Positions 1-64,000 of a stretch of 64,000 nucleotides of DNA are shown piece after piece. Below the pieces are notes generated by a model that made no database searches, had not been told where the DNA came from, and saw only the letters and a program-made list of their open reading frames with translations. The position numbers were made by a program, and so were the translations under genes. The DNA is taken from NCBI GenBank assembly GCA_945870425.1, contig CAMBSD010000001.1, positions 186,001-250,000 of the forward strand, in the 5' to 3' direction. Within the stretch, counting starts at the first letter, position 1. The number at the start of each line of letters is the position of its first letter. Source of the DNA: Chitinophaga pinensis. GTDB taxonomy: Bacteria > Bacteroidota > Bacteroidia > UKL13-3.

Positions 1-144
1 TTCTAAACAAGGCTCTGCTACCCCTGGTGAGTAGGCCAAACTTAAGTCTCTCTTTGTATTGGTAGGCTTTGTAGGCACTACCTGGATTTTTCCAGCAGGA
101 AATTTACTATGGTATTTTAATGCGTCTTCTTTAAGTGTTGACAT
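1..144 (-). CDS. maeB: NADP-dependent malic enzyme, N-terminal 48 residues (partial)
   Basis: The reverse strand from the ATG at 144 reads without a stop to the window edge. It encodes an N-terminus with the motifs [10 protein letters not shown] and [17 protein letters not shown], which are characteristic of bacterial malic enzymes that decarboxylate malate to pyruvate with reduction of NAD(P). The rest of the gene (catalytic domain and, in the long MaeB form, a phosphotransacetylase-like domain) lies outside the window, so long and short forms cannot be told apart. The next gene upstream on the same strand, a LytTR regulator, ends 365 bases away, so this is probably a separate transcript. 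Confidence 0.88.
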
Positions 145-509
145 GGCTAATTCTTTCTTTGGCAAGTTTAAAACTAAATCAGCTTATTTTATATGAATTC
201 TCTCATTTATATGCAGGCATTGACAACAAACACAAAACGAAGGGTTTAGATAAATTAAAATGCAATGGCAGATTGGGGGCTCTATTTTATTCTGTACAAT
301 TTCCTATGCTGGCGCAAGCGTTGTGCGCTGGTATAGCGTAGTTCGCTTGTGCCTTCTAATCATTTTTTATAGACAAATTTATTAAAATATAACTTTGTAA
401 AACAGAAATAACGTTCTAGCACTTTGCTGTTTGAACACGCCACAGGCGTGCACAAGCCCTAGGGCTAAATGCGTGTTAATAAGCCAAAATTTACAAATTA
501 AATCTCGAA
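145..509. other. Intergenic region with two inverted repeats
   Basis: No convincing gene is visible in these 365 bases. Two imperfect hairpins are: GGCGCAAGC at 311-319 facing GCTTGTGCC at 345-353 (8 of 9 pairing), and CACGCC-ACA-GGCGTG at 436-450. They lie downstream of the regulator gene stop and upstream of the malic enzyme start. They could be transcript-end or dispersed repeat structures, but neither is followed by a T-run that would make a clear intrinsic terminator. Confidence 0.5.
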
Positions 510-1274
510 TTAAGCCCCCAACCAAGCCTTAAAATCGGGGGCTCTTTCTCTACTTACAATTAACTCATCTGCATATTTTGGAGTAACATCTATTTTTAGT
601 TTTCCATTGAAATAGGTATGGACTGAATTGATGGATTGTAAGGAAGCAAATACTTGACGATTTAGTCTAAAAAATAACTTGGGGTTAAGCAATGCATCAA
701 GGTCATCCAAAGTATAATCAACCACATATTTATTACCCGCATGAGTCAATAAATAGGTGAGTTTATCTTGAGAAAGGAAATAAGCAATTTCGTTTTCAGA
801 GACTGATACCAGCTTCTGTCCACTCTTTACCAAAAAGCGATCTTTAAAAGATTCAACTTGTGGCATTTGAATATTGGCAAGTAGGTTTTTTATGTTTATC
901 TCTAAATCATTTTGTTGTGGTCTAAAACTTCTGAATTTTTCAAATGCTTTTTTCAACTCATCCTTATCAATGGGTTTTAGCAAATAGTCAAGGCTGTTTA
1001 CCTTAAACGCCTTCAATGCAAATTCATCATAAGCGGTTGTAAAAACCACAGGGCATTTCAATTGCACCCGATTAAAAATTTCAAAACTCTGTCCATCTGC
1101 CAATTCTATATCCATCAAAGCCAAATCAGCATTTGGATGTAATTTGATAAGTTCAACTGAAGATTCAATACTATCAGCAGTGCCCAATATCTCTATGCTT
1201 GATTCAACTTCTATGACAAGTTTCTTTATCCTATTTAGAGCTGGAATTTCGTCTTCAATAATTAGTATTTTCAT
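510..1274 (-). CDS. LytTR-family response regulator
   Basis: This 254-residue cytoplasmic regulator has an N-terminal receiver domain (about 1-120) with the acidic pocket EDE at 7-9, phospho-acceptor D55 in LALMDIEL, and the conserved LKP lysine near residue 105. The C-terminal LytTR DNA-binding domain spans about 150-250. It is transcribed with the histidine kinase whose stop is 14 bases upstream, and the TonB receptor precedes the kinase on the same strand. This supports a receptor-kinase-regulator operon. The paired kinase is presumed to phosphorylate D55. The target genes cannot be read from the sequence, though autoregulation is common in this family. Confidence 0.93.
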   Translation of the reverse strand: MKILIIEDEIPALNRIKKLVIEVESSIEILGTADSIESSVELIKLHPNADLALMDIELADGQSFEIFNRVQLKCPVVFTTAYDEFALKAFKVNSLDYLLKPIDKDELKKAFEKFRSFRPQQNDLEINIKNLLANIQMPQVESFKDRFLVKSGQKLVSVSENEIAYFLSQDKLTYLLTHAGNKYVVDYTLDDLDALLNPKLFFRLNRQVFASLQSINSVHTYFNGKLKIDVTPKYADELIVSRERAPDFKAWLGA

Positions 1275-1287
1275 TCTTGAATTTTAT

Positions 1288-2334
1288 TTATATCAGTGGA
1301 ACTTTTACACTAAACTCAGTTTCGGTTTTTTCAATAATTACTTCTTTTTTACTCAAATAATCATACCTGCTAATGATATTATTTAAACCAATTCCACTGC
1401 TCTCACCTACCAGAATCTTGGGTTGAAGATTGTTCTTTACAAATACATATCCATCCAAACAACCAATACATATTTGTAACGGTTTGCTCAGTGAAATAAC
1501 ATTATGCTTAATGCAATTTTCAATTAGCATTTGTAGGGTTAAAGTTGGAATGCTAAAGCCTAAACAATCAGCATTCACTATAATTTCAGTTCTTAAATTA
1601 TCACCAAACCTAATTTTGTTTAAGTAGATGTAAGACTTAATAAAATCCAACTCCTCATTTAGCAAAACAGTTTCTTTATCTTTATTTGCTAATACATACC
1701 TATACACACTAGAAAGTTTCTGCACAAAATCAGTGGCTGTCTTTGGGTTTTCCTCAATCAAACTTGACAGTGTATTCAAGCAATTAAACAAAAAGTGAGG
1801 ATTGATTTGATTCTTTAAGGCTTCAAACTCAGCAGCTATATTATTGCGTTTTAGTTCTTCCTTTTCTGTTAATGTTTTTCGCCAATGGTTAAAGAATTCA
1901 ATGGATATATAAATACTATTTACAAGCAGTGTAATGACTATTGCAACAATTAAAAAAATTAAATTTTCTTTATCATTCATGCTGCATTTAAACCCATTGA
2001 TTAAGGGAAAAACTAAGCTGCTATAGGTAAGGTGAGATATTATTGGTAAAGAAAAAGCGATAATAACTGCGGCAAACAATTTCTTTACAATACTCTCTTT
2101 CACATCAAACCATTTGTCCACCAATCCCATCAAATATATATTCGTATTCCAAATAATGGCTATATAAATAAAGTTGGACAAATAAACTTTGAAAAATAAA
2201 TATGGAGTATCTTTAGGTGCATTTGCATAGGCTAATCCTGCAAAGAAAAAGGTCAAAAGGAATATTATTAAATGCCTAATTATGATATCTCTTTTATTAA
2301 AGAATTTATTATGATGTTCTAAGGAAAATGCCAT
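1288..2334 (-). CDS. LytS/YehU-type sensor histidine kinase (His_kinase family)
   Basis: The protein has about four hydrophobic membrane segments in its first 150 residues, a short coiled coil, then the His_kinase signature NQINPHFLFNCLNTL with its phospho-accepting histidine. A small HATPase domain follows (LIENCIKHN; GIGLNNI as the nucleotide lid). An upstream in-frame ATG at 2439 would overlap the TonB receptor and add an unlikely leader, so I chose the ATG at 2334 (MAFSLEHHNK), which leaves 40 bases after the receptor stop. There is no recognisable extracellular sensor domain, so the signal is probably sensed through the membrane region. The partner is the LytTR regulator directly downstream. 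Confidence 0.9.
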   Translation of the reverse strand: MAFSLEHHNKFFNKRDIIIRHLIIFLLTFFFAGLAYANAPKDTPYLFFKVYLSNFIYIAIIWNTNIYLMGLVDKWFDVKESIVKKLFAAVIIAFSLPIISHLTYSSLVFPLINGFKCSMNDKENLIFLIVAIVITLLVNSIYISIEFFNHWRKTLTEKEELKRNNIAAEFEALKNQINPHFLFNCLNTLSSLIEENPKTATDFVQKLSSVYRYVLANKDKETVLLNEELDFIKSYIYLNKIRFGDNLRTEIIVNADCLGFSIPTLTLQMLIENCIKHNVISLSKPLQICIGCLDGYVFVKNNLQPKILVGESSGIGLNNIISRYDYLSKKEVIIEKTETEFSVKVPLI

Positions 2335-2374
2335 TATTCTACGTGTATTATAAGCAATTGCGAAATTTGTATGA

Positions 2375-4738
2375 TTAAAAAGTATACCTAAACATGGGCA
2401 CCGGAAAGAATCCTTGTTGGTACTCAGTAGAAATAACATTGCGCGTTTTGTTGTATCCTTGACTAAATATATTTTGATGATTGGTCAAGTTTTGCAAATC
2501 AACCGCAAACTCCATTGAACTCTTTTTGAAATCTTTTCTATAACCCATTTTAAAATCTATTCTAAAATAAGCATCCTGTTTCAAACTATATGCATTTGAA
2601 TAATCATATACAGCTTCTCCTTTGGCTTGAGATTTAGCAAAATCAACAGGAGTGATGTATTTCCCGCCAATGGTTGTTAGTTTGATATTGGTATAAATTA
2701 CATTGCCATTTTTACCGACTTTAAATTCTTTACCTGCTAATATATTGGCTGCATATTTTGTATTAAAAGCTGTATTTCTTTCAATACCATCGCTACCTTT
2801 ATATTTACTATCAAACAATGATCCTGTGGCTAAAAAATAAAAGCCTTTATTGAAATACCTTTCTAAGGTTAATTCAACACCATAATTTTTTCCGCTGCCA
2901 TTGTTTACTAAGTTTCCTTCGTTACTTGGAGCAAAGGCAGCACCAATATTCAATGAGGAGTAAGGACTGCTGTATCTGCTTATAGGAACATTGTCTAGCA
3001 TTTGGTAATAAGCCTCTATCTTTAATTTCAACAAAGATGTGAGCATATTTTCATACCCAATAACAAAATGATTTGATTGAATATAATCAAGCTTTTTATT
3101 GCTTTCATTACCCATAGCATCTTTTAGGAACACATTATAAATGGGCAATAATTGATGGTGCAATCCATAGCCAAAATTGATGGATGAACTTTCGTTTAAA
3201 GCATAACGAATTCCCAAACGTGGTTCAATAGCTGTCTTTTCACTAATATCAAAATATTGTCCATGTACACCTACATTCAAAGTAAACTTTGCATTAAATC
3301 GATGTTTCCATTGAGCATAGGCCTGAGTCAAATTAACTAAACCATTTTGCTTAACCCTAACGGTATCAATAGTTGCTTGGTTAAAATAATTAATATTTGA
3401 GTAATCAAACTTAGTTATATCATGAGTAAAGCCAGCATTCAAAGTATTTTTAGGATTAAACTTATGAGTAATATTAAAAACGGCTGAATACTTATTGTCT
3501 GTAAATGTGCCTTTCGATTGACGCCAAGTTTTTTCACTTGGTAATGAAATACTATCAACATAATAATTATCATCACTATGACTCAATGCTAGGGTAAATT
3601 TCGCCCAGGTCTTTTGACTTAATGTTTTTTCAAATGCTGTTCCAATAAAAGCTTTACTATATCTTGGAATTTGATTTTGATTTACATTACCATAAAAATT
3701 AATGCCTGATGTATCAACATCCTTAGCCAATAAATCGATAGCGCTAATGCCTCCCATTCCAAACACAGTAAATTTTCCTTTACCCTTTGTTGGAAGAGTA
3801 ATCTTGAAATTCATATCCTGATATAATGGAGTAGCAGCGCCTGTTCCTAAATTCACACCTATAGCTTTAAATACAGCAAGTGTTGAATATCTAAAATTAA
3901 AAATAAAAGATGCTTTTGACTTTTTTGAGAATGGACCTTCTGCACCTAATTCTAATCCATTAAATCCAATTTGAGCAATGTACTCTTGCTTTTCATTATT
4001 TCCTTCTCTCATTACCAAATCAAACACACCGCCATTCGCATTACCATACTGTGCAGGAAAAGCACTCGAAAAGAAATCAGATTTACCAATGTTATTTGCA
4101 TTCAACATACTTACAGGGCCACCTGTTCCAAAATTGCTACCAAAGTGATTTGGGTTTGGAATGTTCACGCCTTCTAACTGCCACAACATAGCATTTGGTG
4201 AATTACCACGAACCACTATATCATTTCTACTATCGTTTCCTGCTACAACACCAGCAAAATTTGCAGCCATCCTGCTTGGATCACCTAATGCACCTGCATA
4301 TTTCTTGGTATCATCAGGATTAAATGAACGAGAGCTTACAGTAGCCATTTCATTGTTTGTTACAGTTGGATCTTTCTTTCTATCATAAGAAATTGTCACC
4401 TCGTTTATTTTTGTGATGGCCTCAGTCAGTGAAAGAGTTAGAACCACTTCCTTACCCGCTGTAACCATTACATCAGGCATGGTCATTGTCTCATAACCTA
4501 GGTAACTTACTTTGATTGTTTTTCTTCCTACCGGTACGTTCAAAACCCTAAATGTTCCATTTTCATCTGTGGTTGCACCCATTACAGTGCCATTAATTAC
4601 TTGCACTGTGGCACCTAACAAAGGTGTTTTTGATTCTTTGTCAATAATGGTTCCTCGAACCGTTTGGGTTTGATTTTGTGAAAAGCCATTGTATAACAAG
4701 AGCATTAAAAAGTTTAGTAAAATTAATTTTATTTTCAT
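2375..4738 (-). CDS. TonB-dependent outer-membrane receptor with CarboxypepD_reg-like N-domain
   Basis: The 787-residue precursor starts with a signal peptide ending near SQNQ (residue 20). A CarboxypepD_reg-like beta-sandwich follows (about 26-110: VRGTIIDKESKTPLLGATV, VSYLGYET), then a plug domain containing VVRGNSPNAMLWQLEGVNIPNP and a C-terminal beta-barrel ending in the aromatic sequence FRYTF. Such receptors import or sense ligands across the outer membrane using TonB energy. No SusD-like lipoprotein is adjacent, so a classical polysaccharide-utilisation pair is not indicated. It is the first gene of a minus-strand group with the kinase and regulator, which may control or respond to it. 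The substrate is unknown. Confidence 0.92.
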   Translation of the reverse strand: MKIKLILLNFLMLLLYNGFSQNQTQTVRGTIIDKESKTPLLGATVQVINGTVMGATTDENGTFRVLNVPVGRKTIKVSYLGYETMTMPDVMVTAGKEVVLTLSLTEAITKINEVTISYDRKKDPTVTNNEMATVSSRSFNPDDTKKYAGALGDPSRMAANFAGVVAGNDSRNDIVVRGNSPNAMLWQLEGVNIPNPNHFGSNFGTGGPVSMLNANNIGKSDFFSSAFPAQYGNANGGVFDLVMREGNNEKQEYIAQIGFNGLELGAEGPFSKKSKASFIFNFRYSTLAVFKAIGVNLGTGAATPLYQDMNFKITLPTKGKGKFTVFGMGGISAIDLLAKDVDTSGINFYGNVNQNQIPRYSKAFIGTAFEKTLSQKTWAKFTLALSHSDDNYYVDSISLPSEKTWRQSKGTFTDNKYSAVFNITHKFNPKNTLNAGFTHDITKFDYSNINYFNQATIDTVRVKQNGLVNLTQAYAQWKHRFNAKFTLNVGVHGQYFDISEKTAIEPRLGIRYALNESSSINFGYGLHHQLLPIYNVFLKDAMGNESNKKLDYIQSNHFVIGYENMLTSLLKLKIEAYYQMLDNVPISRYSSPYSSLNIGAAFAPSNEGNLVNNGSGKNYGVELTLERYFNKGFYFLATGSLFDSKYKGSDGIERNTAFNTKYAANILAGKEFKVGKNGNVIYTNIKLTTIGGKYITPVDFAKSQAKGEAVYDYSNAYSLKQDAYFRIDFKMGYRKDFKKSSMEFAVDLQNLTNHQNIFSQGYNKTRNVISTEYQQGFFPVPMFRYTF

Positions 4739-4878
4739 TTTTCTATTGAGATTTGCGATTCAAAAATGAATATTGAATAGGTTTTAATAATGAAGGTTCG
4801 GATGAAACGTAGTTTTTTTTTACTGAAACAAACAATAAAAATAATGAATATCACAATTTATTTCTATCCAACCATAAC

Positions 4879-5928
4879 TCATTTGGAAATAATATTCAAA
4901 TACCGACTAATGGCAGTATACTGATATTGAGCAACCAACTCAATAAAGTCCTCTTTATCATTCTTGGTTTGCGCTTTTTCCAATGAACTATAATACACCA
5001 TTCTATTTTCAGAATCCCCTTTAATATTGGCAATTGTATATCCATGTTTCAAAAGGACCAAGTTCATTATTAACCTTGATGTTCTTCCATTTCCATCAAT
5101 AAAAGGATGAATGGTAACAAGCCTTTCGTGCATTTCGGCTGCTAAAACTATTGGATGCAATTGACTTTTATTTGAATGATACCATAACATTAAATCTTCC
5201 ATTTGCTTGGCTACTAAATAGGGAGCAGGTGGCAAATGTTCACTGCCTTTTATCATGACCTGAACAGTTCTATATTTACCAGCATTACTGGGGTCAATAC
5301 CCCTCAAAATCAAATTGTGAATACTTGATATTTCTCTTTCACTTATTTCTGAATTTTTATCAATTAGATATTTAATATAGTCAATGGCTTCTTTGTGATT
5401 AATAGCTTCAAGGTGCTCGCGCATACTTTTACCAGAAATGGTTAAGCCTTCATTTATTACCAAATCTGTTTCTTTTAGCGTAAGGGTGTTCCCTTCAATG
5501 CGATTGCTTTCAAAAGTATATTCAAGTTCTAAAGCTTGTGCTATTCTGAAACTATCAAACTCTCTATATTCAGAAAGCATTTTTTTCTTTCTATCTATTT
5601 CTATCAAAAGCTTTTTCAGACCTTTACTAATGCTCTTTTGCCTTTCTGTTTTTTGGTATTTAATTTCTTCTTCAGCAGCTATCATAGCCCGCAAAGCCAA
5701 ATCATCATTACCCACCTCAAAAAGAATTTTTTCCTTGAGCCAAGCAACCATCAATTCATCAGCATCCAAGTCAAGTACTTGGGCTATTTTATAGACCTGT
5801 ACTTTTGTTGGTTTCCTTGCTCCACTTTCAAACTTACTAACCAATGCAGCGTCAATACCTAATATGCCCGCCAACTCCCTTATTAATATCCCCTTTTTTT
5901 CTCTTCCAGCTTTAATTAAACTTCTCAT
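4879..5928 (-). CDS. HTH-Fic protein (probable AMPylase with internal inhibitory helix)
   Basis: Residues 1-70 form an XRE-type helix-turn-helix (RELAGILGIDAALVSKFESG). A charged linker follows, then a Fic domain with the complete catalytic motif HPFIDGNGRTSR at 274-285. The Fic histidine normally activates the target hydroxyl during transfer of AMP. An inhibitory motif of the form S/T-xxx-E-G is present at S141-E145-G146 (SNRIEG), so this is a class II Fic with the inhibitory helix before the Fic core in the same chain. The gene stands alone between the TonB receptor and mdh, and no separate antitoxin is visible. It may bind its own promoter through the HTH. The target is unknown. Confidence 0.92.
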   Translation of the reverse strand: MRSLIKAGREKKGILIRELAGILGIDAALVSKFESGARKPTKVQVYKIAQVLDLDADELMVAWLKEKILFEVGNDDLALRAMIAAEEEIKYQKTERQKSISKGLKKLLIEIDRKKKMLSEYREFDSFRIAQALELEYTFESNRIEGNTLTLKETDLVINEGLTISGKSMREHLEAINHKEAIDYIKYLIDKNSEISEREISSIHNLILRGIDPSNAGKYRTVQVMIKGSEHLPPAPYLVAKQMEDLMLWYHSNKSQLHPIVLAAEMHERLVTIHPFIDGNGRTSRLIMNLVLLKHGYTIANIKGDSENRMVYYSSLEKAQTKNDKEDFIELVAQYQYTAISRYLNIISK

Positions 5929-5986
5929 TTTGACAATTTTTTACCTGACAAATTTAGTCATCTAATATTGATTTAAAAAATTCCAT

Positions 5987-6016
5987 CAAAAAAAAAGAGA
6001 GGCTTTGGCCTCTCTT
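5987..6016 (-). terminator. Intrinsic terminator of mdh
   Basis: A nine-base-pair stem (AAGAGAGGC-like arm at 5995-6003, GCCTCTCTT at 6008-6016, loop TTTG) is followed on the minus strand by an uninterrupted run of T residues (5987-5995). It lies 24 bases after the mdh stop codon and before the Fic gene start, so it should end mdh transcription and insulate the Fic gene. Confidence 0.9.
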
Positions 6017-6039
6017 CAATAAATAATTTGAAAATTAGA

Positions 6040-6981
6040 TTATAGGACACCAATCTCGCTCAAAACATTATTCATATTACGAACCGCATCAGCGCTTTTG
6101 TTGAATAATTCTTGCTCTTCAGCATTTAATTTGTAATCTACAATGGTTTCCCAACCATTTTTGCCAATAGTAACAGGCACACCAAGACAAATATCTTTTT
6201 GTCCATATTCACCATCCAAAGCTACGCAGCATGGCATAACGCGCTTTTGGTCGCGTACAATACTTTCAACCAATAGTGCACTAGCAGCACCTGGAGCATA
6301 CCAAGCAGATGTTCCTAATAATTTAGTTAAAGTAGCTCCACCTACCATGGTAGCATCACTAATTTCTTTTAACTGTTCAACACTTAATGTATTTGAAACA
6401 GGAACGCCATTTAAAGTAGCTAATCGAGTTAAAGGAATCATAGTCGTATCACCATGACCACCAATTACTGTTCCTTGGATATCAGTTGTTGGTTGGTTTA
6501 AAGCTAAACCTAAATAACCTTTAAAACGAGCGCTATCAAGCAATCCACCCATACCAATAATTCTGTTTTTAGGCAAACCTGTTGATTTCAATGCCAAATA
6601 TGTCATGGTATCCATAGGATTAGATACTACAACTATAATTGCATTTGGCGAATGTTTTAATACATTTTCAGCTACTGTTTTTACAATATTGGCGTTAGTA
6701 CCAATTAACTCTTCACGAGTCATTCCTGGCTTACGTGGAATACCTGAAGTAATAACCACCACATCCGAATTAGCTGTTTTGCTATAATCATTTGTAGTGC
6801 CACTTACGCGGGTTTTCATGCCCAATAAAGAAGTGGTTTGATAGATATCTAAAGCTTTACCTTCAGCAAATCCTTCTTTAACATCTAATAATACTACCTC
6901 ATCTGCCAATTGGCGATAAGCAATAACATCGGCAGTGGTTGCTCCCACTGCACCTGCTCCAATAACTGATACTTTTGTCAT
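6040..6981 (-). CDS. mdh: Malate dehydrogenase (NAD-dependent, LDH-like type)
   Basis: This 313-residue enzyme interconverts malate and oxaloacetate in the TCA cycle. The N-terminal Rossmann fold has the GAGAVG nucleotide loop at residues 8-13, followed by an acidic residue after the second strand (VVLLD), consistent with NAD. Substrate-binding arginines occur in RKPGMTR and near LDSARF, and the catalytic histidine is in IGGHGDTT. Its length matches the LDH-like MDH family. It appears monocistronic, with its own terminator at 5987-6016 and a 293-base gap to the divergent gene at 7275. The start ATG at 6981 fits the conserved N-terminus. Confidence 0.97.
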   Translation of the reverse strand: MTKVSVIGAGAVGATTADVIAYRQLADEVVLLDVKEGFAEGKALDIYQTTSLLGMKTRVSGTTNDYSKTANSDVVVITSGIPRKPGMTREELIGTNANIVKTVAENVLKHSPNAIIVVVSNPMDTMTYLALKSTGLPKNRIIGMGGLLDSARFKGYLGLALNQPTTDIQGTVIGGHGDTTMIPLTRLATLNGVPVSNTLSVEQLKEISDATMVGGATLTKLLGTSAWYAPGAASALLVESIVRDQKRVMPCCVALDGEYGQKDICLGVPVTIGKNGWETIVDYKLNAEEQELFNKSADAVRNMNNVLSEIGVL

Positions 6982-7274
6982 TTATATATATTTAATTTTA
7001 TGAAAATCCGAAAATAAGGAGTTACAAAAATAAGCATGATACACAGATTGTAAAATGATTGTTTTCACATTTTGAAGGAATTTGACTTCAATAATGTTAA
7101 TTGATTAGCACATCAACAAATCGAATCAAAGCCAAGCTTTATTTCAGCTATTATGGCTTTAATTGTGTGCGAAAGGGCAATATTTATAATCTCACAAATA
7201 CTTAACTGTTATATTTTTTGTAAAATTGGCCGCAAAAATGCCAAATTCGTAGAAACAAATTTTAATCAAAACAA

Positions 7275-8039
7275 ATGTCACTCATAGCCAATCAAAGATT
7301 TATTGAATTCAATATCAAGGCAAACCACAGAAAAATGGTGCTTATAAATGATGACATATTTTTGGAAACAAATCAGTTAAACCCTGATGAAAATATTGTG
7401 ATTGTGTCAAAAATTGAGAACTTAGAAAAGTTGCATCAAAAAAAAACCTCTTACTACCAAATTGATTATAAACTATTGATTAAATTTGGCCCAAATACTT
7501 TTGAGAATTGCATTTTGTTTATTTCAAATTTTCGTTTTTCAAATGAAATATGCCTTGATACATTAAAAAGAGAAGGAAATCAAATACAGATTATTTCTAT
7601 AATAGATACTACTCGGAATTTTATCGAGCAATTGCAGTTCTGCAATAAAAATGGAATAGGACTTATCATAGATGTTTGCGAATTCAGCAATGTGAATTGG
7701 AACAATTACGAGATAGAATCAGAAGATTTAGGAATATTATACAACAACAACTTTAATCCCACAATTAGTAATAGTAAGCTCAAAGACTTGCGAGTTAAAA
7801 TTGAAGCATGTGATAAACTCATTTATGAGCAATTTGCCGAAAGAATGAGGCTAATTGAAGAAATAGCTCGACTAAAAAAATCTGATAAAATGGAAGCATA
7901 TCAAGCGTCAAAATTCATTGAGAATATATTAACACTCATCAACAATAAAAACATCAATGAGGGAAATAAAATAGGTGTCGTAAAACTATATCAAACACTA
8001 CATGATATGGCTGTTGAGCGACAAAAAAATATAATTTAA
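7275..8039 (+). CDS. Chorismate mutase-domain protein with degenerate DAHP synthase-like N-terminal part
   Basis: The C-terminal 90 residues match AroQ-type chorismate mutase: LRVKIEACDK, AERMRLIEEIARLKK, and a terminal helix ending in ERQKNI. The arginine, AER arginine and lysine that bind chorismate are present. The later arginine position (usually R in QPxRW/Y of Bacteroidota bifunctional enzymes) is lysine in YQASKF. Just before this domain, GLIIDVCEFSNVNWNN resembles the last TIM-barrel strand of DAHP synthase (GLMIEVHPNPDVAxSD). The remaining 150 residues have lost recognisable active-site motifs such as GPCS. It therefore looks like a shrunken relative of the DAHP synthase/chorismate mutase fusion. 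Activity and role are unproven. A complete DAHP synthase lies at 53669-54661. Confidence 0.7.
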   Translation: MSLIANQRFIEFNIKANHRKMVLINDDIFLETNQLNPDENIVIVSKIENLEKLHQKKTSYYQIDYKLLIKFGPNTFENCILFISNFRFSNEICLDTLKREGNQIQIISIIDTTRNFIEQLQFCNKNGIGLIIDVCEFSNVNWNNYEIESEDLGILYNNNFNPTISNSKLKDLRVKIEACDKLIYEQFAERMRLIEEIARLKKSDKMEAYQASKFIENILTLINNKNINEGNKIGVVKLYQTLHDMAVERQKNII

Positions 8040-8040
8040 A

Positions 8041-8697
8041 TTAATCCAAAATCATTTCAGGAATTTCTCCATCAACAATCAAGTTACCTTCTGTTTTCTC
8101 TTTTATATAATCAACAGAAACTCCCGGTGCTCTCTCGAGTAATTTAAAACCTTCAGGAACAATATCAAAAACACCCAACTCTGTAACTACTTTTTTTACG
8201 CAACCTAATCCAGTAATTGGCAACGAACAACGTTTTAACAACTTAGATTCACCTGCTTTGTTGACATGCTGCATGGCCACAATAATATTCTTAGCTGAGG
8301 CTACTAAATCCATAGCGCCACCCATGCCCTTCACCATTTTACCTGGTATTTTCCAGTTGGCAATATCACCATTTTCTGCTACTTCCATAGCTCCTAAAAC
8401 AGTCAAATCTACTCTTCCACTTCTTATCATCCCAAAACTCATAGCACTATCGAAAAAGCTACTACCATTGGTGGTAGTTACGGTTTGCTTTCCTGCATTA
8501 ATGAGGTCAGCATCCACTTCGTCAGCATAAGGAAAAGGACCAATGCCCAATAAACCATTTTCTGATTGAAGAATTACTTCAATTCCTTCAGGAACATAAT
8601 TGGCCACCAATGTAGGAATACCAATTCCAAGATTTACATAATATCCGTCTTGCAATTCTTTTGCAATACGTTTTGCTATTCCAAATTTGTCTAACAT
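8041..8697 (-). CDS. scoB: 3-oxoacid CoA-transferase subunit B
   Basis: The 218-residue beta subunit contains the family signature LQSENGLLGIGPFP, with the catalytic glutamate (E46) that forms the enzyme-CoA thioester, and the conserved VNLGIGIP and GGAMDL motifs. With subunit A it transfers CoA from succinyl-CoA to acetoacetate or a related 3-oxoacid, linking ketone-body or short-chain acid metabolism to the TCA cycle. The subunit A gene ends 56 bases upstream on the same strand, so the two form an operon. Its stop lies one base from the stop of the convergent chorismate-mutase-domain gene. Confidence 0.95.
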   Translation of the reverse strand: MLDKFGIAKRIAKELQDGYYVNLGIGIPTLVANYVPEGIEVILQSENGLLGIGPFPYADEVDADLINAGKQTVTTTNGSSFFDSAMSFGMIRSGRVDLTVLGAMEVAENGDIANWKIPGKMVKGMGGAMDLVASAKNIIVAMQHVNKAGESKLLKRCSLPITGLGCVKKVVTELGVFDIVPEGFKLLERAPGVSVDYIKEKTEGNLIVDGEIPEMILD

Positions 8698-8753
8698 AAT
8701 TTTGTTTTAACTATAGGATAAAATCCTTTTGTAAAATATAAGTCGTTTATAAA

Positions 8754-9455
8754 CTAAGCCTTCAGCCTTGTAGTTACTTGCTCAATACGTTTTTCGTAAT
8801 CGCTACCTTTGAAAATACGATTTACATAAATTCCAGGAGTATGAATCTCATCTGGATTTAACTCACCTGCTTCATATAATTCTTCCACTTCAGCAATAGT
8901 GATCTTTCCAGCCATAGCCATTAATGGGTTAAAGTTACGCGAAGTGGCTCTGAAAATAAGGTTACCATGCGCATCGCCTTTCCAAGCTTTTACAATGGCA
9001 AAATCGCTCTTGAAAGCGTGCTCAAGCAAATACATCTTCCCTTCAAAATCGCGGGTTTCTTTGCCAATAGCTACTTCTGTTCCCACACCTGCAGGGGTAA
9101 ATATAGCTGGCATTCCGTATCCTGTTGCCATGCAACGGGTAGCTAGTGTGCCTTGTGGTATCAACTCTACTTCCAATTCACCGCTTAGCAATTGCCTTTC
9201 AAATTCGGCATTTTCGCCTACATAGCTTGATATCATCTTCTTAACTTGACGAGTCTTTAACATCAAGCCAATACCGAAATCGTCAACACCAGCATTATTG
9301 CTAATACAAGTTAAGTTCTTCACACCTTTTTTTACCAAAGCTGTAATGCTGTTTTCAGGTATGCCACACAAACCAAAACCACCCAACATTATCACAGCAC
9401 CATCTTGTATATCTTTAATCGCTTCATCAGCGTTTGAAACTATTTTCTTCAACAT
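8754..9455 (-). CDS. scoA: 3-oxoacid CoA-transferase subunit A
   Basis: This 233-residue alpha subunit has the family features IMLGGFGLCGIPENSI near the N-terminus and LTCISNNAGVDDFGIG, followed by SYVGEN, EVELIPQGTLATR and the TPAGVGTEVA segment. It binds CoA and pairs with subunit B, which carries the catalytic glutamate, encoded directly downstream. The order A then B on the same strand is the usual operon order. The length matches the family, and the start at the ATG at 9455 keeps the conserved N-terminus. Confidence 0.95.
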   Translation of the reverse strand: MLKKIVSNADEAIKDIQDGAVIMLGGFGLCGIPENSITALVKKGVKNLTCISNNAGVDDFGIGLMLKTRQVKKMISSYVGENAEFERQLLSGELEVELIPQGTLATRCMATGYGMPAIFTPAGVGTEVAIGKETRDFEGKMYLLEHAFKSDFAIVKAWKGDAHGNLIFRATSRNFNPLMAMAGKITIAEVEELYEAGELNPDEIHTPGIYVNRIFKGSDYEKRIEQVTTRLKA

Positions 9456-9521
9456 AATTTTCTTTATTTTTCAATTATTCTTAGGAGCTGGTTTTCAACT
9501 CCGCTCAAACTGACATCTTAA

Positions 9522-9800
9522 TCATTCTACCACTGCGGATAAGCCCCTATCGCACAGGGCCTGGCAGATACTTTTCATTTTATCTTCTTCACCCGTCTTT
9601 ACCACTGCTTTACCTTTGTAATGCACCAACACAGCGCATTGCTCAGCTTGAATTTCATCATGTTCGCAAAGCTCACACAAGCACTCTATCACCCAATCAA
9701 AAGTATTTACATCATCATTGTATAAAACTACTTTCAATCCATCATCAACCGCATCCAATACATCAACCTCTTTTTCTTCTTTTACAACTTCTTTAAGCAT
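9522..9800 (-). CDS. clpS: ATP-dependent Clp protease adaptor ClpS
   Basis: The 92-residue protein is an acidic N-terminal tail followed by the ClpS fold: VVLYNDDVNTFDWVIECL, then AVLVHYKGKAVVKTG, ending LCDRGLSAVVE. The NDD(V)NTF motif and following residues form the pocket that binds N-degron residues, and the tail engages the ClpA/ClpC N-domain to hand substrates to the protease. It lies 29 bases downstream of plsY on the same strand and may be co-transcribed with it. No clp protease subunit is in the window. Confidence 0.93.
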   Translation of the reverse strand: MLKEVVKEEKEVDVLDAVDDGLKVVLYNDDVNTFDWVIECLCELCEHDEIQAEQCAVLVHYKGKAVVKTGEEDKMKSICQALCDRGLSAVVE

Positions 9801-9829
9801 TTAAACAATCAATTTATAAGTCTACAATA

Positions 9830-10450
9830 TTAAGTACTTTTTTTGAAAGCAAATTTATTCTCATTGCCTGCCATCAATCTTTTAATATTAGCTCTGTGGG
9901 TATATATCACCATAAGAGATAAAGCTATAAAAAAGCCATTTACAATAGGCTCATCTGTTCCATAAAAATAAAAAGAAAGAATAGCGCCAACAACTGCCCC
10001 TAACATACTTCCAACCGATATATACCTGGTACCCCATACGATGACAATAAAAAGTAAAGTACAAATAAGTGCAATCCTGTAATCCAAGGATATGGCCATA
10101 CCCATTATCGTAGCAATGCCTTTACCACCTCTAAAATTAGCAAACAAGGGAAATACATGACCAAAAACAGCTACAATGCCTAAAATCATTTGTACCTTAA
10201 AAAATTGACTATCATCTTTTGTATAGTCAGTTAAATAAACTAAACTAGAGGCAATAAAACCTTTGAGCATATCAATAAACAAAACAATAAAGCCAGCTTT
10301 ATTGCCCAAGACCCTAAGCGTGTTGGTTGCACCCGCATTGCCACTGCCATGTTCGCGAACATCAATATTATGAAAGGTTTTTCCATACCACACCGCAGTA
10401 GGAACAGAGCCTAACAAATAGGCTATTAGAATAAGTATGCCAATCGTCAT
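9830..10450 (-). CDS. plsY: Acyl-phosphate:glycerol-3-phosphate acyltransferase PlsY
   Basis: This 206-residue inner-membrane protein has about five to six hydrophobic segments and the three conserved cytoplasmic PlsY motifs: GSVPTAVWYGK, HGSGNAGATNTLR, and GHVFPLFANFRGGKGIAT. It transfers the acyl group of acyl-phosphate to glycerol-3-phosphate in the first step of phospholipid synthesis. PlsX, which makes acyl-phosphate, is not in the window. The gene is followed by clpS. Its upstream 268 bases contain no recognisable gene or clear promoter. Confidence 0.95.
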   Translation of the reverse strand: MTIGILILIAYLLGSVPTAVWYGKTFHNIDVREHGSGNAGATNTLRVLGNKAGFIVLFIDMLKGFIASSLVYLTDYTKDDSQFFKVQMILGIVAVFGHVFPLFANFRGGKGIATIMGMAISLDYRIALICTLLFIVIVWGTRYISVGSMLGAVVGAILSFYFYGTDEPIVNGFFIALSLMVIYTHRANIKRLMAGNENKFAFKKST

Positions 10451-10718
10451 TTTGTTTCAAGTTTTGGTTTAATAAGCACCCACAAACATGAAAATGGAAA
10501 AGGTAATATCCATATTTGCTCAATAAGGTATTTAAAATCCAATATTAAGGCATTTTGATTTTTATACCAAATATGAAGCTAAAGTAGATGGGCTATAAGC
10601 CTTTAAGACTAAAAACGCCTATTGTAGACCGTGCCTTGTGTCACACAAACCAAATAAATTATATGAGGGTTAGATTGTCGAGAAAACCAAGCTTGGACAA
10701 ATTTTGAAATGAAATTCA

Positions 10719-10922
10719 TCAATCACAAGCAGGGAAACCCAGTTTACCTAATTCATTAAATGAGTTTAAATAATAGGTTTGTCCACTAGCTTTTAATACC
10801 ACAAACTTGGTTTGGTTCTTATACACGATATGCGATAATTGGAGCTTCATACCTGTTTTCAGCAATAACTTAACTTTTGCAGCGCTTTCATTGGGTGCCA
10901 TCAATACATTTAGACTCTCCAT
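10719..10922 (-). CDS. Small hypothetical protein, possibly spurious
   Basis: A 67-codon reading frame encodes a mostly polar sequence with two short beta-like stretches (KLQLSHIVYKN, KFVVLKASGQTYYLNSF) and no family I recognise. Its ATG overlaps the first arm of the palindrome at 10921-10950, which leaves no room for a normal leader. The frame may therefore be a gene whose 5' part was replaced by the repeat, or a chance reading frame. It lies just downstream of the 1460-residue secreted protein on the same strand. Confidence 0.3.
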   Translation of the reverse strand: MESLNVLMAPNESAAKVKLLLKTGMKLQLSHIVYKNQTKFVVLKASGQTYYLNSFNELGKLGFPACD

Positions 10923-10950
10923 GCTGTCGGGAGTTACCTCCCGACAGCAT
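10921..10950. repeat. REP-like palindrome, family A (perfect 13-bp stem)
   Basis: ATGCTGTCGGGAG at 10921-10933 faces its exact complement at 10938-10950, with loop TTAC. The same core TGTCGGGAG/CTCCCGACA occurs beside the transposase gene at 30806-30854 and 31421-31448 and, with one change, at 60075-60096. It lies between the stop of the 1460-residue gene and a doubtful small ORF. No T-run follows on the minus strand, so it is more likely a dispersed repeat than a simple terminator. Confidence 0.9.
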
Positions 10951-10952
10951 GG

Positions 10953-13900
10953 CTACAACTTGCCTTTCAAAGCCCTTACCAATTTGTTTCTATCGCTAAT
11001 GCTTCCTTGGCGCAGTTTATAATCATCACTCGACATTTTATCAATGTTTGCCTTAATCATTTCATTAAACACAGGGTCGCTTGCCAATATGCCCATAATA
11101 CCTTTTTGGTATTTGAAGAAATACCAAGAACCCGAAGCACCCATTAAATAAAGGGTAAAATCATCTCCACTTCTCAGTTTCTTTATCTCTAAGCGACCTT
11201 TTACTTTTCTTTCAAGCAAGTTCTTATCAAAACTACGGATACCAAAATCTGCTACACTCACAAACGAACGAGATGCTTGGTTCCACGTTAATGTGGCATC
11301 GGTAATCAACATGGTTTTAATTAAACTCTCGATGTTCTTATCGTTCAATTCAGCCACCATATCATCACCCAATTTTTTATAACCCTTCTCATCCACCAAC
11401 TCAGGAATACCAATCTTCAAAGCCTTTTCGTCATAAAACTGATTAGATGAAGAAGCACCTTGTTCGTTCAACGAATCATACATCAATTTCAATGCTTGTG
11501 ATGGAATAGGGAAATCAATCACCATCATCAATTTCATTAAAAAGATGGTGTCCTTTAAATTGAAGCTAGAATATCCCGCAGACTTCACACTAAACTTAGG
11601 CAAATCAAAACCAAGGTTAAACTTACCTTCGTTATAGATTAATTTTTTCGACTCGCTAAATGCCATAAAGTTTCCTTTTTTGCCAGTTCCGAAAACCTTG
11701 TCATAAGGCCCAAGGCGATACTCTTCAATGTTTTCGAAATACGCAAATGTACCTTCCGTTTTCATGAGCTCAGCATCGCTGGTATTTCGTTTACGTCCAA
11801 ACATAGCTGCATACACGTGGGTTGAGTCATTACTCACAAATAAACCGCTTGCTAAGGCTTGTTTGTTTAAATTTGTTAAAGGTTGTCCTGATGTATTCAC
11901 ATACACTGAATCAGGGCTGATAACCGCTGCTGCCTTAAACCAATCACTTTTTGGAAAGTAGGATGCATGCATAGCTTTGAAGAAACCATTGTACTCCAAA
12001 TTAGGATTGAAACTTCGCAGAATGGCATTACCTCTAAAGCCAATTTTAGGACCCACTAGAAAATTAATCGAATCTGGAATCAAGGTTGAACCTTCTAAGT
12101 ATTTTTTATCTGCTACAATAATTTTATCTAAATAGAATTTCTGTTCGTTTTTGTTTTTATCAACGTATTTGTAATTACCTGCACCTCTCACATCGGTTCT
12201 ACCATTGATTTTAATAGTAACTTGATTCACCTTATGATACGTGTTGATGGTATCAGCTGTTATTTGTGCATTCAGTAACATATCCATTTCAGCATTCTCT
12301 CTAATTACAGCCTTGCCGCTATCAGGCAATACCCTGCTATCAGCAATGTTTATATATGGTATTTTTCGGCAGTTCATGGTGTAATCATCCAAAGTCATAA
12401 ACACACTTGCTGTTTTAAAAGTAAGATTATCTTGGCTTTTACGAGATGATAATAAGTAGCTGGCAGCCGAAGGGTTTTCTTTCTCGGTAGGCCCTTTAAA
12501 TTCAAGGGTTCTAGGAATCATATCCCATTTCAGTTTTTCAAAACTTCCTACATAATTATTCAAGATAAATGTATTGTTAATTTCAGTAGGATTGCGATAA
12601 GTAAACTCTGCATATTTCTGCTCTAAATTCACATAGGCTTTAACCTTGCTGGTGCTAAATGCAATTTGGGTAGTATCTTTAGGGGAGCGTTGACGAAAGA
12701 TGGCATCCTCAGAGAGGATTTCGACAGGCCTTAACTCAAACATATCGGCTAACAATTCACCATCTTCAATATCCATTTTACCTTTGGCTTTCATGGCAAG
12801 CGGTGTAAGAATAATCGTACCACTTAACCTTGCTCTATCATACGCAATTTTTATAGGTTCGCCTTTGTTGGTAATAAACATGGTATCTTGGTAAGGAATC
12901 CAATGGTTATATACATTGGCCGACTTGATAACTGTAGGAAACAATGAGGTTCTATCATTCTCAAACACATCGCAATTGGCATTCATACTATCCAATAAAA
13001 ACACCAAGCGTTTCGATTGAGAGCGAGAGGCCAAATAGGAAACTGTTCCATCACCAATCAAACCATCATTGCTTAATGCCACACTCATTTTTGCAGAGCC
13101 TTTGCCTTTGTATAAGGTATAACTTGTGCTACCATCATCGGGTATAAAAAATCCTAAAGATTTATCAGGCTGCATAGATAATTCTTGGCGCATATCAGGC
13201 AAAATCCCATCTGAAATAAAGGTGCCCGGCAAAGCCAAGGTATATAAATTCAAATCAGCCAAACTATCCAAGGTAAAAGGGTCAACGGCAAAATGAAACC
13301 TGTTTCGGGTATATGAACCCTTTTGTGTAGTGGGGTAATCATAAAATACTTTTGAACCTACCTCACTAGTAAATACAGGATATTTAGAAAATTTCTTTCT
13401 GCCACTTTTATTATATGGATGGTCAATTTCAAGTGTACCATAAATATTTTGAATTACACTTTTCACATTGGCCAAATAACCTAATGTATCATCGCGGTAT
13501 AAGAATTTGAGTGAGTCAACATTGTTTAACCTCACATTGAATTTGGTATAATCAAATGAAAAATTGTTTCCATAAAAATCAGCCAAACCCGCTCTTAGCT
13601 TACCATTAAAATCAATGGTTCTGTTTTTCTTTAAAGTAATTACCTGCTCTTTAGGAACAATGTAAACACTTTGAGAATCGCTAAAGTAAAACTTAGGAAC
13701 ACCTTGAATAATCAAATCATTATTCACCAAACTAATACTTGCATTAGGCAAAGCACTGATGGTTGATTTAAATGAAATGGCATCAAAATCTGTTTTACCC
13801 ATATGGGCATTTACAAAATCTTTTAACTTTGGTTTGATGGTTACAATTTCAGTTTGTGAGTTGTAGTAAACAAAACCCAAATCATTCATATCAATCATCT

Positions 13901-15335
13901 GGATTTTTATATCACTTACATTACTTCTAAATGCTGCTGCATAAGAAGCAATATGGAAGGTATTGGTATTGTTCTTTTCGCAGTATTGCTTAATTCTCAT
14001 CAAGGGGTTGTAATCTAAAATACCTTGAATTTTTTCATATGCATATTCTCGATAATAGTTAAGTGATGAGAAGCGGGCGGCATCATCGGCTGCCACCATT
14101 TTCAAATCAATTTTAGGTTCATTTAGTTTCCATTTCATTTCATCTACACTAAATTCAATCATGTGAAAGAAATCAGAGAAAGGAGCTGCAGCCACGCCTA
14201 GCTTACTATCACGATAAAGGTTTATTTTGTCTTCATTTATCAAATAACTAAAATTTAATTGCGGATGGTAAATCGAATCCTTATCCAAAAACACAGTTAA
14301 TTCCACTTTATCATTGGTGATTTTATTTTCACGCACATAAAAATCATTGGACGCAACACGCAGAAATCGTTTGCCTTTATAACTAAACCATAGCTCCGCT
14401 TTCTGTCCGCCCACCCCACGACCAAGCACCACAGCACCACGCATACCAAAACCCCCTTTAAAATCTGCTTTACCATATTTCACACCACTAAATGCCAATT
14501 GGTAACTTTCGAATTGCGGATAAGTTGATTTATCTCCTTGGGAACGCCCCATAGGTTTATCAGTAACACGTCCTAATATGCTTTGAGTAAATTGATATTT
14601 GTTAAAAAAGGTTGCCGAATCAGCCACAGTTAATCCATCTGTCAAATCAATCTTGTAGTTTTTCAATTGGGCATATACCTTGTTTGAATCCAATCCTACC
14701 CTTGTCCAATCCATTTTACCACCATTTCCTAACCACAAATTTTTGCTTGGTATAAAACGACCATTGGTATTATAAATCTCGAAAGTATCTCCGGGTGTGT
14801 AGCAAAAAAGTGTCATATTTTTAAATATAAACATTGGATCACCTTGCACCTGCAGGTCAATATTACTTGCCTCTGCCACCCAGGTAAACGCACCCACCTG
14901 AAGCAAGGTTTTATCTGCAAACACATTCTTTGAAACCGATAAGAATTTCTGAAAATCATCCCTTGAACGCTTCAGTGATGTCGATAATGTCTTATGCCAA
15001 TTCTCAAATTTACTTATCTGTCCTGAGCTAACAAAGGCATTGCAGGTCAGCACATATTGTACAAAATCAGGATTGCCTTGGCAATTGTTGTTCAACATTT
15101 CATTGGTCAATTTTACGATGGCCATCTTTTGCTGAGGGGTGAATTTACCTGCTGAATAATTGCCATAAAACTCATCTCCTGCATCCTTGATATCACCCTT
15201 GGCAAAGGTTTTAAAAAAATCTTCAAACTCGCCAATAAAGTTACTCGGGTCGTATGAAAAACTGTTGGGTCTTTGCGCTGAAAGTGATTGAATTAGTATA
15301 AATGTAAATAGTAAAACTACTGATATTCTTTTCAT
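10953..15335 (-). CDS. Very large secreted/periplasmic protein of unknown function
   Basis: This 1460-residue protein begins with a clear signal peptide (MKRISVVLLFTFILIQSLSA) followed by a short helical N-domain (about 30-150). Most of the rest looks beta-rich, with many alternating hydrophobic strands and phrases such as FNGKLRAGLADFYGNN repeated in looser form. There is no T9SS sorting domain, no C-terminal membrane segment and no lipobox, so it is probably periplasmic or attached to the outer membrane from the inside. It is probably a lineage-conserved Bacteroidota protein, but I do not recognise a named family and assign no function. It seems to be transcribed alone. The reading frame is intact and codon use looks like neighbouring core genes. 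Confidence 0.85.
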   Translation of the reverse strand: MKRISVVLLFTFILIQSLSAQRPNSFSYDPSNFIGEFEDFFKTFAKGDIKDAGDEFYGNYSAGKFTPQQKMAIVKLTNEMLNNNCQGNPDFVQYVLTCNAFVSSGQISKFENWHKTLSTSLKRSRDDFQKFLSVSKNVFADKTLLQVGAFTWVAEASNIDLQVQGDPMFIFKNMTLFCYTPGDTFEIYNTNGRFIPSKNLWLGNGGKMDWTRVGLDSNKVYAQLKNYKIDLTDGLTVADSATFFNKYQFTQSILGRVTDKPMGRSQGDKSTYPQFESYQLAFSGVKYGKADFKGGFGMRGAVVLGRGVGGQKAELWFSYKGKRFLRVASNDFYVRENKITNDKVELTVFLDKDSIYHPQLNFSYLINEDKINLYRDSKLGVAAAPFSDFFHMIEFSVDEMKWKLNEPKIDLKMVAADDAARFSSLNYYREYAYEKIQGILDYNPLMRIKQYCEKNNTNTFHIASYAAAFRSNVSDIKIQMIDMNDLGFVYYNSQTEIVTIKPKLKDFVNAHMGKTDFDAISFKSTISALPNASISLVNNDLIIQGVPKFYFSDSQSVYIVPKEQVITLKKNRTIDFNGKLRAGLADFYGNNFSFDYTKFNVRLNNVDSLKFLYRDDTLGYLANVKSVIQNIYGTLEIDHPYNKSGRKKFSKYPVFTSEVGSKVFYDYPTTQKGSYTRNRFHFAVDPFTLDSLADLNLYTLALPGTFISDGILPDMRQELSMQPDKSLGFFIPDDGSTSYTLYKGKGSAKMSVALSNDGLIGDGTVSYLASRSQSKRLVFLLDSMNANCDVFENDRTSLFPTVIKSANVYNHWIPYQDTMFITNKGEPIKIAYDRARLSGTIILTPLAMKAKGKMDIEDGELLADMFELRPVEILSEDAIFRQRSPKDTTQIAFSTSKVKAYVNLEQKYAEFTYRNPTEINNTFILNNYVGSFEKLKWDMIPRTLEFKGPTEKENPSAASYLLSSRKSQDNLTFKTASVFMTLDDYTMNCRKIPYINIADSRVLPDSGKAVIRENAEMDMLLNAQITADTINTYHKVNQVTIKINGRTDVRGAGNYKYVDKNKNEQKFYLDKIIVADKKYLEGSTLIPDSINFLVGPKIGFRGNAILRSFNPNLEYNGFFKAMHASYFPKSDWFKAAAVISPDSVYVNTSGQPLTNLNKQALASGLFVSNDSTHVYAAMFGRKRNTSDAELMKTEGTFAYFENIEEYRLGPYDKVFGTGKKGNFMAFSESKKLIYNEGKFNLGFDLPKFSVKSAGYSSFNLKDTIFLMKLMMVIDFPIPSQALKLMYDSLNEQGASSSNQFYDEKALKIGIPELVDEKGYKKLGDDMVAELNDKNIESLIKTMLITDATLTWNQASRSFVSVADFGIRSFDKNLLERKVKGRLEIKKLRSGDDFTLYLMGASGSWYFFKYQKGIMGILASDPVFNEMIKANIDKMSSDDYKLRQGSISDRNKLVRALKGKL

Positions 15336-15458
15336 TTTTTATTTAAAAATAATGGGCAAGGTACAAACGAAATACGAACTGAAAATGGTATGTGGGAAAA
15401 AATTAAAGGCTTTTTATACTGAGGGTAATGACAAAGATACGATATGATAGATTAAAGT

Positions 15459-16880
15459 TTGTCCTTTAAGTCAAAGTGTAATCACAAAACACTACTTTCG
15501 CTTCCTTGTATTGAAACAATAAAATTACTTTTGAAAAAACTTTATACTAGCTATCAACCTTATTTCCTTCAAGTTGCAAAACTCAGCTACCCCATCATCA
15601 TTGGCCAATTAGGCATTGTATTAATGGGTGTGGTAGATATTGTGATGATAGGTAAACTAGGAGCAACCCACCTAGCTGCAGCCTCATTAGCCAACGCTAT
15701 TTATTTTTTAATTTCCATTTTAGGTATTGGAACTTTAACTGCCGTATCGCCTATAGTGGCAAAGGCGCAAGGAGCCAATAAACCCGAAGATTGTGGGGTG
15801 CTTTTTAGGCAAGGACTTATTGCAGCCCTTTTGCTTTCAATTTTTATTAGCATTGTGGTTTATATTCTAACCATTAACATTCACATTTTCCAACAAAATG
15901 TAGAAGTAGAAAAACTAACCATCACCTTCCTTCATGCTATCAATATTGGTACTTTACCTTTGATGTTGTTTTTAGCTGCCAAGCAATTTAGTGATGGATT
16001 GTCCTTTACTTTTCCTTCAGCCGTAATTACGATAGTGGCCTTGGTCATCAATGCATTTCTTAATTGGGCCTTAATTTTTGGCAATTGGGGATTTCCAAGA
16101 CTAGAGCTTTTTGGCTCAGGATTAGCTACCAGTATTTCTAGGGTATTCATGGCCATTTGTATGATTTCATTTGTATTGATCGACAAACGATACAAACAAT
16201 ATTTGGCAGTTTTAAAAAGCAACAAAGCCATCGACTTTTTAAAAGAAATATTTGTAGTGGGCTTACCTTCAGGCATGCAATATTTCTTTGAAGTAGGGGC
16301 ATTTGCCTTTGCAGCCATTATGATTGGTTGGATAAATGAAAAAGCATTGGCATCTCATCAAATTGCCATCAATATAGCATCCATAACTTATATGATTGCA
16401 ACTGGCATTTCAGCAGGAGGATCCATTGCAGTGGGAAATGCCGTGGGACGCAAGAGTCATTCAGACATTATTAAATCAGGTCGAGCAGCCTTGCTTATGG
16501 GCATAACCTTCATGGCAGTATGTGCTATTATCTTTGCCATCTTCAATCATTTCATTGTATCGTTATATGTGCATGATTTAGAGGTAGAGTACATGGCAGC
16601 CAATCTATTAATCATTGCTGCTTTCTTTCAATTGAGTGATGGCTTACAATGCGTGGCACTTGGTGTTTTGAGAGGTTTAGAAGACACCAAAGTACCGACC
16701 ATTATAACCATTGTGGCATATTGGGTGATAGGTATTCCTATAGGTTATTATTTATGTTTTCATACTTCATATAGCCTCTATGGTGTTTGGATAGCCCTAT
16801 CCATCGGATTGACCTTTTCAGCCATTATGTTGCTGGCCCGTTTTATGAAAGAATCCAAAGAATTTACTTTCGAGCAGTAA
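15459..16880 (+). CDS. MATE family multidrug/cation efflux transporter
   Basis: The protein has about twelve hydrophobic helices in two repeated halves and the MATE hallmarks LSYPIIIGQLGIVLMGVVDIVMIGKLGATHLAAASLA and, in the second half, VGLPSGMQYFFEVGAFAFAA. It would export drugs or metabolites in exchange for sodium or protons. No ATG is in frame near the N-terminus. The coordinates use a TTG at 15459, but a second TTG at 15531 (MKKLYTSYQPYF) gives a length closer to the family norm and may be the true start. The EamA transporter gene begins six bases after its stop, so the two form an operon. Confidence 0.9.
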   Translation: MSFKSKCNHKTLLSLPCIETIKLLLKKLYTSYQPYFLQVAKLSYPIIIGQLGIVLMGVVDIVMIGKLGATHLAAASLANAIYFLISILGIGTLTAVSPIVAKAQGANKPEDCGVLFRQGLIAALLLSIFISIVVYILTINIHIFQQNVEVEKLTITFLHAINIGTLPLMLFLAAKQFSDGLSFTFPSAVITIVALVINAFLNWALIFGNWGFPRLELFGSGLATSISRVFMAICMISFVLIDKRYKQYLAVLKSNKAIDFLKEIFVVGLPSGMQYFFEVGAFAFAAIMIGWINEKALASHQIAINIASITYMIATGISAGGSIAVGNAVGRKSHSDIIKSGRAALLMGITFMAVCAIIFAIFNHFIVSLYVHDLEVEYMAANLLIIAAFFQLSDGLQCVALGVLRGLEDTKVPTIITIVAYWVIGIPIGYYLCFHTSYSLYGVWIALSIGLTFSAIMLLARFMKESKEFTFEQ

Positions 16881-16886
16881 GGAATT

Positions 16887-17780
16887 ATGAGTGAGAAACT
16901 AAAAGTACATATTGCTTTGTTTATTGTTTCGGCTATCTATGGTGCTACATTCACCATTGCCAAAGAAGTAATGCCTTTATACATTAAACCCTATGCCTTT
17001 ATTTTGTTAAGGGTGAGCGTGGCAAGTGTGCTCATTTTCTTTTTTCACCAACTGTATATCCAACATAAAAAGATAGATAAGGAAGATTATAAAAAATTGC
17101 TCATTTGTGCGGTTTTTGGGGTGGCTGCTAATATGCTCATGTTTTTCAAAGGTTTGTCTTTAACCAAACCCATTAATGGAGCTGTGCTGATGCTCAATAC
17201 ACCCATTTTTGTTATTGTCTTCGCATGGATTTGGCTTAAAGAAAAAGTAAATGTATTACAAATAACAGGAATCATTATTGCAGCCATTGGAGCGCTATTG
17301 CTCATAAGTGGAGGGAATTTCAGCTTTGAAAGTACTACCCTACAAGGAGATATTTTAGTAACCCTAAACGCCATTAGTTATGCCTTTTATTTGGTGTATG
17401 CCAAAGAGCTAATCAGAAAATATCATCCCATAACCGCTACCTTATGGAGCTTTGTGATAGGTACATTTTTGGTTTTACCATTTGCCTTTAATCAAGCCAC
17501 AGAAATTGAATGGTCAAGTTTTAGTCCCAAAATATGGGCCTTTGTAGCCTTTATAACCATAGGTTCCACCTTCTTTACTTATGTGCTAAATGCCTATGCA
17601 CTAAAACATGCCAGTTCGTCTTTGGTGGGAACTTATATCTATTTACAGCCCGTAATTGCTAGCATCATAGCCATTGCCTTGCAACGAGATGAATTAAATC
17701 TTAGCAAATTCCTTTGTATGGTATTTGTGTTTGCGGGCGTATTTTTGGCTAGTTTCGGGAAGAGTAAAAAGAATGCTTAA
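16887..17780 (+). CDS. EamA/DMT family transporter
   Basis: This 297-residue protein has ten predicted membrane helices arranged as two EamA repeats. Recognisable segments are ALFIVSAIYGATFTIAKE, GAVLMLNTPIFVIVFAW and the second-half equivalent SSLVGTYIYLQPVIASIIA. Members of this drug/metabolite transporter superfamily export amino acids, nucleosides or other small molecules, but the substrate cannot be predicted here. It follows the MATE gene by six bases and is probably translated from the same mRNA. 186 bases without features separate it from metG. Confidence 0.92.
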   Translation: MSEKLKVHIALFIVSAIYGATFTIAKEVMPLYIKPYAFILLRVSVASVLIFFFHQLYIQHKKIDKEDYKKLLICAVFGVAANMLMFFKGLSLTKPINGAVLMLNTPIFVIVFAWIWLKEKVNVLQITGIIIAAIGALLLISGGNFSFESTTLQGDILVTLNAISYAFYLVYAKELIRKYHPITATLWSFVIGTFLVLPFAFNQATEIEWSSFSPKIWAFVAFITIGSTFFTYVLNAYALKHASSSLVGTYIYLQPVIASIIAIALQRDELNLSKFLCMVFVFAGVFLASFGKSKKNA

Positions 17781-17966
17781 TATTTAGTATTCAATTAATA
17801 ACCTTGCGGGCAAATTAATTTTAGCCTTTGCTTATGTTTGATTTCATAACCACATACTAAAAGTTGGGCTTATAAATACCAATTATGAGCAGATAAATAG
17901 CGTTTAGGAATATGATAGCTAATGTATTTCTAAGTTCAATCAATTAATGTAATTTGCAGGCGATTT

Positions 17967-20051
17967 ATGAGCGATCCAAAACGATACTTAATTACAGCTG
18001 CCCTACCATACGCCAATGGGCCGGTGCATATTGGCCACTTAGCGGGCTGCTACCTACCTGCAGACATTTATGTAAGATACCTAAAAGCAAAAGGTAAAGA
18101 TGTTGTATTTATATGCGGCAGTGATGAGCATGGGGTACCTATTACCATCAAAGCAAAAAAAGAAGGCATCACACCACAGCAAGTGGTTGACAAATACAAC
18201 GATATCATGAAGAATGCCTTTGCTGAATTTGGTATAAAATTTAGCTATTACGGCCGCACCAGCAGTAAAGTTCATCATGATACTGCACAAGATTTTTTCA
18301 AAAGCCTATATGACAAAGGTGTATTTAAGGAAGAAATCACACAACAATACTATGACGAAGAAGCTAAACAATTTTTAGCGGATAGATACATTACAGGTAC
18401 CTGCCCGAGGTGCGGAAATCTTGGTGCCTATGGCGACCAATGCGAAAAATGTGGCACATCTCTTAGCCCAACAGATTTAATCAATCCGAAGTCGGCATTA
18501 AGTGGCGCAACACCCGTTTTGAAAGAAACCAAAAACTGGTTTTTGCCCATGGGTGAGATACAACAAAGTGATGCATTCCAAGCTTATATCAAGCGATTTG
18601 ATAATTGGAAAAGCAATATCAAAGGCCAATGTCAAAGTTGGTTGACGGAGGGATTACAATCAAGGGCTATGACCCGTGATTTGGATTGGGGTGTGCCTGT
18701 TCCTTTGCGAGATGCAGATGGAAAAGTGCTATATGTTTGGTTTGATGCGCCTATTGGTTACATCAGCGCTACTAAAGAGTATTTCAGTTCAAATGTCTCT
18801 GACAACAATGGGAAATGGGAAGATTATTGGATGAATGAAGATACAGCCTTAGTTCATTTTATTGGCAAAGACAATATTGTGTTTCATGCCATCATTTTCC
18901 CAATGATGTTGATGACACATGGAAAATACATTCTACCTACAAATGTTCCAGCCAATGAGTTTCTGAACCTTGAAGGTGATAAGATATCTACTTCACGTAA
19001 TTGGGCTGTTTGGTTACATGAGTATTTAGTTGATTTTCCAAATAGACAAGATGAATTGCGATATGTGCTTACATCCATTGCCCCTGAAACAAAGGATAGT
19101 GAGTTTACTTGGAAAGATTATCAAACCCGAGTGAACAGTGAATTGGTAAGTATTTTCGGCAATTTCGTGAATCGTGTAATGGTATTAAGTCACAAGTTTT
19201 ACAATGGGGTATTACCAAGTAAACAAGTTGAACTTACAGATGAAAAATTAATCACAGCTCGCAAAAATTGTTTTGAAGACATCAAGCAAAGCTTGGAAAA
19301 AATGCAGCAAAATTTGGAGGAAATAAAACTGCGCGAGGCCTTGTCGGAATGGATTAATGTGGCTAGGGCTGGAAATAAATATTTGGCAGAAACAGAACCT
19401 TGGAAGTTGGTGAAAACCGATGAAGAGAGCACCAAAATAATTATGCTTGATGCTCTGCAGATATGTACTAAATTGGCCATAAGTGCTGAAGTATTTTTGC
19501 CACATACCGCTAAAAAATTAAAAACGATGTTGGCTGTGAGCGAGCTTCAATGGAATCAAATTTTTGATGAAAATATTTTATCAGCCAATCATACATTAGG
19601 TGCGGCTGAAATACTATACAAGCAAGTGGAAGATGAAGAAATTCAAAAGCAACTTACTAGATTGGAAGAGATAAAAAAAGCCAATACACAACAGCCTGCA
19701 GCTAGTAATTTGGAAGAAGTAAAACCTGATATTAGCTACGAAGATTTTGATAAAATTGACCTCCGTGTGGGCAAAGTATTGGAAGCCGAAAAGGTGCCAA
19801 AGGCCGACAAATTATTGAAATTAACCGTTGATTTGGGCTTTGAGAAGCGAACCATTTTAAGTGGCATTGCCGAATATTACAAACCTGAAGAATTGGTTGG
19901 TAAGCTTGTAACGGTTGTTGCAAATTTAGCGCCCCGAAAAATTAGAGGCATTGAAAGTCAAGGCATGTTGCTAATGGCAGGCAATGATTTTGGTAAGCTA
20001 TACAACGTTGGTTCAGAAAAAGATATTGAACCAGGTAGTGTTGTTAAGTAA
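17967..20051 (+). CDS. metG: Methionyl-tRNA synthetase with C-terminal tRNA-binding domain
   Basis: This 694-residue class I synthetase carries HIGH at residues 21-24, two zinc-binding CxxC pairs (CPRCG and CEKCG), the variant signature KISTS in place of KMSKS, and an anticodon-binding helical domain. The last 110 residues are a Trbp111/EMAP-like OB fold (DKIDLRVGKVLEAEKVPKADKLL) that helps dimerise the enzyme and grip tRNA. It charges initiator and elongator tRNA-Met. The length is typical of the long bacterial form. It converges with the glycosyltransferase gene, whose stop is 21 bases away. Confidence 0.97.
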   Translation: MSDPKRYLITAALPYANGPVHIGHLAGCYLPADIYVRYLKAKGKDVVFICGSDEHGVPITIKAKKEGITPQQVVDKYNDIMKNAFAEFGIKFSYYGRTSSKVHHDTAQDFFKSLYDKGVFKEEITQQYYDEEAKQFLADRYITGTCPRCGNLGAYGDQCEKCGTSLSPTDLINPKSALSGATPVLKETKNWFLPMGEIQQSDAFQAYIKRFDNWKSNIKGQCQSWLTEGLQSRAMTRDLDWGVPVPLRDADGKVLYVWFDAPIGYISATKEYFSSNVSDNNGKWEDYWMNEDTALVHFIGKDNIVFHAIIFPMMLMTHGKYILPTNVPANEFLNLEGDKISTSRNWAVWLHEYLVDFPNRQDELRYVLTSIAPETKDSEFTWKDYQTRVNSELVSIFGNFVNRVMVLSHKFYNGVLPSKQVELTDEKLITARKNCFEDIKQSLEKMQQNLEEIKLREALSEWINVARAGNKYLAETEPWKLVKTDEESTKIIMLDALQICTKLAISAEVFLPHTAKKLKTMLAVSELQWNQIFDENILSANHTLGAAEILYKQVEDEEIQKQLTRLEEIKKANTQQPAASNLEEVKPDISYEDFDKIDLRVGKVLEAEKVPKADKLLKLTVDLGFEKRTILSGIAEYYKPEELVGKLVTVVANLAPRKIRGIESQGMLLMAGNDFGKLYNVGSEKDIEPGSVVK

Positions 20052-20072
20052 ATAGGGAATGAATAAAGGGTC

Positions 20073-21296
20073 TTATTGGACATGGCTTTCGATAAGTTTC
20101 CATATCATTTCAATTCTGCTTTCCCAGGTATTTTCTTTAGCAAATCGAAGGCGTTCAGACAATTTTTGATCTTTAGGTTCGGCCAAAGCAACTCCCAAGA
20201 GTTTCACAAACTCATCCTGCGTATCTGCAAGGTAAATAAGGTCTTTAAATGATTTCACATCATTTGAAAAATTGGTTGAAACCACAGGCATTCCTGCACC
20301 TAAGTATTCGTTTACTTTTAAAGGATAGATACTTTTAGTTAATTGATTTTTCAAAAATGGGATGATAGCCACATCGCTGTATTTTAAATAATGTGGCAAT
20401 TCATGAAAGTCTTTCTCTTGGGTGAAAATTAAATTCTTGTATTGGTTTAATTCAAATCTTTTATAATCCACTTTATCATAAGGTCCAACAATTATAAAAT
20501 TGACATCGGGGTAGTGCGTAACACAAGACACTAACAATTGAAAATCCGCTCTCAAATCATTTAGGTTACCAATAAAAATGACTGTTTTGCCCTTCAAGTT
20601 TTTCATTTCATTGGGCTTCTCAATATCATTAATCAAGGCAGAATGAAACAATTCAAATTCACCCGCATTGGGTATAAGGTGAATGTCTTTACCATAAGTG
20701 CTAAGTTTATTACATAACTCCGAAGAAGATGCTGTAACTATATCAAAATCTTTTACCGATTTTTTCTCAGCATCCACACCATGTCGGGCGATATAATTCT
20801 CTTGGCTAATATCATCAACACTTCTATATATCGAAACAAGTGGCTGTGGAAGACTTGTAGGTATTTTTCGTAATTGATAAGGATAGAATGAATTAAGATA
20901 AATGTATTTTTTCACCCCATGATCTTTTATAATTTTCTTAACCGTATTAGAAAGTATACTGTTGTTATAGCTCGCTAATGAATCATAAAAAGGACCAGAA
21001 TCAAGGAAGTTAATGGGAAAGATGAACTTTGAGGTAACAGAGACCAAAGAACCATGCTCAAATTCAATTTTCTTGTAGGTGTTTTTGCCAAATAATACGG
21101 CCTTCTTTCTGTAATTAAATTGAGGCTTATTCCAATGAGTGATTATATCTTTAAGTGAAAAGGGTCTTTCAATGTAAAAAACCCTGTTATTCTGAGCCAA
21201 GGTTTTAGCAATAGAAAAGGTAGAAGAGGATAATTTAAAATCCCATCTGGTAGCGCCTAAAATGATAAAATCTATTTCTTCTCTTTTCATTGCCAT
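20073..21296 (-). CDS. GT4-like glycosyltransferase (GT-B fold)
   Basis: The 407-residue protein begins with a Rossmann-like strand (IDFIILGATRWDF) and the N-lobe of a GT-B glycosyltransferase (SSSTFSIAKTLAQNNRVFYIERPF). The C-lobe contains VIFIGNLNDLRADF, NFIIVGPYDK and the donor-binding region KSIYPLKVNEYLGAGMPVVS, where paired acidic residues normally contact the nucleotide sugar. It probably transfers a sugar onto a surface glycan or lipid. No other glycan genes are adjacent, so the product cannot be predicted. Two in-frame ATGs lie close together (21296 and 21290), and either could be the start. Confidence 0.85.
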   Translation of the reverse strand: MAMKREEIDFIILGATRWDFKLSSSTFSIAKTLAQNNRVFYIERPFSLKDIITHWNKPQFNYRKKAVLFGKNTYKKIEFEHGSLVSVTSKFIFPINFLDSGPFYDSLASYNNSILSNTVKKIIKDHGVKKYIYLNSFYPYQLRKIPTSLPQPLVSIYRSVDDISQENYIARHGVDAEKKSVKDFDIVTASSSELCNKLSTYGKDIHLIPNAGEFELFHSALINDIEKPNEMKNLKGKTVIFIGNLNDLRADFQLLVSCVTHYPDVNFIIVGPYDKVDYKRFELNQYKNLIFTQEKDFHELPHYLKYSDVAIIPFLKNQLTKSIYPLKVNEYLGAGMPVVSTNFSNDVKSFKDLIYLADTQDEFVKLLGVALAEPKDQKLSERLRFAKENTWESRIEMIWKLIESHVQ

Positions 21297-21532
21297 TTAA
21301 CCTACAGATAAAAGCGATGTTTTTAATACAAATTTTCTAAAACAATTCACATCCAAATAATATAAATAAATATGATATTTCTATACTTCAAATATATTTT
21401 TTAGAGATTACTTTAACTCACTAGTTATAATTTACAGTAAAATAACTTCATAATAAGCCTATAATAATTTAGATTCTGCAAAAATTAGGAGATACTAATA
21501 AAAAGAAGATGGGTGTGGTGGGTATAGAATAA

Positions 21533-21871
21533 TTAATATAGGAGAGCCTTTTTTGATTGGGATTTCCAACCCGCTTGATTTTCATAAGAAACAAAATATA
21601 TTTTCAAATCTGCTTGGTTCACATAATCTACAAAGAAGATTTTCTTTTTTGCTTGATTTGAATATTTGGTAAAAAACCACTTTCCATCATTGTCACCTGC
21701 TTGGTTATCGTATTTCACTTTATATACATTTAAATCTGCTTGGTTTTCATACTTAACAACAAATACTTTGACATCGGCTTGATTGACATAATCCACTGAG
21801 TATACTCGTTGGGCTTTTACAGAATTGATGGAAAGCAAAAGCAATGTGCTTATAAGTAAAAGAAATTTCAT
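21533..21871 (-). CDS. Secreted DUF6150-like short repeat protein
   Basis: A signal peptide (MKFLLLISTLLLLSINSVKA) is followed by about six tandem units of roughly 15-18 residues of the form (V/K)xYxNQADxxVyf: VDYVNQADVKVF, VKYENQADLNVY, VKYDNQAG, TKYSNQAKKKIFF, VDYVNQADLKIYF, VSYENQAGWK. This matches the pattern of DUF6150-type proteins as I recall it. The unit is probably a two-strand beta repeat and the mature protein is exported. The function is unknown. It is a single gene with AT-rich, apparently empty flanks (21297-21532) and an IS256 remnant on its other side. Confidence 0.8.
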   Translation of the reverse strand: MKFLLLISTLLLLSINSVKAQRVYSVDYVNQADVKVFVVKYENQADLNVYKVKYDNQAGDNDGKWFFTKYSNQAKKKIFFVDYVNQADLKIYFVSYENQAGWKSQSKKALLY

Positions 21872-21890
21872 GTTCGAATATTATCATTTT

Positions 21891-22063
21891 TTACAAATAA
21901 CTAATAATTATTTTGCTACCGTTGAATAATACTTTTTTGGTCTTGGTGTATTTTTTGATAATTGAGTTCATGATTTCAATCGCTTGGGTGGTATAAATCA
22001 TTTTTCTTATTTCAGGTCAAAAGCAAAACAAGCAGTTGGCTGCTCCCAAATATTCTCCCACGA
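21891..22063 (-). pseudogene. IS256-family transposase remnant
   Basis: The minus strand encodes PEIRKMIYTTQAIEIMNS followed by IIKKYTKTKKVLFNGSK and a stop at 21891. This matches the C-terminal hallmark of IS256 (Mutator-type) transposases ([26 protein letters not shown]). Upstream, WEQPTACFAFD resembles the preceding segment but is in another frame, so there is at least one frameshift. No intact transposase or convincing terminal inverted repeats are visible. The rest of the gap to 22373 (about 300 bases) has no gene, only the short repeat at 22246-22283. Confidence 0.65.
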
Positions 22064-22245
22064 CCTTAGAGCTTAGAAAAACTTCTTGCCCCAAGTGCTT
22101 TTTGAATACATCAAATGAATGAAGAACGACATCGATCTTGAGAAGTTTGTAGATTTCCTTAATCCACTTGCAAATTGCTACGGTATATAGATGGAAGAAA
22201 AAAATCTCGAAAGTTTTTAACTTCCAAGGTTTAAATAAATGTAAT

Positions 22246-22283
22246 TTTGAAATTAATACATGTCAACTTTTTTCAGGACGAGG
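22246..22283. repeat. Dispersed 38-nt repeat, copy 1
   Basis: The block TTTTGAAATT followed by a variable patch and then TCAACTTTTTTCAGGACGAG(G) recurs in the same orientation at 32137-32175, with the last 21 bases identical. This copy lies upstream of the IS256 remnant, reading on the minus strand. It may be a leftover transposon end or a member of a non-coding repeat family. The second copy lies between a palindrome cluster and hipA. Confidence 0.7.
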
Positions 22284-22373
22284 TATATAAATGATTGATT
22301 TAAACCCTCACCCACAAACTTTTTATCTGGGGTGAGAGTGTTGAGGCAAAATACCTTTTTTACAACACCGCTA

Positions 22374-24131
22374 CTATTTAATAAACCTCCTATAATATTT
22401 TGAGTATGGGGTGTTAATCATAATAAAATACATTCCCGATTCTAAATTTTCTAATGCAATTGTTGTAGAATTATTCTCAAGCTTAACTTGATGATATTCC
22501 TGAAGTAATTGTCCATCTAAATTAAATATAGCATAATTTATTTCACTTTCACCCATGTCATTAAGTTGGATATTCAAAATGGAGGAAGCAGGATTAGGGT
22601 ATACTTGAACTTGTGATTCCTCTTGCACTAAATTATTAATTGCTGTGCTTGTATTAGGCCCAATTTTGTATAATTTTTTCCCTTGTCCATAATTAGCCGT
22701 AAAAAAGATTTCACCTTTCCAGGTAAATAAATCTCTATGGCCATAATCAACAGAACCATTTCCCTCTCCAAGCGGATTAATTGCGTTCTCAGCACCTTGG
22801 GGAGCAATTTTTCTGGCTTTGCTGTTCTTATCGTACTTGTACAGGTGATAATCATTTTGACCCAATTTGCCTACAAAAAATATTTTATCATCGTAGCCTG
22901 TAAAACTTTTTGCACTTAGAAGGCTGTCTTCAATAGGCATTAACATTGTACCATTATCTGTGCCATTACTTACATACACTTTTTTATTAGCTTCAAATAC
23001 AAGTGTATTTGCAGCATACCTAAAATACCTGGGATTACTAGATTGAGTACCAGGTTTTAAATCGATAACAAAGGAAGTACCTGCTTTAGTTCCGTCTGTT
23101 TTCCATAACTCCCATCCCCTATTATCAATGGTGTTACTCTGGCCTATAAGAAAAATACCACTATCAGTAACGGCATAATCGTTGTTAAGATTTAGGGTTT
23201 GAAAGGGAAGAATATTTTCTATTCCATCTTTATCAATTGTAATGACATTTCTGGAATTTGAAGCTGTATTAGCACATACAAATAACTTACCATATTCAAT
23301 AAAGGCATCATTGGGATAAGAATTGCCGGGGCCAGAATTAACATCAATAACTTTTGTGCCATTGGCTGTGCCATCGGTTTCAAAAAGTTCTAGTCCATAG
23401 GTTCTATGGTTGAATGCAAAATAGGCTTTTGTCTTAAAAGCTAAAGGAATGATTAGAGACGCACTTGGATAACCAGAACCCCAACGAGGAAATTTTCCTG
23501 TTAAATTAACTGGTTTTTGGGAATCCTTGTTAAAAAAATAGAGATCGTTAGTATCATTAACAATTAATGGATTGTTTTTTTGAACCCATAGTAAAACACC
23601 GCCATTGTATGCCACTGCTGTTCCTAACTGATCCGTCTCTATAAAATAGGGTCCCAGCATTTTGGTAGTATTTGCATTCCCACTCCCATCTGTCACCCAA
23701 AATTCTTCTCCATAAATGGAATCTTTAGTTTGAAAATAAAGATAATCACCAGAAGGTATAAATGTAAATCTTGTTGTTCTGTTAAATTGAAAATTCTTTG
23801 GCAATTTAAATATCATTTTTGTATTTGATGGCGTACCATCTGTTTTCCAAAGTTCATCTGATTTACACACAAAAAAACAATGTTCATTAGTAGGAAAAGT
23901 AATTAATTGAGTCACGCTATCACTAATTTCAACATTACCAACAGAATTACCCTGAGTTGAATAAAGTTTAGAGTATGCTACACTTCCTTCAAATGTTGTA
24001 TATACAATGTGATTTTGAAGTGTTACATACTCCCAATTAAATATATCACCAATATCTGAAACCAACCGCGGTAATTGTGCAGATACTAAATTACTTAAAG
24101 TAAGTAAGGCAAGAAAAATAGAAGCTCTCAT
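22374..24131 (-). CDS. Secreted ELWKTDGT-repeat protein with T9SS type A sorting domain
   Basis: This 585-residue protein has a signal peptide (MRASIFLALLTLSNLVSA) and about five repeats containing a (L/F)W/ExTDGTxxGT-like motif (LWKTDGTPSNTK, FWVTDGSGNANT, LFETDGTANGTK, LWKTDGTKAGTS, VYVSNGTDNGT), probably blades of a propeller-like fold. The C-terminal 75 residues begin VQVYPNPASSILNIQ and end with a basic strand, which is the type A domain recognised by the type IX secretion system and removed or anchored at the cell surface. It is the last gene of a three-gene minus-strand operon (7 bases after its neighbour). The cargo role is unknown; surface display or secretion is expected. Confidence 0.9.
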   Translation of the reverse strand: MRASIFLALLTLSNLVSAQLPRLVSDIGDIFNWEYVTLQNHIVYTTFEGSVAYSKLYSTQGNSVGNVEISDSVTQLITFPTNEHCFFVCKSDELWKTDGTPSNTKMIFKLPKNFQFNRTTRFTFIPSGDYLYFQTKDSIYGEEFWVTDGSGNANTTKMLGPYFIETDQLGTAVAYNGGVLLWVQKNNPLIVNDTNDLYFFNKDSQKPVNLTGKFPRWGSGYPSASLIIPLAFKTKAYFAFNHRTYGLELFETDGTANGTKVIDVNSGPGNSYPNDAFIEYGKLFVCANTASNSRNVITIDKDGIENILPFQTLNLNNDYAVTDSGIFLIGQSNTIDNRGWELWKTDGTKAGTSFVIDLKPGTQSSNPRYFRYAANTLVFEANKKVYVSNGTDNGTMLMPIEDSLLSAKSFTGYDDKIFFVGKLGQNDYHLYKYDKNSKARKIAPQGAENAINPLGEGNGSVDYGHRDLFTWKGEIFFTANYGQGKKLYKIGPNTSTAINNLVQEESQVQVYPNPASSILNIQLNDMGESEINYAIFNLDGQLLQEYHQVKLENNSTTIALENLESGMYFIMINTPYSKYYRRFIK

Positions 24132-24138
24132 GCGATAA

Positions 24139-26937
24139 CTAATTTTTTGTTTTAATAATTTTTACAACTTGCTTCAACCCATTAGAATCTTTCAAAACAA
24201 GACAATAAGTTGCATCCGGAAATTCATGGATATCTATATGCAACACTCCAAATTTAGGAGCTAGGTCTTGTAGAATAGTCCTGCCTGTAATATCTGTTAA
24301 ACTTACTTTTTCAATTGATTCAGGAATATTTTCAATAGTTAAATAGCCCAAATTTGGATTGGGAAAAATCTTAATTTCAGGTAAACTCCAAAGCTCTAGT
24401 TTCCCTGTTGCAGCAGATTGTGTTATTCTAATTAGCTTGAATAAAAATCCGTTCTCTACTCTTATCAATCCACTGCGTTCTATAGTAAGATTATTGGCAT
24501 CAATGTTTATTTGAAAACTATCAGCCATAGCAATAGAATCTTTATTAACCTGCATCCAAGATTGGTTTGATGTCACTTTCCACTTAGAATTAGTTTGGAA
24601 AGGAATATTCAATTTTTTATTATTTGAATTGATTAAAAACACCGTATCCGAATTGAAATAAGGCATTGGGGATTGTGTTATTCTAATGAGCTTGAATGAA
24701 AATTCGTTTTCTACTCTTATCAATCCACTGCGTTCTATCGCAAGATTATTGGCATCAATGTTTATTTGAAAACTATCAGCCATAGCAATTGAATCTTTAG
24801 TAACCTGCATCCAAGTTTGGTTTGATGATATTTTCCACTTAGAATTAGTTTGGAATGGAATATTCAATTTTTTATTATTTGAATTGATTAGGAACACCGT
24901 ATCCGAATTGAAATAAGGCATTGGGGCTTGTGTTATTCTAATGAGCTTGAATGAAAATTCGTTTTCTACTCTTATAAATCCACTGCGTTCTATAGCAAGA
25001 TTATTGGCATCAATGTTTATTTGAAAACTATCAGCCACAGCAATTGAATCTTTAGTAACCTGCATCCAGGTTTGGTTTGAAGATACCTTCCACTTATAAT
25101 TAGTTTGGAATGGAATATTCAATTTTTTATTGTTTGAATTGATTAAAAACACCGAATCTGAATTAAAATAGGGCAATTGAACACCTACCTGTTTGTATCC
25201 AGTATCACTTTGACAACCAAAATTATTTTTATGAACAAGCTTAATAATTGCATTTACAGCCAGATTAGGCCATTGTACTGCAACTGAATTTGAATCATTT
25301 CGACTTATAATATTGCCATTCCATGCAAACCAATTATGCTGTAAGCTTATTAAACTTGAAGTAAACACATCTTTGCCATTCACTATGCCTTCAGATTTAC
25401 CCAAAATTATAGGCAAATTTGGACGAGGATTAAAAGTTATAGCTGTATCTTCCATTGCATAAAGGCATGCATTAGGTGATTTAATTTGAAGTCCGTAATT
25501 TCCTGAATTAAATACTACAAGCTCCGAATTGGTATTGGTATCAGAACTCATTTTGTTTTGATTTTTATACCATAAGTAATTGAAATTTCCAGTAACGGGA
25601 GAAATCAGTTTGATTGTGTCACCACTGCAAATAGATTGCGGAGAAACGACACCCAACTTCAATGGATTAATTTGCGTACTTTCCAACAAATCAAAAATCT
25701 TCACCTCACTGGTATCACAACCGGTACTTCCTTTTACTTTATAAATGTAATACCTGCCAAAATGCGTTGCATTCAATTGGTTTATTTGAAGTGTATCTCC
25801 AATATAAACAAAAGAATTAGGTCCTCTCCAATACGTATTTGCGCCACTAAGCGCTAAGACATTTTTAGTAAATTTAATTCCTTTGCAAGAGTATGATATA
25901 CTATCACCAACCAAAACAGGCTTTGCAGGGGAATTCGCACATAGTTCAAATTTTACAAATTTAGGCAGAGACCATATACCAGTTGAATCTTTAACACGAA
26001 CAAAAATTGAATCTATTCCTGCACTTAAATTTAGGGTAGAGATAGAATGATGGTCACTTAAACTATCAACAGGAATTATTCTATTAAAAATCTGATTCCC
26101 ATTACCTACACCTGGATCAGAATCTTTGTAATATTCAGCAGCCACAATTCCTGAGGTAACTTTAGAAATGGGGTGATTCATGACTTGAAAATTTCTTCCT
26201 TCAAACAAACTCCATCTTCCAAGTGAATCTAAAAACCTAATGTATAAGGTGTGATTACCTTCAGAAAGTCCAAGGCTTGAAAGATTAAATGCAGATTGAA
26301 CAGAATCCAAATTGCCAATAAGTGAGTTTCTTTGATAGGAGCCTTGTCCTGTAACATCGTTGTCTATATAATATTCAAAGCTTTTTAAACGTGCCGTCTT
26401 TTCAGTTGGATAAGAATCTTCCTGTATAATAAAATTTCTACCTTCAAACAAGCTCCATTTACCTAATGAATCCTGAAATCTATAATAAATGGTATGCAAT
26501 CCTTTGTTCAATCCAACTGTAGAAAATGTGAAAGAGGATTCTACACTATCCGTAAAATTAGAAAAGGAAAATTTTGTATTGTTTCCTATCCCGTTTAAAT
26601 CTGCATCAAAATAATATTCAAATGATATTAGCGGTGCATTATTTAAAGCCGGGTAGTCTGCCTCTTGAATAGTAAACTGTCTGTTCTCTATGATACTCCA
26701 ATCACCCAAACTATTCCTTACCCTAATACTGATATGATGCAATCCTGAACTTAAACCAGTTGAAGGAATTGTAAAAGAAGGTGAAATTGAGTCACCATTC
26801 TGAGTTATCGGTATAGAAATACCCGAACCATTTTGGACCGGTGCATCTATATAATACTCGGCATAAGTAATTTGCTGAGCAGTGGCCACGAAACCAAATG
26901 TTAACATCAAAAGAAGTAACAGAAAACAATTCTTCAT
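24139..26937 (-). CDS. Secreted multi-repeat protein with three BACON-like domains and T9SS sorting domain
   Basis: The 932-residue precursor has a signal peptide. Four ~80-residue repeats follow (about 20-335), each with a YY-x-D start and a core like SLGxWSLFEGRNF, then Ig/PKD-like segments (about 335-590), then three nearly identical ~86-residue units. Each unit reads YFNSDTVFLINSNNKKLNIP, then SNQTWMQV and RSGLIRVEN, ending RITQ. The unit pattern (W near the middle, WMQV, RSGxIxV, terminal Q) fits BACON domains, often linked to carbohydrate or mucin binding in Bacteroidota. The C-terminus (IKIFPNPNLGYLTIEN) is a T9SS type A domain. It is co-transcribed with its neighbours (6-7 base gaps). 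A surface adhesin or glycan-binding role is inferred. Confidence 0.88.
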   Translation of the reverse strand: MKNCFLLLLLMLTFGFVATAQQITYAEYYIDAPVQNGSGISIPITQNGDSISPSFTIPSTGLSSGLHHISIRVRNSLGDWSIIENRQFTIQEADYPALNNAPLISFEYYFDADLNGIGNNTKFSFSNFTDSVESSFTFSTVGLNKGLHTIYYRFQDSLGKWSLFEGRNFIIQEDSYPTEKTARLKSFEYYIDNDVTGQGSYQRNSLIGNLDSVQSAFNLSSLGLSEGNHTLYIRFLDSLGRWSLFEGRNFQVMNHPISKVTSGIVAAEYYKDSDPGVGNGNQIFNRIIPVDSLSDHHSISTLNLSAGIDSIFVRVKDSTGIWSLPKFVKFELCANSPAKPVLVGDSISYSCKGIKFTKNVLALSGANTYWRGPNSFVYIGDTLQINQLNATHFGRYYIYKVKGSTGCDTSEVKIFDLLESTQINPLKLGVVSPQSICSGDTIKLISPVTGNFNYLWYKNQNKMSSDTNTNSELVVFNSGNYGLQIKSPNACLYAMEDTAITFNPRPNLPIILGKSEGIVNGKDVFTSSLISLQHNWFAWNGNIISRNDSNSVAVQWPNLAVNAIIKLVHKNNFGCQSDTGYKQVGVQLPYFNSDSVFLINSNNKKLNIPFQTNYKWKVSSNQTWMQVTKDSIAVADSFQINIDANNLAIERSGFIRVENEFSFKLIRITQAPMPYFNSDTVFLINSNNKKLNIPFQTNSKWKISSNQTWMQVTKDSIAMADSFQINIDANNLAIERSGLIRVENEFSFKLIRITQSPMPYFNSDTVFLINSNNKKLNIPFQTNSKWKVTSNQSWMQVNKDSIAMADSFQINIDANNLTIERSGLIRVENGFLFKLIRITQSAATGKLELWSLPEIKIFPNPNLGYLTIENIPESIEKVSLTDITGRTILQDLAPKFGVLHIDIHEFPDATYCLVLKDSNGLKQVVKIIKTKN
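24420..25180. repeat. Three tandem ~258-bp coding repeats (BACON units)
   Basis: The DNA encoding the three BACON-like units of the 932-residue protein repeats with a period of about 258 bases. Long stretches are identical, for example the blocks around 24600-24660, 24850-24910 and 25110-25160, which encode the strand NSNNKKLNIPFQTN. Nucleotide identity is clearly higher than coding constraint alone would need, pointing to recent duplication or ongoing conversion between units. Confidence 0.85.
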
Positions 26938-26943
26938 ATAAGG

Positions 26944-28005
26944 TTAATTATTTTTTCTTGCCTTAAAATGAATCTGAATTGGCTGTCCTGGTTTTACATA
27001 AGCATTCTCAATATTTACATCAACAACCAATGGGATTTTGGTTCTTCCATCAAATATCTTAGTTGTTAAAGTTGGGTATGGACCACCAGATATGCCAATA
27101 TTTGTGCTATCTGTTCCTCCATTAATGGCAACAGACCCGGTCTGATAATTGAAATCATAACTTAGCAAATCTCCAGAATAGTGCTGATTTGCCCAAGGAC
27201 AGCTATAATTTATATACAGTGGATTGATATTATTAAAATTGCCAATACCTGTATTATTAGGGGGAGGGAAATTTATGAGAGGTCCGCCATCCGTAAAGGT
27301 GATATTTCTGCTGAAAGTATTGTTTGCAGCATTAGTTGTACCACCACCAGAATAATAATTCTTAACAATATTGTTTACACATAAAATATAAAAACAAGTA
27401 TTCATATAAAAATATCCTAATTCATTATTAGAAACCTTGACTCCAGTAGCATAACTAATTAAACTACTTCCATTTCCTAAATATAAAACTTGAAAAATAT
27501 TGTTTGAAATTAAAACGTTGGAAGATATTGATGAAATATTCAATGATGCAGACCCAAATGAGTTTTTTATAATCCAATTTGAACCCGTAATGATAATATT
27601 TGAAACTTTACATCTGTCAATTAAAACATTATTTGCCCTATCTGTGCCGGCATTAGAAATTTGTCCGTTAATTGTTAATCCTTGCAAGGTTAATCCGCTT
27701 AATGCCTGATTCACCGATACGGTATCAATGGTAATATGACCTACCAATGTTGTATAGTTATTAATGGTATTTGAAAGATAATAACCGGCTCCAATTATCA
27801 CCAATCGTTTAGTAATGGTAAAATCACCATAAGAAACCGGAGACCCATGTAAATAAATGGTATCGTTTGTAGCGCATGCAGTAATTGCTGGCTGTACGGT
27901 TGAAAACTGTGCAGAATTTGTAATGTAATTGTTTACAGTTCTAACTGTTGCTTGTGAAACTGAACATAAGATAAGGGTGGAAAACAATACAAAATATTTA
28001 TTCAT
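26944..28005 (-). CDS. Secreted right-handed beta-helix (pectate-lyase-like) protein
   Basis: The 353-residue protein has a signal peptide (MNKYFVLFSTLILCSVSQA) followed by TVQPAITACATNDTIYLHGS, the typical opening of pectate-lyase-like beta-helix proteins. Coils rich in V/I and N ladders follow (LTLQGLTINGQIS, NNVLIDRCKVSNIIITGSN, NVLISNNIF). The last 60 residues contain GGTDSTNIGISGGPYP and a strand-rich tail without a T9SS motif. It is the first gene of the operon with the two T9SS-sorted proteins, so it may act with them at the surface. No catalytic residues of a specific lyase can be assigned, and it may be a structural or binding protein. Confidence 0.85.
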   Translation of the reverse strand: MNKYFVLFSTLILCSVSQATVRTVNNYITNSAQFSTVQPAITACATNDTIYLHGSPVSYGDFTITKRLVIIGAGYYLSNTINNYTTLVGHITIDTVSVNQALSGLTLQGLTINGQISNAGTDRANNVLIDRCKVSNIIITGSNWIIKNSFGSASLNISSISSNVLISNNIFQVLYLGNGSSLISYATGVKVSNNELGYFYMNTCFYILCVNNIVKNYYSGGGTTNAANNTFSRNITFTDGGPLINFPPPNNTGIGNFNNINPLYINYSCPWANQHYSGDLLSYDFNYQTGSVAINGGTDSTNIGISGGPYPTLTTKIFDGRTKIPLVVDVNIENAYVKPGQPIQIHFKARKNN

Positions 28006-28153
28006 AAAAAAGATAATTTATTTCGCAAAGAACAAATCAAAAAGCTTAAAGCACTATACCCCCAAAGTTGTATTTTTGTATTTAATGAATTGTGATTACT
28101 GTTTTGCAATTACCTTTGAAAGGTCAAAATAGCATTTTAATAAAAAATAACAT

Positions 28154-30139
28154 TTGATTATTTTATTACATTTTTATCCAAATTTTAAAAAAATAAAAAG
28201 GACATGGAAAATTCTTTTTTCAGCGCTCTTTCTTATTTTATTAGGGGTATATGCCAAAGCCGATTCCATTGAAAACAAACCAATAAATATTGCTGATAAA
28301 TGTTCCATAATTTTTGATTTAGATACAACCTATACCCTCAATCCAATTATAAACTATGATGAAATTAAATGGAATAATCACCCATTCAAACTATTTAGTA
28401 TCCAAAGCCAGCAATATCAAAATGAATTTGTAATTAAGTATGAATTCACTCATCTCACAAATACGAATAGGACATATTTTCTTGAAGTAGATAATACGCT
28501 AATTGATAAAATTTACTTTTATCATTTTGCAGAAAACAAACTAATTAAAACAGACGAATCCGGGGATGAAATTCCATTCGTTAATAGAAAAACACCATTC
28601 AGAAATCCATTATTTGAGATACTTGTAAATGAAAAAGGTAAGCATACCATTCTGTTAAAAATAATGGCTGATGGCAGGCGACTTAATTTTCCAATACGCT
28701 TAATTGAAGTCAATTCATTTGTATCATACGCAGAAAAAAAAGACCTGCTATTCGGTCTATATCTAGGTATATTATTTTTATTGTGTTTTTTGAGCGTGTA
28801 TTTTGGATTCATTGTGAGTGATGCTGTATTCTACTTTTTTGCTTTATACATTGGTTTTTTATCTTTAAATCAATTTATCCTAAGTGGCATTTCATTTCAG
28901 TATTTCTGGCCAAGCCTAACTGAATGGTCTAATAAAAGTGGCCCTATTACCATTATTCTCGCCATCATATTCGGACTCATTTTTGCTAAGTCTTTTTTTA
29001 AAAATGAAGGTTACAATAAGTATGTTATTAACGGATTGAATATTTTTCTTGTTCTGAATATTGTCTTGCTAACCATGATGCTACAAAATGGTGAAGTTTT
29101 TAATGTTTCCATTCGAATCATGTATAATTTCATAATCATTTTTTACCTATCGCTTTGTATGCTGGGCATTTATTACATGTTTAAAAAAGTACAAATAACC
29201 AGGTTTTATATCCCAGGATTTTTGCTTGCAACAGGTATTATTTCATTCATGACATTTCTAACCAATAACAAAGAACCTGAATTCATATTTACCAATAACC
29301 TTGTTATTTTTTTGTTATTGTTTAAATGTATTATTTTATTCCTAGCACTCATAGATCGTTTCAGAATATTTAAAAAAGAAAAGGAGCTAGCACAATTACA
29401 ATTAATAAAAAAACTTGAAGAGGTTAATAAGCTCAAAGAAAATCTGAATGAGGAGCTGTCCACACAAATTGAGATTAAAACAAGGGAATTGGAAAAAAAA
29501 CAAACAGAGTTGTATTGGTCAATTTTGACAGGAGAAGAGCGGGAAAGAAAAAGAATTGCCAAGGAACTACACGATGGATTAGGAGCTCAGCTATCTGCAC
29601 TTAAACTGCACGTGCAGTCGGATGGGTGCGAGAAAATGCTCCTGACAGGTAAATCAAAAACACTTCACCATAATCTTATTAAACAAATTGATGAAGCATG
29701 TTTGGAAGTGCGTAACATTTCACATGACCTATTGCCCCCCGGATTAATCAATGCAGGAATTACGGAAAGTATCAATCGCTTCCTCCATAAAATAAAAGAG
29801 AATTCAAATATTGATTTAAAATTCATTCATCAAATTGAAAAGGAAACTTTGACGAAGGATTTAGAGGTACAGATTTTTAGAATTATTCAAGAACTAGTAA
29901 ACAATATCATAAAACATTCGCATGCTCAATCAGCGGCCATTCAAATAATTCAAAATCACTCAAAAATACTAATCATTGCAGAAGATGATGGAATTGGATT
30001 TGATATGGAAACAAATCAAAATGGCTTAGGAATCAACAATATTAATAACAGAATAGCCTCATTAAATGGGAGTATTGTTATTAATTCATTAGAGAACAAA
30101 GGCACCACTGTCATAATTGAAATTACTTTACCAGAATGA
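28154..30139 (+). CDS. 7TMR-DISM sensor histidine kinase (NarL-pathway type)
   Basis: This 661-residue protein has an N-terminal export segment, an extracellular 7TMR-DISMED2-like beta domain (about 40-190), seven hydrophobic helices (about 195-405), a coiled coil, and a HisKA_3 dimerisation domain with the phospho-histidine in KRIAKELHDGLGAQLSALKL. A HATPase follows (QELVNNIIKHSHA, EDDGIGFD, GLGINNINNRI). It should sense an extracellular ligand, perhaps carbohydrate, and signal to the regulator that overlaps its 3' end. There is no in-frame ATG near the start. The TTG at 28154 is the best candidate, but an uncommon start further down is possible. It is divergent from the T9SS operon, which it may control. 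Confidence 0.9.
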   Translation: MIILLHFYPNFKKIKRTWKILFSALFLILLGVYAKADSIENKPINIADKCSIIFDLDTTYTLNPIINYDEIKWNNHPFKLFSIQSQQYQNEFVIKYEFTHLTNTNRTYFLEVDNTLIDKIYFYHFAENKLIKTDESGDEIPFVNRKTPFRNPLFEILVNEKGKHTILLKIMADGRRLNFPIRLIEVNSFVSYAEKKDLLFGLYLGILFLLCFLSVYFGFIVSDAVFYFFALYIGFLSLNQFILSGISFQYFWPSLTEWSNKSGPITIILAIIFGLIFAKSFFKNEGYNKYVINGLNIFLVLNIVLLTMMLQNGEVFNVSIRIMYNFIIIFYLSLCMLGIYYMFKKVQITRFYIPGFLLATGIISFMTFLTNNKEPEFIFTNNLVIFLLLFKCIILFLALIDRFRIFKKEKELAQLQLIKKLEEVNKLKENLNEELSTQIEIKTRELEKKQTELYWSILTGEERERKRIAKELHDGLGAQLSALKLHVQSDGCEKMLLTGKSKTLHHNLIKQIDEACLEVRNISHDLLPPGLINAGITESINRFLHKIKENSNIDLKFIHQIEKETLTKDLEVQIFRIIQELVNNIIKHSHAQSAAIQIIQNHSKILIIAEDDGIGFDMETNQNGLGINNINNRIASLNGSIVINSLENKGTTVIIEITLPE

Positions 30140-30783
30140 ATGAACCTAAGAAAATCCTAATTGCAGATGACCACAAAATATTCTTAGATGGTCTAAACTT
30201 AATTTTAAATGAAATCAATCATATAAAAATTGTTGCGCAAGCTTCAAATGGAAAGGAAGCGGTTGAAGCATTCAAAAATATTGAAATAGATATTGCCATA
30301 ATTGACTTAAACATGAATGACTTTAGTGGCATAGATTTGATATCTGCCTTGAAATCTATTCAACCAAAATGTAAAATAATTGTATTATCTATGGTAGATG
30401 ATTCATCTATAATTAAATCGCTATTGAACAACTACATTGATGCATATGTAATTAAATATGGTGGCAAACAGGAATTACTCGAGGCATTACATTCTATCGA
30501 TCAAGGTATCCCATACATTTCACCATCAATAAACTTAAATCAATTAGAAACAGAAAAAAAACAATCCTTAAACAATGGAAATATTTGGATTGAAAAACTA
30601 ACAAAAAGAGAGATTGAAATAATCAAACTTATCGCACTTCAGATGAATAGTTCACAAATTTCTGAAAAACTATTTCTAAGCTATTATACTGTAAAAACAC
30701 ATCGAAAGAATATTCTACAAAAACTTGAGTTAAAAAACACTGCAGGACTAATTGAATTCGCCAATAAGAATAATTTACTGTAA
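30136..30783 (+). CDS. NarL/FixJ-family response regulator
   Basis: The 215-residue protein combines a receiver domain (1-120; acidic DDH at 11-13, phospho-acceptor D57 in AIIDLNMND) with a LuxR-type helix-turn-helix (LTKREIEIIKLIA through YYTVKTHRKNILQKL). Its ATG overlaps the kinase stop by four bases (ATGA), so the pair is translationally coupled. The last 42 bases of the gene and the following sequence are duplicated at 32016-32077, beyond the transposase and a lipoprotein gene. Likely targets are genes for surface or secreted functions, but no binding site can be shown. Confidence 0.95.
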   Translation: MNEPKKILIADDHKIFLDGLNLILNEINHIKIVAQASNGKEAVEAFKNIEIDIAIIDLNMNDFSGIDLISALKSIQPKCKIIVLSMVDDSSIIKSLLNNYIDAYVIKYGGKQELLEALHSIDQGIPYISPSINLNQLETEKKQSLNNGNIWIEKLTKREIEIIKLIALQMNSSQISEKLFLSYYTVKTHRKNILQKLELKNTAGLIEFANKNNLL

Positions 30784-30800
30784 AAAAGTTCTTTTATGTG
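30739..30800 (+). repeat. 62-bp direct repeat containing the regulator 3' end, copy 1
   Basis: This block covers the last 14 codons of the regulator gene and 17 bases beyond its stop. It matches 32016-32077 at 58 of 62 positions in the same orientation. The second copy has lost the stop codon context and has no intact gene attached. Both copies run straight into palindromic elements. Confidence 0.9.
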
Positions 30801-30805
30801 CTTTA

Positions 30806-30854
30806 TGTGTTGTCGGGAGTTTCCGTGCTGTCGGGAGTTTCCTCCCGACAGCAC
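30806..30854. repeat. REP-like palindrome, family A: half copy plus full hairpin
   Basis: A left arm only (TGTGTTGTCGGGAGTTTCC, 30806-30824) is followed by a full hairpin. GTGCTGTCGGGAG at 30825-30837 faces its exact complement at 30842-30854 with loop TTTC. It ends four bases from the stop codon of the RAYT gene. The same half-plus-full layout is seen in family B at 46985-47030. Confidence 0.9.
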
Positions 30855-30857
30855 AAA

Positions 30858-31403
30858 TCAAACGTAATCCAAATAATGTTTAACTTCAATTTTATTTTGA
30901 ATGCCTTTTTCATAAAACAAGGCACTGCTATAAAAATAATCTTCGATGTTAATGCTTAACTTCCAGTGCGGCTGTAGTGGATTGTTATGGATATAATTTA
31001 ATTTTATTTCAAATAATTCTCTATTTTCTAAAAATACCTCATCAAATCTATCTTGCCATACCTTAAACACTTGACCATTCTGATTTATCCTAATTTTTCC
31101 TAATAATTCAATATCGGCTTTCTCAATTTCTTGTCTAACTTTTGTTGAAGTAAATTTTTTAAAATCCCTCATAAAGTCAATTCGTTTATTTGCTTCTTTG
31201 AAATAAATAATAAAATGAATATGGTTTGGCATTAATACATAAGCAAGAATATCTGAATCATGTTTTTTTGAGCAAAACACCAAGCTATCAGCAACAATTT
31301 CCATAGCTTGTCCTGCAATAAGCAAGTGATACCACTTATAACATGTGGTGGTTATAAAAAAAATATTTTTATCATTATAATGTTGCCTGTTTCTTAATCC
31401 CAT
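30858..31403 (-). CDS. REP-associated tyrosine transposase (RAYT, Y1/HUH family)
   Basis: This 181-residue single-strand nuclease-like protein has the Y1_Tnp features: an N-terminal strand IFFITTTCYKW, the HUH metal site MPNHIHFII (H61, H63), and the C-terminal LNYIHNNPLQPHWK motif common to the Bacteroidota group. The position where the catalytic tyrosine is expected (DFKKYT in many relatives) reads DFKKFT, so it may use another tyrosine or be inactive. It is closely framed by palindromes at 30806-30854 and 31421-31448 in the way RAYTs are framed by their REP targets. A broken second homologue is at 47132-47385. There is no other transposase gene or cargo. Confidence 0.85.
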   Translation of the reverse strand: MGLRNRQHYNDKNIFFITTTCYKWYHLLIAGQAMEIVADSLVFCSKKHDSDILAYVLMPNHIHFIIYFKEANKRIDFMRDFKKFTSTKVRQEIEKADIELLGKIRINQNGQVFKVWQDRFDEVFLENRELFEIKLNYIHNNPLQPHWKLSINIEDYFYSSALFYEKGIQNKIEVKHYLDYV

Positions 31404-31420
31404 TTTTATTTCAGATTATA

Positions 31421-31448
31421 GTGTCGGTAGAAAACTCCCGACAACACA
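31421..31448. repeat. REP-like palindrome, family A, upstream of RAYT
   Basis: TGTCGGTAG at 31422-31430 faces CTCCCGACA at 31435-31443 with one mismatch and loop AAAA. It is the left-hand partner of the palindromes at 30806-30854, so the RAYT gene lies between two members of the family. Confidence 0.85.
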
Positions 31449-31467
31449 GCTATTGTTAGGAAATAAC

Positions 31468-31914
31468 TTATTTTTTACTATAAAATATTTTTGGGTAAAT
31501 TGATTCACCTTGAATAATGGCATTCTCTTTATCATTTAATATAAAGGAAGTGTCACTTATCTCTTCTATGCAGGTTTTACCATAATCATTTTTGCCAATG
31601 GTAATAAGGTATAATTTGTTATTGGAATTCTGAATACTGTAGGTTCCTGTTAAAGGAACCGTATCCTTACCAATTGTTGTATAAGTTAAATCTGACTTTA
31701 ATGTCATAACGATTGCATCTTTTGCACTTTGTTCATAAACCAATTTGTTGTCTGAAACGTTTAAATATTGGGCTTTAGTTGTGCCCCAAGTGCCATACAA
31801 AGCAGAGTAGTTAAAATTTGGGGCTTGAGTGGTTGTTGCGGTTTCTTTTTTACAAGAAAAGAAAAACACACATAAAAGGGTTTGGAGTAAGAAAATTTTT
31901 AAAGTTGTTTTCAT
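31468..31914 (-). CDS. Lipoprotein, lipocalin-like
   Basis: This 148-residue lipoprotein has a signal peptide ending in the lipobox FFSC (cysteine near residue 21) followed by a lysine-rich start (KKETATTT). The mature part (YGTWGTTKAQYL, VMTLKSDLTYTTIG, PLTGTYSIQNSNNKLYLIT) resembles the small lipocalin-like beta-barrel lipoproteins common in Bacteroidota. It should sit in the outer or inner membrane facing the periplasm. Its function is unknown. With the RAYT it fills the interval between the two 62-bp direct repeats. Confidence 0.8.
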   Translation of the reverse strand: MKTTLKIFLLQTLLCVFFFSCKKETATTTQAPNFNYSALYGTWGTTKAQYLNVSDNKLVYEQSAKDAIVMTLKSDLTYTTIGKDTVPLTGTYSIQNSNNKLYLITIGKNDYGKTCIEEISDTSFILNDKENAIIQGESIYPKIFYSKK

Positions 31915-32015
31915 TTTTTTATTTACAATTAATCTATTAATTCAAAATTAAATACCTTGAAAGAAAAAACAAAAAGTTCTTTTCTTGACATTCTATCAAT
32001 TGAAAAAATGAGCAT

Positions 32016-32077
32016 ACTGAAGGACTAATTGAATTCGCCAATAAGAATGATTTACTCAAAAAAAGTTCTTTTATGTG
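32016..32077 (+). repeat. 62-bp direct repeat, copy 2 (orphan regulator 3' end)
   Basis: This matches 30739-30800 at 58 of 62 bases and encodes, with one change, the final residues of a NarL-type regulator (GLIEFANKN-like). No upstream regulator coding sequence precedes it. It is likely the remnant of a second regulator gene, or of a duplication that carried the region between the copies. The intact copy is at 30136-30783. Confidence 0.88.
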
Positions 32078-32078
32078 A

Positions 32079-32125
32079 TTAGGTATTTTCACCTAAAAAT
32101 TATTTATCGGGAAGTAATTCTCGTC
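32079..32125. repeat. Composite palindrome element, families B and A (degenerate), copy 1
   Basis: TTAGGT/ACCTAA at 32079-32096 with loop ATTTTC is followed by a decayed family A hairpin (ATCGGGAA-GTAA-TTCTCGT, about 32105-32120). The same two-hairpin order recurs at 34112-34160. The pairing is imperfect, so these look like older copies. Confidence 0.75.
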
Positions 32126-32136
32126 TACACCTTTAT

Positions 32137-32175
32137 TTTGAAATTGAATCCATATCAACTTTTTTCAGGACGAGG
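32137..32175. repeat. Dispersed 38-nt repeat, copy 2
   Basis: The 21 bases at 32155-32175 are identical to 22263-22283, and the preceding TTTTGAAATT block is shared. It lies 56 bases downstream of the hipA stop codon, which is at 32231-32233. No gene is associated with it here. Confidence 0.7.
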
Positions 32176-32230
32176 CATTTTTTTCTTATTTATAAATGAA
32201 CTGTTATTATCTAAAATTTGATGAGGTAAC

Positions 32231-33457
32231 TTATGATTTTTTGCCAATTACTTTTGCTATTCTATTCATAGAATCATTACTTACATGGCATTTCTTCGCA
32301 TATACTTTCCAATTATAAACAACAGCTTGCACTTGATCAATTATATTACTGGCATTTTTTATGTTGAAATAATTGGCTAATTCCAATAGGTGTTCTTTTG
32401 TTGGTTTGGCACTCTCACCGCTTACCATCGTGCTGTGCATGCCATGTCCTGAACTTGAAAATGTTAAGTCGTATGCTGGAGCAACTTTCCAATTTCCATT
32501 TTCATCCATTAAAAAGGAAATGTTTTTACTGTGGTCATCTCTATTGTGTGCAAAAACATTAAATGCCGCTAAACGCAATATTTTTTCATACGCACGAACA
32601 TCACGTTCAAGTCTGAAAGCACAATCCATGATATTTCCATAGTCTAAATTGCTTAATCTGAAATCATCATGCATCATACCAGCAGCTGAATGCATGTGCA
32701 AACGATTATTACCTATTCTATCAAAACGTTTTGTGCCAAAATATACTTGACCAGATTTACCTTTAAAAAGTTTACTCTCACTCATTTCAATTCCCGCGTC
32801 TAGTGCCATTTGATAATAAGCATATTCAATATTTGAAATATCTGGCCTATCAGCAGATGAAGGAAATTTAATAAGCCAATGCTCATAATCAGGTGGCAAC
32901 TCTTTTTTAGAGACCATTATTTGTTCTGTTTTAGGGTTGTAGCCCACTAATATTTTGGGTCGAGCTCCACCTGAAGATCCACCTAATATATACAATTCAT
33001 CAAGAATTTCTGTAGCTGTTCCAGTAAGAATTTGATGTGCCGCTATGGCTATATCATCTAGTTCAAACTTAAATAGCTTATCTATTTTATAGGCTGATTC
33101 AGGTTTGTAAATTAATGCACCCACACCATTACTTCCCACAAAAGCCAATCGGTCAAGCATGGTTATATTACTCATATCAATTCCTTTTGCTGTTAATGCC
33201 CTATCTAATAATAATCTTCCCCAACCATCTGGCAAAGAATCAGCAAATACGCCAAATAATCCATCAAATGGAAAGGCATCTGCGCTATTTATTTCCTTAT
33301 TGAGTTTTAATTTCAGTGGAGATATTTCAATTCCTTGACTGATAAAATCACTATAATATTTAAAATATATATCCCGCTTATCAATTACCAATTCACCTAC
33401 CTCAATTTCAATTTTGTTGAATGTAATTGATACAATTAATTTTTTAATGGATTCCAT
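32231..33457 (-). CDS. hipA: HipA-family serine/threonine kinase toxin
   Basis: The 408-residue protein has the HipA N-subdomain 1 (DGLFGVFADSLPDGWGRLLLDR), a glycine-rich loop (GGSSGGARPK, about 159-168), the catalytic loop HNRDDHSKN (304-312, catalytic D308) and the metal-binding DLT (D330). In characterised systems HipA phosphorylates aminoacyl-tRNA synthetases and induces dormancy. The two domains that are split into HipS and HipT in some relatives are here in one chain, so it is the full-length type. The antitoxin gene lies two bases upstream, in the order hipB then hipA. The kinase motifs are intact, so the toxin should be active. Confidence 0.94.
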   Translation of the reverse strand: MESIKKLIVSITFNKIEIEVGELVIDKRDIYFKYYSDFISQGIEISPLKLKLNKEINSADAFPFDGLFGVFADSLPDGWGRLLLDRALTAKGIDMSNITMLDRLAFVGSNGVGALIYKPESAYKIDKLFKFELDDIAIAAHQILTGTATEILDELYILGGSSGGARPKILVGYNPKTEQIMVSKKELPPDYEHWLIKFPSSADRPDISNIEYAYYQMALDAGIEMSESKLFKGKSGQVYFGTKRFDRIGNNRLHMHSAAGMMHDDFRLSNLDYGNIMDCAFRLERDVRAYEKILRLAAFNVFAHNRDDHSKNISFLMDENGNWKVAPAYDLTFSSSGHGMHSTMVSGESAKPTKEHLLELANYFNIKNASNIIDQVQAVVYNWKVYAKKCHVSNDSMNRIAKVIGKKS

Positions 33458-33459
33458 TT

Positions 33460-33750
33460 TTAAATTTTGGTCCTTTCGCTAAACAACTTATCAATATCCT
33501 TTAATGTATTATTTGGGTTTAATATCAAATCAAAATCATGGATGCGATTTAGTATTTGAGATAACTTTACCAAAGATTCTAAGGCAATTTGCCCTGTAAG
33601 TTCAAATCGTTTAATGCTTCCTAAAGATACACCAGAACGTTTGGCCAATTCACTTTGAGTTAATCCTGCCTGCTTTCGCAGCACTTTGTGTTTTTGTGCC
33701 AATTCCTTTATCATTTCAATAGGAATTTTTTCTGTACCGAACTTTGTCAT
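33460..33750 (-). CDS. hipB: HipB-type antitoxin (XRE family)
   Basis: The small protein has an XRE helix-turn-helix (LRKQAGLTQSELAKRSGVSLGSIKRFE) and a short C-terminal tail. I use the ATG at 33750 (MTKFGTEK) rather than an upstream TTG at 33759, because the TTG would sit inside a candidate operator. It is expected to bind HipA, block its kinase activity and repress its own promoter. The stop lies two bases before the hipA ATG, giving tight coupling. Confidence 0.9.
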   Translation of the reverse strand: MTKFGTEKIPIEMIKELAQKHKVLRKQAGLTQSELAKRSGVSLGSIKRFELTGQIALESLVKLSQILNRIHDFDLILNPNNTLKDIDKLFSERTKI

Positions 33751-33816
33751 ATTAGCCAATATATGATACGAAAATATGGTATTATAGCTAAAATAGCTAA
33801 TATTTTGGCTATTTAA
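33749..33816. promoter_or_regulatory. Candidate hipBA operator/promoter
   Basis: Several inverted copies of a TAGCTA/TTGGCTA half-site lie just upstream of hipB: ATATT-AGCC-AATAT at 33750-33763, then TATAGCTA, AATAGCTA and TTTTGGCTAT between 33783 and 33812. Clusters of repeated half-sites beside the antitoxin start are typical of HipB operators. The match is to a repeated pattern only, since the binding site of this HipB is unknown. Confidence 0.5.
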
Positions 33817-33830
33817 TATCCGCTTTAATG

Positions 33831-34250
33831 GTTAATTTTATCAATACCTTAAATAATTGGGGTATTGTTTGACGGCATGCCTATTGAAAAACTATTCCTT
33901 TTCCTAAATTCTTTGGGCAAATTCGTGTACTATCATTTTCAATTTTTACCTTTAAATGTTTGATCACTTTTGTTTGATGAATAATACAGGTATAATCTAA
34001 TATTTTATAACTTCCAATCCCACTCATTATATTGGCTAAGCAATCATAAAATATAATGCATTTAGTGTATTATAGGCAGACCTATTTAATCGATTCTTTT
34101 AACTTTTATCTTGTCAGGTATTTTCACCTAACAATTATCTATCAGGAAGTAATTCCCGCCTAAACCTTACCTGCTAATTATATGGTTGGAGATGCTAAGC
34201 AAAACAACAACCATAGGCAATGCTGCTATTTTTCATATTGTTTAGATTTT
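33831..34250. other. Intergenic region with composite repeats, no gene
   Basis: No coding frame is convincing here. Two repeat elements are visible: a B/A composite (TGTCAGGT-ATTTTC-ACCTAACA at 34112-34133, followed by ATCAGGAAGTAATTCCCGCC) and a family C element at 34183-34220 (TGGTTGGAG...CAACCATAGGCAA). The latter matches 47412-47449 at about 30 of 38 positions. Confidence 0.75.
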
Positions 34251-34757
34251 TTATTGACAAAAGCTCCCGCCATCATTCTCAATACAACCTGTTCGGGTAT
34301 TAACTGTTATATTAATTACCCCATCAGGGTTAGATAATGATTCTCCTCTTACTCTTCCTAATGTTGGAGAGATAACAGAGAAAGAAATATTGAAATACCT
34401 ATTAACCCCATCTATATCTATGGATGAAGGATTAATCTCTATGCCTATGTTGGTTCCATGAAATATTTTACCTGACAAGTAAGCTATCAAAGAAGATTCA
34501 TCACCCAACAATACCTGTTCTTCTTGTTTTGGTTGTTCATTCTCATTCTCAATAGCGGTATTTACTTTACTCGCTTCATCTAAGTAATTAGCATATTCAA
34601 TTGCTGCTATAGAATCTTGGATTCTTGTTGCAGTATCAATGGAATCTTGTATTCTAATCGCTTCCGCTTTCTTTTTTTCTTCCATTGAAGGACCACAAGC
34701 TAGTAAGAAAGTCATACCTGTAAAGGTTAAAAAATGGAGTTGTAATTTGTGTTTCAT
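34251..34757 (-). CDS. Putative lipoprotein of unknown function
   Basis: This 168-residue protein has a lipobox (TFLLAC, cysteine near residue 21) after a signal peptide. A charged helical region follows with a repeated IQDSI motif (RIQDSIDTATRIQDSIAAIE), then an acidic linker and a beta-rich C-domain ending in cysteines (TRTGCIENDGGSFC), which may form a disulfide. I recognise no family. The neighbour at 34799 is also a small lipoprotein on the same strand, 41 bases upstream, so the two may be one transcript. Confidence 0.75.
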   Translation of the reverse strand: MKHKLQLHFLTFTGMTFLLACGPSMEEKKKAEAIRIQDSIDTATRIQDSIAAIEYANYLDEASKVNTAIENENEQPKQEEQVLLGDESSLIAYLSGKIFHGTNIGIEINPSSIDIDGVNRYFNISFSVISPTLGRVRGESLSNPDGVINITVNTRTGCIENDGGSFCQ

Positions 34758-34798
34758 AAGCCAAGGGTTTTAATGATAATAATTAAAACAATAAATGA

Positions 34799-35077
34799 TT
34801 ATTTCTTACTGCATTCCGCTCGAACTTTCCCAACAAAATCTAAGAAATCTGATGGTGTTTGACCTGCTTGCATTTTGACCTCAATTGCTGAAAATTCCTC
34901 GTATGTGTATTTTTTTTGAATTTTATCAAGTAAGCAAGAACAAATTTCTTGATTCCCACCTGAAGTCATTTGACAGGAATTCATAAAGTTCTGTGTTACG
35001 TCTGCTGGATAATCCTGCTTTGTATTACAAGCAAATATGGTAATTACAAAAGTTAATAAAAGTAATGTGTTTCTCAT
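34799..35077 (-). CDS. Small cysteine-containing lipoprotein
   Basis: The 92-residue protein has a lipobox (TIFAC, cysteine near 17) and a mature helical domain with conserved-looking cysteines and aromatic residues: NSCQMTSGGNQEICSCLLDKIQKKYTYEEF, ending VRAECSKK. Small proteins with the CSCxxDKIQKKYTYEEF pattern seem widespread in Bacteroidota, but I know of no function. It is likely co-transcribed with the lipoprotein downstream at 34251-34757. Confidence 0.8.
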   Translation of the reverse strand: MRNTLLLLTFVITIFACNTKQDYPADVTQNFMNSCQMTSGGNQEICSCLLDKIQKKYTYEEFSAIEVKMQAGQTPSDFLDFVGKVRAECSKK

Positions 35078-35442
35078 TTTGTTCTTTATTTAAAATTATT
35101 AATTATATCTCCAAAAAGTCTGGATCCATTGAAATCAATTTAATTGTTTTAAAATTATTTTGATTGTACAGACAAGAAAAGCTTCAAACAATCAACCTGT
35201 CGCTTAGCTCTATTGAACATGTATTAATGATTATATATTTTACTTTCATAGAATGTATTATTAGTTTTCAGTCAACTACATGATTCAAGTGCTTTTATTG
35301 ATTGAGGTATTTTGTAAGGTTTTTTATTTCTTATCTAGTGTTAACCTACAAATAAAACAAAAATTATCATTATTTATATTTTTATCAAAAAAAAATCATA
35401 TATATCTTATAGATACATATTATTAGCGTAACGCTGTGTAAG

Positions 35443-35585
35443 CATATTGGCTTAGGTTTTGAGTTAGCTAGAATTATTCTAGGAATTAAGAAGGAGGAAT
35501 TAGCTGAAACGATACATACATCGTGCACGCTTGTTTCCATTATTGAACAAACAGGCAAGGCCAATCACTATTTCTTAAAAACCCG
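35443..35585 (+). pseudogene. Decayed copy of the XRE regulator at 36068
   Basis: Reading the plus strand from 35443 gives HIGLGFELARIILGIKKEEL, then AETIHTSC and SIIEQTGKANHYFLKT. This aligns throughout with HIGLHIKLARIVKGFKQQDL, then AERINKTR and SCIEQTGKVNHNTLKK of the intact gene. It lacks the start codon (AAG in place of ATG) and the coiled-coil C-terminus. It is part of a segmental duplication that also carries a tRNA fragment at 35877-35909. The surrounding 35078-36025 region has no intact gene. Confidence 0.85.
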
Positions 35586-35596
35586 CTCTATACTGT

Positions 35597-35640
35597 GAGT
35601 TAGCATAGCGCACTGAGGATTGATAATGAATTGAAGTGGC
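35597..35640. repeat. Dispersed repeat family D, copy 1
   Basis: The block GAGTTAGCATAGCGCACTGAGG followed by ATTGATAATGAATTG resembles 46304-46350 (GGATTTAGCAAAGTGCTCTAGG, then AATTGGTAATGAATT) and the shorter 37161-37186 (AGATTTAGCAAAGCGCTCTA). It shows no coding potential and no clear hairpin. All copies are within the accessory island. Confidence 0.6.
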
Positions 35641-35876
35641 TCCAACACTGGTTTTCGATAACTTACATTCAATATTGTTTTAGTAAGTTTAAAACTCCTT
35701 TTTCATTTTTTAATCCTAAGTCCCGCATTTGCTTTGGCTTCGCGCAGACTATGGATAGAGGTGGGCTTGGGTACAAATTGCTTACTATTTAGGTCTTAAA
35801 AACTTAAATACCAAGTATTTGAAAGAAACTAGGGCGTATGTAAAATATTATACCACTTACTTTGGGTGAACTATAT

Positions 35877-35909
35877 GGCCTCATAGTTCAAATGATAGAA
35901 TAGATGTTA
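35877..35909 (+). pseudogene. Truncated tRNA-Arg(CCT) 5' half
   Basis: The sequence GGCCTCATAGTTCAAATGATA then GAATAGATGTTA matches the 5' half (acceptor strand, D arm, anticodon stem) of the tRNA at 36664-36735 with a few changes, and then diverges in the anticodon loop. The 60-70 bases upstream also align with those upstream of the real tRNA (for example AAGTATTTGAAAGAAACTAGG versus AAGTATTTGAAAAGAAGTAAGG), so this is one end of the same duplication. Confidence 0.85.
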
Positions 35910-36067
35910 CCCGTCCCTTCAATTCATAATGATTGTAAATAATTGATTATCAAATTTTTATTTGGAATAAAATCTAACATAAAAAATAATTATCGCTTTG
36001 ATACTATATTTATCTAAAATAAAGTATGTTTGACCCCGAAACGCTTAATTTTAATATAATATTTAAT

Positions 36068-36424
36068 ATGCATATCGGCTTACACATTAAATTAGCTAGA
36101 ATTGTTAAAGGATTTAAACAACAGGATCTAGCTGAAAGGATAAATAAAACACGCCCGCTCATATCCTGTATTGAACAAACGGGCAAAGTAAACCACAATA
36201 CTTTAAAGAAAATATGTGGGGTATTGGAAATTGATATCAATGAATTAGAATCTTCGGTGGACGCTGAAAACCAAAAAGAAATGGGTTATCATCGTAAAAA
36301 CTTAAGCAATCTTAATTCAAGGTTAAAGGAAATGGAAGAAGAAAATAAAAACTTAAGGTCACTTCTTTCGGCACAAGCAGAATTAATAAAAAACCAAAAA
36401 GATTTCATCAAAAGAATAAAGTAA
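36068..36424 (+). CDS. XRE-family regulator with C-terminal coiled coil
   Basis: An XRE helix-turn-helix fills residues 1-60 (KGFKQQDLAERINKTRPLISCIEQTGK), followed by a heptad-rich helix (LSNLNSRLKEMEEENKNLRSLLS) and a basic tail. I chose the ATG at 36068 (MHIGLHIKLARIV) because the homology with the decayed copy at 35443 and the usual start of such proteins begins at HIG. An upstream ATG at 36026 would add 14 residues. It is probably a dimeric DNA-binding repressor. Its neighbour downstream is tRNA-Arg, 239 bases away, and that gap contains only duplicated AT-rich sequence. Confidence 0.82.
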   Translation: MHIGLHIKLARIVKGFKQQDLAERINKTRPLISCIEQTGKVNHNTLKKICGVLEIDINELESSVDAENQKEMGYHRKNLSNLNSRLKEMEEENKNLRSLLSAQAELIKNQKDFIKRIK

Positions 36425-36663
36425 TATGGCCTAAGTTCCAATTTTATGGCTAATCACTTTAACCAAACATTATCATTGTAACTTTATCTCATTTGACCAT
36501 AAGTATTTATTTGCAAATTAGGTTGTAGCTGCAAGGTATATTTTTTGCATTCTTGGGTGCAAATTGATTACTTTTGGCGGCTATTACATGCAAAAATGCA
36601 AGTATTTGAAAAGAAGTAAGGATTACTAAAATTGATATTCCACTCATTTTCAATATGCTGTAT

Positions 36664-36735
36664 GGTCTCGTAGTTCAATGGATAGAATAGATGTTTCCTA
36701 AACATTTGATACAGGTTCGATTCCTGTCGAGACTA
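36664..36735 (+). tRNA. tRNA-Arg (anticodon CCT)
   Basis: The 72-base sequence folds as a complete cloverleaf: acceptor GGTCTCG/CGAGACT (with a G-U end pair), D stem GTTC/GAAT, anticodon stem GATGT/ACATT around loop TTCCTAA (anticodon CCT, reading AGG), T stem ACAGG/CCTGT with loop TTCGATT, discriminator A. CCA is not encoded, as is usual in this phylum. A GIY-YIG gene starts 20 bases downstream, and the tRNA 3' end is repeated after that gene at 37045-37070. Confidence 0.95.
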
Positions 36736-36754
36736 CTATTATTAATTAGAGTAC

Positions 36755-37003
36755 ATGTATTTTGTTTACATACTTTATTCTAAAGCTTTTGACAAATACT
36801 ATGTAGGTCATACTAGTTCTTTAGAGCGAAGAATTAAAGAACATAATCAAGGGTGTAATAAGTCAACTAAACCTTACATTCCTTGGGAATTATTGGGTTC
36901 AGTTACCAAAAATGAAAAAGCTGATGCCTATCAACTTGAGCTAAAACTTAAGAATCTTTCCAAAGTCAGAAAATTAGATTTCATAAAAAAATATTGTAAA
37001 TAA
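36755..37003 (+). CDS. GIY-YIG nuclease-family small protein
   Basis: This 82-residue protein is essentially one GIY-YIG domain: VYILYSKAFDKYYVGHT contains the two signature strands, LERRIKEHN the conserved arginine helix, and AYQLELKLKNL the position of the catalytic glutamate. Small solo proteins of this type are often annotated as UvrC-like but lack every other UvrC domain. It lies 20 bases after tRNA-Arg and is followed 41 bases later by a second copy of the tRNA 3' end. It is therefore placed like cargo inserted at, or duplicated with, a tRNA gene. It may be transcribed by read-through from the tRNA. Its substrate is unknown. Confidence 0.88.
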   Translation: MYFVYILYSKAFDKYYVGHTSSLERRIKEHNQGCNKSTKPYIPWELLGSVTKNEKADAYQLELKLKNLSKVRKLDFIKKYCK

Positions 37004-37044
37004 CTTTCATGAGTTGGTGTTTTCGCTGACGTGGCAAAGCCAGT

Positions 37045-37070
37045 CAGGATTCGATTCCTGTCGAGACTAC
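37045..37070 (+). repeat. Copy of the tRNA-Arg 3' end (attachment-site-like direct repeat)
   Basis: CAGGATTCGATTCCTGTCGA followed by GACTAC repeats 36712-36736 (the 3' strand of the T arm and acceptor), with one inserted A. The last 21 bases are identical. The two copies bracket the GIY-YIG gene as 334-base-spaced direct repeats. This is the arrangement left by integration at a tRNA 3' end or by a tandem duplication with loss of the second tRNA 5' half. Confidence 0.9.
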
Positions 37071-37160
37071 AAATAAATTGCATGGTTGCCCTTCATTCAT
37101 GAGTCTTAAGGACTTTTTTGTTTTTAGATACTGAAATTTCATTGGTTCCTGACCATACTT

Positions 37161-37186
37161 AGATTTAGCAAAGCGCTCTATGGATT
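37161..37186. repeat. Dispersed repeat family D, copy 2
   Basis: AGATTTAGCAAAGCGCTCTA then TGGATT matches the core of the copies at 35597-35640 and 46304-46350. It lies directly before the family C palindrome at 37194. No gene is associated with it. Confidence 0.6.
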
Positions 37187-37193
37187 TGCCTGC

Positions 37194-37223
37194 GGTTGGT
37201 GTTATCACGTGATAACACCAACC
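37194..37223. repeat. Perfect 30-nt palindrome, family C
   Basis: GGTTGGTGTTATCAC at 37194-37208 is followed immediately by its exact complement at 37209-37223, leaving no unpaired loop. The GGTTGGTG/CACCAACC core recurs at 47394-47420, 47044-47051 (one arm) and in decayed form at 34183-34213. It lies between the tRNA/GIY-YIG unit and the DUF962 gene and is not followed by a T-run. Confidence 0.9.
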
Positions 37224-37342
37224 ATAGTCAAAATACAGGTTAAACTCATGTTGATGCTACCATCTTTATAATTCTTCAAAAGCAACTATTTCAGTAGGAT
37301 TAAAATTATGGATGTCATAATTTTATCCTTTAATTCGCAGTT

Positions 37343-37657
37343 ATGTCTGAACGCATCAAAACCCTCAAAGAATTTTATCCTTACTATTTATCAGAGCATA
37401 AAAATGGTACCAGTAGATTGCTGCATTTTATTGGCACTACCCTATTTTTTATTTTTTTGATGGGAGCTTTTCTGTTTCACAATATGTGGTTTATTGCTGC
37501 TTGCCCCTTAGCAGGATATGGCTTTGCATGGCTAGGGCACTTCTTTTTTGAGAAAAACAAACCCGCTACATTCAAATACCCTTTGTTTAGTTTGGCCTCT
37601 GATTTCATTCTATATTTTGAGATATTAAACGGAAAGGAAAAAATCTTTAACAATTAA
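37343..37657 (+). CDS. DUF962/Mpo1-like membrane protein
   Basis: The 104-residue protein matches the DUF962 pattern: LSEHKNGTSRLLHFIGTTLF, then GYGFAWLGHFFFEKNKPATFKYPLFSLASDF, with two hydrophobic helices. The conserved histidines (in EH, LHFIG and GHFF) are those proposed to bind iron in the yeast relative Mpo1, a dioxygenase acting on 2-hydroxy fatty acids. A comparable role in lipid or sphingolipid metabolism is possible but not shown. It stands alone, within the accessory region, yet looks like a normal chromosomal gene. Confidence 0.85.
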   Translation: MSERIKTLKEFYPYYLSEHKNGTSRLLHFIGTTLFFIFLMGAFLFHNMWFIAACPLAGYGFAWLGHFFFEKNKPATFKYPLFSLASDFILYFEILNGKEKIFNN

Positions 37658-37666
37658 ATCATTTAT

Positions 37667-37686
37667 GGGCGAATGTTGATTCGCCC
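37667..37686. terminator. Hairpin after the DUF962 gene
   Basis: GGGCGAAT at 37667-37674 faces ATTCGCCC at 37679-37686 with loop GTTG, ten bases after the stop codon at 37657. The stem is perfect but no T-run follows, so it may be a weak terminator, an mRNA-end stabiliser or a solitary repeat. Confidence 0.5.
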
Positions 37687-37776
37687 CTACGAATGCAAAA
37701 CGGTATATGTTATTGATGCCGTTGCGGTGTCTCCGACTTACTACATTTATATGTGGAGATGTAGCTTGCTAGGTCT

Positions 37777-38154
37777 TTACCTTTTGGTTTTGGATTTTTT
37801 TGCAGCAGGTTTGCCTTGTTTAGTTAAAGATGCTTTCAATTCATTTATATCGTTCAACATACTTTGAATTACCTTCATCATTTCTTCAATATCGCTTTTG
37901 GTGGCAAAGCCATATTGTAATTTTGGATCTTCGGCTTTGCTAACAGCTTTGGAGTCTTTGAAGAATTCGGTAATGTCTACTTCCAACACTTTGGCTACTT
38001 GAAGCAAGCGAGCTAATGGAACATTGGTTGTGCCATTTTCTATTTTAGAAAAAGCACCTTTGGTAATTCCTAACTCTTCAGCCACATTTTCTTGGCTCAA
38101 TTCTTTGCCTTGTCGAATTCTTCTAATCTGTTTGCCTACTTGTATTTGATTCAC
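37777..38154 (-). CDS. XRE-family regulator of the type III restriction-modification locus
   Basis: The 125-residue protein has an XRE helix-turn-helix in the first 65 residues (IRQGKELSQENVAEELGITKGAFSKIENG). A helical region (SDIEEMMKVIQSMLNDINELKASL) and a lysine-rich tail follow. It appears to start with GTG at 38154, since no ATG is in frame. It is divergent from the mod gene, with 132 bases between them containing a perfect inverted repeat at 38214-38242. By analogy with C proteins it may control mod/res expression and its own, but this is inference. Confidence 0.85.
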   Translation of the reverse strand: MNQIQVGKQIRRIRQGKELSQENVAEELGITKGAFSKIENGTTNVPLARLLQVAKVLEVDITEFFKDSKAVSKAEDPKLQYGFATKSDIEEMMKVIQSMLNDINELKASLTKQGKPAAKKSKTKR

Positions 38155-38213
38155 AGTTACAAATTTCTTATTGATTCTTAAAGTTTTAGGATACCATTAA
38201 TAATTAAAATACT

Positions 38214-38242
38214 CTTAATAGGAGTATTAGTTTCCTATTAAG
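38214..38242. promoter_or_regulatory. Perfect inverted repeat, candidate operator of the R-M regulator
   Basis: CTTAATAGGA (38214-38223) and TCCTATTAAG (38233-38242) are exact complements separated by nine bases. The second, overlapping pair AATACTC/GAGTATT (38208-38214 and 38222-38228) adds further symmetry. The site is 45 bases before the mod start and 60 before the regulator start, a natural place for a shared repressor or activator. Confidence 0.65.
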
Positions 38243-38286
38243 ATATTTTGTGTTTAATTGCGATTTAAAGTCCACCAAAATAAGAA

Positions 38287-39906
38287 TTGCCAACTTTACA
38301 CTGGATAGGGAAAGAAAAAATAGTAAATCATCATCAAGATGTACCCTTCCGTGTGCTTGAACATCAATATGGATTTACAGGAAATGGCAAACAAAAAGAA
38401 GAAACCAATAGCGGAAACCTAATTATTCATGGAGATAATTTAGAGGCAATAAAAGCCTTACTTCCAAAGTATGAAGGCAAGATTGATGTTATATGTATTG
38501 ATCCACCTTATAATACAGGTAATGAGAACTGGGTATATAATGACAATGTAAATCATCCGAAAATAAAAAAATGGCTTGGACAGGTTGTAGGTCGGGAAAG
38601 TGAAGACTTAAGCCGTCATGATAAGTGGCTTTGTATGATGTATCCTCGTTTGAAATTACTTCACAAGTTGCTTTCTGATGATGGAGCAATTTTTATATCA
38701 ATTGATGATAATGAACAAGCGAATTTAAAACTAACTTGTGATGAGATTTTTGGTTCAAAACAATTTATAGGTCAATGGAATTGGTATAAATCTGCTACTC
38801 CTCCAAATTTATCGCACAAAATAAAAAAAAATATAGAATATATATTATGCTATTCAAAAACAGCAAACAATAATAGATTTTATGGGATACAAAAAGTGAG
38901 TAAAAGTGATGACCCGCTTACAAAACCTCAAAACACATTCAAAGAATTGCTTTTCAAAAAAGGTACAATAAAAATAAATTTAGAAAATCAAACATTTCAA
39001 AAAGGTATTTATGGTACAGCCAAGTTTCCTAATGAGTTAATGGATGATTTAATTATTGAAAATGGTACAAATAAAAATAATGTTCGCTTTAAAAATAGAT
39101 TTATATGGGTTCAAGATAAACTAAATGAAGAAATAAGTAAAAAAACAATTATAAAAATAAGTAGCAAATCTCTTGTTCTTGCTTACAAAAAACAAGAATA
39201 TTCAAAAGAAGCTCCACCAAATTTGATTGATTTTTCAGTTGGTGTTGACACTACTGAAAATGCTGGTCGAATTTTGAATGAAATATTCAAAGAGAAAAAA
39301 TTTGATTTTCCGAAACCTCCTTCATTACTTGAATATATTATCAGTTTTTTAAGTAAAAACAATTCAACAATACTTGATTCCTTTTCAGGTTCAGGTACAA
39401 CAGCTCATGCAGTTCTAAATCTTAATAAAGAAGATGGAGGTAACCGTAAATTCATCTTAATTGAAATGGAAGATTATGCAGAAACAATTACAGCTGAAAG
39501 GGTAAAAAGAGTAATAAATGGATTTGGTGAAAAAGCAGGTACAGGTGGTAGTTTTGATTACTACGAACTTGGTAAACCACTTTTCAAAAAGAACGGCTAC
39601 TTAAATGAAGCTTTAGAGGAAAATGAAATACGTAATTATATCTACTATACTGAAACTAAACTTCCCATATCTAAAGTAAGGGACAGTAAAAACTGGTATT
39701 TATTAGATAACTTTAACGAAACAAGTTATTACTTCTATTACGAAAAAGATAAACTTACTACTCTTGATTTAGAGAGTTTGAGTATCGTAAAAATTAAAGC
39801 AGAACAATACATCATATATGCTGACAACTGCCTATTAGATAAAGAGTATCTGCAAAAATACAATATCATTTTCAAGAAAATTCCAAGAGATATTAAACGA
39901 TTTTAA
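38287..39906 (+). CDS. mod: Type III restriction-modification system DNA methyltransferase (Mod)
   Basis: This 539-residue N6-adenine methyltransferase of the beta class has the catalytic motif DPPYNTG (about residue 72) before the SAM-binding motif DSFSGSGTTAHA (about 370), with the target-recognition region between them. The N-terminus MPTLHWIGKEK, starting with TTG, is conserved in the family, which supports this unusual start. Mod gives sequence specificity to both modification and restriction and works with Res encoded three bases downstream. A run of nine A residues around 38823 lies in the coding frame. The locus is visibly more A-rich than the core genes around it. Confidence 0.94.
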   Translation: MPTLHWIGKEKIVNHHQDVPFRVLEHQYGFTGNGKQKEETNSGNLIIHGDNLEAIKALLPKYEGKIDVICIDPPYNTGNENWVYNDNVNHPKIKKWLGQVVGRESEDLSRHDKWLCMMYPRLKLLHKLLSDDGAIFISIDDNEQANLKLTCDEIFGSKQFIGQWNWYKSATPPNLSHKIKKNIEYILCYSKTANNNRFYGIQKVSKSDDPLTKPQNTFKELLFKKGTIKINLENQTFQKGIYGTAKFPNELMDDLIIENGTNKNNVRFKNRFIWVQDKLNEEISKKTIIKISSKSLVLAYKKQEYSKEAPPNLIDFSVGVDTTENAGRILNEIFKEKKFDFPKPPSLLEYIISFLSKNNSTILDSFSGSGTTAHAVLNLNKEDGGNRKFILIEMEDYAETITAERVKRVINGFGEKAGTGGSFDYYELGKPLFKKNGYLNEALEENEIRNYIYYTETKLPISKVRDSKNWYLLDNFNETSYYFYYEKDKLTTLDLESLSIVKIKAEQYIIYADNCLLDKEYLQKYNIIFKKIPRDIKRF

Positions 39907-39909
39907 GTA

Positions 39910-42555
39910 ATGGAATTAAAGCCATATCAACAAACTGTCATTAATGAATTAGCTGAATTTATAAACTGCTTAGAACAAACAGAACATATAAATACGGCCT
40001 ATGAGAAATACTGGAATAGCAAAGGAGTATCACTTTATAACTTAGATGGAAATAACTTTATAAAGCCTTATGATAATTCTATTAAAGGCGTACCTAGGGT
40101 AACTGTTAAAGTCCCTACAGCAGGAGGTAAAACCTTTATAGCTTGCAATGCTTTAAAAACAATATTTGATAGTTTTCCAATAGATAAAGCTAAAGTAGTA
40201 GTATGGCTAGTACCCTCAGATACTATATTACAACAAACAGTTAGAAATTTGAGTGATACATCACATCCATATCGCTCAAAAATAGATAGCCATTTTGGGA
40301 GTGCCGTAAAGGTTTATGAGAAAGAGTCGCTATTGCAAGGTGCAAGTTTCGGTCCCACTGAAATTAAAGAACAACTTAGCATATTAGTATTAAGTGTATC
40401 GTCATTTTCGGCAAATAATAAAGATACACGAAAAGCCTTTCAAGAAAATGGAAATTTGCAACAATTTCCTCAAACATTTCTCCAGCCAGAAAAGCTTCTA
40501 CCTAATGTTGACGAAACAGCATTAATGCAAGTCATCAATCAGCTAAATCCAGTTGTAATTGTAGATGAAAGCCACAATGTAGAAAGTGGTTTGCGAATAG
40601 AAATGCTAAACAATATTAACCCGTCTTTTGTATTTGATTTAACTGCAACTCCTAGAGACAAAAGTAATATCATAAGTTTTGTTGATGCCATTCATCTTAA
40701 AAAATGCAATATGGTAAAGTTGCCAGTTATTGTTTACAATCATCAAGATACAAATGAAGTAATAAGTGGTGCGATTAACTTACAAAAAACATTAGAGTCA
40801 AAAGCGATTATTGAAGAGAAAAATGGAGGAAAATATATTAGACCTATTGTACTTTTTCAAGCACAGCCCAAGAACAATGACGACAACATTACTTTCGAGA
40901 AAATTAAAGAATACTTGACTGCTTCGGGAATACCAGAAGAGCAAGTTAAAATCAAAACTTCTGGTAAGGATGAAATATCAAAAGAAGACTTGATGAGTAG
41001 GGATTGTAAAGTGCGATATATTATTACAGTAAATGCTTTAAAAGAAGGCTGGGACTGCCCGTTTGCTTATATATTGGCTTCACTTGCAAATAAATCATCT
41101 GCGGTTGATGTGGAACAAATTTTAGGTCGTATTTTAAGACAACCTTATGTTATAAAACATCAACAGGATTTGTTGAATTTCTCTTATGTACTTACATCAT
41201 CAAATAATTTCATTGCTACACTTGACAAGATAATAGAAGGTCTAAATAAATCAGGATTTAGCGAAAAGGATTATCGTACCAAGGATTCTATGATTGAAGA
41301 AGAGACTAATGTACAAACACCAAAATCCGAATCTTTTGAGGACTTATTTAGTCAGAAAAAAACAGCAGAAATAAATACTGAAACAAAAGAAATTATTGAA
41401 CAAATAAATCCAAAATTGGTAAAAGAAATATCCGTTTCAGATAAGGCTCACAATCAATTAAACGAAATAATCAATCTTGCTAAACAGACTAATGAAAATT
41501 TTGAAAAAACCATAGCAAAATTAAATCAAGAAGATATTATACCAAATGAGTTGGCTAATACAATGAAATCATACCAAATAAAAGAAATATTTAAAGATGA
41601 AGTGAAAGACTTGTCAATACCTGCTTTTTTTATAAAAGTAAATCAAGGGTCAATCTTTAATGATGAGGGGTCTTTACAATTATTGAGTAAAAATCTATTG
41701 TTAAAAGACTTTGCACTCAGTCAACAAGATACAGTTATTGATTTTACTCAAACATCATCAGAGATGTATAGCATCGATTTGGCAGAAACCAAGAAAGATG
41801 AATTTGTACCTGAATACAAAAAGGAAAATAATATTGTTAAAGAAGCATTTGTGAAATACATTTCAGCACTTCAGCCAGAAGCTAAAATAAATCAACTTGC
41901 TTCAAGAATATTGAAGCTAATTAAAAAAGTGGATGCCATTCCAGAACCAGAATTGACTAAATATATAACTCATGTTCTTCATAATCTTGATAGTGATAAG
42001 CTTACAGAACTATCGCATAATGAAATGTTTTATGCCATCAAAATAAAAAAGAAAATAGAGCAATTATCAGATATATATGCTGAAAAAAGATTCAGCAATT
42101 TGCTTGACAAAGGAGTTATTATTTGTCAATCGCACTTTAAGTTTCCTAAGAAAATAAGCCCCATAAATACAATAAAAGGAATTACCAAAAACCTATATGA
42201 ACAAGAGGGTGAAATGAATGACTTTGAGAAAAAAGTAATTAATGAAATTGCCAATTTGGATAGCGTTGTATTTTGGCACAGGAATTTGGAAAGAGGTAAG
42301 GGATTTTTATTAAACGGTTTCATCAATCATTATCCTGATTTTATTATTAAAACCAAAAACGGCAAAATAGTATTACTAGAAACTAAAGGAGAACACTTAG
42401 ACGGCACTGAAAGCCAAAAGAAAATAAGGTTAGGGGAAAAATGGGCAAGCAAAGCAGGCGATCAGTTTAGATATTTTATGGTTTTCAATGCTGCAAAATT
42501 AGATGGAGCAAAATCTGTTTCTGAGTTGATAGATATTTTGAATGAAATGAAATAA
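39910..42555 (+). CDS. res: Type III restriction enzyme Res subunit (helicase-nuclease)
   Basis: This 881-residue protein has a superfamily 2 ATPase core: Walker A in PTAGGKT (near residue 73), DESH Walker B, the TAT motif, and a motif VI-like QILGRILRQP. At the C-terminus a PD-(D/E)xK-type nuclease is visible as NHYPDFIIKTKNGKIVLLETKG. With Mod it forms the type III complex that translocates or slides between two inversely oriented sites and cuts. Mod and Res are intact, so restriction should be active. The gene starts three bases after the mod stop and is the last of the operon. Confidence 0.94.
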   Translation: MELKPYQQTVINELAEFINCLEQTEHINTAYEKYWNSKGVSLYNLDGNNFIKPYDNSIKGVPRVTVKVPTAGGKTFIACNALKTIFDSFPIDKAKVVVWLVPSDTILQQTVRNLSDTSHPYRSKIDSHFGSAVKVYEKESLLQGASFGPTEIKEQLSILVLSVSSFSANNKDTRKAFQENGNLQQFPQTFLQPEKLLPNVDETALMQVINQLNPVVIVDESHNVESGLRIEMLNNINPSFVFDLTATPRDKSNIISFVDAIHLKKCNMVKLPVIVYNHQDTNEVISGAINLQKTLESKAIIEEKNGGKYIRPIVLFQAQPKNNDDNITFEKIKEYLTASGIPEEQVKIKTSGKDEISKEDLMSRDCKVRYIITVNALKEGWDCPFAYILASLANKSSAVDVEQILGRILRQPYVIKHQQDLLNFSYVLTSSNNFIATLDKIIEGLNKSGFSEKDYRTKDSMIEEETNVQTPKSESFEDLFSQKKTAEINTETKEIIEQINPKLVKEISVSDKAHNQLNEIINLAKQTNENFEKTIAKLNQEDIIPNELANTMKSYQIKEIFKDEVKDLSIPAFFIKVNQGSIFNDEGSLQLLSKNLLLKDFALSQQDTVIDFTQTSSEMYSIDLAETKKDEFVPEYKKENNIVKEAFVKYISALQPEAKINQLASRILKLIKKVDAIPEPELTKYITHVLHNLDSDKLTELSHNEMFYAIKIKKKIEQLSDIYAEKRFSNLLDKGVIICQSHFKFPKKISPINTIKGITKNLYEQEGEMNDFEKKVINEIANLDSVVFWHRNLERGKGFLLNGFINHYPDFIIKTKNGKIVLLETKGEHLDGTESQKKIRLGEKWASKAGDQFRYFMVFNAAKLDGAKSVSELIDILNEMK

Positions 42556-42632
42556 TACTCTACACAGCTATTTAATTTAAACGTCTACATGGCAAACAAA
42601 AATGTATCAAATGATTTTGTGCTACCCAAATG

Positions 42633-42665
42633 ATATTCCCCTCCTTGGAGGGGTTAGGGGTGGGT
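42633..42665. repeat. 33-bp repeat framing DUF559 gene, right side
   Basis: ATATTCCCCTCCTTGGAGGG followed by GTTAGGGGTGGGT abuts the DUF559 stop codon at 42666. It is the exact reverse complement of 43181-43213, so the two form perfect inverted repeats around the gene. The inner part CCCCTCCTTGGAGGGG is itself palindromic. Confidence 0.95.
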
Positions 42666-43049
42666 CTAGAAAGTTCTATTATCAATTTTATTTTCAATCC
42701 AAGATTCAATCTCAAAAAGCACATTCAAAATATCATATTTAATCTGCTTATCAGAAAACCTTAAGAATTCCACTCCGTATTGTTCTATTTCAGTTTGTCT
42801 TATCACATCCGCTTTATAGGCCTCTTCATGATTATGACTATCCCCATCTATTTCAATTACCAGTCTTAATTCCTTACAGTAAAAATCAACGATATAATTG
42901 AGAATAGGCTTTTGTCTATCAAAATCGTAGCCTAGCATTTTCTTTTGATGAAGGTATTTCCATAATATCACTTCACTGAGTGTGGCATTTTGACGCAATC
43001 GTTTTGCAATAATTTTTAAATTTGAGTTATATGGAATAATTTTTCTCAT
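42666..43049 (-). CDS. DUF559 (Vsr-like) endonuclease-fold protein
   Basis: This 127-residue protein has the DUF559 signature: LRQNATLSEVILWKYL, GYDFDRQKPILNYIVDFYC and VIEIDGDSH, the last carrying the acidic residues of a PD-(D/E)xK or Vsr-type nuclease site. It is complete and stands alone. It is framed by inverted 33-bp repeats at 42633-42665 and 43181-43213, with a variant copy at 43066-43106 only 16 bases upstream of the start. This suggests a single-gene mobile or self-duplicating cassette. DUF559 proteins have no settled function. It is not part of the type III operon upstream. Confidence 0.88.
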   Translation of the reverse strand: MRKIIPYNSNLKIIAKRLRQNATLSEVILWKYLHQKKMLGYDFDRQKPILNYIVDFYCKELRLVIEIDGDSHNHEEAYKADVIRQTEIEQYGVEFLRFSDKQIKYDILNVLFEIESWIENKIDNRTF

Positions 43050-43065
43050 GGCTAAATAAGTATTT

Positions 43066-43106
43066 ACCCACCCCTATGCTCCGCTGAAAAGCAGCAGGGG
43101 AATATC
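43066..43106. repeat. Variant internal copy of the DUF559 cassette repeat
   Basis: ACCCACCCCTA and AGGGGAATATC match the two ends of the 33-bp repeat, but its centre is replaced by TGCTCCGCTGAAAAGCAGC, another potential hairpin. It lies between the DUF559 start and the outer repeat at 43181-43213. Confidence 0.85.
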
Positions 43107-43180
43107 AATGAGGTAAATTTATATTTTTTAGTTCAATTCAATTATTATTGAGGTATTCACTTTTTGCAACTTTTATATTT

Positions 43181-43213
43181 ACCCACCCCTAACCCCTCCA
43201 AGGAGGGGAATAT
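43181..43213. repeat. 33-bp repeat framing DUF559 gene, left side
   Basis: ACCCACCCCTAACCCCTCCA then AGGAGGGGAATAT is the exact reverse complement of 42633-42665. It lies 131 bases upstream of the DUF559 start codon and 94 bases downstream of the uvrA stop. Confidence 0.95.
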
Positions 43214-43306
43214 CAAACCGGTAATTTAATTTTCGTATTATTTGAATCACACTTTATAAGCGTCTGACGCCTTTCTTGCCAAACTCCTACCCACAATTGT
43301 CTGACG

Positions 43307-46180
43307 CTAGTGGAGGCCCAATTCTTTTTTCAAGAATCTTCCGGTATGACTTCTAGGCTCTTTGCAAATTTCTTCAGGTGTACCTACACATAACACTTCA
43401 CCCCCATACTTACCACCTTCTGAACCGATGTCAATGATATAATCTGCAACCTTTACCATGTCCAAATTATGCTCTATCACAAGAACGCTATTGCCTTTAT
43501 CAACCAACTTTTGCAATACACCTAACAATACCCGCACATCTTCAAAATGCAAACCTGTGGTAGGTTCATCAAGAATATAAAAAGTATTACCTGTATCACG
43601 TTTACTTAACTCAGTAGCCAACTTCACACGTTGTGCTTCTCCCCCACTCAAAGTAGTACTTTGTTGTCCGAGGGTGATATAACCCAAACCCACGTCTCTC
43701 AAAGCTTCTATCTTACGGTTAATAAATGGAATATGTTCAAAGAAAGGAACTGCTTCCTCAATACTCATATTCAACACATCGTTGATGCTTTTGCCTTTGT
43801 AGCGCACTTCTAAAGTTTCTCTGTTGTATCTTCTGCCATCACAGGTTTCGCACTTAACATACACATCAGGTAAAAAATTCATTTCTATGCTTCGCATACC
43901 TGCGCCTTGGCAAGTTTCGCATCTACCACCTTTAACATTAAATGAAAACCTGCCCGGCTTGTAGCCTCTAATTTTAGATTCAGGCAAACTGGCAAAGAGA
44001 TTTCTGATATCGCCAAATACTTCTACATAAGTTGCAGGGTTGCTCCTAGGTGTGCGACCTATTGGGCTTTGGTCAATTTCAATCACTTTATCAATATGCT
44101 CTATGCCTTTAAACTCTTTATAAGCAAGAGGCTTTTGATGTGAGCCATAAAAATGCTGACGTAATATAGGGTATAGCGTTTCGTTTATAAGCGTTGATTT
44201 TCCGCTACCACTCACACCCGTTACACAAATAAATTTACCCAGTGGAAACTCCACCGTGATGTTCTTTAAATTGTTTCCAGTAGCGCCTTTTAATATCAGT
44301 TTTTTGCCATTGCCTTTTCTTCTAATTTTCGGCACTTCAATTTCTTTCTTACCATTCAGGTATTGTGCAGTAATGGAATTTGATTTCATCAATTCTTCCA
44401 AGGTGCCTTGTGCAGCGATATGTCCGCCATGCACACCTGCCCCATAACCAATATCAAGGATAAAATCACTTTCGGTAATCATGTCCTTGTCGTGTTCCAC
44501 CACTATCACACTGTTGCCCACATCACGCAACTCTTTCAATGAGTTTATCAATCTGTTATTATCTCGTTGATGAAGACCAATGCTAGGCTCATCAAGGATA
44601 TACAACACCCCCACCAATTGCGAGCCTATTTGTGTAGCCAATCGAATGCGCTGCGCTTCTCCCCCACTCAAGGTTCTAGCAGGTGAGTTGAGCGTTAAGT
44701 AATCTATTCCAACACCCACCAAAAATTTAATGCGTGTGCGGATTTCTTTTAATATTTCAGTAGCAATCAACAATTGCTTTTTATCCAATAAGCTTTCAAC
44801 ATCTTCAAACCAAGTTCCAAGAGCAGCAATCTCCATTTGCGCCAAATCAGCAATGTTATTATTGCCAATTCTATAATGCAAACTTTCTTTCTTTAACCTC
44901 CCACCATTGCACTCGGGGCAGGTGTCGATGCTCATAAACTCTTCGGCCCAACGGGCTACAGAATCGGCACTTTTCTCATGGTAATGCCTTGAAATAAAAG
45001 GAATCAAACCCTCCCATTTGCTGTTATAATTTTGGGTATAGCCACTTGCATATTCATACGGAATGGTAAGCGGTTCATCACTGCCATGCAATATCACATC
45101 CAAAGCTTCGCGACTTAATTTTTCGATAGGGTCGGCAAAACTGAATTTGTATTTTTTAGCAATCTCTCTCAATTGCAGGAAAGTCCAGTTTTCGCGGGCT
45201 TCTCCGAGAGGGGCAATGGCACCTTTGTTGATGCTTAATTTCTTATCAGGAATGATATTGAACTCTTCAATACTGTTTATCACACCCAAACCATCACATT
45301 TGGGACAAGCACCATAAGGAGAGTTGAACGAAAAAGTATTGGGTTGGGCTTCATCATAACTGATGCCACTTTTGGGATCCATCAAAAACTTACTAAAGTG
45401 ATAAGCTTTGTTTAAGTCATTATCCACCAATACCAGGGTGCCTTTACCCATTTTAAGGGCACTTTTCACACTCTCGCCAATGCGGAAACGAGCGTCCTTT
45501 TTAGGTTCAATCCTATCTATCAATACTTCAATATCGTGAATCTTGTAGCGATCGGCTTGCATCTTGGGGGCAATATCCACCACTTCAGCATCAAGCCTCA
45601 CTTTGGTATAACCTTGCTTGCGTATTTGCTCAAATAGCTCGCGGTAGTGGCCTTTTCGACCTTTTACCAATGGAGCCAGGATACTTATTTTCTTGTTCTC
45701 AAATTGGGTGATGATGTTCGATACTATTTGCTCTTCCGTCATCTTCACCATCTTTTCGCCACTCTCGTAACTATAGGCATCAGCAGCACGGGCAAAAAGC
45801 AAACGCAAAAAATCGTATATCTCGGTAATGGTGCCCACTGTAGAGCGTGGGTTTTTGTTTACCGTTTTTTGTTCAATAGAAATAACGGGTGAAAGCCCAT
45901 TTATTTTGTCAACATCAGGGCGTTCCATATTGCCAATAAATTGGCGGGCATAGGCACTAAAGCTTTCCATATACCTGCGCTGCCCTTCGGCAAAAATGGT
46001 ATCAAAAGCCAAAGAAGATTTGCCACTTCCGCTGAGTCCTGTGATGCATACCAACTTGTTGCGAGGGATATTAACATCAATGTTTTTTAAGTTGTGCTCA
46101 CGTGCACCCAATATCTCAATATACTCATCTTCAAGGGCAGATTTGGCTATTTTATCTTCTATTATTTTTGATTCGCTCAT
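43307..46180 (-). CDS. uvrA: Excinuclease ABC subunit A
   Basis: This protein (957 residues from the ATG at 46180) has both ABC ATPase modules: Walker A GLSGSGKSSLAF near the N-terminus and GVSGSGKSTLIN in the second half, each with its ABC signature (LSGGEAQR) and Walker B (ILDEP). Two CxxC zinc-binding motifs are present (CPECNGG and CETCQGAG...CETCDG). It finds bulky DNA damage with UvrB in nucleotide excision repair. An in-frame TTG at 46198 would add six residues, but the ATG is preferred. It is a core gene within the accessory island, and no uvr partner is adjacent. Confidence 0.97.
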   Translation of the reverse strand: MSESKIIEDKIAKSALEDEYIEILGAREHNLKNIDVNIPRNKLVCITGLSGSGKSSLAFDTIFAEGQRRYMESFSAYARQFIGNMERPDVDKINGLSPVISIEQKTVNKNPRSTVGTITEIYDFLRLLFARAADAYSYESGEKMVKMTEEQIVSNIITQFENKKISILAPLVKGRKGHYRELFEQIRKQGYTKVRLDAEVVDIAPKMQADRYKIHDIEVLIDRIEPKKDARFRIGESVKSALKMGKGTLVLVDNDLNKAYHFSKFLMDPKSGISYDEAQPNTFSFNSPYGACPKCDGLGVINSIEEFNIIPDKKLSINKGAIAPLGEARENWTFLQLREIAKKYKFSFADPIEKLSREALDVILHGSDEPLTIPYEYASGYTQNYNSKWEGLIPFISRHYHEKSADSVARWAEEFMSIDTCPECNGGRLKKESLHYRIGNNNIADLAQMEIAALGTWFEDVESLLDKKQLLIATEILKEIRTRIKFLVGVGIDYLTLNSPARTLSGGEAQRIRLATQIGSQLVGVLYILDEPSIGLHQRDNNRLINSLKELRDVGNSVIVVEHDKDMITESDFILDIGYGAGVHGGHIAAQGTLEELMKSNSITAQYLNGKKEIEVPKIRRKGNGKKLILKGATGNNLKNITVEFPLGKFICVTGVSGSGKSTLINETLYPILRQHFYGSHQKPLAYKEFKGIEHIDKVIEIDQSPIGRTPRSNPATYVEVFGDIRNLFASLPESKIRGYKPGRFSFNVKGGRCETCQGAGMRSIEMNFLPDVYVKCETCDGRRYNRETLEVRYKGKSINDVLNMSIEEAVPFFEHIPFINRKIEALRDVGLGYITLGQQSTTLSGGEAQRVKLATELSKRDTGNTFYILDEPTTGLHFEDVRVLLGVLQKLVDKGNSVLVIEHNLDMVKVADYIIDIGSEGGKYGGEVLCVGTPEEICKEPRSHTGRFLKKELGLH

Positions 46181-46303
46181 TGGTACATTCAACCCCAAAA
46201 ACAGGGCTTTGTTTTATCTTTACAATAATGCAAAAATTAATCGGTCTTTGGATGAGTGGTGATGAATATTAATGAAGAATTGGCATAATACAACCCACTA
46301 CAT

Positions 46304-46350
46304 TGGATTTAGCAAAGTGCTCTAGGAATTGGTAATGAATTTTGGCTTCA
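46304..46350. repeat. Dispersed repeat family D, copy 3
   Basis: GGATTTAGCAAAGTGCTCTA followed by GGAATTGGTAATGAATT shares its core with 37161-37186 and 35597-35640. It lies between the uvrA start and the ParE-like gene (46199-46374), a gap with no gene. Confidence 0.6.
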
Positions 46351-46374
46351 GACTCTAAAGATAGCTTGGGTAAT

Positions 46375-46677
46375 TTATTTTTTACTTTTCGTATATCTTT
46401 TTTGCGGATGCCTTCTAGCATTGATAAAACGATAAATTACAATATGCTTTCCATCAATTTCAAATAATACTAAATAGGGAAAACGATTGAGCATTGCTTG
46501 TCTAAAATTTTTGTACTTTTTCTCATAGCCTTCTGGATTTACATGTATTTTTGTTAAGGCTGATTCAAATTCATCTACAAGGGCTACACCTAAAGAAAGT
46601 TGCAGTTCTTCATAGTACAACGCTGATTCATTTAACTCTTTATATACTTCATCTAAAATGATTAGACTGTATTTCAT
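46375..46677 (-). CDS. RelE/ParE-type toxin
   Basis: The 100-residue protein has the RelE/ParE fold pattern: YSLIILDEVYKELNESALYYEE, then VDEFESALTKIHVNPEGYEKKYKNFRQAMLNRFPYLVLFEI, ending IVIYRFINARRHPQKRY with the conserved arginines. Toxins of this group either poison gyrase (ParE) or cut mRNA on ribosomes (RelE), and the arrangement here favours ParE without proof. Its start overlaps the preceding antitoxin stop by four bases. It is a complete toxin-antitoxin pair in the accessory island. Confidence 0.88.
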   Translation of the reverse strand: MKYSLIILDEVYKELNESALYYEELQLSLGVALVDEFESALTKIHVNPEGYEKKYKNFRQAMLNRFPYLVLFEIDGKHIVIYRFINARRHPQKRYTKSKK

Positions 46678-46913
46678 GCAGAAAGGTTTTTCATTACTTT
46701 TTTACGCACTTCACTCATTGTAAATGTTTTTGCTTCACCACTTTTGTACAATGCCTTTCTTTCGTCCAATATTTGTTTATTATCTATGCTTAATTCATAG
46801 TCAAATTTCTCACTTCTGGTATTAATGATAGTGTAGAGTGCTTCCAAAAATGACTTATCATTGATATCATTTAATGCTCTGGCTATTTCATTTTTTAATA
46901 TATCAGTTGTCAT
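46674..46913 (-). CDS. Antitoxin of the ParE-like pair (addiction-module family)
   Basis: The 79-residue helical protein lies directly upstream of, and overlaps by four bases, the ParE-like toxin gene. It has an N-terminal helix (MTTDILKNEIARALNDINDKSFLEALYTII) and a flexible, charged C-terminus (RKALYKSGEAKTFTMSEVRKKVMKNL), the shape expected for a toxin-neutralising tail. It lacks a clear HTH, ribbon or Phd fold, so its antitoxin family is not certain. The position and coupling are the main evidence. Confidence 0.78.
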   Translation of the reverse strand: MTTDILKNEIARALNDINDKSFLEALYTIINTRSEKFDYELSIDNKQILDERKALYKSGEAKTFTMSEVRKKVMKNLSA

Positions 46914-46984
46914 ATTTTTTTTCTCAAATTTAAGCTTTTTTCATTTTACCGCAATAGAGATGTATTGTATAGTGAGTTTTTTTT

Positions 46985-47030
46985 GTGATGTCAGGTGTTT
47001 TTGTGATGTCAGGTGTTTCCACCTGACATT
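46985..47030. repeat. REP-like palindrome, family B: half copy plus full hairpin
   Basis: A left arm alone (TGATGTCAGGTGTTTTT, about 46985-47002) precedes a full hairpin. TGTCAGGTG at 47007-47015 faces its complement CACCTGACA at 47020-47028 with loop TTTC. Relative to family A (TGTCGGGAG/CTCCCGACA), two stem positions differ, and in each case both strands changed together. Confidence 0.88.
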
Positions 47031-47131
47031 TGTATTTATCCGTGGTTGGTGTCCTCCCAATCCACTTTCTTATTTCAAATAAAATCATTAAAGTGAATAA
47101 CAAAGTCAAACTCTGAATCTAAACAAACATA

Positions 47132-47385
47132 TTACTTAGCCGATGAAAATTGATATTCTTCTGGCAAAGATACTAGCTTCCATTTTACTTGCACTGGGTT
47201 ATTATGAATATAATTCAATTTTTTAATAGTAATTTCTTTACTTTTTATTTTAATTGTTCTTGCTCTTCTTTCCCAGAAATGATAAGCCCTGTCGTTTTGG
47301 GTTGAAATGTAGTTTTTCAATAATTCACTATTTTTTGATAGAAGGTATTTTTTGAACGCATGTCCAGTAAACTTGCCTGCGTTCA
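47132..47385 (-). pseudogene. Truncated RAYT transposase fragment
   Basis: From about 47385 the minus strand encodes NAGKFTGHAFKKYLLSKNSE, then AYHFWERRARTI and LNYIHNNPVQVKWK, ending EEYQFSSAK. This is the C-terminal half of a RAYT/Y1-type transposase, related to but different from the one at 30858. The HUH half is missing and is replaced upstream by stop codons and a family C palindrome (47394-47420). A family C arm (GGTTGGTG, 47044-47051) lies on the other side. No function is expected. Confidence 0.82.
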
Positions 47386-47393
47386 GGGTTTAT

Positions 47394-47450
47394 CACCAAC
47401 CGCTCTTAATATGGTTGGTGCCGCTGCGCTAAACACCTACCATAGGCAAA
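47394..47450. repeat. Family C palindrome cluster
   Basis: CACCAACC at 47394-47401 faces GGTTGGTG at 47413-47420, and from 47411 ATGGTTGGTG faces CACCTACCAT across CCGCTGCGCTAAA. The second unit continues into CATAGGCAA, as in the copy at 34183-34220. The overlapping hairpins border the RAYT fragment. Confidence 0.82.
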
Positions 47451-47558
47451 TTTTTTAAACCAAATTTCTCTAACCCAATCCTCTTTCCTAAATATTGTCG
47501 TAGCTTCATTGCCTAGTTTTCATTTAATTTGAAATCATTTTGTTTATAGCCTATACCC

Positions 47559-48386
47559 ATGACGGATTACCAAGTATTTAAAATCAACTGCCCTTCTAGC
47601 ATGTCAGAAATAGTGATAGCCGAGTTGGCAGATATTGGCTTTGAGGGATTTATTGAAAACGAAGAAGGCTTTGAGGCTTATTTGGTAAAAGATACTTTTG
47701 ATGCAGAACTATTTTATGGCCTTTGCCAAAAATATGGCATCGACAAAGACATGGTTACAGAGCAAAACATCCCTGCTCAAAACTGGAATGCCATCTGGGA
47801 AGCGGATTTTGAACCCATTATCATCAATGATGACATAGTGGTGAAGGCACCCTTTCACAGTTTAAGCAAAACCTATAAACATGAAATAACCATACAGCCC
47901 AAGAATACATTTGGTACGGGCCATCACGAAACCACGCAATTGGTTTTGGGTCTGATGCAATCCATCGATTTTAAAGATAGAGATGTGTTTGATTATGGCT
48001 GTGGTACAGGGGTTTTAGGCTTTTTTGCTGCGCAATTGGGGGCAAAACAAATAATGGCCATAGATATTGATGATTGGTCGGCAGACAATGTGCTAGAAAA
48101 TGCCAAACTCAACCATATTGACAATTTGCATTTTGAACAAGGCACCCTTGACCAAATAGATTTGTCAAAAAAGTATGATGTCATTCTAGCCAATATCAAT
48201 AAAAATATCCTGGTAAGTAGTTTTGAAAAGCTTGCTTATATTTCTAAAACAGGCACCTGTATGCTTATAAGTGGTTTTTATGAGTCTGATTTACAAGATT
48301 TGATTGTAGAAGCAAAAAAGCATCACTTTACTTTTAACACTCACCAAACCAAGAATACTTGGTGTGCTGCGGTTTTCAGTAAATAG
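47559..48386 (+). CDS. prmA: Ribosomal protein L11 methyltransferase
   Basis: The 275-residue protein has an N-terminal substrate-recognition domain and a SAM-dependent methyltransferase domain: FGTGHHETTQLVL, then the motif I region VFDYGCGTGVLGFFAA, MAIDIDDWSADN, and the PrmA signature DVILANINKNIL. It trimethylates ribosomal protein L11, a non-essential modification. The length is close to the usual Bacteroidota form (about 275). It is alone on the strand, with 112 bases before the next gene. Confidence 0.95.
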   Translation: MTDYQVFKINCPSSMSEIVIAELADIGFEGFIENEEGFEAYLVKDTFDAELFYGLCQKYGIDKDMVTEQNIPAQNWNAIWEADFEPIIINDDIVVKAPFHSLSKTYKHEITIQPKNTFGTGHHETTQLVLGLMQSIDFKDRDVFDYGCGTGVLGFFAAQLGAKQIMAIDIDDWSADNVLENAKLNHIDNLHFEQGTLDQIDLSKKYDVILANINKNILVSSFEKLAYISKTGTCMLISGFYESDLQDLIVEAKKHHFTFNTHQTKNTWCAAVFSK

Positions 48387-48441
48387 CTAATTGTAAATTT
48401 TTCTTATCTTACCTGTATAAATTTGAAGATTGGTCCCAAAC

Positions 48442-48473
48442 TTGCGTTTCTATATTATTAAATACTACATTTG
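48442..48473 (+). promoter_or_regulatory. Bacteroidota-type promoter of the lipoprotein gene
   Basis: TTG at 48442-48444 and TACATTTG at 48466-48473 match the -33 TTTG and -7 TAnnTTTG boxes of the phylum, with 21 bases between them, at the long end of the usual spacing. The -7 box is 26 bases before the ATG at 48499. Matches by eye only. Confidence 0.5.
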
Positions 48474-48498
48474 TAAACTAAAATTTAAAACCCAAAAA

Positions 48499-49443
48499 AT
48501 GAAAAAAACAATCAAAACATTATTATTTTTATTCGTAGCCAGCTCATTGGTAATGGTATCATGTAAAAAAGACGATACCACAACAGGAACAACAACTGTT
48601 CCTAATGGTCCAGTTATTACTTTAAAAGACAGTTTTGCAACCGGTGACTATGATTTAAAAACCCAAAATTCAATATTAAATGTAAACGTAACTGCTCAAT
48701 CGGGAACCATCCTTGTAACCAACAAAATCGAAAGACAAGTTAATTCAACTGCAGCCACTACTTTATCAAGCGGCAATGTAATGGCTACGCAAATCAACGG
48801 ATTTTCATTGTCTACACCTGTTTCAAGTTTGCTAACTGGTGTTACCCTTGTCGCTGGCGATAAAGTTACTTTTACTTATTCAGTAACAGATAGCAAAGCA
48901 CAAACAACCAAAACTTCAATTACTTATACTGCTGTTCAAAATAATTCAATTGCTACATCTAATTTAATTGAATTAGGTGCACAAACTAATACAACGGTTG
49001 AGTATAAATTTTTAGGTATTGCTGATAATTTTACGGCATATACTTCAGGTGCTAACGGCACAGCAAAAGCCAATTCAGCAAAAGTTGATTTTGTTTACTA
49101 TTATGGTGCTACTGAATTAAATTCATTTGCAGCGCCTGCTAATGTTGATGGTGCGCAAGTAATTTGGGGTAACGAAATTGGTGGATGGGCTACAAAAAAT
49201 GCTACCCAATTTAAAACCACTTCAATTACAAAAGTTCAATTCTTGAATTATAAAGATAATTTGAAAACCAATGTACTTATCAATACAGTTGATTTCTCTG
49301 CTGGTGCTGTTGATAAAATAACTGCTATCAAGCAAGATGATGTAGTTGCATTTAAAACGGCTTCAGGCACTCAAGGTTTAATTTATTTTTCAGCTGTAGC
49401 TGCTGATAATACTGGTTCAACCAAAGTATACCTAATGTACTAA
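48499..49443 (+). CDS. Putative lipoprotein, Ig-like beta-rich
   Basis: A signal peptide and lipobox (MVSC, then KKDD) begin at the ATG at 48499 (MKKTIKTLLFLF). An upstream in-frame start at 48430 has no signal-peptide logic and was rejected. The mature part is rich in T, S, V and alternating hydrophobics (TSITYTAVQNN, KVDFVYYYGA), suggesting one or two Ig-like beta domains. No specific family is recognised. The protein should be anchored to the outer or inner membrane. It is followed by a strong terminator at 49464-49497. Confidence 0.8.
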   Translation: MKKTIKTLLFLFVASSLVMVSCKKDDTTTGTTTVPNGPVITLKDSFATGDYDLKTQNSILNVNVTAQSGTILVTNKIERQVNSTAATTLSSGNVMATQINGFSLSTPVSSLLTGVTLVAGDKVTFTYSVTDSKAQTTKTSITYTAVQNNSIATSNLIELGAQTNTTVEYKFLGIADNFTAYTSGANGTAKANSAKVDFVYYYGATELNSFAAPANVDGAQVIWGNEIGGWATKNATQFKTTSITKVQFLNYKDNLKTNVLINTVDFSAGAVDKITAIKQDDVVAFKTASGTQGLIYFSAVAADNTGSTKVYLMY

Positions 49444-49463
49444 ATCAATTCGTATTTATATCG

Positions 49464-49497
49464 AAACGCTGCTTTATTGCTAAAGCAGCGTTTTTTT
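49464..49497 (+). terminator. Intrinsic terminator of the lipoprotein gene
   Basis: CGCTGCTTTA at 49467-49476 faces TAAAGCAGCG at 49481-49490 with loop TTGC, extended by A-T pairs, and is followed by seven T residues. It lies 24 bases after the stop codon, so it should end this transcript cleanly. Confidence 0.9.
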
Positions 49498-49559
49498 ATG
49501 CAGGTTTGTGTGTTATTAACTATTTTTTTGCTCTTAGCTAAAGCGTATATTTTTGCCTC

Positions 49560-51020
49560 ATGTCACCTTACATAATCCTTTCATCAGTAGTAGGATATTT
49601 TGCCTTGTTACTTTTAATTGCGTGGTACACCAGTCGTAATGCCAGCTCTGACTCTTATTTTATAGGCAACAAACAATCGCCTTGGTATATTGTAGCTTTT
49701 GGCCTTATTGGAGATTCACTATCAGGCGTTACCTTCATTTCGGTGCCTGGTGCAGTGGGCACGAATCAGTTTAGTTATATGCAAATGGTTCTTGGTTATG
49801 TGATAGGCTATTTGGTTATTTCACAGTTTTTATTGCCTCTATATTATCGACTGAATCTAACCTCAATCTATGGCTATTTGCAACAACGTTTTGGTACCTC
49901 TTCCCAAAAAAGTGGCTCTTTCTTTTTCCTTGTATCACGTCTGGTAGGTGCTGCTTTTAGGCTCTACATAGCTTTAATTGTATTGGATGTATATTTCTTT
50001 TCTTCATTTCACATACCCTTTGCCCTTTCAGCAGCCATAGTGATTGCCTTAATTTTGTTGTACACATATAAAGGTGGTATAAAAACCCTTGTGTGGACAG
50101 ATACACTGCAATCGGGTTTTCTATTATTGGGTGTAATTTTTTCTATTTACTTTGTTTGTAAAGAGCTTCACTTAAATCTAGCTGAAACTTTTGTTGCAGT
50201 TAAACAAAGTCCATATAGCCAAGTATTTTTCTTTGATGATTGGATGAGTAAAAATCACTTTATAAAACAGTTTATGGGTGGAATGTTTATTGCCATTGTT
50301 ATGACAGGACTTGATCAAAACATGATGCAAAAGAATTTGAGTTGTAGAAGTCTTGGTGATGCGCAGAAGAATATCCGTTGGTTTAGTGTGGTGGTGGTTT
50401 TTATCAATTTGCTTTTTGTTTCGTTGGGTGCCTTGCTCTATTTGTATGCCCAACAAAATGGTCTTGATATACCAGCTAAAACAGATCAGCTTTTTCCTAG
50501 CATTGCACTTAACAATGTGGGAGGCGTAGGTGCTATTGTTTTTATTTTAGGTATTACTGCTGCCACCTTTAGCAGTGCAGATAGCGTTTTAACTACCCTT
50601 ACCACTTCTTTTTGCATTGATTTTTTAGGTTATGATGAGAAGCACGAGACGGCAATTTTAAAAAGAAAGAGGCAATTGATACATATAGGTTTTGCAATAT
50701 TGCTTTTGTTATTGATTGTGCTTTTTAAAGAACTTAACAATGATGCTGTTATAAATCAAGTATTCAAATTTGCAGGTTACACTTATGGACCTCTTTTAGG
50801 AATGTTTGCTTTTGGCTTGTTCAGCAAGCGCTTCGTCATGGATAAATGGGTACCCTTTATTTGCTTGGTATCACCCATTGTTTGTTATGTATTGGACGCC
50901 AACTCTAAACAATGGCTTGGCGGTTATCAATTTGGCAATGAACTACTCATAGCCAATGGGCTCATAACCTTTGTAGGGTTAATGATAATCTCTAAAAACC
51001 GTAACCTCCAGATAGTCTAA
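49560..51020 (+). CDS. Sodium:solute symporter (SSS family)
   Basis: The 486-residue protein has about thirteen membrane helices and SSS family motifs: ARNASSDSYFIGNKQ-like (TSRNASSDSYFIGN), GLIGDSLSGVTFISVPG, RLVGAAFRLYIAL, and TFSSADSVLTTLTTS, where serine and threonine residues bind the coupling sodium. It would import a small solute such as a sugar, amino acid or carboxylate driven by sodium. The substrate cannot be told. It starts five bases after a candidate -7 box, so the promoter layout is unusual. It is convergent with the thioesterase gene, and 173 bases without features separate the two stops. Confidence 0.92.
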   Translation: MSPYIILSSVVGYFALLLLIAWYTSRNASSDSYFIGNKQSPWYIVAFGLIGDSLSGVTFISVPGAVGTNQFSYMQMVLGYVIGYLVISQFLLPLYYRLNLTSIYGYLQQRFGTSSQKSGSFFFLVSRLVGAAFRLYIALIVLDVYFFSSFHIPFALSAAIVIALILLYTYKGGIKTLVWTDTLQSGFLLLGVIFSIYFVCKELHLNLAETFVAVKQSPYSQVFFFDDWMSKNHFIKQFMGGMFIAIVMTGLDQNMMQKNLSCRSLGDAQKNIRWFSVVVVFINLLFVSLGALLYLYAQQNGLDIPAKTDQLFPSIALNNVGGVGAIVFILGITAATFSSADSVLTTLTTSFCIDFLGYDEKHETAILKRKRQLIHIGFAILLLLLIVLFKELNNDAVINQVFKFAGYTYGPLLGMFAFGLFSKRFVMDKWVPFICLVSPIVCYVLDANSKQWLGGYQFGNELLIANGLITFVGLMIISKNRNLQIV

Positions 51021-51193
51021 TTTTAAAAAAACAGTCTATCTTCATTGAGTTTATTTTGGGGGATCTAACCGGAGCTTTCTCATACCTAATTTTACTCTCA
51101 AATAGGACCATTTTGCTTGCATATAGTTAGAGTTAGCAAACAGAAAATTTGACCTTTACCAGGGGAGTAGTATATTTCATTTTACATATTTGC

Positions 51194-51712
51194 CTAATCT
51201 GTTATGAATAAGGCTTTCAACTCTGTAGCTTCATCAGGTTTCATTTTACCTGCTAAAACGAGTCTTAATTGCCTTCTTCTAAGTGCCCCTTCAAATCGTT
51301 TTTGCTCGTCTTCTGTATCGGGTTGTAATTGCGGAACCATCAATGGTGATCCATTTCTATCCAAAGCTACAAAAGTGTAATAAGCTTCGTTTGATTTGAA
51401 TTTTTCTCCACTTGGTATATTTTCAGCATGCACCACGATATGAATTTCCATGGATGTATTAAAAGCTCTCGAAACCTTTGCCTCTAAAGTAACAACATCA
51501 CCTAGTCTAATGCATTTACCAAAACTAACACTATCAACCGATGCCGTTACTACTGTCTTTCCGCTGTGTTTTTGAGCTGCAATGGCAGCTACTATATCCA
51601 TCCAATGCAGCAGCCTCCCGCCCATTAAATTATTTAAAGTGTTGGTATCATTAGGTAGCACTAATTCATTCATGATGGTGTGCGAATCCATTGGTTTTTT
51701 TACGATTGTCAT
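51194..51712 (-). CDS. Acyl-CoA thioesterase (hotdog fold, YciA/ACOT-like)
   Basis: This 172-residue hotdog protein has the family pattern: LPNDTNTLNNLMGGRLLHWMDIVAAIAAQKHSG, then VDSVSFGKCIRLGDVVTLEAKVSR, where the glycine/asparagine and acidic residues form the active site. It hydrolyses acyl-CoA esters. The physiological substrate is not certain. It lies downstream of glmS on the same strand with a weak hairpin (51726-51752) in between, so it may be co-transcribed or have its own promoter. Confidence 0.92.
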   Translation of the reverse strand: MTIVKKPMDSHTIMNELVLPNDTNTLNNLMGGRLLHWMDIVAAIAAQKHSGKTVVTASVDSVSFGKCIRLGDVVTLEAKVSRAFNTSMEIHIVVHAENIPSGEKFKSNEAYYTFVALDRNGSPLMVPQLQPDTEDEQKRFEGALRRRQLRLVLAGKMKPDEATELKALFITD

Positions 51713-51725
51713 AATAATAAAATTA

Positions 51726-51752
51726 AATAGCCCACTTTAGAGGCGGGCTATT
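51726..51752 (-). terminator. Weak hairpin between glmS and the thioesterase gene
   Basis: AATAGCCC (51726-51733) faces GGGCTATT (51745-51752). On the minus strand it is followed by TAATTTTATT, a T-rich but interrupted tail, so termination of glmS may be only partial. Confidence 0.5.
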
Positions 51753-51781
51753 ATAAATAAGGTTTGATTTTAAAAATAGTT

Positions 51782-53623
51782 TTATTCTACGGTAACCGAT
51801 TTGGCAAGGTTTCTTGGTTGATCCACATTACACTCACGCAAAACAGCAATATGATAAGATAACAACTGTAAAGGTATGGTAGCAATTAAAGGCAACATGG
51901 CTTCTTCGCAATCTGGTATATAAATGACATGATCTGCCATGGTAGCAATATGTTCATCTCCTTCCGTTGCAATGGCTATTACCCTACCTTTTCTGGCTTT
52001 TACTTCTTGTATATTGCTAACCACCTTTTCGTAATTGCTATGGTTTGTAGCAATCACCACAACTGGCATTTCTTCGTCAATTAAGGCAATTGGACCATGC
52101 TTCATTTCAGCTGCAGGGTAACCTTCAGCATGTATGTAGCTAATTTCTTTTAGTTTTAAAGCACCTTCTAATGCAATAGGGAAGCCGTACCCACGACCTA
52201 GATACAATGCGTTTTTAGAATCTTTAAACTCTTCTGCAATTATTTTAGTTTGAGCATCTGTTAAAAGTACTTTTTCAACTTTAGCAGGTAGGGTTTCAAT
52301 TTCTATTAATAATTCACGTAGTCTGCTAGTTGATATGGTTCCGCGTTTTTGGCCTACTGACAAAGCCATCAATAGCAGCGCAGTTACCTGTGCTGTAAAG
52401 GCTTTGGTTGACGCCACACCTATTTCAGGTCCGGCATGGGTGTAGGCACCAGCATCTGTTAATCGAGGAATAGATGAACCTACCACATTACAAATTCCGA
52501 AAATGGTAGCACCACGACTTTTTGCAAGTTCAAGCGCAGCCAAGGTATCAGCTGTTTCGCCTGATTGTGAAATAGCTATAACAAAGTCTTTTTCATCAAT
52601 AACCGGATTTCTATATCTAAATTCAGATGCATATTCAACTTCAACAGGAATGCGGGCAAAGTCTTCGAACAAATATTCACCAACCAAACCTGCATGCCAC
52701 GATGTTCCGCAGCCTACAATGATAATTCTCTCAAGGTTTTTAAATTTATCTTCGTATTTATCAATACCAGCCATAGAAATTCTGCCGTCATTGATGTGAA
52801 TTCTTCCTCTATACGAATCTAATATTGAACGAGGTTGTTCAAAAATTTCCTTCAACATGAAGTGATCATAACCACCTTTCTCAATACTTTCAAGATTGAT
52901 TTCTAATTCTTGTATGTATGGTGTTTTTATGGTATTGTCAATCGTTTTTACAATAAGTTGATTGTTTTGGATAATGGCCATTTCACCATCATTCAAATAA
53001 ATAACTTTACGGGTATATTCAACAATTGGAGTAGCATCGCTGGCAATAAAATGTTCGTTTTCGCCAACACCAATAACCATAGGACTTCCTTTACGAGCGC
53101 CAATCAAATAATTAGGGTCTTCATTAGAAAGAATAACAACGGCATAGGCACCAATTACTTGTGTTAAGGACATACGCACAGCCTCTTCAAAGGTTACATC
53201 ATTTTTGTCGTATATGTCTTCAATAAGGTGAATTAAAACTTCTGTGTCGGTTTCACTTTTAAACTCATGTCCACGCTTTACCAAAGCTGCTTTCAAAGAA
53301 GCATAGTTTTCGATAATTCCATTGTGAATAATGGCAAATTTACCGCTACCCGATAAGTGAGGGTGAGCATTTACATCATTTGGCGCCCCATGAGTAGCCC
53401 AACGGGTATGGCCCATACCTGTTAAAGCTTTGGTGTCTTGCGAGCCAATGGACTCTTCAAGGTCCGAAACCTTACCACTTTTTTTATAGATTTTGAATTG
53501 TTTGTCAGCGCCAAGTAACGCAACTCCAGCACTGTCATATCCGCGATATTCCAGTCGTTTTAATCCCTTTAATACAACTGGGCAGGCTTCACGATGCCCT
53601 ATATAAGCTACTATTCCACACAT
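51782..53623 (-). CDS. glmS: Glutamine-fructose-6-phosphate aminotransferase (isomerising)
   Basis: This 613-residue enzyme has the N-terminal glutaminase domain beginning MCGIVAYIG (catalytic Cys2, then RLEYRGYDSAG), and two SIS sugar-isomerase domains (about 290-600: VGCGTSWHAG, ISQSGETADTLAAL, HAEGYPAAEMKHGPIALI). It makes glucosamine-6-phosphate for peptidoglycan and lipopolysaccharide. The length and motifs are complete. The DAHP synthase gene precedes it with a 45-base gap, then DUF4270 and a short GT5 gene, so the minus-strand group may be one operon. No glmS ribozyme is evident upstream. Confidence 0.97.
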   Translation of the reverse strand: MCGIVAYIGHREACPVVLKGLKRLEYRGYDSAGVALLGADKQFKIYKKSGKVSDLEESIGSQDTKALTGMGHTRWATHGAPNDVNAHPHLSGSGKFAIIHNGIIENYASLKAALVKRGHEFKSETDTEVLIHLIEDIYDKNDVTFEEAVRMSLTQVIGAYAVVILSNEDPNYLIGARKGSPMVIGVGENEHFIASDATPIVEYTRKVIYLNDGEMAIIQNNQLIVKTIDNTIKTPYIQELEINLESIEKGGYDHFMLKEIFEQPRSILDSYRGRIHINDGRISMAGIDKYEDKFKNLERIIIVGCGTSWHAGLVGEYLFEDFARIPVEVEYASEFRYRNPVIDEKDFVIAISQSGETADTLAALELAKSRGATIFGICNVVGSSIPRLTDAGAYTHAGPEIGVASTKAFTAQVTALLLMALSVGQKRGTISTSRLRELLIEIETLPAKVEKVLLTDAQTKIIAEEFKDSKNALYLGRGYGFPIALEGALKLKEISYIHAEGYPAAEMKHGPIALIDEEMPVVVIATNHSNYEKVVSNIQEVKARKGRVIAIATEGDEHIATMADHVIYIPDCEEAMLPLIATIPLQLLSYHIAVLRECNVDQPRNLAKSVTVE

Positions 53624-53668
53624 AGGCTGCGAATGTAGTTTGAAATTCTCTTATTTCAAAGCGGTTTT

Positions 53669-54661
53669 TTAATGAGATAGGGATACAACAGATTCTCTAA
53701 TTGTCTGAATTCCTAATAATAAAATGTCGAATTCGTCAAAATTAAGTGCTTGATTACTATCAGATAACGCCACTTTAGGATTTGGATGAATTTCTATCAT
53801 CAAACCATTTGCTCCTGCTGCCACAGCGGCTAGTGATATGGGGTAAACAAATTTTGCCTCACCTGTTCCATGACTTGGGTCTGCAATTATTGGTAGGTGT
53901 GAAAGTGACTGAATAAGCGGAATTACATTTACATCAAATACATTGCGCATTTGAGGATCAAAACTTCTGATGCCACGTTCACATAAAATCACATCTTCAT
54001 TTCCATTACTCAAGATGTAGTCTGCAGCAAGCAACCATTCGTTTGTTTTGGCAATCATACCGCGCTTCAACATCACTGGTTTTTTAACTTTTCCAAGTTC
54101 GGCAAGCATAAAAAAGTTACTCATGTTTCTGCTGCCTACTTGAATAATATCAGAGTACTCCAATACCTCGTCAAGTAAACTTAAATCCATCAACTCTGTA
54201 ATAACATTTAAACCGTGCTCTGTAGCAGCTTCTTTTATTAGTTTTAAGCCATCTAAGCCCATACCTCTAAACGAGTATGGAGATGTTCTTGGTTTATAAG
54301 CACCACCTCTCAAAAATTTTAAACCACTTCTACTGATGAATTCTGCTGTTTGAAAGATTTGCTCTTCACTTTCAATAGAACATGGACCTGCAATTAAAGA
54401 AAATCCATTATTGGAAATTTCACTTCCATTGATGTGTATCTCAGTATGTTTTTTGTATTTATTACTTGAAAGTTGAAATGGAGTTTCAATTTCAATAATT
54501 TCTGAGATGCTATTTGAAAACTCATTCAAGAAACTCTTATCGTTGAGTTTAGGTATAACAAATTCCTGTTTATCCGACAAATAGATATAATCAAATTTGG
54601 TTTGTTTTAGTTTATTGACCAAAAAAGGGATTTGTTGTTTGTTTGAGAGTTTTACAATCAC
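53669..54661 (-). CDS. aroF: 3-deoxy-7-phosphoheptulonate (DAHP) synthase, type I-beta
   Basis: The 330-residue protein has a ferredoxin-like N-terminal regulatory segment (about 1-75) followed by a TIM barrel with the active-site motifs GPCSIESEEQ, RGGAYKPRTSPYSFRG, GSRNMSNF, KRGM, CERGIRSFD, DPSHGTG and the metal/substrate-binding LMIEIHPNPKVALSD. It joins erythrose-4-phosphate and phosphoenolpyruvate in the first step of aromatic synthesis. The N-terminal domain is of the type used for feedback inhibition in relatives. No chorismate mutase domain is fused here, unlike many Bacteroidota enzymes. A degenerate relative with that domain is at 7275-8039. Confidence 0.95.
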   Translation of the reverse strand: MIVKLSNKQQIPFLVNKLKQTKFDYIYLSDKQEFVIPKLNDKSFLNEFSNSISEIIEIETPFQLSSNKYKKHTEIHINGSEISNNGFSLIAGPCSIESEEQIFQTAEFISRSGLKFLRGGAYKPRTSPYSFRGMGLDGLKLIKEAATEHGLNVITELMDLSLLDEVLEYSDIIQVGSRNMSNFFMLAELGKVKKPVMLKRGMIAKTNEWLLAADYILSNGNEDVILCERGIRSFDPQMRNVFDVNVIPLIQSLSHLPIIADPSHGTGEAKFVYPISLAAVAAGANGLMIEIHPNPKVALSDSNQALNFDEFDILLLGIQTIRESVVSLSH

Positions 54662-54672
54662 GTTATAACATT

Positions 54673-56073
54673 TTATTTAGTAACAGTATAAGTAAGATTC
54701 AGTTTTATACCGCTTCCTTTTTTTGTATTAATAATCGCCCTTGCTGCACTAACAGGGTTGTCAGCAGGCACTACTATGTTAAAACCATAATTTATATTTC
54801 TACCTTGCTTGTATTGGTCGTAAAGGTATGCTATGGTTCTAGCAAAGTTGAATCTATATTCTTTTCTGCCTCCTAAAAATCCGCCACCAGAATAGTTCAC
54901 AGCTTCAAGCAATAAATCTTTTTGGTACAAGTACGAATTTCGTCCAAGTGAATCAGAAGATGTAAGAAATAATTGACTAGGTGCATTGTAATTGCCAGCA
55001 TCACTTCCACTAGCAATCGGCACAACAAGTTCTGCCCCGTTTATTAATACATTCGGATGTTTCTTAAGAAGTTCAAATATGGTGGGCAGATTTAACCTAA
55101 TTTTTGTTCCAAATGCACCTTGCAGATATGCCGAAACTGTATCAGGAATTCCATTAACAATTTTGGTGCTATCTTTGGGTAACAAAACTTGTATTCTGTT
55201 GGCTGGTATATTGGTATGCTCAAATTGATTATATCTTGACTCAGCTCCATAATTGATTGGAAAAACAACTTTTAATGAATCATTGTAATAAACTGCTATT
55301 CCTGCTTGTGTATTTGTTGAATTGGCGTAGAGGTTAAAGTAGCCTATAGCGCCTTCATTACTCAAAGGTTCGGCTGCGGATTTAATATAAATGCCATTGA
55401 ATTGCTTTTTGAAATCGATAGAGTTAAGTTTGTTATTTACATCAAGGGTTTTGAACAAATCTTTATAATTATCATTCATTTTAATTCTCACATGGGGTAC
55501 AATTGTTTCAGATTTTGAACCAAGTTTAAAAGTTAAACTATCTGTGAAATTAAATTTATTAGACCATACCGTTGTAAAATTTAGGTCATCAATGAACTTG
55601 GGTACCCTTGTGCAATAATAAACAGAATCAAATGAAAGGGTATCTGTTAACCGAAAAACTTGTATTTCTTGGGTAGTTCCAGTATTACCATAATAACTTT
55701 TGCTAGTTGCAAAAGGCAATTGAAGCACCACTGAATCAATTTTGGCATTGACTCCTCCAAATGTAAAGGATGATGCGCCACCAGGCAGATTAAATTCAGT
55801 TATGACATGAGCCTTTGTTGTACCAAAATCCAAATCATTCATAGCACCAAGCATATAATAGGATTGGCGATGCGTGGCCAATGTGTCCATCTGAACTGTA
55901 TAGGCTTCCACCAAAAAGGTATCAGTATATTTCACATTCAAGTCTTTTCCTTGGCCAATGATATCATACCCTGCGGTATCAATATCTTTTTTACAAGACG
56001 TTTGGGTAATGAATAAGAGAAGTAAACCTAAAAAAGATAGCTTATTAATTTTGTCTTTGAAGTAAAGTATCAT
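54673..56073 (-). CDS. DUF4270 lipoprotein
   Basis: The lipobox TQTSC (then KKDIDTAG) follows a hydrophobic segment when translation starts at the ATG at 56073 (MILYFKDKINKLSF). Upstream GTG and ATG codons at 56106-56091 were rejected because they lengthen the leader beyond a normal signal peptide. The mature beta-rich protein of about 440 residues includes the DUF4270 phrases GYDIIGQGKDLNVKYTDTFLVEAYTVQMDTL. The family is typical of Bacteroidota and is often next to the short GT5 gene and glmS, as here. It overlaps the end of the GT5 gene by 29 bases. Function unknown. Confidence 0.88.
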   Translation of the reverse strand: MILYFKDKINKLSFLGLLLLFITQTSCKKDIDTAGYDIIGQGKDLNVKYTDTFLVEAYTVQMDTLATHRQSYYMLGAMNDLDFGTTKAHVITEFNLPGGASSFTFGGVNAKIDSVVLQLPFATSKSYYGNTGTTQEIQVFRLTDTLSFDSVYYCTRVPKFIDDLNFTTVWSNKFNFTDSLTFKLGSKSETIVPHVRIKMNDNYKDLFKTLDVNNKLNSIDFKKQFNGIYIKSAAEPLSNEGAIGYFNLYANSTNTQAGIAVYYNDSLKVVFPINYGAESRYNQFEHTNIPANRIQVLLPKDSTKIVNGIPDTVSAYLQGAFGTKIRLNLPTIFELLKKHPNVLINGAELVVPIASGSDAGNYNAPSQLFLTSSDSLGRNSYLYQKDLLLEAVNYSGGGFLGGRKEYRFNFARTIAYLYDQYKQGRNINYGFNIVVPADNPVSAARAIINTKKGSGIKLNLTYTVTK

Positions 56074-56863
56074 ATAGTTCAATATAAGCATCCGCATATT
56101 GCTCACTATCGTTGTGCTCCAATATGATTTTGCCCTTTTGTTTTTTCATAAATTTAGATACTTCAACATCAATATCAGCACTAGCTCTGACAACCGCATC
56201 AGCATGTGTGATACCAGTAATATATAACCCAGCGCTATCCGATTTACCTAATGAAACCACTTGTTTTGAATCAATAGTATTCAAACTAGCTTTACGAGCA
56301 AAGTCTTTTCCCAAATTCTCTTCAAATTGATTTTCGAAAACAGAATAAACCACTTTGGCATTTCTGAAAACAGGTTCGTCCTTGTATATTGTTTTCAGAT
56401 AAAGAGGTATTAAACTCGTCATCCAGCCTTGGCAGTGAATGATATCGGGCTGCCAACCTAGTTTTTTAACTGTTTCCAAAGCACCTTTGCAGAAGAAAAT
56501 TGTCCTCTCGTCATTGTCATTGAAGAAAGCATTTTTCTCATCAGTGTAAACGAACTTGCGGTGAAAGTAGTCTTCATTATCCAAGAAATAAACTTGCATT
56601 TTGGCTTCCTGAAGAGATGCTACTTTAATAGTCAGAGGATTATCGTTGTCATCAATGGTTATATTAATTCCGGATAGCCTTACCACTTCGTGAAGTCGGT
56701 TGCGTCTTTCATTAATACAGCCGAATCTTGGCATCAACACTCTAATTTCATTGTCTTTTTCCTGAATGGCTTGTGGCAACCTGCGTGCTAGGTCACCTAC
56801 ATTAGTCACTTGAAGAAAAGGAGTCATTTCTGAGGAAATGAACAATACTTTTTTTCTGGCCAT
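56045..56863 (-). CDS. Short glycogen/starch synthase-like (GT5) protein, N-domain only
   Basis: This 272-residue protein matches the N-terminal lobe of glycogen synthase (VLFISSEMTPFL, then IIHCQGWMTSLIPLYLK) but has no C-terminal GT-B lobe. The ADP-glucose motif KTGGL of true GlgA reads QVTNVGDL here, so the active-site lysine is missing. It belongs to the short GT5 group encoded next to panC and DUF4270 in many Bacteroidota. A real glycogen synthase activity is doubtful. The start ATG at 56863 is 106 bases from the divergent panC start. Confidence 0.85.
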   Translation of the reverse strand: MARKKVLFISSEMTPFLQVTNVGDLARRLPQAIQEKDNEIRVLMPRFGCINERRNRLHEVVRLSGINITIDDNDNPLTIKVASLQEAKMQVYFLDNEDYFHRKFVYTDEKNAFFNDNDERTIFFCKGALETVKKLGWQPDIIHCQGWMTSLIPLYLKTIYKDEPVFRNAKVVYSVFENQFEENLGKDFARKASLNTIDSKQVVSLGKSDSAGLYITGITHADAVVRASADIDVEVSKFMKKQKGKIILEHNDSEQYADAYIELYDTLLQRQN

Positions 56864-56969
56864 AATAAATTATTTGGGCTACAAATTTACGAAATGTTAA
56901 CGGAATGTTTAATATTTGCCCAAAAAATCTTGAACAAAACATACAATACCCTACTAATCAAGCCTAATT

Positions 56970-57806
56970 GTGATAAGCTTTACGACCGTTAACGATTTAA
57001 GTGCCTATATTCGAGAGATTAAGCCTACTAAAACAATTGGTTTTGTACCTACTATGGGCGCCCTACACCTTGGACATATTTCATTGATTGAAGAATCGAA
57101 GAAACACTGCGATATTAGTATTTGCAGTATTTTTGTGAACCCCACCCAATTTAATAATGCAAGTGATTTAGAAAATTACCCTCGCTTGATTGAAAACGAC
57201 ATGAAATTACTGCTTGAAAATGGTTGTGACGTGCTGTTTCACCCCAGTGTTGAACAAATGTACCCGAATGGCTTGCAAAAAAATGAGGAGGATTATGGGC
57301 AAGTCCTAAAGGTATTTGAAGGTTTGCATAGACCTGGTCATTTTGATGGTGTGTTAACAGTAGTAGCTCGATTATTTGATATTGTTAAACCTCATAAAAG
57401 TTTTTTTGGTCAAAAAGATTACCAGCAGTGCATAGTCGTGGCTGAGTTGATTAAAAGAAAATTTCCTGAGATAGAATTACATGTATGCCCAATTCTGCGG
57501 GAAAACAGTGGTTTGGCTATGAGCAGTAGAAATTTAAGGCTCAACGATATCGAAAAATCAGATGCTTTGCTCATAAACCAAGCCTTACAATACATAAAAT
57601 CCGGATTTGGTCAAAAGGACCTAGCTTTATTGATTGAAGAAGCCAAGCAGATAATTAATGAAAGTAAATTATTATCCATTGAGTATTTGGATGTGGCAAA
57701 TGCAATTAATTTAGAGCCAATAAAAAATTCAAATACCAAGGCTATAGTGCTTGCTGCCGTCCATTGCGGTCCTGTAAGGCTAATCGACAATATCTTATTG
57801 AATTAA
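56970..57806 (+). CDS. panC: Pantothenate synthetase
   Basis: The 278-residue enzyme has the N-terminal motif FVPTMGALHLGHISLI (the HIGH-like ATP site), the SIFVNPTQFNNASDLENYPR pantoate/beta-alanine region, and FFGQKDYQQC and LAMSSRN further on. It condenses pantoate and beta-alanine with ATP to pantothenate, the precursor of CoA. It starts with GTG at 56970, in frame with the conserved N-terminus. It is divergent from the short GT5 gene, an arrangement common in the phylum. panD is not in the window. Confidence 0.95.
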   Translation: MISFTTVNDLSAYIREIKPTKTIGFVPTMGALHLGHISLIEESKKHCDISICSIFVNPTQFNNASDLENYPRLIENDMKLLLENGCDVLFHPSVEQMYPNGLQKNEEDYGQVLKVFEGLHRPGHFDGVLTVVARLFDIVKPHKSFFGQKDYQQCIVVAELIKRKFPEIELHVCPILRENSGLAMSSRNLRLNDIEKSDALLINQALQYIKSGFGQKDLALLIEEAKQIINESKLLSIEYLDVANAINLEPIKNSNTKAIVLAAVHCGPVRLIDNILLN

Positions 57807-57850
57807 CAAAAAGCTAAAAACACTCAACTTTTCTCGCAATTCGATTTGCA

Positions 57851-57858
57851 TATATTTG
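57851..57858 (+). promoter_or_regulatory. Candidate -7 box for the M3 peptidase gene
   Basis: TATATTTG fits the TAnnTTTG consensus of Bacteroidota promoters and lies 20 bases before the ATG at 57878. No clear -33 TTTG is visible at the right distance, so this is only a partial match. Confidence 0.4.
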
Positions 57859-57877
57859 TCTTCTTAAGTTTTATTTC

Positions 57878-60010
57878 ATGAAAAAAATTATCACAGCCTT
57901 AATGATAAGCACAAGTATACTTACTGCTAATGCGCAAAGCAATAGCGATAATCCTCTGTTGAAAAAATGGTCTGGACCTTATGGTGGGGTGCCAGCCTTT
58001 GATGAATATAAAATAACTGACATCAAGCAAGCAATAGAAGCAGGTATAAAAGAAAAATTGGATGAATGTGATGCGATTGCCAACAATCCTAAAGCAGCTA
58101 ATTTTGAGAACACCATTGTAGCCCTTGAGCGCTCAGGTAAAACTTTATCAAGGGTTATGGCTGTTTTTGGCATATATGGTAGCAACATGAGCAGTGCAGA
58201 ATTTGAGCCTATTGAAACTGAAATGACGCCTGAAATCTATTCAGTATCAAATAAGGTATTCCAAAACAAGAAATTGTTTCAACGCATAGAGAAAATCTAC
58301 CTTTCGCCTGAAAGCAAAAAACTAAATGCTGAAAAGCAAAGATTGGTTTGGTTGTATTACACAAACTTTGTTCGTGAGGGAGCTAAGGCAGATGTAGCAA
58401 GTAAGGAAAAAATTAGTGCCATCAATCAAAAGCTTGCAGGCTTGTTTACAAAATTTAGCCAAAATTTGCTAGCCGAAGAGCATAACCAATATGTTGAATT
58501 AAAGAGTGAAGCCGATTTTGATGGATTGCCATCTGAGATAAAAGCAGCTGCTATGGCGCAAGCCAAAGAAAGGAATCTTCCTGTGATGGGTGTGATTTCA
58601 AATACCCGTTCATCTATTGAACCATTTTTAACCTTTTCTAATCGCAGAGATTTGAGACAAAAGGCTTGGGAAATATTCATTAAACGAGGAGATAATGGTA
58701 ATGCCAATGATAACAATTCTACTTTGGTTCAAATTCTAAAATTGCGCGCCCAAAAAGCAAAGCTACTAGGCTTTCCAACTTTTGCTCACTGGAGTTTATC
58801 AAACACGATGGCCAAAAATCCAGATCGCACCATTGCCTTGATGGAAGCGGTTTGGAGACCTGCTATTGCACAAGTAAAAAATGATGTGGCAAGTATGCAG
58901 CAAATGGTGCAAAGCGAAGGAGGCAATTTTAAAATTTCCCCTTGGGATTATCGCTATTATGCTGAAAAAGTCCGAAAAGCCAGATACGATCTTGATCAAA
59001 ATGAAGTGAAACAATACCTACAATTGGAAAAATTGAGAGAGGGTATGTTTTGGGTGGCAGGAGAGTTATTCAATTTATCTTTTAAGCAAGTGCTTGATGT
59101 ACCCGTTTATCATCCTGATGTGCGTGTGTGGGAGGTGTCTAACAAAACCACTGGTAAGGCGATTGGCTTATGGTATTTCGATCCTTATGCTCGCGCTGGT
59201 AAGCGCTCAGGAGCATGGATGAATGCTTACAGAGACCAATCTAAATTGGATGCTGAGGTGTTAACCATCGTTTCAAACAATTGTAATTTTATCAAAGGAG
59301 CCGAAGGCGAACCATTATTGATATCATGGGAAGATGCGAGCACTTTGTTTCATGAGTTCGGACATGCCTTGCATGGCCTATGTTCAGATGTTACTTACCC
59401 GAGTCTTTCAGGCACTTCGGTAGCACGCGATTATGTTGAGTTTCCTTCACAGATCCTTGAGCGTTGGTTGGCTACTCCAGAAGTATTGAAGCAATTTGCA
59501 CTACATTATAAAACCAATGAACCAATACCGCAAAGTTTGGTAGAACGAATTGATAGAGCAGCTACCTTCAACGAAGGATTTTCATCGGTTGAAACCCTTG
59601 CAAGTTCTCTGGTGGATATGAAACTGCATTTGGCAGGCGAGACTCCTATTATTCCTAAAGCCTTTGAAAAAGAAACATTAACTAAGCTGCATATGCCTTC
59701 AGAGATAGTTATGCGTCATCGTATTCCTCAATTTGGTCATATTTTCTCGGGTGATGATTATGCCGCGGGCTACTATAGCTACTTGTGGGCAGACGTAATA
59801 AGTGCTGATGCTTACGAAGCTTTTACTGAAGCCAAAGGACCTTATGACAAAGCTGTGGCAAAAAGATTATATGACCATGTGTTTAGCATTGGAAATACGG
59901 TTGACCAAGAAGTGGCTTACAAAAAATTTAGAGGTCGCGACCCAAAAATTGATGCTTTGATGCGTGCAAGAAATTTCCCATTACCGACAGAGCTAAAGAA
60001 GAAGAAATAG
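57878..60010 (+). CDS. dcp: M3-family peptidyl-dipeptidase (Dcp-like)
   Basis: The 710-residue precursor begins with a signal peptide (MKKIITALMISTSILTANA), so it is probably periplasmic. The mature protein is an all-helical M3 metallopeptidase: the zinc site HEFGHALHG (near residue 490) is intact, followed by the third ligand region (TFNEGFSSVE), with RRDLRQKAWE and YYSYLWADVISAD also conserved. M3 enzymes of this group cut dipeptides from the C-terminus of peptides. A possible -7 box lies at 57851. It is monocistronic. Confidence 0.92.
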   Translation: MKKIITALMISTSILTANAQSNSDNPLLKKWSGPYGGVPAFDEYKITDIKQAIEAGIKEKLDECDAIANNPKAANFENTIVALERSGKTLSRVMAVFGIYGSNMSSAEFEPIETEMTPEIYSVSNKVFQNKKLFQRIEKIYLSPESKKLNAEKQRLVWLYYTNFVREGAKADVASKEKISAINQKLAGLFTKFSQNLLAEEHNQYVELKSEADFDGLPSEIKAAAMAQAKERNLPVMGVISNTRSSIEPFLTFSNRRDLRQKAWEIFIKRGDNGNANDNNSTLVQILKLRAQKAKLLGFPTFAHWSLSNTMAKNPDRTIALMEAVWRPAIAQVKNDVASMQQMVQSEGGNFKISPWDYRYYAEKVRKARYDLDQNEVKQYLQLEKLREGMFWVAGELFNLSFKQVLDVPVYHPDVRVWEVSNKTTGKAIGLWYFDPYARAGKRSGAWMNAYRDQSKLDAEVLTIVSNNCNFIKGAEGEPLLISWEDASTLFHEFGHALHGLCSDVTYPSLSGTSVARDYVEFPSQILERWLATPEVLKQFALHYKTNEPIPQSLVERIDRAATFNEGFSSVETLASSLVDMKLHLAGETPIIPKAFEKETLTKLHMPSEIVMRHRIPQFGHIFSGDDYAAGYYSYLWADVISADAYEAFTEAKGPYDKAVAKRLYDHVFSIGNTVDQEVAYKKFRGRDPKIDALMRARNFPLPTELKKKK

Positions 60011-60074
60011 AATGATGAGAGAATTTGAGTATGTTCATTCTTTAGTTAAAGATTTTAATACTGCAATTTAGATA

Positions 60075-60096
60075 TGTCGGGAAGCAATTCCCGACA
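60075..60096. repeat. REP-like palindrome, family A, isolated copy
   Basis: TGTCGGGAA at 60075-60083 faces its complement TTCCCGACA at 60088-60096, with loop GCAA. It lies between the convergent M3 peptidase and adenine deaminase genes (60011-60151), which contain nothing else. Confidence 0.85.
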
Positions 60097-60151
60097 GCAC
60101 ATGAGAATTTTACTATTTTTAACAAATCTATGCAAAACCTATAATTATATC

Positions 60152-61741
60152 TTAGACAAACTGAAAACTATCTCCATCAAACAAGCCTTTGTCGCTTAGT
60201 TTTAGGTGGGGTATCACCAATAGCGCCATAAACGAAAGGCTCATAAAGGGTGCTTGCAAGCCAGAGCCCAAGATATGTTTGGCAAAATTGTCTAATTCAG
60301 TATAATCCTTAGACACCTGCCATGCATCCTTATCGCTCATGAGTCCTGCCACAGGCAAGGGTAATACTTTTTCTGTTTGATTGTTTACAGCACTTAAGCC
60401 TCCGGTGCATGAAATTAGCAAATTCACTACTTGGCAAATGGATTCATCATCTACACCCACAGCTATGATATTATGACTATCATGTGCTACTGAACTGGCA
60501 ATAGCACCTTCTTTAAAGCCAAAGTTTTTTACATAGCTTATGGCCACAGGAGAGGCCTTGTAGCGGTTTATTACTACCATTTTCAGGATGTCGTTTTCGG
60601 GCAATACCTCCTTTTTGTCGACAATCAATTTATTAGTTATCAGTTGCCCATCAAGGCACTCAATTACATATTCTTGTTCTTTTAATGGGTAAGCAAAATC
60701 AGTATGGGTTTTAGGTGCACAATCAAAATGGTTGACACAATTCACTTGCACCCGATTTATGAGAGATTGGCCTTTGTCTGCCACCAATTCTCCTTTGACA
60801 TAGGTTTGGTCAATCATAAAGTTTTGCAAATCGCGGGTAATAATAAAATCAGCCCAATCGCCAACTTGCAATTTGCCAACAGCCATTTTATAATGATCTA
60901 CAGGGTTTAGGCAAGCCACCTGCAATACCTTGAACAAATCGTTTCCTTTTTGCAAAGCCCTTGTCACCAATTGGTTGATATGGCCTAGTTCTAAAGCATC
61001 TGCATGCTTATCGTCACTGCAAAACATAAGCATTTGGTAGTGCTCGTCCATCAAAGGAATGAGGGCTTCAAAGTTTTTGGCAGCGCTCCCTTCTCTGATA
61101 AGCACCTTCATGCCTTGTTGAATTTTAAATAATGCCTCATCATATGTAAAACACTCATGGTCGGTGCTTATTCCTGCTGCTATGTATTTTTTTGCCAAGT
61201 CGCCACTAAGGCCCGGGGCATGTCCATCAATGGGTTTATTGTGTTTTTTTGCAGCAGCAATCTTGGCCATCACTTCCGGGTCTTCATACAAAACCCCTGG
61301 AAAATTCATCATTTCAGATAGGTACAAAATATCTGGTGAGGCAAGCAATTCCTCCACTTCCTCCACACTCAGGCTAGCACCTGCCGTTTCAAAAATGGTG
61401 GCAGGCACACAGCTAGGGGCACCAAAATTAAAATGAAAGGGTACTTGCTTGGCATTGTTTATCATGTATTCAACACCCGCCATTGCTAATACATTGGCAA
61501 TCTCATGAGGGTCGCTAATGGTGCCTACAGTACCATGCAAAACAGCCATTCGTGCAAATTCGCTCGGCACAAGCAAGCTGCTTTCAATATGCACATGGGC
61601 ATCAATAAAACCTGGAAGTATGTATGATTCTAATTTTTCATCAATGGGAGTAATACTCTTGATTCGTGAGTTTTCAACAACTATTTGAGCGGGGTATATG
61701 TTTCGATTAACAATATCAATCAGATTGGCTTTGATGTTCAT
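60152..61741 (-). CDS. ade: Adenine deaminase
   Basis: This 529-residue amidohydrolase carries the metal-binding motif [11 protein letters not shown] and continues with [29 protein letters not shown] and [13 protein letters not shown], which together match adenine deaminase (adenine to hypoxanthine plus ammonia) of the AdeC type. The C-terminal third has the expected small beta-domain. It probably acts in purine salvage. It stands alone with its own spacing to ndk (91 bases), where the ndk terminator lies. Confidence 0.93.
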
Positions 61742-61776
61742 AAATGAGGTGTAGGGCTTTTGATGAACAATGTTAC

Positions 61777-61812
61777 AATAAAAAACCCATTTAACGCAGG
61801 GTTAAATGGGTT
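61777..61812 (-). terminator. Intrinsic terminator of ndk
   Basis: AACCCATTTAA (61784-61794) and TTAAATGGGTT (61802-61812) form an 11-bp perfect stem around a seven-base loop. On the minus strand the stem is followed by TTTTTTATT. It lies 21 bases beyond the ndk stop codon at 61833. Confidence 0.93.
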
Positions 61813-61832
61813 CAAATATTGAATATTTTATC

Positions 61833-62249
61833 TTAGTATCTTTCGAAAGCAGAGAAGAAGAAGCTTGCTTCGTTAGCAGCATTCTCATCGCTGTCGCTAC
61901 CATGCACTGCATTGGCTTCGATTGAATCAGCATATAAGTTACGGATCGTTCCAGCATCAGCTTTCTTAGGATCAGTAGCACCAATAATCGTTCTGAAATC
62001 AGCCACTGCATTGTCTTTTTGTAAAACAGCAGCTACGATAGGACCAGAAGTCATGAATGATACTAAATCATTGAAGAAAGGACGTTCGCGGTGAATACCA
62101 TAGAACTCACCTGCTTTTTCAGTTGATAAGTGAAGGTATTTCATAGCCACTATTTTGAAACCAGCAGTGGTGATATGATTTAAAATGTTGCCGATATGGC
62201 CATTAGCAACTGCATCTGGCTTAATCATAGTGAAGGTAATATTGCTCAT
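61833..62249 (-). CDS. ndk: Nucleoside diphosphate kinase
   Basis: The 138-residue protein starts at the ATG at 62249 ([20 protein letters not shown]); an upstream ATG at 62273 would add eight unlikely residues. The conserved sequence [12 protein letters not shown] holds the histidine that carries the phosphate between NTP and NDP. The length fits the family. It supplies balanced NTPs and dNTPs. It has a terminator at 61777-61812 and is separated by 91 bases from rodA upstream, so it may also be expressed separately. Confidence 0.97.
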
Positions 62250-62340
62250 TTTTTGATTTGTTTTGGGGTGCAAAAGTATTCAGCTATTGTTAATTAGCCA
62301 AACATTGTTGTAAAAATTTGTGTTAAGAAATTGATTTTAA

Positions 62341-63615
62341 CTAATCTGCACCGCTCGTTAGCTCATTCATTCTATTGGCATCAAGCCTAATAAAAATAAA
62401 AAGCAGTACTGTGAAACTCAGTAAAGCCGAGCCTCCATAGCTGAAATAGGGCAGAGGAATACCAATAACGGGCATCAAACCTAAAGTCATACCTACATTG
62501 ATGGTGAAATGGAAAAACAAAATAGAAACCACACTGTAGCCATAAATACGATTGAATTTGTATCGCTGCCTTTCGGCCATAAAGAGCAGTCGCCACAAGA
62601 GCAACATGTATAAAGCAATAAAAAGTAAACTTCCCGCAAAGCCATATTCTTCGCCTATGGTACAAAAAATAAAATCGGTACTCTGCTCAGGCACAAATCG
62701 AAATTTGTTTTGCGTTCCTTCTAAAAAACCTTTACCCAATAAGCCACCAGAGCCAATGGCAATTTTTGATTGTTGCACATTGTAACCCGCACCTTTCATG
62801 TCTACTTCTTTACCCAGCAATACATTTATCCTTGATTTTTGATGGGCTTGCAAAACATTTTCAAATACATAATCTACAGAGCTGACATAGGCACTGGCAA
62901 ATGCAATGATACCAACTGTCAGATAAATCAAGAGCATCGTTCTTCTTACCATCAAGAGAAATGCCCCTGCCAATACCACCAACCCAATAATAATATATAG
63001 GGGTTTGACTAACAAGGCCAAAACACTCAACACCCCCAAAGCAATTCCTACCAATAAAAGCCATCCTGGCAATCCTTCGCGATAAAGCACCAAGGCAAAG
63101 GCCACAAATACCAATGCTGAGCCCGTTTCGTTTTGAAAGAGAATAATAACCATTGGCAGCAGTATCATGGCCGCACATATCATTTGTGTTTTTCTTTCTT
63201 TAAACTGGATATTGTAACCGCTTAGGTATTTCGACAATGCCAATGCAGTGGCAAATTTGGCTATCTCTGCAGGTTGAAACTGAATGCCCCCCACTCGTAT
63301 CCATGAGCTAGAACCTTTTATTTCTGTACCTAATGCAAAAACTGACAAGAGCATAACAATACCGATTCCATATAATCCGTATGCAAAAGCGTAAAAGAAC
63401 TTTTCATCAATCAATAAAATCATTAAACCCACAAAAAACGAAATGCCAATCCATACCAATTGTTTCCCATAGTTCATGCTATTGTCATAAATCATGGGAT
63501 TGGTTTCTTTGTATACCGAGGCATAAATGCATAACAAACCAGCTACTACAAATACGTAGTAAAGCATTAGCGTTAGCCAATCGAATTTAGCGGGTTTTGG
63601 TTGCAGCTGAGTCAT
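62341..63615 (-). CDS. rodA: Rod shape-determining protein RodA (SEDS glycosyltransferase)
   Basis: This 424-residue protein has about ten membrane helices and the SEDS family motifs: SSSWIRVGGIQFQPAEIAKFATAL near residue 110-135, then the long loop with GAGYNVQQSKIAIGSGGLLGKGFLEGTQNKFRFVPEQSTDFIFCTIGEEYG and the C-terminal GIPLPYFSYGGSALL. It polymerises glycan strands for the side wall together with the transpeptidase PBP2. The PBP2 gene (mrdA) precedes it on the minus strand and overlaps by 29 bases, as in the usual mrdAB operon. Confidence 0.96.
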   Translation of the reverse strand: MTQLQPKPAKFDWLTLMLYYVFVVAGLLCIYASVYKETNPMIYDNSMNYGKQLVWIGISFFVGLMILLIDEKFFYAFAYGLYGIGIVMLLSVFALGTEIKGSSSWIRVGGIQFQPAEIAKFATALALSKYLSGYNIQFKERKTQMICAAMILLPMVIILFQNETGSALVFVAFALVLYREGLPGWLLLVGIALGVLSVLALLVKPLYIIIGLVVLAGAFLLMVRRTMLLIYLTVGIIAFASAYVSSVDYVFENVLQAHQKSRINVLLGKEVDMKGAGYNVQQSKIAIGSGGLLGKGFLEGTQNKFRFVPEQSTDFIFCTIGEEYGFAGSLLFIALYMLLLWRLLFMAERQRYKFNRIYGYSVVSILFFHFTINVGMTLGLMPVIGIPLPYFSYGGSALLSFTVLLFIFIRLDANRMNELTSGAD

Positions 63616-64000
63616 TGGTATTTTTATGTGTAAGGTTCGCCTTTATCATACGCTCGTATAAAGCCTTTCTTGTATCATGTTTTTTGTTTAAATACTCTTC
63701 CATCATCAAGCTGGCAATAGGAGCTGCATAAGTAGCGCCAAATCCAGCATTTTCAACCACCACTGCTATGGCAATTTTGGGTTTGTTTTTCGGGGCAAAT
63801 GCAAAAAAGATTGAGTGGTCTTTGCCATGTGGGTTTTGGGCCGTGCCAGTCTTTCCGCAAATTTCTATACCCGGAATTTTAGCAATATATGCCGTTCCAT
63901 GTTCCACCACATCTTGCATGCCATCAATCACTACTTGGAAATAGGATGTATCAATGGTGCTCCAGTGCTTCTTGTTAAAATCTGGATTGGGATTTAATTT
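63587..64000 (-). CDS. mrdA: Penicillin-binding protein 2, C-terminal part (partial)
   Basis: The last 138 residues of a transpeptidase lie within the window, and the gene continues past 64000. The segment includes YFQVVIDGMQDVVEHGTAY and the active-site KTG motif in CGKTGTAQNP, followed by FFAFAPKNKPKIAIAVVVENAGFGATYAAPI, typical of PBP2. It cross-links side-wall peptidoglycan with RodA, whose gene starts inside its 3' end. The frame is open to the window edge. Confidence 0.95.
   Translation of the reverse strand, partial: KLNPNPDFNKKHWSTIDTSYFQVVIDGMQDVVEHGTAYIAKIPGIEICGKTGTAQNPHGKDHSIFFAFAPKNKPKIAIAVVVENAGFGATYAAPIASLMMEEYLNKKHDTRKALYERMIKANLTHKNTNDSAATKTR

Follow-up and report, generated by a model that had tools for sequence, protein, structure and literature searches.

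A RAYT-type transposase gene of Chitinophaga pinensis and a probable cognate family of dispersed, GTGN-tagged REP hairpins

The stretch of DNA analyzed here, referred to below as the window, comprises 64,000 nucleotides of a Chitinophaga pinensis contig (CAMBSD010000001.1). On its reverse strand, at 30858..31403, lies an intact gene for a REP-associated tyrosine transposase (RAYT), a small transposase of the domesticated type with 181 amino acids. The protein carries the motifs NHIH (H61 and H63), WQDRFD (residues 116-121), YIHNNP (Tyr137) and YSSA, and the catalytic HUH-Y1 residues H61, H63 and Y137 are all in place. It scores 86.1 bits against the NCBIfam model NF047646 (REP_Tyr_transpos), above the cut-off of 80, and is matched by Pfam Y1_Tnp at 1e-7. 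The closest PDB fold to an AlphaFold2 model of the protein (pLDDT 88) is 4er8_A, the E. coli TnpA-REP protein with a REP hairpin, at an E-value of 2.4e-9. Together, sequence and model show the protein to be an intact RAYT of the HUH-Y1 type, the identity proposed in the initial annotation. A two-component pair, consisting of a 7TMR-DISM histidine kinase and a LuxR-type response regulator (28154-30783, forward strand), ends 27 bp before the first hairpin-derived sequence at 30811, and a helix-turn-helix gene precedes a HipA-like kinase gene (32231-33759, reverse strand; Pfam HipA_C), the two probably forming a HipBA toxin-antitoxin pair.

Inverted hairpins frame the RAYT gene, each no more than 20 bp away, at the places where they were originally reported. 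The 3'-flanking hairpin, 30829..30850 on the forward strand, reads TGTCGGGAG-TTTC-CTCCCGACA and scores 42.9 bits (E 3e-9) against a covariance model founded on 19 copies, the E-values of which are rough and the founders of which match by construction. Its stem is a perfect 9 bp, or 13 bp counting the pairing of GTGC with GCAC, and folds as DNA at -17 kcal/mol (z -9.2). A tetranucleotide tag, GTGC at 30825-30828, is directed away from the gene. In tandem with this hairpin, direct reading of the sequence reveals a partial copy of 18 nt at 30811..30828 (forward strand; TGTCGGGAGTTTCCGTGC), consisting of a 5' arm, loop and tag. The 5'-flanking hairpin, 31422..31443 on the reverse strand, reads TGTCGGGAG-TTTT-CTACCGACA (40.1 bits, E 2.5e-8 on the same rough scale), forms eight of nine pairs, and is inverted relative to the 3' copy, with its tag, GTGT, likewise directed away from the gene. 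The RAYT gene sits inside an outward-tagged inverted hairpin pair. A promoter-like TTGTCG-18-TATAAT at 31415-31444 (reverse strand) lies upstream of the gene and overlaps the 5' hairpin; in this region, such matches are no more numerous than expected by chance.

An HUH-Y1 protein with hairpins on both sides invites comparison with insertion sequences of the IS200/IS605 type, which carry subterminal hairpins and share the same fold, and three copies of the RAYT occur in Ca. Amoebophilus (see below). We nevertheless consider such an identity most unlikely. The IS200 profile reaches only 27.2 bits against a cut-off of 55, the tyrosine motif is YIHNNP where IS200 has Y---Q, and the gene is single-copy in its own genome, other RAYTs being about 29-36% identical to it. 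Moreover, the hairpins on the two sides of the gene are inverted, not set in one orientation, and many hairpins occur solo.

Dispersed copies in the window had also been reported, and three of these stand well. The copy at 10925..10946 (forward strand; 37.6 bits) has the CGGGAG stem found at the RAYT gene, loop TTAC and tag ATGC, and its stem reaches 15 bp, with a fold z of -11. The one at 60075..60096 (reverse strand; 45.3 bits) has a CGGGAA stem, loop TTGC and tag GTGC, and the homologous locus of a congener (L238) is alignable and contains the hairpin. The third, at 46989..47028 (forward strand; 49.2 bits), has a CAGGTG stem, loop TTTC and tag GTGA, and comprises a full hairpin at 47007-47028 preceded by a partial copy at 46989-47006, the same layout as at 30811-30850; it too is homologous in the congener (G001, contig C90). 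The fourth reported copy is decayed: 34112..34161 (forward strand) is an inverted pair whose first member, 34112-34133, retains seven of nine pairs and folds weakly (-2.6 kcal/mol, z -2.2), and whose second is degenerate. The majority of stems in the window are strong, with DNA-fold z values of -4 to -11. In two stem subfamilies (30811-30828 and 46989-47006), the full hairpin is preceded by the same tandem duplicate of 18 nt, made up of tag, 5' arm and loop, an arrangement also seen at locus L018.

The CAGGTG-type copy adjoins the remnant of a second, different RAYT (47126-47374, reverse strand), which is kin to the RAYT at G000 C6:90034 (L004). These hairpins were considered as the cognate of the remnant and rejected, as the hairpin of its L004 relative is GGTTGGTG-TCCT-CACCAACC. 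At about 47040-47075, a hairpin-like GGTTGGTG-TCCTC..CCAATCC represents what is left of the L004-type enzyme's own hairpin family.

A genome-wide census combined a pattern search with a covariance-model search. The pattern TGTCNGGN{4,34}CCNGACA returned 15 matches per strand, corresponding to 13 distinct hairpins, in the 2.96-Mb genome, while the reversed control pattern returned none from the same sequence; the covariance model returned 25 matches at a nominal E<1e-5. The hairpins are therefore in excess in the genome, as anticipated, and the family numbers about 25-30 hairpin relatives scattered between genes. The copies are oriented and share a common design: a 5' tag GTGN, a 9-bp stem starting TGTC[AG]GG, and a loop TTNC, of which TT is invariant in the founding alignment. 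The pattern search was blind to both tag and loop, yet 7 of its 13 palindromes have GTG 5' of a TTNC loop, against a background of about 1% (P 4e-11). Among 71 aligned matches, 51 have GTG-initial tags (GTGC in 24, GTGG in 12, GTGT in 10 and GTGA in 5), and hence the tag is GTGN rather than the canonical GT[AG]G, GTGG being a minority form. Inverted pairs with outward tags, the arrangement of a REPIN, occur at two loci of the genome (L014 and L022). The reading of the family as two subfamilies only did not survive the census, as the genome-wide model matches include no fewer than four stem types: CGGGAG (on both sides of the RAYT gene and at 10925), CGGGAA, CAGGTG and CGGGTG, plus CAGGAA. The RAYT gene's own type, CGGGAG, accounts for only about three copies, most dispersed copies having other stems.

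The inference in the initial annotation that stem changes are compensated on both strands was borne out. Compensated changes are found at four of nine stem pairs within the genome and at six of nine across many genomes, where 68 distinct sequences gave 92 covarying cells against 30 expected in shuffles. This set was picked partly by pairing ability, and the percentage of paired positions is inflated because members were found partly through their ability to pair. Nevertheless, slid controls, together with a G.T step between the G-C and A-T states at one place homologous in the congener, argue from sequence comparison that the structural constraint is real. The hairpins flanking the RAYT gene are members of a dispersed, oriented and structurally constrained hairpin family.

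Each of the 27 copies examined is intergenic. Convergent genes enclose 17 of them, more than the 25-30% that would roughly be expected (P 4e-4 or less). This distribution, together with a 3' side that is often A/T-rich, would suit bidirectional transcription terminators or mRNA-stabilizing structures bearing no relation to the transposase. We judge that explanation very unlikely. No terminator-like site (hairpin plus T run) was found at the RAYT flanks, Rfam has no match for the hairpins, and neither the conserved 5' GTGN tag and loop, nor the outward pairs, nor the association with one RAYT clade across phyla would be expected of terminators. Since an extragenic location is also usual for known REPs, a terminator-like side role is compatible with a RAYT-associated family.

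The proteins nearest to the window RAYT, at 52-62% identity, belong to Ca. Amoebophilus sp. 36-38 (62%) and other Bacteroidota. Those at about 40-47% identity come from Ignavibacteria, Thermodesulfovibrionia, Planctomycetota (including Brocadia) and one 'Deltaproteobacteria' genome. In a tree of 97 proteins, the window RAYT falls in a clade of 26 members with support of 91/81. Hairpins of the class described above lie within about 100 bp of the gene, an arbitrary limit chosen after the data had been seen, in 16 of the 25 clade relatives compared to 2 of 55 other RAYTs (Fisher 9e-9). This comparison beyond the host genome provides the most telling evidence. Hairpins of the same design flank most of the nearer clade members. 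Where both flanks have 4-base loops, the tags point outward: the closest copy upstream shares the gene's strand, and its downstream counterpart is on the opposite one; at L100, the downstream stem is almost identical read either way. The flank tags in the clade are mostly GTGG upstream and GTGC downstream. Variants also occur, such as a subgroup with 3-base loops and an AACC tag (L108 and L111) and three loci in which the tag is displaced by one base (L104, L105 and L107). The covariance model found no match at eight more distant clade members (L120, L133, L136, L141, L148, L149, L173 and L175), although L141, L149 and L175 do have hairpins of related sequence. At the level of whole genomes, model matches occur in 10 of 14 having a clade RAYT and 1 of 13 having other RAYTs (P 0.001), a contrast due in part to the counting of flank copies. 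To illustrate the upper range, Ca. Amoebophilus sp. 36-38 has 80 hairpin matches and three RAYT copies. Outward-tagged REPIN pairs occur in Amoebophilus as well, one of them combining two stem types and one (L259) lying outside a repeat of ~200 bp that ends in inverted repeats GAGTTCTTGCATAACC. Most Amoebophilus copies that were read (among L259-L278) sit within that repeat, and were therefore multiplied by another, apparently separate mobile element. Non-clade RAYTs (L123, L139, L169, L118, L121, L132, L155 and L167) are flanked by other families of perfect hairpins of similar build, for instance GTTGTTGGTG-TCCT-CACCAACAAC and TTGCAGGTG-.., which suggests that in Bacteroidota each RAYT lineage has a cognate family of its own.

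Given the above, we consider it likely that the window holds a RAYT together with its cognate REP family: a 'REPtron', accompanied by REPs and REPINs dispersed in the genome, of a RAYT clade found in several phyla. The co-occurrence of hairpin and RAYT foreseen in the initial annotation holds across phyla but not within the host's own family. Among the 64 genomes of that family, hairpins occur in seven and a clade RAYT in the host only, and within the family alone the co-occurrence is not significant (P 0.11). Seven hairpin-bearing relatives, six within the family (G001, G004, G005, G009, G025 and G035) and one outside it (G018), have no detectable clade RAYT; a profile search of these genomes and of G020 returned none. 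As six of the seven hairpin-bearing family genomes are in this state, the hairpins can evidently outlive or lack the transposase. Most copies comparable with the congener are shared at homologous places, with 91-99% identity over the locus, and are therefore not recent. A comparison of hairpin loci and one concatenated DNA search revealed no clean empty sites in the congener, two differing sites being too diverged to show insertion.

These relatives lacking the RAYT, the shared and non-recent copies, and the mere three or so copies of the gene's own stem type make a late arrival into a pre-seeded genome a serious rival: the dispersed REPs would be the work of other RAYTs of the clade that have since been lost, and the present gene would be a recent horizontal arrival with its own few CGGGAG copies. 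Sequence and profile searches of family genomes yielded no close homolog of the gene (best 32% identity in the relatives searched by sequence), while its nearest relative, at 62%, is in Ca. Amoebophilus, and the other stem types are both common to the congener at homologous places and present in relatives without a clade RAYT. Against this, the tag, loop and TGTC[AG]GG core are common to all stem types, and these features, together with the Amoebophilus REPIN of mixed stems, imply that one enzyme may serve several stems. In addition, the congener assembly is 70% complete and contains no sequence matching the RAYT region, so that the congener may yet have a clade RAYT. We hold a late arrival to be possible, if somewhat less than probable.

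The expectation that such a system in Bacteroidota would be new holds only in part. Bacteroidetes-dominated RAYTs, designated TnpAY1 subclass 2.6 or RAYT group 5, were reported in 2018 to be flanked by 'atypical' structures with copies elsewhere (PMC6006769). By its motifs, the window RAYT fits this subclass: Table 1 of that report gives NH[LIV]H, WQ, YIH[QN]NP and SS, with a median length of 179 aa, and the window protein has NHIH, WQ, YIHNNP, YSSA and 181 aa. It is also like subclass 2.6 in having flanking structures with copies elsewhere in the genome. Those structures, however, were found by manual inspection and described as weaker, divergent from the consensus and without GT[AG]G, whereas here most stems pair perfectly over 9 bp (up to 18) and the tag is GTGN, and the present clade reaches Ignavibacteriota, Planctomycetota, Nitrospirota and Myxococcota. 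What is new relative to PMC6006769 is the strong stems and the GTGN tag; Bacteroidetes RAYTs flanked by structures with copies elsewhere were already known. A literature search with the hairpin letters returned nothing relevant.

With E. coli TnpA-REP and its REPs (subclass 2.2, 4ER8), the present system shares the HUH-Y1 fold and inverted flanking REPs with a 5' tetranucleotide, but the tag is GTGN in place of GTAG and the stem is perfect, without a bulge. Five E. coli residues have been named for recognition of the GTAG tag (PMC6006769). Three of them, which contact the guide, are aligned with identical residues here (W94 with W116, Q95 with Q117 and E100 with E122), while H101 and R104, listed with them, are replaced by V123 and E126, which would be in keeping with a different tag. 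In group 3 (subclass 2.5), the REPs of Stenotrophomonas and Marinomonas are likewise perfect palindromes (PMC8266576). Certain of their loop positions are essential, which compares with the invariant loop TT here, but their tag is GTAG, and the protein subclass and host phyla differ.

REPINs typically number in the hundreds in Pseudomonas, above the about 25-80 copies found here. As in the REPINs of PMC3116915, the unit is two inverted REPs and solo copies also occur; apart from copy number, the difference is that the two REPs of a pair here can differ in stem type.

By analogy with work on E. coli, Stenotrophomonas and Marinomonas (PMC8266576), from which binding, cleavage and movement are inferred, the enzyme would recognize the folded single strand via tag, stem and loop, and Tyr137 would cleave single-stranded DNA. 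Hairpin pairs might thereby be moved or duplicated as non-autonomous elements during replication. GTGN would then correspond in function to the GTAG of E. coli, and the stem would co-evolve with the protein. More tentatively, one hairpin grammar (GTGN, TGTC[AG]GG, TTNC) may have been kept across phyla while stems co-varied. With different tags at its two ends (GTGG mostly at the upstream one, GTGC mostly at the downstream one) and the RAYT gene where a REPIN has its spacer, the unit could then bridge solo REPs and insertion sequences whose left and right ends are distinct.

The recognition and spreading of REPs by RAYTs have been elucidated in proteobacterial systems with the GTAG tag. The present clade differs in its tag and in its guide-contact residues, has strong, simple hairpins and occurs in at least five phyla, and it offers natural enzyme-hairpin pairs for tests of tag and protein co-evolution. 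The covariance model permits annotation of such repeats in Bacteroidota, until now described by manual inspection only, and the gene-plus-hairpin pairing, which recurs in several other phyla, extends a kind of selfish repeat system that is known but has been poorly characterized.

Follow-up and report, generated by a model that had tools for sequence, protein, structure and literature searches.

The closest counterpart of the cassette discussed here is SegB, a free-standing GIY-YIG homing endonuclease of the T-even phages (T4/T6) that is found beside tRNA genes (PMC13096335). SegB breaks DNA inside tRNA genes, and it drives the tandem amplification of a unit composed of the tRNA and segB (PMC13096335). 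On the opposite strand, its motif RAWTSGAAC becomes GTTCSAWTY, which corresponds to a tRNA T loop (PMC13096335). In both systems, a GIY-YIG gene adjoins tRNA genes. They differ in that SegB belongs to phages while our cassette is chromosomal, and in that the cassette comprises a hairpin-bearing pseudo-tRNA unit, which is unreported for SegB. The cassette protein is moreover a solo protein of 80-100 amino acids, without an added DNA-binding region and without any match among the PHROG families. By analogy, the best reading is that the cassette would work like the SegB of phages T4/T6.

Several other systems share some of its features. By sequence and by fold, the cassette protein is closest to the UPF0213 and Slx1 (URI-type) nucleases. 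Slx1 has an additional zinc-binding domain and is a structure-specific nuclease with a housekeeping role in repair, and we know of no UPF0213 or Slx1 nuclease that is tied to tRNA genes. The GIY-YIG elements of fungal mitochondria (e.g. in Allomyces atp6) supply a replacement 3' end to the gene they invade. As in the cassette, a nuclease gene comes with a duplicated 3' end of a target that stays functional, but their targets are protein-coding genes of organelles, and neither tRNA nor hairpin is involved. The integrative elements of tRNA 3' ends also produce a direct repeat of that end and restore the tRNA; the cassette, in contrast, is only ~330 bp long and has no integrase among the neighbours tested. 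Finally, REP/RAYT systems also associate a nuclease gene with flanking short palindromes that are dispersed elsewhere. RAYTs are HUH enzymes, whereas the cassette encodes a GIY-YIG enzyme: no HUH tyrosine transposase was detected, the only family matches of the protein being GIY-YIG or GIY-YIG-like, and the palindromes near cassette loci lie within tRNA copies. No prior description of a tRNA-anchored GIY-YIG cassette was found in the open-access PMC papers searched.

The cassette at tRNA-Arg(CCT)

The window, that is, the whole stretch of 64,000 nucleotides that was analysed, carries a cassette of ~330 bases in all, which contains one small nuclease gene and a damaged copy of the end of the adjoining tRNA (Table 1). 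The first-pass annotation had reported a tRNA-Arg(CCT), an 82-residue GIY-YIG gene and a recurrence of the last 21 bases of the tRNA, all of which are confirmed. The gap between the tRNA and the gene measures 18 bases rather than the 20 it gave. As for the 41 bases that it counted after the gene, the exact repeat begins 46 bases past the stop, and the figure of 41 holds if one counts from a CAGG (37045) that is parted from TTCG by one extra A in the distal copy. The repeat, TTCGATTCCTGTCGAGACTAC, runs from the T loop to the tRNA 3' end and is exact in both places, so that the cassette is flanked by a 21-bp direct repeat of the tRNA 3' end in the manner of integrase-type tRNA elements. The view of the distal copy as a displaced tRNA 3' end was right as regards this repeat but incomplete, as the copy is a pseudo-tRNA with a hairpin, found in conserved form across the phylum, in units that are often arrayed in tandem; here, the copy carries an anticodon-arm remnant, GGTGTTTTC, at 37016-37024. 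A chance repeat was ruled out by the E value of 4e-8 for its occurrence within 3 kb and by its recurrence in other genomes. A group I intron was also rejected, as the tRNA is uninterrupted and no intron family appears among the Rfam matches in 36400-37400.

Table 1. Features of the cassette locus in the window
Feature	Position	Strand	Basis
5'-half pseudo-tRNA-Arg fragment; belonging to the cassette uncertain	35877..35908	+	
Functional tRNA-Arg(CCT), host gene anchoring the cassette	36664..36736	+	ARAGORN; Rfam RF00005 66.9 bits
GTTCGATTC in the tRNA T loop, reverse complement of the SegB cleavage motif RAWTSGAAC	36715..36723	+	motif from PMC13096335
Proximal copy of the 21-base repeat, within the functional tRNA	36716..36736	+	
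Cassette core of 313 bp, sharing 94.6% identity with its counterpart at the tRNA-Arg(CCT) of G040 (other genus)	36737..37049	+	sequence comparison
Solo GIY-YIG nuclease gene, 82 aa; Y5, Y16, G18, R26, H30 and E62 conserved	36755..37003	+	ORF, PF01541
Distal pseudo-tRNA-Arg: anticodon 5' arm remnant, hairpin, T arm, acceptor 3' strand	37016..37070	+	same architecture in relatives
Hairpin CTGACGTGGCAAAGCCAGTCAG, 22 bases, standing where the tRNA has its anticodon 3' strand and variable loop; also conserved in G040	37026..37047	+	
Distal exact 21-base copy, tRNA T loop to 3' end; host-specific in G000 and G040	37050..37070	+	

The encoded protein matches PF01541 with 58 bits. The six residues listed in Table 1 are invariant across 19 proteins, and they include the catalytic Tyr, Tyr, Arg, His/Tyr and Glu of the GIY-YIG superfamily. 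The best structural matches of its AlphaFold model (pLDDT 93.5) are UPF0213 and Slx1, and its nearest relatives by sequence are again UPF0213 and Slx1 proteins (1zg2 with an E value of 3e-14, 1ywl and Slx1): it belongs to the UPF0213/URI-Slx1 branch of the GIY-YIG nucleases. It consists of the GIY-YIG domain and one C-terminal helix, and lacks the separate sequence-specific DNA-binding region expected of a SegB-like homing endonuclease. This counts against a homing reading, which would have to account for sequence specificity in a bare catalytic domain devoid of the added DNA-binding region of the I-TevI type. Between the cassette genes of the genome holding the window (G000) and of a relative from another genus (G040), the dN/dS ratio is 0.16-0.18, which shows that the gene is under purifying selection.

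The first-pass annotation had also seen a nuclease with no integrase, and this was borne out by the absence of any linked site-specific recombinase among the ten neighbouring ORFs tested, from 32.2 to 43.0 kb. This bears on the possibility, which we consider unlikely, that the cassette is passive and that the tRNA 3' end serves as attB for the tyrosine integrases of other elements, which would move the GIY-YIG/pseudo-tRNA unit. tRNA genes are typical attB sites, and a 21-base repeat going from the T loop to the 3' end does fit a classical att site in size and place. However, besides the lack of an integrase among these ten ORFs, the active-site residues are conserved, the repeats found elsewhere span the anticodon arm through the terminator, unlike an att core, and the protein clades track tRNA identity (see below), which is needless for a passenger.

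The surroundings of the cassette have features of their own. Just past it, at 37185-37232, lies an inverted repeat made of two 24-base arms without spacer, 88% complementary and centred on GGTTGGTGTTATCACGTGATAACACCAACC. Genes for HipA and its helix-turn-helix partner, for a DNA methylase that adjoins a type III restriction subunit and for a DUF559 protein are located at 32231-33759 and 38287-43049, and a Mpo1-like gene is among the ten neighbours tested. The upstream 5'-half fragment is identical at 30/32 positions to the other-genus tRNA, versus 28/32 for the local tRNA. Comparable 5'-half copies are found upstream of tRNA-Arg(CCT) in several genomes, and in some of these copies palindromes occupy the D or anticodon arm. 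Elsewhere in the window, at 24455-24834, long exact repeats are spaced by 255 bases.

Recurrence beside tRNA genes and the conserved hairpin

The same genome contains twelve GIY-YIG matches. Besides the one in the window, solo GIY-YIG genes are located 3' of tRNA-Ala(GGC) and of three tRNA-Met(CAT), on the same strand, and one of these tRNA-Met loci holds three GIY-YIG frames in tandem. Two of the three contain internal stops, and a partial tRNA copy comes after every frame. At a tRNA-Asn (L025), the tRNA 3' end recurs as an exact copy of 18 bases, 112 bases further down and with no accompanying GIY-YIG match, which is possibly a cassette remnant.

We then consider the 53 genomes of the family, which are mostly draft assemblies and provide 121 rows of solo GIY-YIG genes, a few of them from a second, incomplete genome of the window's genus. 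In 39 of these rows, the gene is at most 150 bp downstream of a tRNA gene and always on its strand; by our own estimate, chance adjacency to a tRNA would be ~0.001 per gene. A further 7 rows are within 1 kb of a tRNA, mostly in tRNA-headed arrays, and 7 are at contig ends. The host tRNAs correspond to nine amino acids: Ala, Arg (three anticodons), Asn, Asp, Leu, Met, Pro, Ser and Val. Most of the tRNA-adjacent genes are then followed by a partial, hairpin-bearing copy of their own tRNA, and 29/35 downstream regions exceed, in their match to that tRNA, the 95% point of mismatched pairings. As T arms resemble one another, this null is strict. Each unit is a solo GIY-YIG gene followed by a hairpin-bearing copy of the 3' half of the host tRNA, on the same strand, next to an intact tRNA. 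When repeated in tandem arrays, the units have periods of 350-410 bp.

The tRNA link is a property of part of the protein tree. In a tree of 120 proteins, there is no such link in the 59-row sister clade. On the tree of the 39 rows, tRNA identity changes 18 times, versus 29.2 times when shuffled (0/200 shuffles were as low), and host switches have put each of Asn, Ala, Pro and Arg at more than one point of the tree: the protein tree partly tracks tRNA identity. REP-like repeats, whose core is GAGCGxAGTCGA, flank another clade of solo GIY-YIG genes with no tRNA link (L003, L047, L049, L055, L061, L072, L080 and L085); they reach 0.75/kb within 400 bp of these genes versus 0.08/kb further off. 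GIY-YIG genes may here be linked to short repeats in a second way.

The recurrence extends to the phylum. A scan seeded with one protein clade gave at least 492 relatives, of which we analysed the best 80 named loci, including representatives of Flavobacterium, Pedobacter, Mucilaginibacter, Cyclobacterium, Chitinophaga, Marivirga and Balneolaceae. Among these best 80, 51 are within 150 bp after a tRNA (49 tRNA-Met(CAT), one Val and one unresolved call), and others are farther along tRNA-Met-headed arrays or at contig ends. In the genome of Marivirga arenosa, which also has a tRNA-Met array, two GIY-YIG frames of 90 aa that resemble each other (L306 and L313) follow tRNA-Val(TAC) at distances of ~180 and ~680 bases. 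The layout of the best 80 loci is nearly constant and consists of the tRNA, a terminator-like hairpin, the ORF and then GGGCTCATA / TCCG(palindrome)CGGA / CGCAGGTTCGAGTCC...CCGCTAC, where the palindrome substitutes for the anticodon 3' strand and the variable loop of the tRNA copy. It is found at most 160 bp 3' of the ORF in 62 of these 80 loci, a density 25-fold that found elsewhere; the remaining palindromes near those loci mostly sit in extra pseudo-tRNA copies upstream of the tRNA. The hairpin is conserved: its six stem pairs hold in 154/156 cells (26 distinct 16-base versions), with changes on both sides at two pairs. Using the hairpin signature only, a pattern search in 392 genomes gave 31 matches in 18 genomes versus 1 control match; a GIY-YIG gene adjoins the hairpin in 12 of the 18, and hairpin-bearing pseudo-tRNAs are also found without one.

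We rejected the possibility that randomly dispersed palindromes happened to land in dead tRNAs, as the hairpin of the Met loci is mostly at one fixed tRNA position and nearly all other palindromes near these loci sit in pseudo-tRNA copies upstream of the tRNA. A palindrome, CCCGATAGCTATCGGG, is indeed dispersed in several genomes, among them G052, G009, G025 and G045 with 26-52 copies each and no control matches; it has zero copies in the window's genome and is missing from many relatives.

Such a hairpin could also act at the RNA level, in which case the GIY-YIG protein would target the tRNA itself and the co-transcribed pseudo-tRNA would be a decoy or an antitoxin-like RNA. Its compensatory changes, its placement from the anticodon to the variable loop, where several tRNA nucleases cut, and the presence of the gene, the pseudo-tRNA and the tRNA on one strand would all fit. 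We nevertheless hold this very unlikely: the nearest folds are UPF0213 and Slx1, the latter being DNA nucleases, the distal copies are devoid of the tRNA 5' half, the stability of the distal RNA of the window is not unusual (z -0.9), and in many cassettes a terminator-like hairpin separates the tRNA from the ORF.

Transfer between genera and occupied and empty sites

The cassette cores of G000 and G040 are identical at 94.6% over 313 bp of DNA between unrelated flanks, the G040 cassette beginning 8 bases into its contig, whereas the background identity of the two genomes is 77% for uvrA, 72% for the Mpo1-like gene and 88% for the tRNA. The tRNA of G040 is itself identical to that of its congener G034, which has no cassette. 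In both genomes, the distal 21 bases follow the host tRNA (with one mismatch in G040), and the similarity ends just beyond the T loop; the terminator after the G040 distal copy resembles that of another cassette-free congener, G033. Judged from these sequences, the cassette has evidently passed between genera once, in the sole clear cross-genus case found, and the divergence of uvrA compared to the core gives this single case the horizontal spread at a conserved target that characterizes homing endonucleases. The tRNA-Arg(CCT) locus was not found in the 70% complete genome of G001, from the same genus as the window. No carrier was found: phage and plasmid searches, which used different family members as queries, gave one weak phage match (37%), one weak plasmid match and no IMG/VR relatives.

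Homing endonuclease genes are also expected to be present or absent at a fixed site with conserved flanks, and this was found at two loci. Within one genus, the tRNA-Asp cassette is present in G019 and G020 and missing from G017, G018 and G021, and the 5' flank is conserved. Among the loci examined in Flavobacterium (41 genomes searched), five have the cassette, two are decayed or cut off and most are empty; two keep the pseudo-tRNA without the GIY-YIG gene. The occupied G078 and the empty G067 are identical at 98% on the left, through the tRNA and terminator, and at 89% on the right, where the match resumes inside the tRNA. The net gain in G078 is ~349 bp, with a ~89-bp duplication of the tRNA 3' half and terminator, which could alternatively have originated from unequal crossing-over.

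One may extend this last point to the whole unit and see in it a scar of local duplication, in which a resident GIY-YIG gene was caught by unequal crossing-over at a tRNA 3' end. tRNA 3' ends are prone to such events, as exemplified by the distal repeats of E. coli tyrT, and both the tandem arrays with their 350-410 bp periods and the pseudo-tRNA copies lacking GIY-YIG would be accounted for. This explanation is quite unlikely and already weakened by the cross-genus transfer with unrelated flanks, the patchy occupancy, the same type of gene at tRNAs for nine amino acids and the identical position of the hairpin across the phylum. The first-pass annotation had rather proposed a mobile unit that enters at a tRNA 3' end and leaves the tRNA restored, for which the repeats, the tRNA anchoring and the empty sites all speak: GIY-YIG frames directly after tRNA genes do recur with 3'-end repeats, their homologues stay at tRNA genes, and empty sites exist in relatives, at the Asp locus, in Flavobacterium and at the cassette-free tRNA of G034. 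This part of the proposal withstands the refutation that had been set out with it, whereas the cutting of tRNA genes by the GIY-YIG protein, which it also put forward, is a putative activity.

Proposed mobility and its significance

We observe the recurrence of the cassette, its same-strand anchoring to tRNA genes, its occupied and empty sites and its tandem growth. As it recurs beside many tRNA genes and has moved between genera, it resembles a very small mobile element. The locus of the window is probably a homing-like minimal mobile cassette (a 313-bp core and a 21-bp tRNA repeat) at tRNA-Arg(CCT), one of a large Bacteroidota family. In such a mechanism, a putative carrier would bring the cassette, and the nuclease would make a break in a cassette-free copy, either in its tRNA gene or in its tRNA/pseudo-tRNA region. 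Incoming cassette DNA would then serve for the repair, with the tRNA and pseudo-tRNA as homology arms, and the cassette would be installed while the tRNA is kept whole and its 3' part duplicated. The hairpin and altered T loop probably shield the distal copy from cutting or from tRNA function, and the intact tRNA of cassette-bearing genomes would have to escape cutting. The functional tRNA has GTTCGATTC in its T loop, and this is broken to ATTCGATTC in the distal copy; since the SegB motif is not enriched across the window as a whole, this match is only suggestive.

A less likely possibility, drawn from the analogy with Slx1, is a mobility guided by structure, where the enzyme would cut a cruciform formed by the hairpin of its own pseudo-tRNA and the broken cassette end would invade tRNA genes. 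It would agree with a solo catalytic domain of the Slx1 type, with perfect palindromes at a fixed site and with the tandem multiplication of palindrome-bearing pseudo-tRNAs, but it does not by itself account for the tracking of tRNA identity by the protein clades beyond what homology would give.

Returning to the homing-like cassette, we give about an even chance to a broader reading, in which these units form an undescribed, phylum-wide class of autonomous mobile elements of ~300-400 bp in Bacteroidota chromosomes. Each would combine a catalytic-domain-only GIY-YIG protein with a hairpin-marked half-tRNA, and homing would be directed to different tRNA genes in different protein lineages. The units would leave the tRNA functional, multiply in tandem and pass from genus to genus, and they would rank with the smallest known mobile elements that encode a protein.

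Bacteroidota commonly carry solo GIY-YIG genes, which are annotated without a role, and a large fraction of these genes can now be given a definite location, a structure as units and an activity that lends itself to testing. If our reading is true, bacterial chromosomes harbour a homing system that parasitises essential and highly conserved tRNA genes, in which a conserved nucleic-acid hairpin would be a possible device for self-protection or end recognition, and which would raise the question of how a nuclease without a DNA-binding region locates its site. Arrays of these cassettes may also help to account for the assembly breaks and the tRNA pseudogenes of Bacteroidota genomes.

Follow-up and report, generated by a model that had tools for sequence, protein, structure and literature searches.

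The window, by which we mean the whole stretch of 64,000 nucleotides analysed here, contains a nuclease gene enclosed by inverted palindromes, and the locus raises the question of whether gene and palindromes belong together and, if so, whether they are mobile. The DUF559 gene (42666..43049, minus strand) encodes a protein of 127 aa with a Vsr/EDxHD-like fold (Pfam PF04480, E-value 1.8e-29). The REP-like palindrome downstream of it (42631..42665, plus strand) consists of the hairpin CCCCTCCttGGAGGGG and the tag TTAGGGGTGGGT, with the tag towards the gene, and the upstream copy (43181..43215, minus strand) is its exact inverse. The initial annotation had described a perfect inverted pair of 33 bp; the pair is indeed perfect, but its length is 35 bp. 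In agreement with that annotation, the left copy directly adjoins the stop codon of the minus-strand ORF (position 42665 against the ORF start coordinate 42666), and a variant REP with a swapped center (43066..43107, minus strand) lies 16 bp before the start codon. The variant shares its ends with the pair and differs in its stem (GCTG..CAGC), and in its predicted folding the G-run of the tag pairs with the outer CCCC. The chance expectation for an exact inverted repeat of 35 bp within 1 kb is ~1e-12 for a 64-kb window of the same composition. No Rfam match was found for the repeat.

The cassette is bordered upstream by uvrA (43307..46198, minus strand) and downstream by a type III restriction subunit (39910..42555, plus strand). 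The latter belongs to a type III restriction-modification pair (38287-42555), and homology to a sister species breaks off at the boundary between this pair and the cassette (see below). As had been noted before, no transposase adjoins the cassette, and Pfam detected no transposase domain. Farther along the window, a 62-aa ORF on the minus strand (47132-47320) without a Pfam match resembles in sequence (HNNPVQ..W..YQFSS) the C-terminus of REP-associated tyrosine transposases. The region 46375-46913, comprising a ParE-like toxin gene (46375-46677) and a small adjoining ORF, is likely a toxin-antitoxin pair, and the ParE-like gene was also found on a contig of the sister species.

Palindromes beside DUF559 genes in other bacteria

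A related protein was present in 29 of the 58 relatives searched. DUF559 genes distant in sequence from that of the window mostly have adjacent palindromes with the same anatomy and a different sequence, and the association was therefore tested without a motif: the 300 bp preceding a gene were locally aligned with the 300 bp following it, and a best score of 22 or higher was counted as positive. A repeat shared by both flanks was found for 21 of 39 stand-alone DUF559 genes, compared with 13 of 640 other ORFs in these stretches; the 13 include one tandem DUF559 gene. An independent set of 80 named loci gave 21/51 and 12/600, respectively. Tagged hairpins were defined by a minimum stem of 6, GGG in an arm, and a second G-run within ~9 nt. 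Within 250 bp, one occurred near 31/38 and 38/51 stand-alone DUF559 genes and near 14/217 and 14/190 short control genes (6–7%); by this definition, ~20% of the stand-alone DUF559 genes lack one.

Such repeats stand beside DUF559 genes in Pseudanabaena, Picosynechococcus, Deinococcus (an inverted pair resembling that of the window), Azospirillum, Sinorhizobium, Methylobacterium, Neisseria, Escherichia coli, and Acinetobacter, and in metagenome genomes of Chloroflexota, Omnitrophota, Desulfobacterales, and Planctomycetes. They are REP-like, with a C-rich stem and a second G-run as a tag; the common form, CCTCACCCYnRCCCTCTCC..loop..GGAGAGGG, varies by genome. Protein identity and flank-repeat similarity were correlated over 108 loci (Mantel test; Spearman 0.19 for pairs below 60% identity, permutation p 0.001). 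The result that would have refuted the initial annotation, namely repeats whose position does not follow DUF559 genes, was looked for and not found; the repeats track DUF559 across phyla.

The palindromes are hairpins that lie mostly in gene gaps, as would be the case if they were ordinary terminators or general intergenic repeats and DUF559 genes merely happened to lie where repeats are frequent. In the window copies, however, the stem is not followed by a T-run, flank repeats are common to only 2% of the other genes in the same stretches, and repeats occur within reading frames at the edges of DUF559 inserts. The flank-sharing tests and the hairpins at the edges of in-gene inserts make the chance explanation untenable, and we give it practically no credence.

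Copy number in the genomes and in E. coli strains

The genome containing the window (2.96 Mb, 43 contigs) has three DUF559 matches, and the same or a near-identical repeat occurs solo at ~6 further places in it, with no DUF559 gene beside the copies inspected. In G089, a single contig of 4.2 Mb with 11 DUF559 genes, one cassette together with its surrounding repeats gave at least 47 matches, and different DUF559 paralogues are flanked by different repeats. Tandem DUF559 genes ~560 bp apart, near one cassette length, were seen in G089 (C1:2788352 and 2788913) and G091 (C114:35449 and 36016). Repeats were also counted with and without the gene, as the initial annotation had proposed: among 295 genomes of the class, at least five copies of the motif CCTCACCCN{0,6}CCYTCTCC were present in 48 of 139 genomes with DUF559 and 8 of 156 without (Fisher 6e-11), the relatedness of the genomes not being removed. 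In some repeat-rich genomes no DUF559 was found (G148, G151, and G181).

The DUF559 gene of E. coli is ycjD, located between sapF and fabI and present in ~3,364 of 5,426 complete genomes. We take the repeats beside it to resemble box C repeats, and have no literature source for a link between box C and ycjD. In evenly spaced samples, strains with ycjD had 11–25 repeat places (median 17, n = 37) and strains without it 1–16 (median 3, n = 23); the strains are not independent, and the contrast probably reflects few lineage events. O157:H7 lacks ycjD, yet has ~12 copies, and this case, like those of the three genomes above, requires past loss, assembly gaps or other enzymes. Solo repeats differ in presence between E. 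coli strains. At yjdP-phnP, strains without the inverted pair keep the tag-like sequence CCCTCAC(C/T), which could be a target or a deletion scar. Strains without ycjD carry an island of RND/MFS efflux genes between sapF and fabI (L293, L294, and L295), so there is no simple empty site at that position.

Fixed sites and insertion within host genes

Long "fused" DUF559 ORFs had been considered as a negative control (flank-sharing in 1/20 and 1/23) and were rejected as such because they are cassettes lodged in host genes, where the repeats mark the insert edges. In-frame cassettes were found at two positions each in MetH and LeuRS, one of the MetH cases being in the genome from which the window comes but not in the window itself. 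Further cases were found in a class I tRNA synthetase other than LeuRS, methylmalonyl-CoA mutase, HisA, and an amino-acid kinase, and in other phyla in ValRS (Chloroflexota), RecG (a betaproteobacterium), UvrC (Ignavibacteria), and HsdM-like genes. The repeats at the insert edges lie in the reading frame and are translated as linkers, e.g., LTPNPSPKERG. A tagged hairpin was present at one edge or more in 19 of 20 in-gene DUF559 cases and at both edges in 13 of 20, against 1.7% and 0.11% of random windows. No Hint/intein domain was found around the nuclease; Pfam detected only DUF559 between the host domains. A solo repeat in L099:4118-5464, adjoining a DUF559 cassette, is apparently translated inside lysC (TPSNSPHRGTGGL).

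Presence and absence, which the initial annotation had suggested checking between strains, was seen between species at a MetH site compared across 30 members of a single genus: ~17 were empty, 4 had only the REP, 1 had an internally deleted cassette, and 7 had a full one. The seven full cassettes are of two unrelated types, and in G331 and G344 near-identical host DNA surrounds different cassettes. The host linker at the insertion point is variable. A target-site duplication, sought at the MetH and E. coli sites, was not clearly seen. Between lysC and lysA in one genus, REP-DUF559-REP was present in two species, a REP pair without the gene in one, nothing in one, and a RAYT with its own palindrome in one. 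This RAYT (L306, in G091) has different palindromes and occupies the intergenic site that is filled by the DUF559 cassette in sister species; the lysC-lysA site is host to two kinds of selfish element.

Divergence from the sister species

In the sister species of the window genome, the cassette is at the same place beside uvrA, with 96.6% identity over 4.4 kb. The homology extends 11 bp beyond the left repeat, to 42620, past which the two genomes have different restriction genes. In uvrA, 100 of 608 synonymous sites had changed, compared with 2 of 70 in DUF559 (Fisher p 0.001); for the final 128 uvrA codons alone the count was 34 of 85. The synonymous change in DUF559 is far below that of uvrA, which implies that the common ancestor of the cassette gene is more recent than that of the surrounding DNA. 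The low divergence is what recent transfer or homing would produce, and is only suggestive, coming as it does from the comparison of a single gene pair.

Structure of the protein and possible mechanism

An AlphaFold model of the window protein (pLDDT 91.9) matched 3hrl (NGO0050, a DUF559 protein from Neisseria) and 3r3p (the catalytic domain of I-Bth0305I) in Foldseek, and Vsr more weakly. For 3r3p, the E-value of the sequence profile was 1.2e-6 and the TM score of the fold, normalised by target, was 0.80. Invariant residues include Q46, D55, E66, H72, and D81.

In a rival explanation, DUF559 would be a Vsr-like nuclease serving the host in repair or regulation, and the palindromes would be selected regulatory or dispersed binding sites that do not move. 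Caulobacter VsrA, a DUF559 protein, is reportedly needed for the DNA damage response upon loss of a cytosine methyltransferase, which ties it to both cytosine methylation and DNA damage (PMC12907096); a word search for palindromes in the paper gave no mention of them. The frequent position of the palindromes directly before a start codon would also suit a host function. Against it, repeat and gene occur together in frame inside MetH, LeuRS, ValRS, and RecG, the same site is filled by two unrelated cassettes, and the distribution is patchy, and we regard a purely host role as unlikely.

The association, dispersal, co-variation, site-specific presence or absence, and in-frame insertion described above are shown by the data, and probably reflect a widespread selfish cassette resembling a homing endonuclease, in which REP-like palindromes enclose a DUF559 nuclease gene and which works like REP/RAYT with an unrelated enzyme. 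The palindromes would be the ends of the cassette or its recognition sites, and the cassette and solo palindromes of the same family would spread through genomes, usually into intergenic sites and also in frame into conserved genes. The most likely course, by inference, is that the DUF559 protein recognises its cognate palindromes and nicks or cuts DNA there or nearby, and that host repair then fills the break with a copy of a repeat or of the entire cassette. Binding, cleavage, the nature of the substrate, the route of copying, and the protein as the driver of spread are all inferred, with no biochemical evidence. The proposal of the initial annotation, a one-gene mobile cassette or a repeat family served by the DUF559 protein, is largely supported by the association, the fixed-site presence and absence, and the in-frame units; both of its versions fit, and binding or cutting has not been shown.

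We also lean, with some reserve, towards the broader view that these cassettes are a bacteria-wide class of mobile element, including ycjD and the E. coli box C repeats, in which a Vsr/EDxHD-like DUF559 nuclease, independently of any transposase, moves itself and its own palindromes and inserts into essential genes in frame and with no splicing. If true, a large family of "unknown function" would gain a role and a very common type of bacterial repeat a partner enzyme, and the housekeeping proteins MetH, LeuRS, ValRS, RecG, and UvrC would carry a translated selfish nuclease. With ycjD and box C-like repeats in laboratory E. coli, what spreads such repeats would be directly testable. In the open-licence literature, we found no paper linking DUF559 to repeats or palindromes or joining it with a tRNA synthetase, and among the papers listed on homing or selfish elements none that mentions it; most subscription journals were outside this scope and priority is not established.

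Comparison with known systems

The closest likeness in anatomy is to REP/RAYT systems: a short palindrome with an unpaired tag, dispersed copies on both sides of the gene, gene-free inverted pairs, a nuclease gene flanked by copies, and several repeat types per genome, each beside its own enzyme. The palindromes might accordingly be REPs moved by RAYT (Y1) transposases, with DUF559 as a frequent passenger. The arrangement is that of a REPtron (repeat-gene-inverted repeat, solo repeats, and inverted pairs), and GGGGTGAG fits the GGGGWSAS motif of a published class of transposase-flanking repeats (PMC3733652). The Y1_Tnp genes of the same class of bacteria, however, carry palindromes of another sequence: 5 of 15 had repeats common to both flanks, and these repeats differ in sequence from the DUF559 palindromes, which indicates that the test detects known REP systems and that DUF559 repeats are a separate kind. 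DUF559 and repeats also occur without a Y1_Tnp match, for instance in G048, and DUF559 is the sole gene that recurs both in different phyla and within host genes. The passenger explanation therefore appears very unlikely to us.

The DUF559 cassette also differs from REP/RAYT in its enzyme, which is a Vsr/EDxHD-like PF04480 protein and not a Y1 HUH transposase; Pfam found no Y1_Tnp (PF01797) in the window protein and eight further DUF559 proteins. In the flanks read, a second G-run following the stem forms the tag (the GGGGTGAGG class; GGGG(T)GAGG-like) in place of GTAG or CGTC, and full cassettes occur in frame inside essential genes. Rickettsia palindromic elements are likewise translated in frame inside genes; they are not known to carry a nuclease gene. 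The cassette differs from an intein in lacking a Hint domain and from an insertion sequence in lacking a known transposase and a clear target-site duplication. With free-standing and intein-type homing endonucleases (EDxHD family, I-Bth0305I) it shares a related fold, degraded and deleted copies, and recurrent fixed sites in conserved genes with empty and filled alleles (MetH and lysC-lysA, between species), while differing from them in being bounded by its own palindromes, of which there are many solo copies.
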